Positions 1 through 15,790 of a stretch of DNA of 15,790 nt are shown here, piece after piece. Origin of the DNA: an uncultured Mailhella sp. Lineage in GTDB: Bacteria; Desulfobacterota; Desulfovibrionia; Desulfovibrionales; Desulfovibrionaceae. The stretch covers positions 1-15,790 of the forward strand of contig CALUWZ010000022.1 in NCBI GenBank assembly GCA_944324625.1, in the 5' to 3' direction. The translations under genes were made by a program, and so were the position numbers. Numbering within the stretch: the stretch's first letter is position 1; each line of letters starts with the position of its first letter. Below the pieces are notes generated by a model. The model worked only from the letters and a program-made list of their open reading frames with translations. It searched no databases and was not told the DNA's origin.

Positions 1-681
1 ATTATGCCCTTTCCCTTTGAAATCATTGCCCTGCACCTGAACGCCGGCTTTGACCCTAAAAGCCATGCACCGCTCACGGCATGGCTTGAAAAGGAAAACA
101 TTGCCTCGCACATTGAAGTGACAGACCACGGCATACGGGCCCACACGGACGAAAACAGAACAAAATCCCCTTGTTTTTTCTGCGCTTTTCTGCGGCGCAA
201 ACGTCTTTTTGAGCTGTGCGGGGAACTTAATCTCACCCACCTTGCCTTCGGCCACAATGCCGATGACGTGGTATCCACCTTTCTGCTCAATCTCGTGCAG
301 ACGGGACGCATTGACGGCATGAGCATGAACGAGCCCTTTTTCGGCGGCCGCCTGAACGTCATACGCCCCCTTGCAATGGTGGAAAAACAGCATATCATAA
401 AATCAGCGGAGCTTTGGGAACTGCCTGTTTTTTCCAATCCCTGCCCGTCTGCGGGAAGCACAAAGCGCACGGATCTGCTGTCCAAGCTGGATCTGCTCTG
501 CGGCGGCAGCAAAAACGGAAAGCGCAATTTTTATCAGGGCATTATCCGCTGGCAAATGCAGAAACACCTTCTGCCCCCCGAACAGCAGGTGGACGTCAGC
601 AAATACATAAAAGAAAAACAGGAAGCAGTGCGCCGCCAAAAAGAAGCCCGAAACGCCGAAACGGCTGACGGCACGGAATAA
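1..681 (+). CDS. TtcA-like PP-loop ATPase, tRNA thiolation family (5' partial)
   Basis: This is the C-terminal part of a protein resembling TtcA, the cytosolic Fe-S enzyme that makes 2-thiocytidine in tRNA. The reading frame is open to the left edge (base 1 begins an Ile codon before the ATG at 4). The N-terminal PP-loop (SGGxDS) is absent, so the real start is probably upstream. Numbering from the ATG at 4, the visible motifs are SPCFFC (Cys57, Cys60), GHNADDVVST (83-92), VIRPLA (119-124) and a third cysteine in NPCPSAGSTKR (Cys147). Two cysteines as CxxC plus one distant cysteine is the TtcA [4Fe-4S] ligand pattern. The usual NLCGSQ around the third cysteine is replaced, so it may be a TtcA-family paralogue rather than strict TtcA. 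The C-terminus is a charged Lys/Glu/Arg tail. It leads an operon with dut 9 bp downstream. Confidence 0.85.
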   Translation: MMPFPFEIIALHLNAGFDPKSHAPLTAWLEKENIASHIEVTDHGIRAHTDENRTKSPCFFCAFLRRKRLFELCGELNLTHLAFGHNADDVVSTFLLNLVQTGRIDGMSMNEPFFGGRLNVIRPLAMVEKQHIIKSAELWELPVFSNPCPSAGSTKRTDLLSKLDLLCGGSKNGKRNFYQGIIRWQMQKHLLPPEQQVDVSKYIKEKQEAVRRQKEARNAETADGTE

Positions 682-690
682 GAAAAAAAC

Positions 691-1152
691 ATGGCACTTG
701 CAAAAATACGCTATCTGCACGAAAGCAGAAAATTTTACGGCGAAAAGGGCATTGCTCCCGCCACGCCGAAATCCTGCGGCATGGATCTTCGGGCATGCTT
801 TGAAAATGAAAGCGTCACCGTTCTGCCGGGTGAACGCGTTCCCGTGCCCACAGGCATAGCCCTTGAAATATGCAAAGAAAACACTGCCGCTTTTCTGTAT
901 TCCAGAAGCGGCCTCGGCGCCGTGAAAGGCCTGACCGTGGCTCAGGGCGTGGGCGTCATTGATCCTGACTATCGGGGCGAAATCATTGCCTATATGCTGA
1001 ACACGTCCAAGGAAGCCGTGACAGTGGAACAGGGCGACAGAATAGCCCAGCTTGTGTTTCAGCCCTACGAGCCCATAAGCCTTGAAGAAAGCGATGAACT
1101 TTCCGGCACGGAACGGGGCACGGGCGGCTACGGCCATACGGGCAGCAAATAA
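691..1152 (+). CDS. dut: dUTP diphosphatase (dUTPase)
   Basis: This is a trimeric dUTPase of 153 residues, the normal length. It hydrolyses dUTP to dUMP and PPi in the cytosol, keeping uracil out of DNA and feeding thymidylate synthesis. All five family motifs are present in order: GMDLRA (30-35), SRSGLG (71-76), GVIDPDYRGEI (88-98) with catalytic Asp91, GDRIAQLVF (115-123), and the glycine-rich C-terminal arm RGTGGYGHTG (142-151). The arm has Tyr147 where most family members have Phe, and either aromatic ring can stack on the uracil. The start lies 9 bp after the TtcA-like stop. The space between is A-rich with no good Shine-Dalgarno, so translation is probably coupled to the upstream gene. 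Confidence 0.96.
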   Translation: MALAKIRYLHESRKFYGEKGIAPATPKSCGMDLRACFENESVTVLPGERVPVPTGIALEICKENTAAFLYSRSGLGAVKGLTVAQGVGVIDPDYRGEIIAYMLNTSKEAVTVEQGDRIAQLVFQPYEPISLEESDELSGTERGTGGYGHTGSK

Positions 1153-1213
1153 ACGCACAGGATATGGATTTTTATTATCAAAAACAGGCAGACAAAAGCG
1201 CACGAGGTAAATT

Positions 1214-1822
1214 ATGCTGCCGCTATTAACTTTTGAATACAACGATACGTGGAAAGTCCCCACAATGCAGGAATGTTTCCGCTTGTGGAACAAATACCAG
1301 ATGATGCCCCACATCAAGGCCCACTGCCTCACGGTGGCGCGCACGGCCCTGACCTTTGCCAAGCGTTTTGAATTGGCGGGACATCCCCTTCGGGAAGATT
1401 TGGTGCTGGCATCCGCCCTTCTGCACGACCTTGCCAAAAGCTACACCATTTATTACGGCGGCGACCATGCAGGACTCGGCGCGGCATGGGTCATGCAGGA
1501 AACCCAAAATCCCGTCATTGCCCAAGCCGTCATTGCCCACGTGCTGTGGTTTTTTGACGAAGGCGAACTGGCCATTGACAAAAATCCCTGCACCCTGCCC
1601 ATTTTGATTTCCTACGCCGACAAAAGGGTTCAGCACGACAAAATCGTCAGCCTTGACGAACGCTTTGCGGATTTGATCAAACGCTACGGCACAACCCAAG
1701 AGAAAATCGATCTCATCAACATCAACTACGAGCAAAGCAAAAAAATGGAAAATGCCCTCATCCGTTTCGGCGTGGACATCAATCTTGAGCCCAAACAGCT
1801 TGTAAAAATAAAAACCAAATAA
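1214..1822 (+). CDS. HD-domain metal-dependent phosphohydrolase
   Basis: This 202-residue cytosolic protein belongs to the HD superfamily. The metal-binding signature is His37 (AHCLTVAR), His71-Asp72 (ALLHDLAK) and Asp136 (SYADKRVQ). Extra histidines lie between at 85 (GGDHAG) and 109 (VIAHVL), a spacing typical of HD phosphohydrolases acting on nucleotides or phosphate esters. No second domain is visible; the last ~50 residues are helical and charged. The ATG at 1214 is supported by GAGG at 1204-1207. It sits between dut and ddl in one operon, so a housekeeping role in nucleotide or cofactor turnover is plausible. The substrate cannot be told from the sequence. Confidence 0.85.
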   Translation: MLPLLTFEYNDTWKVPTMQECFRLWNKYQMMPHIKAHCLTVARTALTFAKRFELAGHPLREDLVLASALLHDLAKSYTIYYGGDHAGLGAAWVMQETQNPVIAQAVIAHVLWFFDEGELAIDKNPCTLPILISYADKRVQHDKIVSLDERFADLIKRYGTTQEKIDLININYEQSKKMENALIRFGVDINLEPKQLVKIKTK

Positions 1823-1823
1823 A

Positions 1824-1848
1824 TCCGCACCGAAAACCTGCGTGCGGA
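1824..1848 (+). other. Intra-operon hairpin between HD gene and ddl
   Basis: A perfect 7-bp stem (TCCGCAC / GTGCGGA) with an 11-nt loop begins one base after the HD-gene stop codon and ends 9 nt before the ddl ribosome-binding site (AAGGA at 1858-1862). No T-run follows, so it is not an intrinsic terminator. It could serve as an mRNA processing or stability element. Confidence 0.5.
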
Positions 1849-1869
1849 AACGGCAAAAAGGACTGAAAA

Positions 1870-2796
1870 ATGGACGTACTGCTTATTGCGGGAGGCTGGT
1901 CTCCCGAACGGGAAATTTCGCTGAAAGGTGCCGAAGGCATACAAAAAGTGCTTGCCGAACGCGGCCACAGCGTCACCTTTTTTGATCTGTCGGAAGGTTT
2001 TGACGCACTCATCCCCCTTGCGCAGAAGGCGGAAGCGGCCTTTATCAACCTGCACGGCTCCCCGGGCGAAGACGGTCTGGTGCAGGCTCTTCTGGACCGC
2101 GTCAACTGTCCCTACCAAGGCGCGGACGCCGCAGGTTCTTTCCTTGCCATTCACAAATACGCCGCCAAAAGCCTGTTTAAAGCCCACGGCCTGAACACGG
2201 CAAAGGGAGTTTTCCTGCCCGGTCTGACAGCCGAAAACCTGCAGGAAAAAGCCGATCTTACGGAAAAAGAACTGCGCTATCCCCTTTTTGTCAAATCCAA
2301 CAACGGCGGTTCCAGCATTCACTTATACCGCGTCACAAACAGAAAAGAACTTCTTGAGGCCCTTGCCGCCTGCCTCGACGCAGGCCTTGAAGTCCTCATC
2401 GAAGAACTTATTAAAGGAAAAGAAGTGACCTGCGGCATTCTGGGCGAAGAAGCTCTTCCGCCTATTCTCATCGAATCCAAAGCGGAATTTTTCGATTTTA
2501 CCAACAAATACGCGGCAGACGGCGCAAAAGAAACCTGTCCTGCCCCCATAGGCGAAAAAGCCACCAAAGCCGTGCAGGAAATGGCGCTGAAAGCCCATAA
2601 AATACTCGGCCTTTCCGATTACAGCCGTTCCGACTTCATTTTGACCGAAGACGGCACGCCCTATATTCTGGAAGTCAATACCCTGCCCGGCATGACCTCG
2701 GCCAGCCTCGTGCCCAAGGAAGCCAAAGAAATAGGCCTGAGTTTCGGCGAACTCATCGAAAAGCTCCTCGAACTTGCCAAAAAGAAAAAACACTAA
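1870..2796 (+). CDS. ddl: D-alanine--D-alanine ligase
   Basis: This is a cytosolic ATP-grasp ligase of 308 residues, the usual Ddl length. It joins two D-alanines for the peptidoglycan stem peptide. The N-terminal motif GGWSPEREISL contains Glu13. HGSPGEDG (62-69) and PYQG (81-84) follow. The ATP-grasp domain shows LFVKSNNGGSSI (139-150), the acidic helper EELIKGKE, SRSDFIL with Asp255, and the metal/substrate end LEVNTLPGMTSASLVP (267-282) with Glu268 and Asn270. Some normally strong positions differ: GADAAGSFLAIHK stands where GSG.xASxxxMDK is common, and FFDFTNKY replaces YDYxxKY. The start at 1870 is supported by AAGGA at 1858-1862. It is the last gene of the ttcA-like/dut/HD operon and is followed by a terminator. 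Confidence 0.93.
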   Translation: MDVLLIAGGWSPEREISLKGAEGIQKVLAERGHSVTFFDLSEGFDALIPLAQKAEAAFINLHGSPGEDGLVQALLDRVNCPYQGADAAGSFLAIHKYAAKSLFKAHGLNTAKGVFLPGLTAENLQEKADLTEKELRYPLFVKSNNGGSSIHLYRVTNRKELLEALAACLDAGLEVLIEELIKGKEVTCGILGEEALPPILIESKAEFFDFTNKYAADGAKETCPAPIGEKATKAVQEMALKAHKILGLSDYSRSDFILTEDGTPYILEVNTLPGMTSASLVPKEAKEIGLSFGELIEKLLELAKKKKH

Positions 2797-2808
2797 AATA
2801 TGCAAAAG

Positions 2809-2840
2809 AAAGGCTTTGCCGCAGGGCAGAGCCTTTTTTT
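2809..2840 (+). terminator. Intrinsic terminator after ddl
   Basis: A 12-bp stem (AAAGGCTTTGCC at 2809-2820 against 2825-2836) has one mismatch and a GCAG loop, and runs into seven T residues (2834-2840). It starts 13 bp after the ddl stop and ends the first operon. Confidence 0.9.
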
Positions 2841-3229
2841 CGGCCCTTTCCCCAAAAAAACAAAATTTCTGCATCCGCAGTACGGCAGAATACGGACGCA
2901 TTGCAGGCAATAAGCAGCGGAACGCAATACAGGCAGGATTTTCTTTGCTGCGAACTCCGCAAAAGAGGGTGCCGGCTTTTTTTGGCAAAGTGAACGCAGA
3001 AGACATCCGGGGAGATGAAAGAGGGGGACGGACAAAGGGCTTCCTCCCTAGAAGGACTTTGTTAAAATAATTTTAACTGTTTTTTATAATTGCCGATAAA
3101 AGAAAAAATTGAAAAAAGAAAAAATTTTTTTTGTCTGCCGCTTTCCGCAACCTGTCAGAAAAGGGGTAAAAAACTGTTTTTCTTCAGTCCCAAAGCGGCT
3201 GTCTGCCATTTATTCCTCATTCTAACGTC
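2841..3229. other. Gene-free intergenic stretch with AT-rich core
   Basis: No convincing gene is seen here on either strand. Open frames that cross it run antisense to ddl or through the ddl terminator and lack ribosome-binding sites and recognisable motifs. It contains a purine-rich patch (about 3011-3060), a perfect palindrome at 3061-3077, and a run of A-tracts ending in A6T8 (3098-3132). A separated 8-bp inverted repeat, GCCGCTTT at 3137-3144 and AAAGCGGC at 3192-3199, may allow a folded transcript. A possible -10 (TATAAT, 3085-3090) sits 17 bp after a poor -35 (TTAAAA, 3062-3067). Confidence 0.6.
3061..3077. promoter_or_regulatory. Perfect AT-rich palindrome, possible operator
   Basis: GTTAAAAT-A-ATTTTAAC is a perfect inverted repeat of two 8-bp arms around one central base. 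It lies next to a TATAAT hexamer (3085-3090), and its left arm overlaps the candidate -35. That arrangement is typical of a dimeric repressor site, but no regulator can be assigned. Confidence 0.4.
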
Positions 3230-3258
3230 TTGCCATTTTTAGACAATTTTCCTATAAA
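3230..3258 (+). promoter_or_regulatory. Sigma-70 type promoter for the MFS/MBOAT operon
   Basis: TTGCCA (3230-3235) and TATAAA (3253-3258) are separated by exactly 17 bp. Transcription would start near 3265, about 40 nt before the MFS start codon. Confidence 0.7.
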
Positions 3259-3304
3259 ACAAAAGCGGACCGAAAAACGCAAAAGAATACACAAGGAAGA
3301 CGCC

Positions 3305-4516
3305 ATGGCAGAAAACAATGCAAAGGACACCCAAACTGTCCCAAACCAAGCCCCAAGCCCTCTTGATGCTTCTGTTTTAAAATCCGTGCCCAAAGCCATT
3401 ATGGCAGGCCGCTTTGCTTACTGGAGTCTCGGCGTTGCCATGGCTGTCTGGGCAAGCCTCGTTCCTTTTGCCAAAAACCGCCTCGCCGTCAACGAAGCGG
3501 AACTCGGCATGCTTTTGCTCTGCCTCGGCCTCGGCGCCACCATATCCATGCCCTTTGCAGGCGCCATGACCGCCAAATTCGGCTGCCGCGCCATGCAGTG
3601 CGCGGGCATTCCCCTGTATTATCTTGCGCTTTTCGGCTTAAGTTTCATGCCCACGCCCCTCATGCAGGGCATTTGCCTGACCTTTTTCGGCATTATGAGC
3701 GGCAGCCTCGACGTGGCCATGAATATCCAAATCGCCTATCTTGAACAGGTGAGCCAAAGACGCCTCATGGCCAACCTGCACGCCATGTATATGATAGGCG
3801 TTGCCACGGGTGCGGGCGGCATGGCCGTTCTGCTCAATTTAACCGCAAGCCCCGTGCTTGCGGACGCCGTGCTCTGCCTTCTCAACATTGCGGGCCTTCT
3901 CGTTTTCCAAGGCCATTTCTTCCCCAAAAGAACCTTTGAAAACAAGGAAAAAACACCCCTCATCGTTGTTCCCAAAGGCCTTGTGTTCTGGCTCGGCTTC
4001 ATTTGCTTTTTCGTATACATGATCGAAGGCGTGCTCATGGACTGGAGCGCCCTGTTCATGCACGAAATACGCAGCGTCCCCCTTTCCGAGGCAAGCCTCG
4101 GCTATGCCATTTTCGCCGTCACCATGACCTGCGGACGCCTGACGGGAGACAGAATCGCCTCCCTCTTCGGCACCAAAAAACTCCTTTTTTACGGCCTTTC
4201 CGCAAGCGTGCTGTGTTTTCTTGCCATAGCCCTTGTCCCCTATGTGCCCCTGATTTTCTTCTTTTTCTTCCTGCTCGGCGTGTGCGCTTCCAATGCCGTG
4301 CCCATGCTCTTTACCCTTGTCACGAGAAATACCGTGGGCAGCCTTGACAACAGCATTGCGGGCGTAAGCCTGCTCGGCTATCTCGGCCTTTTGTCGGGCC
4401 CTGCCATTATGGGCTTTGTGGCGCACAGCTTCGGCCTTGTGTACGTTTTCGTGACTATGGCCTTTTTCCTTGCCTGCGTGGCCTTCCTCTTCACCCGCCT
4501 GAAACTCAAAGAATAG
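3305..4516 (+). CDS. MFS permease, YbjJ-like
   Basis: This 403-residue inner-membrane protein has about twelve hydrophobic segments, the standard size for the major facilitator superfamily. After a polar N-terminal tail of about 30 residues comes the first half. It contains a motif-A-like turn near MTAKFGCRAM (88-97) and the family-typical SGSLDVAMNIQ (132-142), followed by ANLHAMYMIG. In the second half VLMDWSALFMHEI and GRLTGDRIASLFG are also characteristic of YbjJ-like transporters, whose substrate is generally unknown. The ATG at 3305 is preferred over in-frame upstream codons because AAGGA lies at 3293-3297 with 7-nt spacing and the promoter would overlap a longer start. It precedes the MBOAT acyltransferase by 85 bp and may be co-transcribed with it. 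The substrate cannot be inferred. Confidence 0.88.
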   Translation: MAENNAKDTQTVPNQAPSPLDASVLKSVPKAIMAGRFAYWSLGVAMAVWASLVPFAKNRLAVNEAELGMLLLCLGLGATISMPFAGAMTAKFGCRAMQCAGIPLYYLALFGLSFMPTPLMQGICLTFFGIMSGSLDVAMNIQIAYLEQVSQRRLMANLHAMYMIGVATGAGGMAVLLNLTASPVLADAVLCLLNIAGLLVFQGHFFPKRTFENKEKTPLIVVPKGLVFWLGFICFFVYMIEGVLMDWSALFMHEIRSVPLSEASLGYAIFAVTMTCGRLTGDRIASLFGTKKLLFYGLSASVLCFLAIALVPYVPLIFFFFFLLGVCASNAVPMLFTLVTRNTVGSLDNSIAGVSLLGYLGLLSGPAIMGFVAHSFGLVYVFVTMAFFLACVAFLFTRLKLKE

Positions 4517-4527
4517 TCCTTTATACG
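4499..4527 (+). promoter_or_regulatory. Weak candidate promoter for the MBOAT gene
   Basis: CTGAAA (4499-4504) and TATACG (4522-4527) have a 17-bp spacer. Each hexamer matches consensus at four of six positions. It overlaps the end of the MFS gene and could give the acyltransferase genes independent transcription. Confidence 0.25.
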
Positions 4528-4549
4528 GAATAAGCCCTTATTTTGCTTG

Positions 4550-4577
4550 CCTTTGGGAAAAAAATTCCCTACAAAGG
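4550..4577. other. Hairpin in the MFS-MBOAT gap
   Basis: CCTTTG (4550-4555) can pair with CAAAGG (4572-4577), and GGAA/TTCC pairs inside it with a small bulge. No T-run follows on either strand, so it is not a standard terminator. It lies about 14 nt before the MBOAT ribosome-binding site (AAGG at 4592-4595). Confidence 0.35.
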
Positions 4578-4601
4578 AAAAAACGTTTTGCAAGGTCAGA
4601 C

Positions 4602-6119
4602 ATGAATTTTGTTACCCTTAATTTTGCGCTTTTCTTTCTTTGCGTGCTCATTCTGTTCAGCTTCAGCGCCCGTTCCGTAAAAACACACAAAATTTTTCTG
4701 CTGTGTTTCAACCTGATTTTTTATGCTTTTGCAGGCGTTCAGTTTCTGCCGCTGCTTTTAAGCGTGGCATTTATCAATTATGTTTCGGCAAAGCTCACCA
4801 ACGGCCGTCCCCTGAAAAAAGCGGGCTTCCGCCGTTTTACGGTATGTTTCTGCGTGAGCCTGCAGATTCTTCTCCTTGCCTTTTACAAATATTATGAATT
4901 TTTTATCCTGAACACGGAAAATCTGCTCCGCCTTGCAGGCCTTGACTATAGCCTCATCGGCCTTTTGCCCTCTGTGGACATTTTGCTGCCCGTGGGTCTC
5001 AGCTTTTATATTTTCCAAGGCATTTCCTATGCTGTCGACCGCTATCGGGACACGGGACTGAAAGCCCTCGGCTATTTTGACGTTCTGCTTTTTGTTTCCT
5101 TTTTCCCCACGGTTCTGGCAGGCCCCATAATGCGCAGCAGCCAGTTTTTTCCGCAGTTTGCCGAAGATCCCGCTCCCGATGACGAAGAATACAAAAAACT
5201 GGAAAAAAAATACATTGACGCCGACATTGCCGAAGGATTTGCCTATATCCTGAGCGGTCTGTTCAAAAAAGTGGTCATTGCCAGCTATCTTTCCGAACAT
5301 ATTGTCCGCGACGTTTTCCAAAATCCCGATTTCTACAGCTCCGAAACCGTGCTTGCCGCCATGTATGCCTATGCCATGCAGATTTTCTGCGACTTTTCGG
5401 GCTATACGGATTTGGCGATAGGCATAGGCAGGCTCATGGGCATAAAAATACCCCAAAACTTCAGCGCTCCCTATCTTGCCGTCAGCCTGCAGGATTTTTG
5501 GCGGCGCTGGCATATCAGCCTTTCGACATGGCTTCGGGATTACCTTTACATCACCCTCGGCGGAAACAGAAAAGGCAATAAATATTTCAACCTCTTTATC
5601 ACCATGACCTTGGGCGGTCTGTGGCACGGTTCGCACCTGCGCTTTCTTATCTGGGGCATGGCCCACGGACTCGGCCTTATCGTCAATCATGCATGGAAAA
5701 CGCTGTGCACCAATAAACTTTTTTCCGACGGCAAAGAAAAATCCGCAAAAGAAAACGCCCCGAAGCCGCACCCCGTTCTGCACGGAATATACAGCTTTTT
5801 CGGCTGGCTTCTGACCTTTCACACCGTCTGCGTGCTGTGGCTTTTCTTTCGGGCGGACAGCACGGAAAGCGCCCTTGCCATGCTTCGGCGGATTTTTGCC
5901 TTCACTGCCGAGGGCGACGGCTATTCCCTGCTTGTGCCTGCGGCAATTTTAATTACCATGCTCATGCAGGTTTTCGGCAAATACTGTTTTAACGGTCTTG
6001 CCCTGACCTTGGAAAAAGCATGGCTTCCCGTAAAAATCGCACTTATTGCCCTGCTGGCTGCCATTATCCTCAAAATGGGGCCTGACGGCGTTCTGCCCTT
6101 CATTTATTTTCAGTTTTAG
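4602..6119 (+). CDS. MBOAT family membrane O-acyltransferase (AlgI-like)
   Basis: This is a polytopic inner-membrane protein of 505 residues, close to AlgI, PatA and DltB in length and pattern. MBOAT proteins move an acyl group, usually acetyl, from a cytoplasmic donor across the membrane for transfer to an extracytoplasmic glycan or teichoic acid. The family landmarks are LPVGLSFYIFQGISY (129-143), VLAGPIMRSSQF (171-182), DFSGYTDLAIGIGRLMGI (264-281), LQDFWRRWHISLSTWLRDY (296-314), and GGLWHG (338-343) with His342, the expected catalytic histidine. MAHG follows at 353-356. A charged cytoplasmic loop (about 190-207) and a Lys-rich loop near 375-390 fit the topology. The start is supported by AAGG at 4592-4595. 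The next gene begins 8 bp after its stop and encodes an SGNH-domain protein, the partner type expected for an AlgI/PatA-like system. The acceptor is unknown. Confidence 0.93.
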   Translation: MNFVTLNFALFFLCVLILFSFSARSVKTHKIFLLCFNLIFYAFAGVQFLPLLLSVAFINYVSAKLTNGRPLKKAGFRRFTVCFCVSLQILLLAFYKYYEFFILNTENLLRLAGLDYSLIGLLPSVDILLPVGLSFYIFQGISYAVDRYRDTGLKALGYFDVLLFVSFFPTVLAGPIMRSSQFFPQFAEDPAPDDEEYKKLEKKYIDADIAEGFAYILSGLFKKVVIASYLSEHIVRDVFQNPDFYSSETVLAAMYAYAMQIFCDFSGYTDLAIGIGRLMGIKIPQNFSAPYLAVSLQDFWRRWHISLSTWLRDYLYITLGGNRKGNKYFNLFITMTLGGLWHGSHLRFLIWGMAHGLGLIVNHAWKTLCTNKLFSDGKEKSAKENAPKPHPVLHGIYSFFGWLLTFHTVCVLWLFFRADSTESALAMLRRIFAFTAEGDGYSLLVPAAILITMLMQVFGKYCFNGLALTLEKAWLPVKIALIALLAAIILKMGPDGVLPFIYFQF

Positions 6120-6127
6120 AGCGTATT

Positions 6128-8311
6128 ATGAAAATCTGCAAAGTTTCCCGAAAAAGCCTGCTTATTTATGCCGTTGTCTTTTTCCTCATGCTGTTTTTTG
6201 AGGCGCAGCGCCTGAACCCCCTGCTGGAACGGGAAAGCGCAAAATATCCGTTTCTGCGTCCCATACAGGAATTTCTGACCGAAACAGGCGAAAAAAGCGG
6301 CCTGTATGCCCTGAGCAGCCGCATGTACGATACGGTCAGCGCCGTAAGCCAAAATTCCCTTTTCAGCGAAAACCGCAGCCTTTTTCCCGTACTGCAGACA
6401 TGGCTTGACGGAATGCAGCGCAGGCTGACGGCCCAAAGCGGACAAAACAGCACACAGACTGCAGAACAAAACACCGCACAAAATACGGCACAGAACACCG
6501 CACAGAACGCGGCAGACAGCGCAGAACAGAATACGGCGCAGACACAGCCTGCCGAAAATTCCGCCTTGCAAAAAGAGTCCCTGCAGAACCAAGCCGAACG
6601 CAGCCAAACAGCCTCCCGAACAAAAAGCGTTTCGGCTGAAAGTTCCGTGCAGAAAACTGCCGTGCCTGCACAAAACAGCGGCGGTGCGGCAAAAGAAAGC
6701 GCAGAGCAGAAGAGCCTGCCGCCGTATAAGCAGAACAGCCTCGGCTATCCCTTCAATACAGATTTATTGGAAAAAAATCAGTATCCCGAAGGCTCTGACA
6801 TTTATCACGCCCTTATGCCCGATTTCGGCAGAAAGAAAACCGTGCTTCTTATCGGCGATTCCATGATGATGGAAGGCCTCGGCCCCACCCTGCACCACCG
6901 CCTGCGCAGACGCGACAATCTGGACGTATACCGTGAGGGAAAATATTCTTCGGGCCTCAGCCGTCCCGACTTTTACGACTGGCCGAAAAACCTCGCCGCC
7001 ATGCTGGAAAAATACAGCCCTGACCTGCTGATAATGAGCCTCGGCGCCAACGACACCCAAGACATTGTCATAGACAAAAAGCGTTATTTTATCGACACCA
7101 AGCCGTGGGCTGAAATTTACCTTCAGCGTTCCAAGGATTTTATTGCCCTTGCGGACAACGGCAGACGGCATATCGTATGGGTGAGCCTGCCCGTCATGGG
7201 CAAGGAGCCCTACTTCACCCGCACGCGCCTGATTTCCAGACTGCAGGCCGAGGCAAGCCGAACCGTTCCCAACGCAAGCTTTGTGAACATAGAGCACCTG
7301 CTCACGGAAAACGGCAGATATACGACCTTTTACAAGGATAAGAACAATCAGAGCATACGCCTGCGCTCACAGGATTTAATCCATGTCAGCAATGCGGGCG
7401 GCGAAATTCTCACTGATTATGTCCTGCCCGAAGTGGACAGACACCTTGCAGCCCTGTACGCCGAGGACGTGCCCCAAAGCTATCCGCCCGCTGCAGGCAT
7501 GGCAAACCGTGTGACCTTTACCTCGGAACTGCGCAGAAAACAGGCCGAATACTTTATATGGCTGCCCCAAACGGACACCAAAATCAGTGCCCCGAAAGAA
7601 CCTCTTAATGTGCAGAAAGCCATTAAAGAACAGCTCGGAAACAGCCGCTTCCCCGTTTTGTACCTTCTGCACGGCGCAACAGGTTCAGGCAGGGATTTTG
7701 CGGATAATCTCGGCAAAAGCCTGCAGAAAATCGCCGACGGCAAAAAAGTCATTATTGTGGCCCCAAGCTGCGAACCCTTCGGCTGGTATGTAAACAGTCC
7801 GCTCATTGCAGAAAATCAAATCGCCGATTTTATCACCAAAGAACTGGTTCCGCATATCGACAGCCTCTATCCCTCCAGCGGAAAACGCAGCATTGCAGGG
7901 CTCAGCATGGGCGGCCACGGCGCACTTTTACTCGGCTTCCGCAATAAAAGCCTGTTCCGTTCCATGGCAGGCATAAGCGCGGTTATGGACATACGTGTCC
8001 ACAAGGACAGCTGGAAAATAAAAAGTCTTCTCGGCGAATACGAACAAAACCAAAAAATCTGGGATGAAAACAGCGTGCTTGCCCTTATCGGCGAAAAATG
8101 GCCAGCCACCTCGCCCAAGCAGATCATTGTCACAACAGGCACGCAGGACAATCTTGTTCTGGAAGAAAACCGCAGGGCACAGGAACTGTTCCGCAAACGG
8201 GGATTCACCATAGACTACACGGAAGCCGAAGGCACGCACAGCTGGGACTTTTGGCGCAGATACATACCGCAGGTTCTCGAAAAGCAGGCGGATTACCTCA
8301 ATTCCCTGTAA
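6128..8311 (+). CDS. Membrane-anchored DUF459/SGNH hydrolase fused to an esterase-D-type hydrolase
   Basis: This 727-residue protein is probably periplasmic and held by an N-terminal membrane helix (about residues 9-25). After it come a short helical segment, a Gln/Ala/Thr/Asn-rich linker (about 103-195), and a DUF459-type SGNH domain (about 236-445). That domain has block I IGDSMM (nucleophile Ser245), SSGLSRPDFYDWP, GAND (306-309) and DLIH (Asp416, His419). The last ~250 residues form an alpha/beta hydrolase of the putative-esterase (esterase D / S-formylglutathione hydrolase) type: PVLYLLHG (509-516), GLSMGGHGALL (591-601) with Ser593, Asp674 in TGTQDN and His704 in GTHSW. Both catalytic sets look intact. 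It starts 8 bp after the MBOAT gene with a poor ribosome-binding site, suggesting translational coupling. By analogy with PatA/PatB and AlgI/AlgX, the SGNH domain may complete acyl transfer; the esterase may remove, edit or receive acyl groups. The fusion is seen directly; the role is inferred. Confidence 0.88.
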   Translation: MKICKVSRKSLLIYAVVFFLMLFFEAQRLNPLLERESAKYPFLRPIQEFLTETGEKSGLYALSSRMYDTVSAVSQNSLFSENRSLFPVLQTWLDGMQRRLTAQSGQNSTQTAEQNTAQNTAQNTAQNAADSAEQNTAQTQPAENSALQKESLQNQAERSQTASRTKSVSAESSVQKTAVPAQNSGGAAKESAEQKSLPPYKQNSLGYPFNTDLLEKNQYPEGSDIYHALMPDFGRKKTVLLIGDSMMMEGLGPTLHHRLRRRDNLDVYREGKYSSGLSRPDFYDWPKNLAAMLEKYSPDLLIMSLGANDTQDIVIDKKRYFIDTKPWAEIYLQRSKDFIALADNGRRHIVWVSLPVMGKEPYFTRTRLISRLQAEASRTVPNASFVNIEHLLTENGRYTTFYKDKNNQSIRLRSQDLIHVSNAGGEILTDYVLPEVDRHLAALYAEDVPQSYPPAAGMANRVTFTSELRRKQAEYFIWLPQTDTKISAPKEPLNVQKAIKEQLGNSRFPVLYLLHGATGSGRDFADNLGKSLQKIADGKKVIIVAPSCEPFGWYVNSPLIAENQIADFITKELVPHIDSLYPSSGKRSIAGLSMGGHGALLLGFRNKSLFRSMAGISAVMDIRVHKDSWKIKSLLGEYEQNQKIWDENSVLALIGEKWPATSPKQIIVTTGTQDNLVLEENRRAQELFRKRGFTIDYTEAEGTHSWDFWRRYIPQVLEKQADYLNSL
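6461..6544 (+). repeat. Degenerate 12-bp tandem repeat encoding Q-N-T-A units
   Basis: Residues 112-139 of the SGNH/esterase protein read as repeated (A)QNTAQNTAQN units made by a degenerate 12-bp repeat. Codons vary between copies (ACC/ACG, CAA/CAG), so it is an old or selected peptide repeat rather than a recent slippage product. It forms a flexible linker between membrane anchor and catalytic domains. Confidence 0.7.
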
Positions 8312-8336
8312 TTTTCGGCCGCCTGCCGACAGCCAT

Positions 8337-8368
8337 AAAAAAAGCAAAACCCGAAGATTTTGCTTTTT
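8337..8368. terminator. Bidirectional intrinsic terminator between the acyltransferase operon and ridA
   Basis: A perfect 11-bp stem (AAAAAGCAAAA / TTTTGCTTTTT) with the 8-nt loop CCCGAAGA is flanked by an A-run on the left, which reads as a T-run on the minus strand, and T residues on the right. It sits between convergent genes, 25 bp after the + strand stop and about 85 bp past the ridA stop. Confidence 0.85.
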
Positions 8369-8452
8369 GCTCTGTTTTGCGCAGGCTTTGCTGCGAAACA
8401 AACCCCACCAAACACAAATTTGGCGTCCTGTTCGCCGACAGCGGTTTAAATT

Positions 8453-8830
8453 TTACAAAACCGCAATGCACTCGATTTCCACCAAAGCGCCGAGGGGCAG
8501 GCCCTTTACCGCAAAGCAGGAGCGGGCGGGAAAATCCTTGGTGAACACTTTGGCATATTCGGCATTAAAGGCCTGAAAATCAGCCATGTCATGAATAAAA
8601 ACAGTGGTTTTTACCACATTGTCAACGCTTGCGCCCTGACTTTTCAAAACGGCGCACAGATTCTGCAGAGCCTGTCTTGCCTGTTCGGCAATGCCGCCCT
8701 CAACCATTTTTCCCGTGGCGGGCACAAGGCCGATTTGTCCTGAAAGATAGAGGGTATTGCCTGATTTTACGCCTTGGGAATAGGGGCCCACGGCATTGGG
8801 TGCTTCGTCGGTGAAAAAAATTTCTTTCAT
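8453..8830 (-). CDS. ridA: RidA family enamine/imine deaminase
   Basis: This 125-residue RidA/YjgF protein is a cytosolic trimer in known members. It hydrolyses reactive enamines and imines such as 2-aminoacrylate released by PLP enzymes like threonine/serine dehydratase. The signatures are GPYSQG (15-20), YLSGQIG (28-34), and the C-terminal PARSCFAVKGLPLGALVEIE (101-120), which carries the substrate-binding Arg103 and the conserved glutamates. The length is normal and nothing is missing. The start at 8830 is supported by AAGGAG (complement of 8836-8841) with 5-nt spacing. It is divergent from thrC, a fitting neighbour because threonine feeds the dehydratase whose intermediates RidA clears. 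Confidence 0.96.
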   Translation of the reverse strand: MKEIFFTDEAPNAVGPYSQGVKSGNTLYLSGQIGLVPATGKMVEGGIAEQARQALQNLCAVLKSQGASVDNVVKTTVFIHDMADFQAFNAEYAKVFTKDFPARSCFAVKGLPLGALVEIECIAVL

Positions 8831-8870
8831 AATAACTCCTTATCGGTTAAGAGGGTGTATTTTCAAATTA

Positions 8871-8899
8871 ATTCTGGCTGTGTCATATTGATATTTCAA
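8871..8899 (-). promoter_or_regulatory. Candidate ridA promoter
   Basis: On the minus strand TTGAAA (8899-8894) and CAGAAT (8876-8871) are 17 bp apart. The -35 lies inside the palindrome at 8882-8905. The -10 is only a partial match (four of six). Confidence 0.4.
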
Positions 8900-8905
8900 A
8901 ATGAC
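8882..8905. promoter_or_regulatory. 24-bp imperfect palindrome, probable operator of ridA
   Basis: The half-sites read GTCAT-A-TTGA and TCAA-A-ATGAC around a 4-bp centre, and 10 of 12 symmetric base pairs match. It overlaps the candidate ridA -35, so a dimeric regulator bound here could repress or activate ridA and perhaps the divergent thrC. The inner TTGA-N4-TCAA recalls Crp/Fnr-type sites but is 2 bp shorter than a canonical FNR box. No specific regulator can be named. Confidence 0.5.
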
Positions 8906-9023
8906 GCCGCATTGTCTTTCCATATCATCGTTCCGTACAAAGAGTAAAGCCCCCTGCAAAAAATTTTGGCCGCGGCCGCCGCCGTTCTTTTCCGAAAAAA
9001 ACAGGAAAGCTTCTTTTCACATA

Positions 9024-9048
9024 TTGACAGTGTTCCGCATTTTATACT
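9024..9048 (+). promoter_or_regulatory. Possible thrC promoter with atypical spacing
   Basis: A consensus TTGACA (9024-9029) is followed by TATACT (9043-9048), but the spacer is only 13 bp, too short for a standard sigma-70 promoter. TACTAG two bases later would give 15 bp. One hexamer may be part of a different promoter. Confidence 0.3.
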
Positions 9049-9081
9049 AGCTTTATGGTGCTTTACGGCAAAATACGCGCG

Positions 9082-9093
9082 GCAGGGCCCTGC
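9082..9093. promoter_or_regulatory. GC-rich 12-bp palindrome in the thrC leader
   Basis: GCAGGGCCCTGC is a perfect palindrome ending 16 nt before the thrC ribosome-binding site (AAGGAG, 9110-9115). It lies within a potential larger fold with flanking GCGG and CCGC. It could be a DNA operator or part of a leader hairpin. There is no threonine-rich leader peptide. Confidence 0.3.
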
Positions 9094-9120
9094 ACCGCCG
9101 CACAGGAACAAGGAGCCTTT

Positions 9121-10545
9121 ATGTTTCCCAAAGTACGCCATGAAATGGAATATGTCTGTACCAAATGCAGTGCCCGCCACGGCATTGACGAACTGCTGTA
9201 CACCTGCCCCGACTGCGGCGGCGTTCTTCTTTTGAACGACAAGGAATTTGATAAGCTCAAAGAAACCTCGGGCAAAGAATGGCAGGAAATTTTTGACGGC
9301 CGCCGCGCAACGGACTGCAAAGCCCTGAAAGGCATTTTCCGCTTTTACGAACTCATGGCGCCTGTTTTGGAAGAAGAGGACATTCTGTATCTCGGCGACG
9401 GCCACAGCCCCATCGTTGAGGCGTCCAAAGCCCTGAAGGACAAACTGGGCCTTAATTTTGCCTTCAAGCACGAAGGGCAGAACCCCTCCGCCTCTTTTAA
9501 AGACAGAGGCATGGCAGGCGCATTCAGCTATCTGAAATCAATGGTGCGCAAACACGGCTGGGACAATGTGCTTACAATCTGCGCCTCCACGGGCGATACG
9601 TCCGCAGCGGCAGCCCTCTACGGCTCCTACGTGGGCGATCCCATAAAAACCGTTGTGCTCCTGCCCGAAGGAAAAGTTACGCCGCAGCAGCTTTCCCAGC
9701 CCCTTGGCAGCGGTGCCGCTGTTCTGCAGATTCCGGGCGTATTCGACGACTGCATGAAAGTGGTGGAATACCTTGCGGGCCATTACCGCGTTGCACTTTT
9801 AAACTCCAAAAACAGCTGGCGCATTCTGGGTCAGGAATCTTATGCCTATGAAACTGCGCAGGAATACCGCTGGAAACTCCAAGACAAGGCGCTTTTTGTA
9901 CCCATCGGCAATGCGGGCAACATCACCGCCATCATGTCAGGCCTCCTGAAAATGAAACGCCTTGACATCATCGACGGCCTGCCCCGTCTTTTCGGCGTGC
10001 AGTCCCACCATGCCGACCCCGTATACCAATATTACAGCCAGCCCGAAGAAAACCGCACCTATCACCCCGTAGACGTACAGCCGAGCGTTGCGCAGGCCGC
10101 CATGATCGGCAATCCCGTTTCCTTCCCCCGCGTGCAGAAACTGGTTAGGGAATACGAAGCCCTCGGCGGTGATTTCAATGTGGTTCAGGTAACGGAACAG
10201 GCCATTATGGATGCCATGATACTTGCCAACATGCACGGCCATATTGCCTGCACCCAAGGCGGAGAATGCCTTGCTGGCCTTATCAGGGCAAAGGAAGAAG
10301 GCAGGATAGGCAGTGAATTTGCCGTGCTTGACGCAACGGCCCATGCCCTCAAATTCTCCGGCTTCCAAGACATGTATTTCCAAAACACTTTCCCCGAATG
10401 CTTTGGCGTAACACCTAAAAAAGACATGCGGAATCTTCCGCACACCATTATTTCCGAAGAGCGCAGAAACGCCCTTTCCAAGGAAGAATTTACCGAAGAA
10501 GCTGCACATAATATTGCAAAATATATGAATTTGTTAGAAAAATAA
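9121..10545 (+). CDS. thrC: Threonine synthase with N-terminal zinc ribbon
   Basis: This cytosolic PLP enzyme converts O-phosphohomoserine to threonine, the last step of threonine biosynthesis. The 474-residue protein starts with a zinc-ribbon pair, YVCTKC (Cys13, Cys16) and TCPDC (Cys29, Cys32), common in this threonine synthase class. The PLP-binding lysine is Lys127 in NPSASFKDRGM. The family-typical STGDTSAAAALYGS and the glycine-rich VPIGNAGNITA follow; the latter grips the cofactor phosphate. The start at 9121 is preferred over an in-frame ATG at 9055 because AAGGAG lies at 9110-9115 with 5-nt spacing and homology begins just after it. ridA is divergent upstream. A ferredoxin follows 122 bp downstream. 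A related PLP lyase is possible, but the whole pattern fits threonine synthase. Confidence 0.93.
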   Translation: MFPKVRHEMEYVCTKCSARHGIDELLYTCPDCGGVLLLNDKEFDKLKETSGKEWQEIFDGRRATDCKALKGIFRFYELMAPVLEEEDILYLGDGHSPIVEASKALKDKLGLNFAFKHEGQNPSASFKDRGMAGAFSYLKSMVRKHGWDNVLTICASTGDTSAAAALYGSYVGDPIKTVVLLPEGKVTPQQLSQPLGSGAAVLQIPGVFDDCMKVVEYLAGHYRVALLNSKNSWRILGQESYAYETAQEYRWKLQDKALFVPIGNAGNITAIMSGLLKMKRLDIIDGLPRLFGVQSHHADPVYQYYSQPEENRTYHPVDVQPSVAQAAMIGNPVSFPRVQKLVREYEALGGDFNVVQVTEQAIMDAMILANMHGHIACTQGGECLAGLIRAKEEGRIGSEFAVLDATAHALKFSGFQDMYFQNTFPECFGVTPKKDMRNLPHTIISEERRNALSKEEFTEEAAHNIAKYMNLLEK

Positions 10546-10576
10546 CAAATAATTCACGCAAAATTGCGGTTTCTGC

Positions 10577-10605
10577 TTGACAGGGAAGAAATTGCAAGCT
10601 ATTTC
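10577..10605 (+). promoter_or_regulatory. Weak candidate promoter for the ferredoxin gene
   Basis: A consensus TTGACA at 10577-10582 is followed 17 bp later by TATTTC (10600-10605), a poor -10. The 122-bp gap after thrC and the strong ribosome-binding site of the ferredoxin make an independent promoter here plausible. Confidence 0.3.
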
Positions 10606-10637
10606 ATTAAAAAGCCACAAAGTGGTAAATCTTGAAC

Positions 10638-10653
10638 ATTAGTGAAAACTAAT
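10638..10653 (+). promoter_or_regulatory. GAAA-tetraloop hairpin before the ferredoxin ribosome-binding site
   Basis: ATTAGT-GAAA-ACTAAT is a perfect 6-bp stem closed by a GNRA-type loop. It ends 4 nt before the GGAGG Shine-Dalgarno (10658-10662). In RNA it could stabilise the 5' end or affect ribosome access; as DNA it could be an operator. Confidence 0.45.
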
Positions 10654-10667
10654 ATTTGGAGGACATT

Positions 10668-10856
10668 ATGGGTTACACTGTTAGTGTTGACGCTGATAAA
10701 TGCGTAGGTTGCGGTGAATGTGTTGATATCTGCCCCGTTAGCCTTTACGAACTCGTAGACGGCAAAAGCGAACCAAAAAATCCTGACGAATGCCTTGGCT
10801 GTGAATCCTGTACAGGCGTTTGCGAACACGACGCTATCACCATTGAAGAAGTATAA
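10668..10856 (+). CDS. Small 2[4Fe-4S] ferredoxin
   Basis: This is a 62-residue cytosolic electron carrier with two cysteine motifs: CVGCGECVDICP (Cys12, 15, 18, 22) and CLGCESCTGVCE (Cys42, 45, 48, 52). Both have the CxxCxxCxxxC spacing for a [4Fe-4S] cluster. The first is followed by the usual Pro; the second has Glu53 instead. The protein is acidic, as electron-carrier ferredoxins usually are. The ATG at 10668 is chosen because GGAGG (10658-10662) lies 5 nt upstream; a TTG start at 10656 would overlap that site. It stands between thrC and a malic enzyme gene and ends before a strong terminator. The redox partner is not evident. Confidence 0.95.
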   Translation: MGYTVSVDADKCVGCGECVDICPVSLYELVDGKSEPKNPDECLGCESCTGVCEHDAITIEEV

Positions 10857-10879
10857 TTTTTATACTCATCAATAATTTT

Positions 10880-10910
10880 GTGGCAAGGCTTATGCTTTGC
10901 CACTTTTTTT
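10880..10910 (+). terminator. Strong intrinsic terminator between ferredoxin and malic enzyme
   Basis: A 10-bp stem (GTGGCAAGGC / GCTTTGCCAC, one G-U pair) with a TTAT loop is followed by seven T residues (10904-10910). It ends only 16 nt before the malic enzyme ATG and 5 nt before its AAGGAG ribosome-binding site. Confidence 0.9.
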
Positions 10911-10926
10911 AACAAAAGGAGCATAT

Positions 10927-12237
10927 ATGGCATTATACACCGATCAGGAAGCCCTTGACTATCACGAATTTCCCCGCAAAGGCAAAGTGGAGGTCATTCC
11001 CACCGTTGCCTGCAATACCCAAAAAGATTTGTCCGTGGCGTATTCTCCGGGCGTTGCCGTGCCATGTATGAAAATCCATGAAAACGAAGCGCTTGCCGAT
11101 ACCTATACGGGACGCGCCAACCTTGTGGCGGTTGTGTCCAACGGAACGGCCGTGCTCGGCCTCGGCAGCATCGGCGCAAAAGCCGCCAAGCCCGTTATGG
11201 AAGGCAAGGGCCTTCTGTTCAAAATGTTTGCGGACGTGGACGTTTTTGACATTGAACTTGACGAAAAAGACCCCAAAAAACTCTGCACAATCGTCAAAGC
11301 CCTTGAACCGACCTTCGGCGGCATAAACCTTGAAGACATCAAAGCGCCCGAATGTTTTTACATTGAAGAACGCCTGAAAAAAGAAATGAATATTCCCGTG
11401 TTCCATGACGACCAGCACGGCACGGCGGTTATTTCGGGCGCAGGGCTGATTAATGCCTGCTATCTCACCAAAAGAAAAATTTCCGCCTGCAAAATCGTCA
11501 TTTCAGGCGCAGGAGCCGCAGCCATTGCCTGTGCCAATTTCTATGTTTCCTTGGGCGCAAAACGAAAGAATATTTTCATGTTCGACTCCAAAGGCCTTAT
11601 TCACCAAGGCAGAACGGACCTGAACAAATACAAAAAACGCTACGCGCAAAAAGAAAGCTGCACCATGGCCGAAGCCATGAAGGGTGCGGACGTTTTCCTC
11701 GGCCTGTCCAGAAAAGGCGTGATCAGCGGCGATATGCTCAAAACCATGAACAAACAGCCCCTTATTTTCGCCTGCGCCAACCCCGATCCCGAAATTACAT
11801 ACGAAGAGGCTAAAAAAGCCGTTCCCGACTGCATTATAGGCACGGGCAGAAGCGATTACCCCAACCAGATCAACAACGTGTCAGGCTTTCCCTTCCTGTT
11901 CAGAGGAGCCCTTGACGCGGGCGCAACGGAAATCAACGAAGCCATGAAAATCGCCGCCGCCAACGCCCTTGCCATGCTTGCCCGCGAAAACGACATTCCG
12001 AAGGAAGTGACGGACGCATACGGCGGCCAAACCTTCACCTTCGGCACGGACTACATTATCCCGAAACCGCTTGACCCGAGAATTCTTGAATGGGAAACTG
12101 CTGCCGTAGCCAAAGCCGCTATGGAATCAGGCGTGGCGCAAAGACCGATCAAAGACTTTGACGCTTACAGAAAAGCCCTCAAAGAACGGGTGCAAAAAAG
12201 CCGCCTGCGCGCAGCCGCCGTGCAGAAATTATATTGA
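10927..12237 (+). CDS. NAD(P)-dependent malic enzyme (short form)
   Basis: This cytosolic enzyme oxidatively decarboxylates malate to pyruvate with NAD(P)+ reduction, and the reverse is possible. The 436-residue protein has only the malic enzyme core and lacks the C-terminal phosphotransacetylase-like domain of E. coli MaeB. The landmarks are catalytic Tyr39 in [10 protein letters not shown], Lys94 in MEGKGLLFK, metal-binding Glu136 (NLEDI) and Asp161-Asp162 in FHDDQHGTA, and the Rossmann loop [13 protein letters not shown] (191-203). CANPDPEI and [18 protein letters not shown] follow. An Asp220 after the second Rossmann strand hints at NAD preference but does not prove it. The start at 10927 is set by AAGGAG (10916-10921) with 5-nt spacing. 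A strong terminator directly upstream raises the question of how it is transcribed; its own terminator follows at 12271-12312. Confidence 0.95.
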
Positions 12238-12270
12238 TTCGGCCGAAAAAACAGAGTGCCTTTAAATTTA

Positions 12271-12312
12271 AACTCCCCGATTTGTGTTTTCACCGCAGCG
12301 GGGAGTTTTTTT
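12271..12312 (+). terminator. Intrinsic terminator after the malic enzyme gene
   Basis: A 9-bp stem, AACTCCCCG (12271-12279) with CGGGGAGTT (12299-12307), has a 19-nt loop and runs into seven T residues (12306-12312). It lies between convergent genes; the upstream TTTAAATTTAA side offers only a weak T-tract for the minus strand. Confidence 0.85.
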
Positions 12313-12343
12313 ATACCGAGTACAGACGGAAACTGCCTGTCAA

Positions 12344-14005
12344 TCAATGCATGCCGCAGGGCAGAGCAATTTTCTTGACCTCGTTCCAGCTGAAAACCCT
12401 GCCAAAAATACAGTTATCCAAAATATTCTCCTCACCGAAAAGCCGTTCCAGATCTTCATCGGAAAAATCCCTGCCAAAGCCCTGACAAACGGCTTTTACC
12501 AGAAAACCCGTCTGAAGCTGTTTCGGGTCGGCAGGAACGGCGGAAGTTCCGAGTTTCAGCAGCACGGATATGATGCTGCGCACCACAGCGGCATCAAAGG
12601 AAACATTTTTATCTGCGCACCATTCCAAATCAAAAGGACGGATAACGCCTTTTTCATCGGCAATGCAATTGAACGGTGCCAAATCCAAAGCCCAGCCCGG
12701 CAGGGTTTTTCCGCCGTCTTCGGAAATTTTCAGCAAATATTTGTACCACGGCAGAAATCCCATGACCAATTCCTGAACGGTCCAGCCCGGTTTTACAATA
12801 ATACTGCGGATACAGTCGGAAAGAAGCCTGCCTTTGATATAGGGCTCATTTTTTATGATCTGCCGTATACCGCTCTTGGCGTCGGGCTTATCCGCCCCCA
12901 GATCGGGAAACAGGGATTCACGCAGGCACATAAGCTCACCGCCGCAGTCTTTCAGGGTCATTTTTTTCAGATATTTTTTCTGTCCGCCGAGAAACTGTCC
13001 GTAATGTTCCGCCAAAACATCGGAAAGTTCTTTGGTGCCGCCGTACTCCGCACAGGGCGAACACACAAAGCAGAGTGAGTTGGCAAGTTCCGCCGCAAGC
13101 CCTGCCTCCGCCGCACTGCGCCATGCTTCGCCGAGGTTGAATTCCATTTTATCCCGATATTTTGAAAGAATGCCGAAAAAAGCCGCCGCATCAAAACGAT
13201 CCGTGCTGTCCAGCCCTTTTTGGAGCATAACGGCAGCAGGCATTTTATAATCAGGTATGGGCGCAAACTGCTCCAAATACGCAAAACCGGCCTCATGCAG
13301 AAGTGCGGTCAGTTCTTTTCGGCTGTAGGTTCTGACCCCATGTTCATGGTATACGCCGCAGATACTGCCCCATGCTATGCCCGTATGATCTTCGGGTTTT
13401 CCCGCAAAATACGCCAAACCGAGTTTGTTTTCTATGGCAAGAATCAGCGCGCCCCCTTCCTTCAAAAGACTGCGCACTTTTTGCAGAAGACGCAGTTCCG
13501 CTCCTTTGCCGCCGCCGTAAATGCGCGCATACTCCAATACGCCGATGAGGGTAACCGCATCAAAGGTGCCGATGAAATCCGCATCCAAATTCATAATATT
13601 CTCAACCAAAAAGGTCACATTATCCAGCCCCCTGCAGCGCAGGGCGGCAATTTCCGCACGGGCTGCGCTGCCTTCCACTGCCAGAATCTCACCGCCGCAC
13701 TCGCCGAGATAACGGGTTACGGCACCGCAGCCGCAGCCAAGTTCCAGAATGCGTTTTCCCCTGCCCAGACAATTTTCAAAGGGCCGCAGCAGATTGGCGC
13801 GCAGGGAAGACAAGTGATAGGCGGAAGGCCAGTCTTTCTGCAGTTTGGCTATTTCCTTGGAAAAAATACTTCTGTCGTATACCCGCCGCAAAACCGTCCG
13901 CAGATATTCTTCCGAACTTTTTCCGTCAGAATAATCAAAGCGTAAATTGCCTGCATACCAAAAATTTTTTTCCTCATCATAGGCATATTTTTGCGCCAAA
14001 TCCAT
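12344..14005 (-). CDS. Class I SAM methyltransferase fused to a kinase-like C-terminal domain
   Basis: This 553-residue protein has no signal peptide or membrane segment. Residues about 80-190 form a class I SAM-dependent methyltransferase: motif I ILELGCGCGAVT (86-97), the acidic end of strand 2 LAVEGS (108-113), and LIGVLEYA (153-160). A middle segment follows with PIPDYKMP (249-256), a motif known from methyltransferases near glycan biosynthesis genes. The last ~180 residues contain NEPYIKG and then DLAPFN (Asp441, Asn446) and FDLEW (Asp459, Glu461), matching the spacing of the catalytic loop and metal-binding DxE/DxD of aminoglycoside-phosphotransferase or protein-kinase-like folds. WbdD, which caps O-antigen with methyl phosphate, has a comparable order of domains, but homology to it is not shown here. 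The start at 14005 is supported by AAGGAG (complement of 14011-14016); an upstream in-frame start at 14197 would lie behind the promoter. It stands alone, convergent with the malic enzyme gene. Confidence 0.8.
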   Translation of the reverse strand: MDLAQKYAYDEEKNFWYAGNLRFDYSDGKSSEEYLRTVLRRVYDRSIFSKEIAKLQKDWPSAYHLSSLRANLLRPFENCLGRGKRILELGCGCGAVTRYLGECGGEILAVEGSAARAEIAALRCRGLDNVTFLVENIMNLDADFIGTFDAVTLIGVLEYARIYGGGKGAELRLLQKVRSLLKEGGALILAIENKLGLAYFAGKPEDHTGIAWGSICGVYHEHGVRTYSRKELTALLHEAGFAYLEQFAPIPDYKMPAAVMLQKGLDSTDRFDAAAFFGILSKYRDKMEFNLGEAWRSAAEAGLAAELANSLCFVCSPCAEYGGTKELSDVLAEHYGQFLGGQKKYLKKMTLKDCGGELMCLRESLFPDLGADKPDAKSGIRQIIKNEPYIKGRLLSDCIRSIIVKPGWTVQELVMGFLPWYKYLLKISEDGGKTLPGWALDLAPFNCIADEKGVIRPFDLEWCADKNVSFDAAVVRSIISVLLKLGTSAVPADPKQLQTGFLVKAVCQGFGRDFSDEDLERLFGEENILDNCIFGRVFSWNEVKKIALPCGMH

Positions 14006-14068
14006 ACGATCTCCTTTCCCCGCAGCTGCTTTCCCTTGCTCCGTGCGGCAAAAAAAACGGAATAAAAC

Positions 14069-14097
14069 AATATACTTCAATAAATCAATATGGGCAA
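14069..14097 (-). promoter_or_regulatory. Sigma-70 type promoter of the methyltransferase/kinase-like gene
   Basis: On the minus strand TTGCCC (14097-14092) and TATATT (14074-14069) have a 17-bp spacer. Transcription would begin near 14062, giving a leader of about 57 nt before the ATG at 14005. Confidence 0.6.
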
Positions 14098-14101
14098 ATA
14101 C

Positions 14102-14126
14102 AAAAAAAGCCCCGAAAGGGCTTTTT
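14102..14126 (-). terminator. Intrinsic terminator after the chemoreceptor gene
   Basis: A 9-bp stem (AAAAAGCCC / GGGCTTTTT) with a CGAAA loop, read on the minus strand, ends in seven T residues (complement of 14102-14108). It starts 12 bp beyond the chemoreceptor stop and separates it from the promoter at 14069-14097. Confidence 0.88.
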
Positions 14127-14138
14127 CCGCGTACAGGC

Positions 14139-15790
14139 TTACGCCTGAAGCTTGACGATAAGATCGGAAAGGACTTGGGTCTGGCTGACCACTTCACTCA
14201 CGGCTATGCGGGCTTCGCGCATATTGTTTGCATTTTCTTTTGCTATGGAATTTATGCTGTCCACAGACTGGGTAATTTCCTCACTGGTGGCTGACTGCTG
14301 TTCCGATGCCGTGGCAATGGCGTGAATCTGGTCTGCCGTGGTATCGGCCAGACGAACAATGCCGAGCATGGCTTCCCCTGCATGGCTGACCATTTGGGTT
14401 ACGCTTTCAATCCGTTCCACTGCGCCCATGACAAGGCGGGTATTGTCATCCGTGGATTTTTGAATGGCATTGATGGCATTGCCCACGTCCGTAGTGCTTT
14501 TCATGGTTTTTTCCGCAAGCTTTCTGACTTCGTCCGCCACAACGGCAAAACCTCGCCCTGCCTCGCCTGCCCGGGCCGCCTCAATGGCTGCGTTCAGGGC
14601 AAGCAGATTGGTTTGGTCGGCAATATCGGAAATCACGTTCATAATTTCGTTAATGTCTTGGGCATGTTTGGAAAGCACGCTCATTTCCGACTGAAGTTTG
14701 ACGGACTGCTCCCGAACGTCCTGCATGGCATGCACACATTCCTGCATGGATTCGGAACCTGCCTGAGCCTCGCTGCGCACCGTTGCGGCACTGTCAGCCG
14801 TTGTGCCTGCGTTCTTGGCAATTTCAAGCACGGTGGCATTCATTTCTTCCAAAGCCGTGGCAGTAGCCGAAACCCTGTCAGCCTGATCGGAAGCGCCGTT
14901 TTCGGAAAGTTCTATTTGGGAAGAAAGCTCTTCGGAAGCGGAAGAAGCAATGGCTGCCACCTGTTCCAGCTCCCTTGCAATGCTGCGCATATTGTCATGC
15001 GCCGTTTCGATCTCCCTTTGGGCAAGTTTTTGTTTGGTAACATCGGTCCACACGCTGATGACGTTGGAAATGTTTCCGGAATCGTCTTTTATGGGACGGG
15101 CAATGGTGTCCACATGAATGCGGCTGCCCCTGTGCGTGGTGTATTCAAGGCTGACTTGCCCTTCTTCTTTTGTATGAATGGCTTTTTGGGTGGCTGTATT
15201 GAAATTTTCCTGACGGTACATGAACTGACCCGACGTTTCGCCTATGCAGGATTCCATGGGACGGGAAATTTCCAAAAGTTTCATCATTTCCTCATTGGCG
15301 TACTGCAGCCTGTTGTCCGCCCCGAAAACAGCCGTAGGAATGGGAAGACCGGCAAGAATTTTCTGGGAAAATTCCAAAGCTTCTTTCATTTTGCTGACCA
15401 TGAGCACAATATTGCTGTAAACGCCGCTGCGGCCTTCCTGTCTTTCGATGTCATAATTTCCGGCTGAAACCCTTTCCGCCAGCTCGGAAAGTTCCGCAGG
15501 GTCCGCGCCAAGCTGCTTTTGTACGGAACGGCTGATAAACACGGTCAGAAATACCGCAAGAAGCACTGCCGCGGCAGACGTTATCAGCAAGACAAGGTTT
15601 GCCTGTTCCTTTGCCCTGTCATACTGAACGCGCACAAAAGAAGAAAACTCAAGAGCAATGCCGATAAGCTCGGAAAACTTTTTGTTTTCCTCGGCAAGGG
15701 AAGCCTGAAAAACTGAAGAAACTTCAATAATGCGGTTCAAATCCATAAGATAAGCCTGAACATCGGAGCAGACTTTGGCAAAATCCGCAT
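14139..15790 (-). CDS. Methyl-accepting chemotaxis protein with cytoplasmic PAS domain (5' partial)
   Basis: This inner-membrane chemoreceptor signals to CheA/CheW. The frame is open to the window edge: 14 more residues precede the first ATG at 15746 and no stop intervenes, so TM1 and most of the periplasmic sensor lie outside. Counted from that ATG, residues 49-71 form a membrane helix (TM2), 72-125 a HAMP linker, and 130-240 a PAS domain ([20 protein letters not shown] at 134-153, ending in DVTKQK). The methyl-accepting coiled coil follows with the conserved hairpin tip [19 protein letters not shown] and [15 protein letters not shown]. The C-terminus (SDLIVKLQA) has no NWETF-type CheR/CheB tether. 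A PAS domain behind HAMP suggests a second, cytoplasmic input such as redox state or a small ligand; no cofactor residue can be assigned. A terminator follows. Confidence 0.95.

Follow-up and report, generated by a model that had tools for sequence, protein, structure and literature searches.

Organization of the locus

The window analyzed here, a stretch of 15,790 nucleotides from an uncultured Mailhella sp., contains an MBOAT O-acyltransferase gene followed, after a gap of 8 bp (6120-6127), by a gene for a single membrane-anchored chain that combines a DUF459-type SGNH domain with an esterase-D-type domain (Table 1). This arrangement, proposed in the initial annotation, was borne out by the ORFs and by Pfam matches to PF03062, PF04311 and PF00756; the second hydrolase is likewise supported as a structurally separate unit of the same anchored chain.

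Table 1. Features of the MBOAT-fusion locus and of its upstream context
Feature	Coordinates	Strand	Evidence
D-Ala-D-Ala ligase, peptidoglycan precursor gene (context only)	1870..2796	+	PF07478, E 1.7e-51
MFS transporter between ligase and MBOAT (context only)	3305..4516	+	PF07690, E 1.5e-27
MBOAT O-acyltransferase, PatA-like, 505 aa	4602..6119	+	PF03062, E 1e-32 (Pfam)
FIYFQF at MBOAT C-terminus (FxYxxF acyl-tyrosine shuttle motif)	6099..6116	+	Sequence; motif known from PatA
Anchored DUF459-esterase fusion, 727 aa	6128..8311	+	AlphaFold2 mean pLDDT 86.9, pTM 0.75
N-terminal membrane anchor, residues ~6-29	6143..6214	+	Sole 19-residue windows with hydropathy >1.6; model helix 8-24
Low-complexity disordered spacer, residues ~106-187	6443..6688	+	pLDDT <50 across 106-187
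SGNH domain, DUF459/PatB type, residues 238-434; nucleophile Ser245, block II Ser274	6839..7429	+	
Esterase-D-type alpha/beta hydrolase domain, residues ~455-727; nucleophile Ser593	7490..8308	+	Pfam match 505-715 (7640-8272)

As in PatA-type acyltransferases, the MBOAT terminates in an FxYxxF motif with the acceptor tyrosine; in PatA, according to PMC12148441, this motif carries the acetylated Tyr. The only solved MBOAT relatives detected by sequence search were of the DltB type (6bug and 8jem). The source genome encodes a second MBOAT, on contig C20, which adjoins an ALGX/DHHW protein and together with it is the AlgI/AlgX-like pair of this genome.

The SGNH domain of the fusion (PF04311, residues 238-434, E 8.9e-56) retains the triad S245/D416/H419 and the block III Asn, as is typical of PatB, and its predicted model is a close structural match to PatB. 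A change of the block II Gly to Ser or Asn is a transferase signature; among 81 fusions, this position is Ser in 62, including the window protein, and Gly (11) or Ala (8) in the other 19. The block III Asn is absent from the alignment in one of 123 fusions (G555). Against the NCBIfam PatB equivalog NF045704, the fusion scores 93 bits, compared with a cut-off of 580, and so is not filed as PatB itself. Among 11 fusions compared, the stretch that precedes the SGNH domain is between 26 and 427 residues long. No Pfam match of the fusion to ALGX was found at E 0.001; because, in addition, ALGX adjoins the other MBOAT on C20, identity of the window pair with AlgI/AlgX was rejected.

The esterase domain (PF00756, residues 505-715, E 2.1e-22) has the predicted fold and the catalytic triad (S593/D674/H704) of esterase D/S-formylglutathione hydrolase, and scores 58.5 bits against the 281.7-bit cut-off of the corresponding NCBIfam model, TIGR02821. 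Thus, Ser, Asp and His are kept in both hydrolases of the window, as originally noted. In the AlphaFold2 model, pLDDT exceeds 90 through the connector (residues 435-505), which would fit a packing of the two domains against each other.

Distribution and genomic context

The fusion is present in all six genomes of the source genus and in 8 of the 149 genomes of the family sample; Lawsonia also carries it. A single match spanning both domains was detected in 7 of the 395 phylum-sample genomes and in 31 of the 37 genomes of f82, a distant family that is probably Adiutrix-like. This recurrence excludes an assembly artefact, named at the outset as a possible refutation, as well as chance.

Conservation of the gene order next to MBOAT holds within the genus but not in f82: MBOAT lies directly upstream of the fusion in five of the six genus genomes, the sixth being interrupted by a contig end in a manner compatible with the same order, whereas none of the 30 f82 loci, with flanks of about 1.5 kb or less, has an MBOAT near the fusion. 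MBOATs related to that of the window nevertheless co-occur with the fusion in f82 genomes. Of the 24 window-type f82 proteins whose end is readable, 23 have a tail that reads FIYFQY in place of FIYFQF. One genome (G513, 96% complete) encodes the fusion with no MBOAT detected. In the MBOAT tree, the fusion-linked MBOATs of family f1 form one clade (98/92) and the 20 window-type f82 MBOATs form another; the tree gives no branching order for these clades relative to the MBOATs linked to stand-alone DUF459 genes, and hence does not show that the f82 MBOAT travelled with the fusion. A polyketide-synthase-like gene, a 3beta-HSD-like gene or both adjoin the fusion at 5 of the 30 f82 loci, which could point to an acyl group other than acetyl.

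The D-Ala-D-Ala ligase gene is found upstream at two further loci (L002 and L042) by synteny; the MFS transporter at L042 is 163 aa long. An RlpA neighbor was seen at 1 of 14 loci in one search and at 0 of 6 in another, a faint pointer to peptidoglycan. In the window, the gene after the fusion is Ribonuc_L-PSP (RidA-type), on the opposite strand, and no separate ape1 lies beside the fusion gene. Outside f82, a search of eight fusion-bearing genomes with one Pfam model, run with no positive control genome, yielded no Ape1-sized GDSL_2 frame. One genome, G095, has a GDSL_2 gene (L043:2836-3468), considered as a possible separate eraser, between DUF459 and MBOAT, its start lacking a signal peptide by eye; in G140, of the same genus, no GDSL_2 gene occupies this position.

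Conservation of the two catalytic sites

The two active sites of the fusion differ in their conservation. No break in the SGNH triad was seen in any of the 123 non-redundant fusions. By contrast, 7 of 122 rows, among them Lawsonia intracellularis, have a broken esterase triad, which corresponds to at least five changes on the fusion tree, and one further fusion row is missing the esterase domain altogether. All three esterase triad residues are kept in the other 115 rows, which span every deep clade of the tree. The GxxMGGHG motif is kept in 38 of 38 genome-derived and window rows, a biased count because the rows were chosen by the MGGHG stretch. Judged from these alignments, the esterase domain seems to be accessory.

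Proposed function and alternative explanations

The core of the system most likely works like PatA/PatB, given the FIYFQF end of the MBOAT and an SGNH domain that models closely on PatB. The initial placement among MBOAT-SGNH systems for envelope O-acylation therefore stands as to the type of system, with PatA/PatB (DUF459) taking the place of the AlgI/AlgX likeness. We propose that the MBOAT would load the Tyr of its C-terminal tail with an acyl group, which is probably acetyl and drawn from acetyl-CoA; that the SGNH domain, held by the N-terminal helix and the long spacer, would take the acyl group on Ser245 and transfer it to a glycan, most likely peptidoglycan; and that the added domain, probably an O-acyl-glycan esterase replacing the separate eraser Ape1, would strip O-acyl groups from the same polymer via Ser593. 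What the data show directly is the domain layout, the motifs and predicted folds, the recurrence of the fusion, its co-occurrence with the related MBOAT and, in the window, both triads intact; the acyl group, the polymer and the target and direction of the esterase step are inferred. The PatA/PatB-like acylation of a periplasmic glycan is very likely; the complete scheme, in which an eraser is joined to the PatB component, is tentative, and we put it slightly short of an even chance. Further points that weigh against it are the f82 loci with no MBOAT near the fusion, genome G513, the polyketide-synthase-like and 3beta-HSD-like neighbors, the Gly or Ala found at block II in some fusions, the missing block III Asn of G555, the FIYFQY tails of f82 and the low score against the PatB equivalog. 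The repeated loss of the esterase triad, together with the row lacking the domain, counts against an essential eraser, so that the combined adding and trimming envisaged at the outset fits the anatomy but, with the SGNH triad always intact, is not a general requirement.

The same losses, set beside the kept GxxMGGHG motif and the unbroken SGNH triad, and the confidently modeled connector would fit an unchanged writer in which the esterase-type domain is mainly structural or glycan-binding, with hydrolysis secondary or vestigial. We consider this possible but doubtful, as a module kept for structure alone should have diverged more than is seen across the deep clades. The domain might also act as a second acyltransferase that passes the acyl group to another acceptor; antigen 85 and the mycoloyltransferases (PF00756) share its predicted fold, at a lower structural score than the esterases, and such a two-step relay appears quite improbable. 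Also unlikely is a joint scheme with one acyl flow for both serine sites, in which SGNH writes, the esterase-type domain erases or hands the acyl group to a second acceptor, some lineages are pure writers through a disabled second site, and the supply in one lineage has shifted towards a polyketide- or fatty-acid-synthase product.

The machine might instead acylate exopolysaccharide, LPS or another envelope glycan, with the esterase editing that polymer: no feature of the window settles which substrate is used, and MBOAT-SGNH pairs serve several polymers according to PMC12148441. The upstream D-Ala-D-Ala ligase, the separate AlgX-type pair elsewhere in the genome, and the lack of a polysaccharide synthase among those fusion neighbors that were scanned with Pfam, a part of the total, all argue against another polymer, as does the target of the characterized DUF459 proteins, which is peptidoglycan according to PMC9487903. 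We accordingly regard this alternative as unlikely.

If the proposed writer and eraser scheme is correct, envelope acylation in part of the gut-associated Desulfobacterota (Mailhella, Lawsonia and probably Adiutrix-like bacteria) follows a route that the literature searched does not describe. Peptidoglycan O-acetylation governs autolysins and lysozyme resistance, and the natural variants in which the esterase site alone is lost allow proteins of one family that have the presumed eraser to be set directly against others that lack it.

Comparison with known systems

Alginate O-acetylation by AlgI/AlgJ/AlgX shares the MBOAT and SGNH logic, but the partner here is DUF459, not ALGX. OatA (AT3-SGNH) is likewise a fusion in envelope O-acetylation with an acyl-Tyr to Ser relay; here, however, the extra fused module is of the esterase type rather than a membrane acyltransferase. 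The second domain has the predicted fold and Ser-Asp-His triad of esterase D/S-formylglutathione hydrolase and of the CE1 esterases (PF00756), but unlike these it is fused, anchored, placed beside an envelope acyltransferase and below the equivalog cut-off. The closest parallels are with PatA/PatB of Neisseria and Campylobacter, a system that O-acetylates MurNAc C6 of peptidoglycan: an MBOAT with a C-terminal FxYxxF, adjacent genes, and an anchored DUF459 protein composed of helix, spacer and SGNH domain, with the block II Ser in the window. In known Gram-negative peptidoglycan O-acetylation, writer and eraser are separate genes, the eraser of these two genera being Ape1, an SGNH esterase with CBM35. 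In contrast, no Ape1 was seen here, the fusion and MBOAT genes of f82 are unlinked, and the PatB-like chain carries a fused, unrelated domain of the esterase-D type. Full-text searches found no description of such a fusion in the papers returned, in agreement with the initial annotation.

Distribution of the fusion

The window is the entire contig C22 of a draft assembly (1.80 Mb, 237 contigs, 88.7% complete), and the MBOAT, DUF459 and esterase domains assigned to the gene pair by the initial annotation were borne out by domain searches. A six-frame search of this genome returned DUF459 once, PF00756 once and MBOAT twice. Because the second MBOAT, on contig C20, is adjoined by an ALGX/DHHW protein, the genome contains two distinct MBOAT-SGNH systems. 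The MFS gene between the ligase and MBOAT genes encodes about 400 aa in the window versus 163 aa in genome G039.

The fusion first noted in the window proved to be recurrent. Both DUF459 and the esterase were detected in 8 of the 149 genomes sampled from the Desulfovibrionaceae, six of the window's genus and two of g7, the genus that includes Lawsonia; searches of whole genera recovered the fusion in 6/6 and 2/4 genomes, respectively. One g7 genome is identified as Lawsonia intracellularis by its contig C4, of which 2,500 bases are 100% identical to plasmid NC_008014; in Lawsonia, an ALGX protein adjoins MBOAT on a 194-kb plasmid (L158). The other matching genera of the family encode DUF459 without the esterase, often as tandem copies and in some loci with an adjoining MBOAT, or the esterase alone. 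The cluster with three DUF459 genes (L049) suggests expanded PatB-type systems elsewhere in the Desulfovibrionaceae.

In the phylum sample, a match spanning both domains was found in 7 of 395 genomes, the window's own and six from a distant family, f82. Within f82, 34 of the 37 genomes match, and one match covers both domains in 31. Two fusions carry an extra DUF459 domain in front (G439:C197, L079, 890-aa frame; G553:C51, L122, 1043-aa frame). As proteins named Candidatus Adiutrix (P0072 and P0085) group among f82 rows in the fusion tree, f82 is, judging by this placement, probably an Adiutrix-like family.

Coordinates of MBOAT-, DUF459- and fusion-associated features
Feature	Location	Strand	Remark
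MBOAT gene end, fusion start	window: 6119, 6128	+
Second MBOAT and ALGX/DHHW protein, window's genome (G000), contig C20	L039:1529-4020	-	MBOAT tail FIYFNF
MFS gene, G039	L042:14385-14876	-	163 aa
MBOAT, then three DUF459 genes	L049:5295-10216	-	RlpA-like (DPBB_1) gene between second and third
Polyketide-synthase-like gene, f82	L154:9594-16619; L078:3392-4516	-	7 bp upstream of fusion in L154

Linkage of the fusion and MBOAT

The adjacency of MBOAT and fusion seen in the window held close to home but not in f82. MBOAT lies directly upstream of the fusion in five genomes of the window's genus and in both fusion-bearing g7 genomes; in the sixth genome of the window's genus, G086, a contig end carries MBOAT and the start of a fusion-like frame, and the remainder of a fusion is on a different contig. 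By contrast, MBOAT was found beside the fusion in none of the 30 f82 loci, within flanks of about 1.5 kb or less, where frr is upstream in 20 and an ABC transporter gene is present in 21. MBOAT was nevertheless found in 31 of the 37 f82 genomes, mostly of the window's type, and this co-occurrence without linkage supports a functional MBOAT-fusion pair in f82. Exceptions are G513 (96% complete), with the fusion and no detected MBOAT, and five less complete f82 genomes in which no MBOAT was found, four of which match the fusion (G545, G547, G548 and G557).

Conservation of the catalytic sites

In an alignment of 101 rows (the window and 100 of the 120 listed proteins, from 486 found), SGNH residues Asn308, Asp416 and His419 are present in all rows and Ser245 in 100, the exception, P0082, beginning downstream of this position, whereas esterase Ser593, Asp674 and His704 are present in 96, 99 and 98, respectively. 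Adding 37 genome-derived rows and removing 15 near-identical ones (14 with both triads intact; the other, P0082, lacking the esterase Ser too, as does G360) gave 123 rows. The SGNH triad is intact in 123/123 and the esterase triad in 115 of the 122 domain-bearing rows. The seven broken triads (Lawsonia intracellularis, G559, G360, P0044, P0070, P0089 and P0094) require at least five changes on the fusion tree, which was rapidly built and leaves 28 of its 120 inner branches open. Single metagenome rows may contain errors; the Lawsonia row sits on a 1.46-Mb contig. The contrast between intact SGNH and lost esterase triads indicates an indispensable writer site and a dispensable esterase site. 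The esterase domain is missing from P0049, a Mailhella-like protein that stops at 473 aa, just inside this domain; it is a natural esterase-less form, a frameshift or an assembly error.

Substrate and acyl group

We infer peptidoglycan as the substrate from the protein family, the upstream D-Ala-D-Ala ligase and, weakly, RlpA in one DUF459 cluster. In five of the 30 f82 loci, all of genus g206, the fusion is flanked by a polyketide- or fatty-acid-synthase-like gene encoding KS and FabA domains, by a 3beta-HSD-like gene, or by both, and in these loci block II is Gly; both features count against an acetyl-only view. The polyketide-synthase-like protein of f82 (L154 and L078; KS, AT-like and FabA domains) is unusual in having HTH_3 matches at its end.

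Comparison with known systems

A full-text literature search, judged by titles and abstract openings, found neither a DUF459-esterase fusion nor an MBOAT paired with one. Multimodular esterases are described for xylan (PMC12247016), in a paper where the word MBOAT is absent.

In the eight fusion-bearing Desulfovibrionaceae genomes, a search for an Ape1-like frame placed all GDSL_2 matches outside the fusion in open frames of at most 278 aa; Ape1 is larger. In Lawsonia, the fusion itself is the sole GDSL_2 match and its esterase triad is broken, so that the eraser would be missing altogether. Gram-negatives that O-acetylate peptidoglycan generally have Ape1 (PMC7083599), with ape1 located downstream of patB (PMC6174289). 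The parsimonious reading is a PatA/PatB-like writer in which the fused esterase replaces the usual separate eraser.

In PatA, the Tyr of the C-terminal FxYxxF motif is auto-acetylated, and an acetyl-Tyr peptide of this motif is a donor for PatB (PMC12148441). The window MBOAT ends in FIYFQF. When 30 f82 MBOAT loci, one per genome, were assigned to types by best score, 25 fell with the window MBOAT, with 24 readable tails (23 FIYFQY, one FIYFQF; the remaining one is cut by a contig end), and five with the AlgX-linked type, four of them ending in FIYFNF. Transferases are marked by substitution of block II Gly with Ser or Asn and by a hydrophobic wall (PMC12148441). In the window SGNH domain, block II contains Ser274, and Ile418 adjoins His419; by position count in the alignment with NgPatB, Ser274 and Ile418 stand opposite Ser161 and Ile304, respectively.
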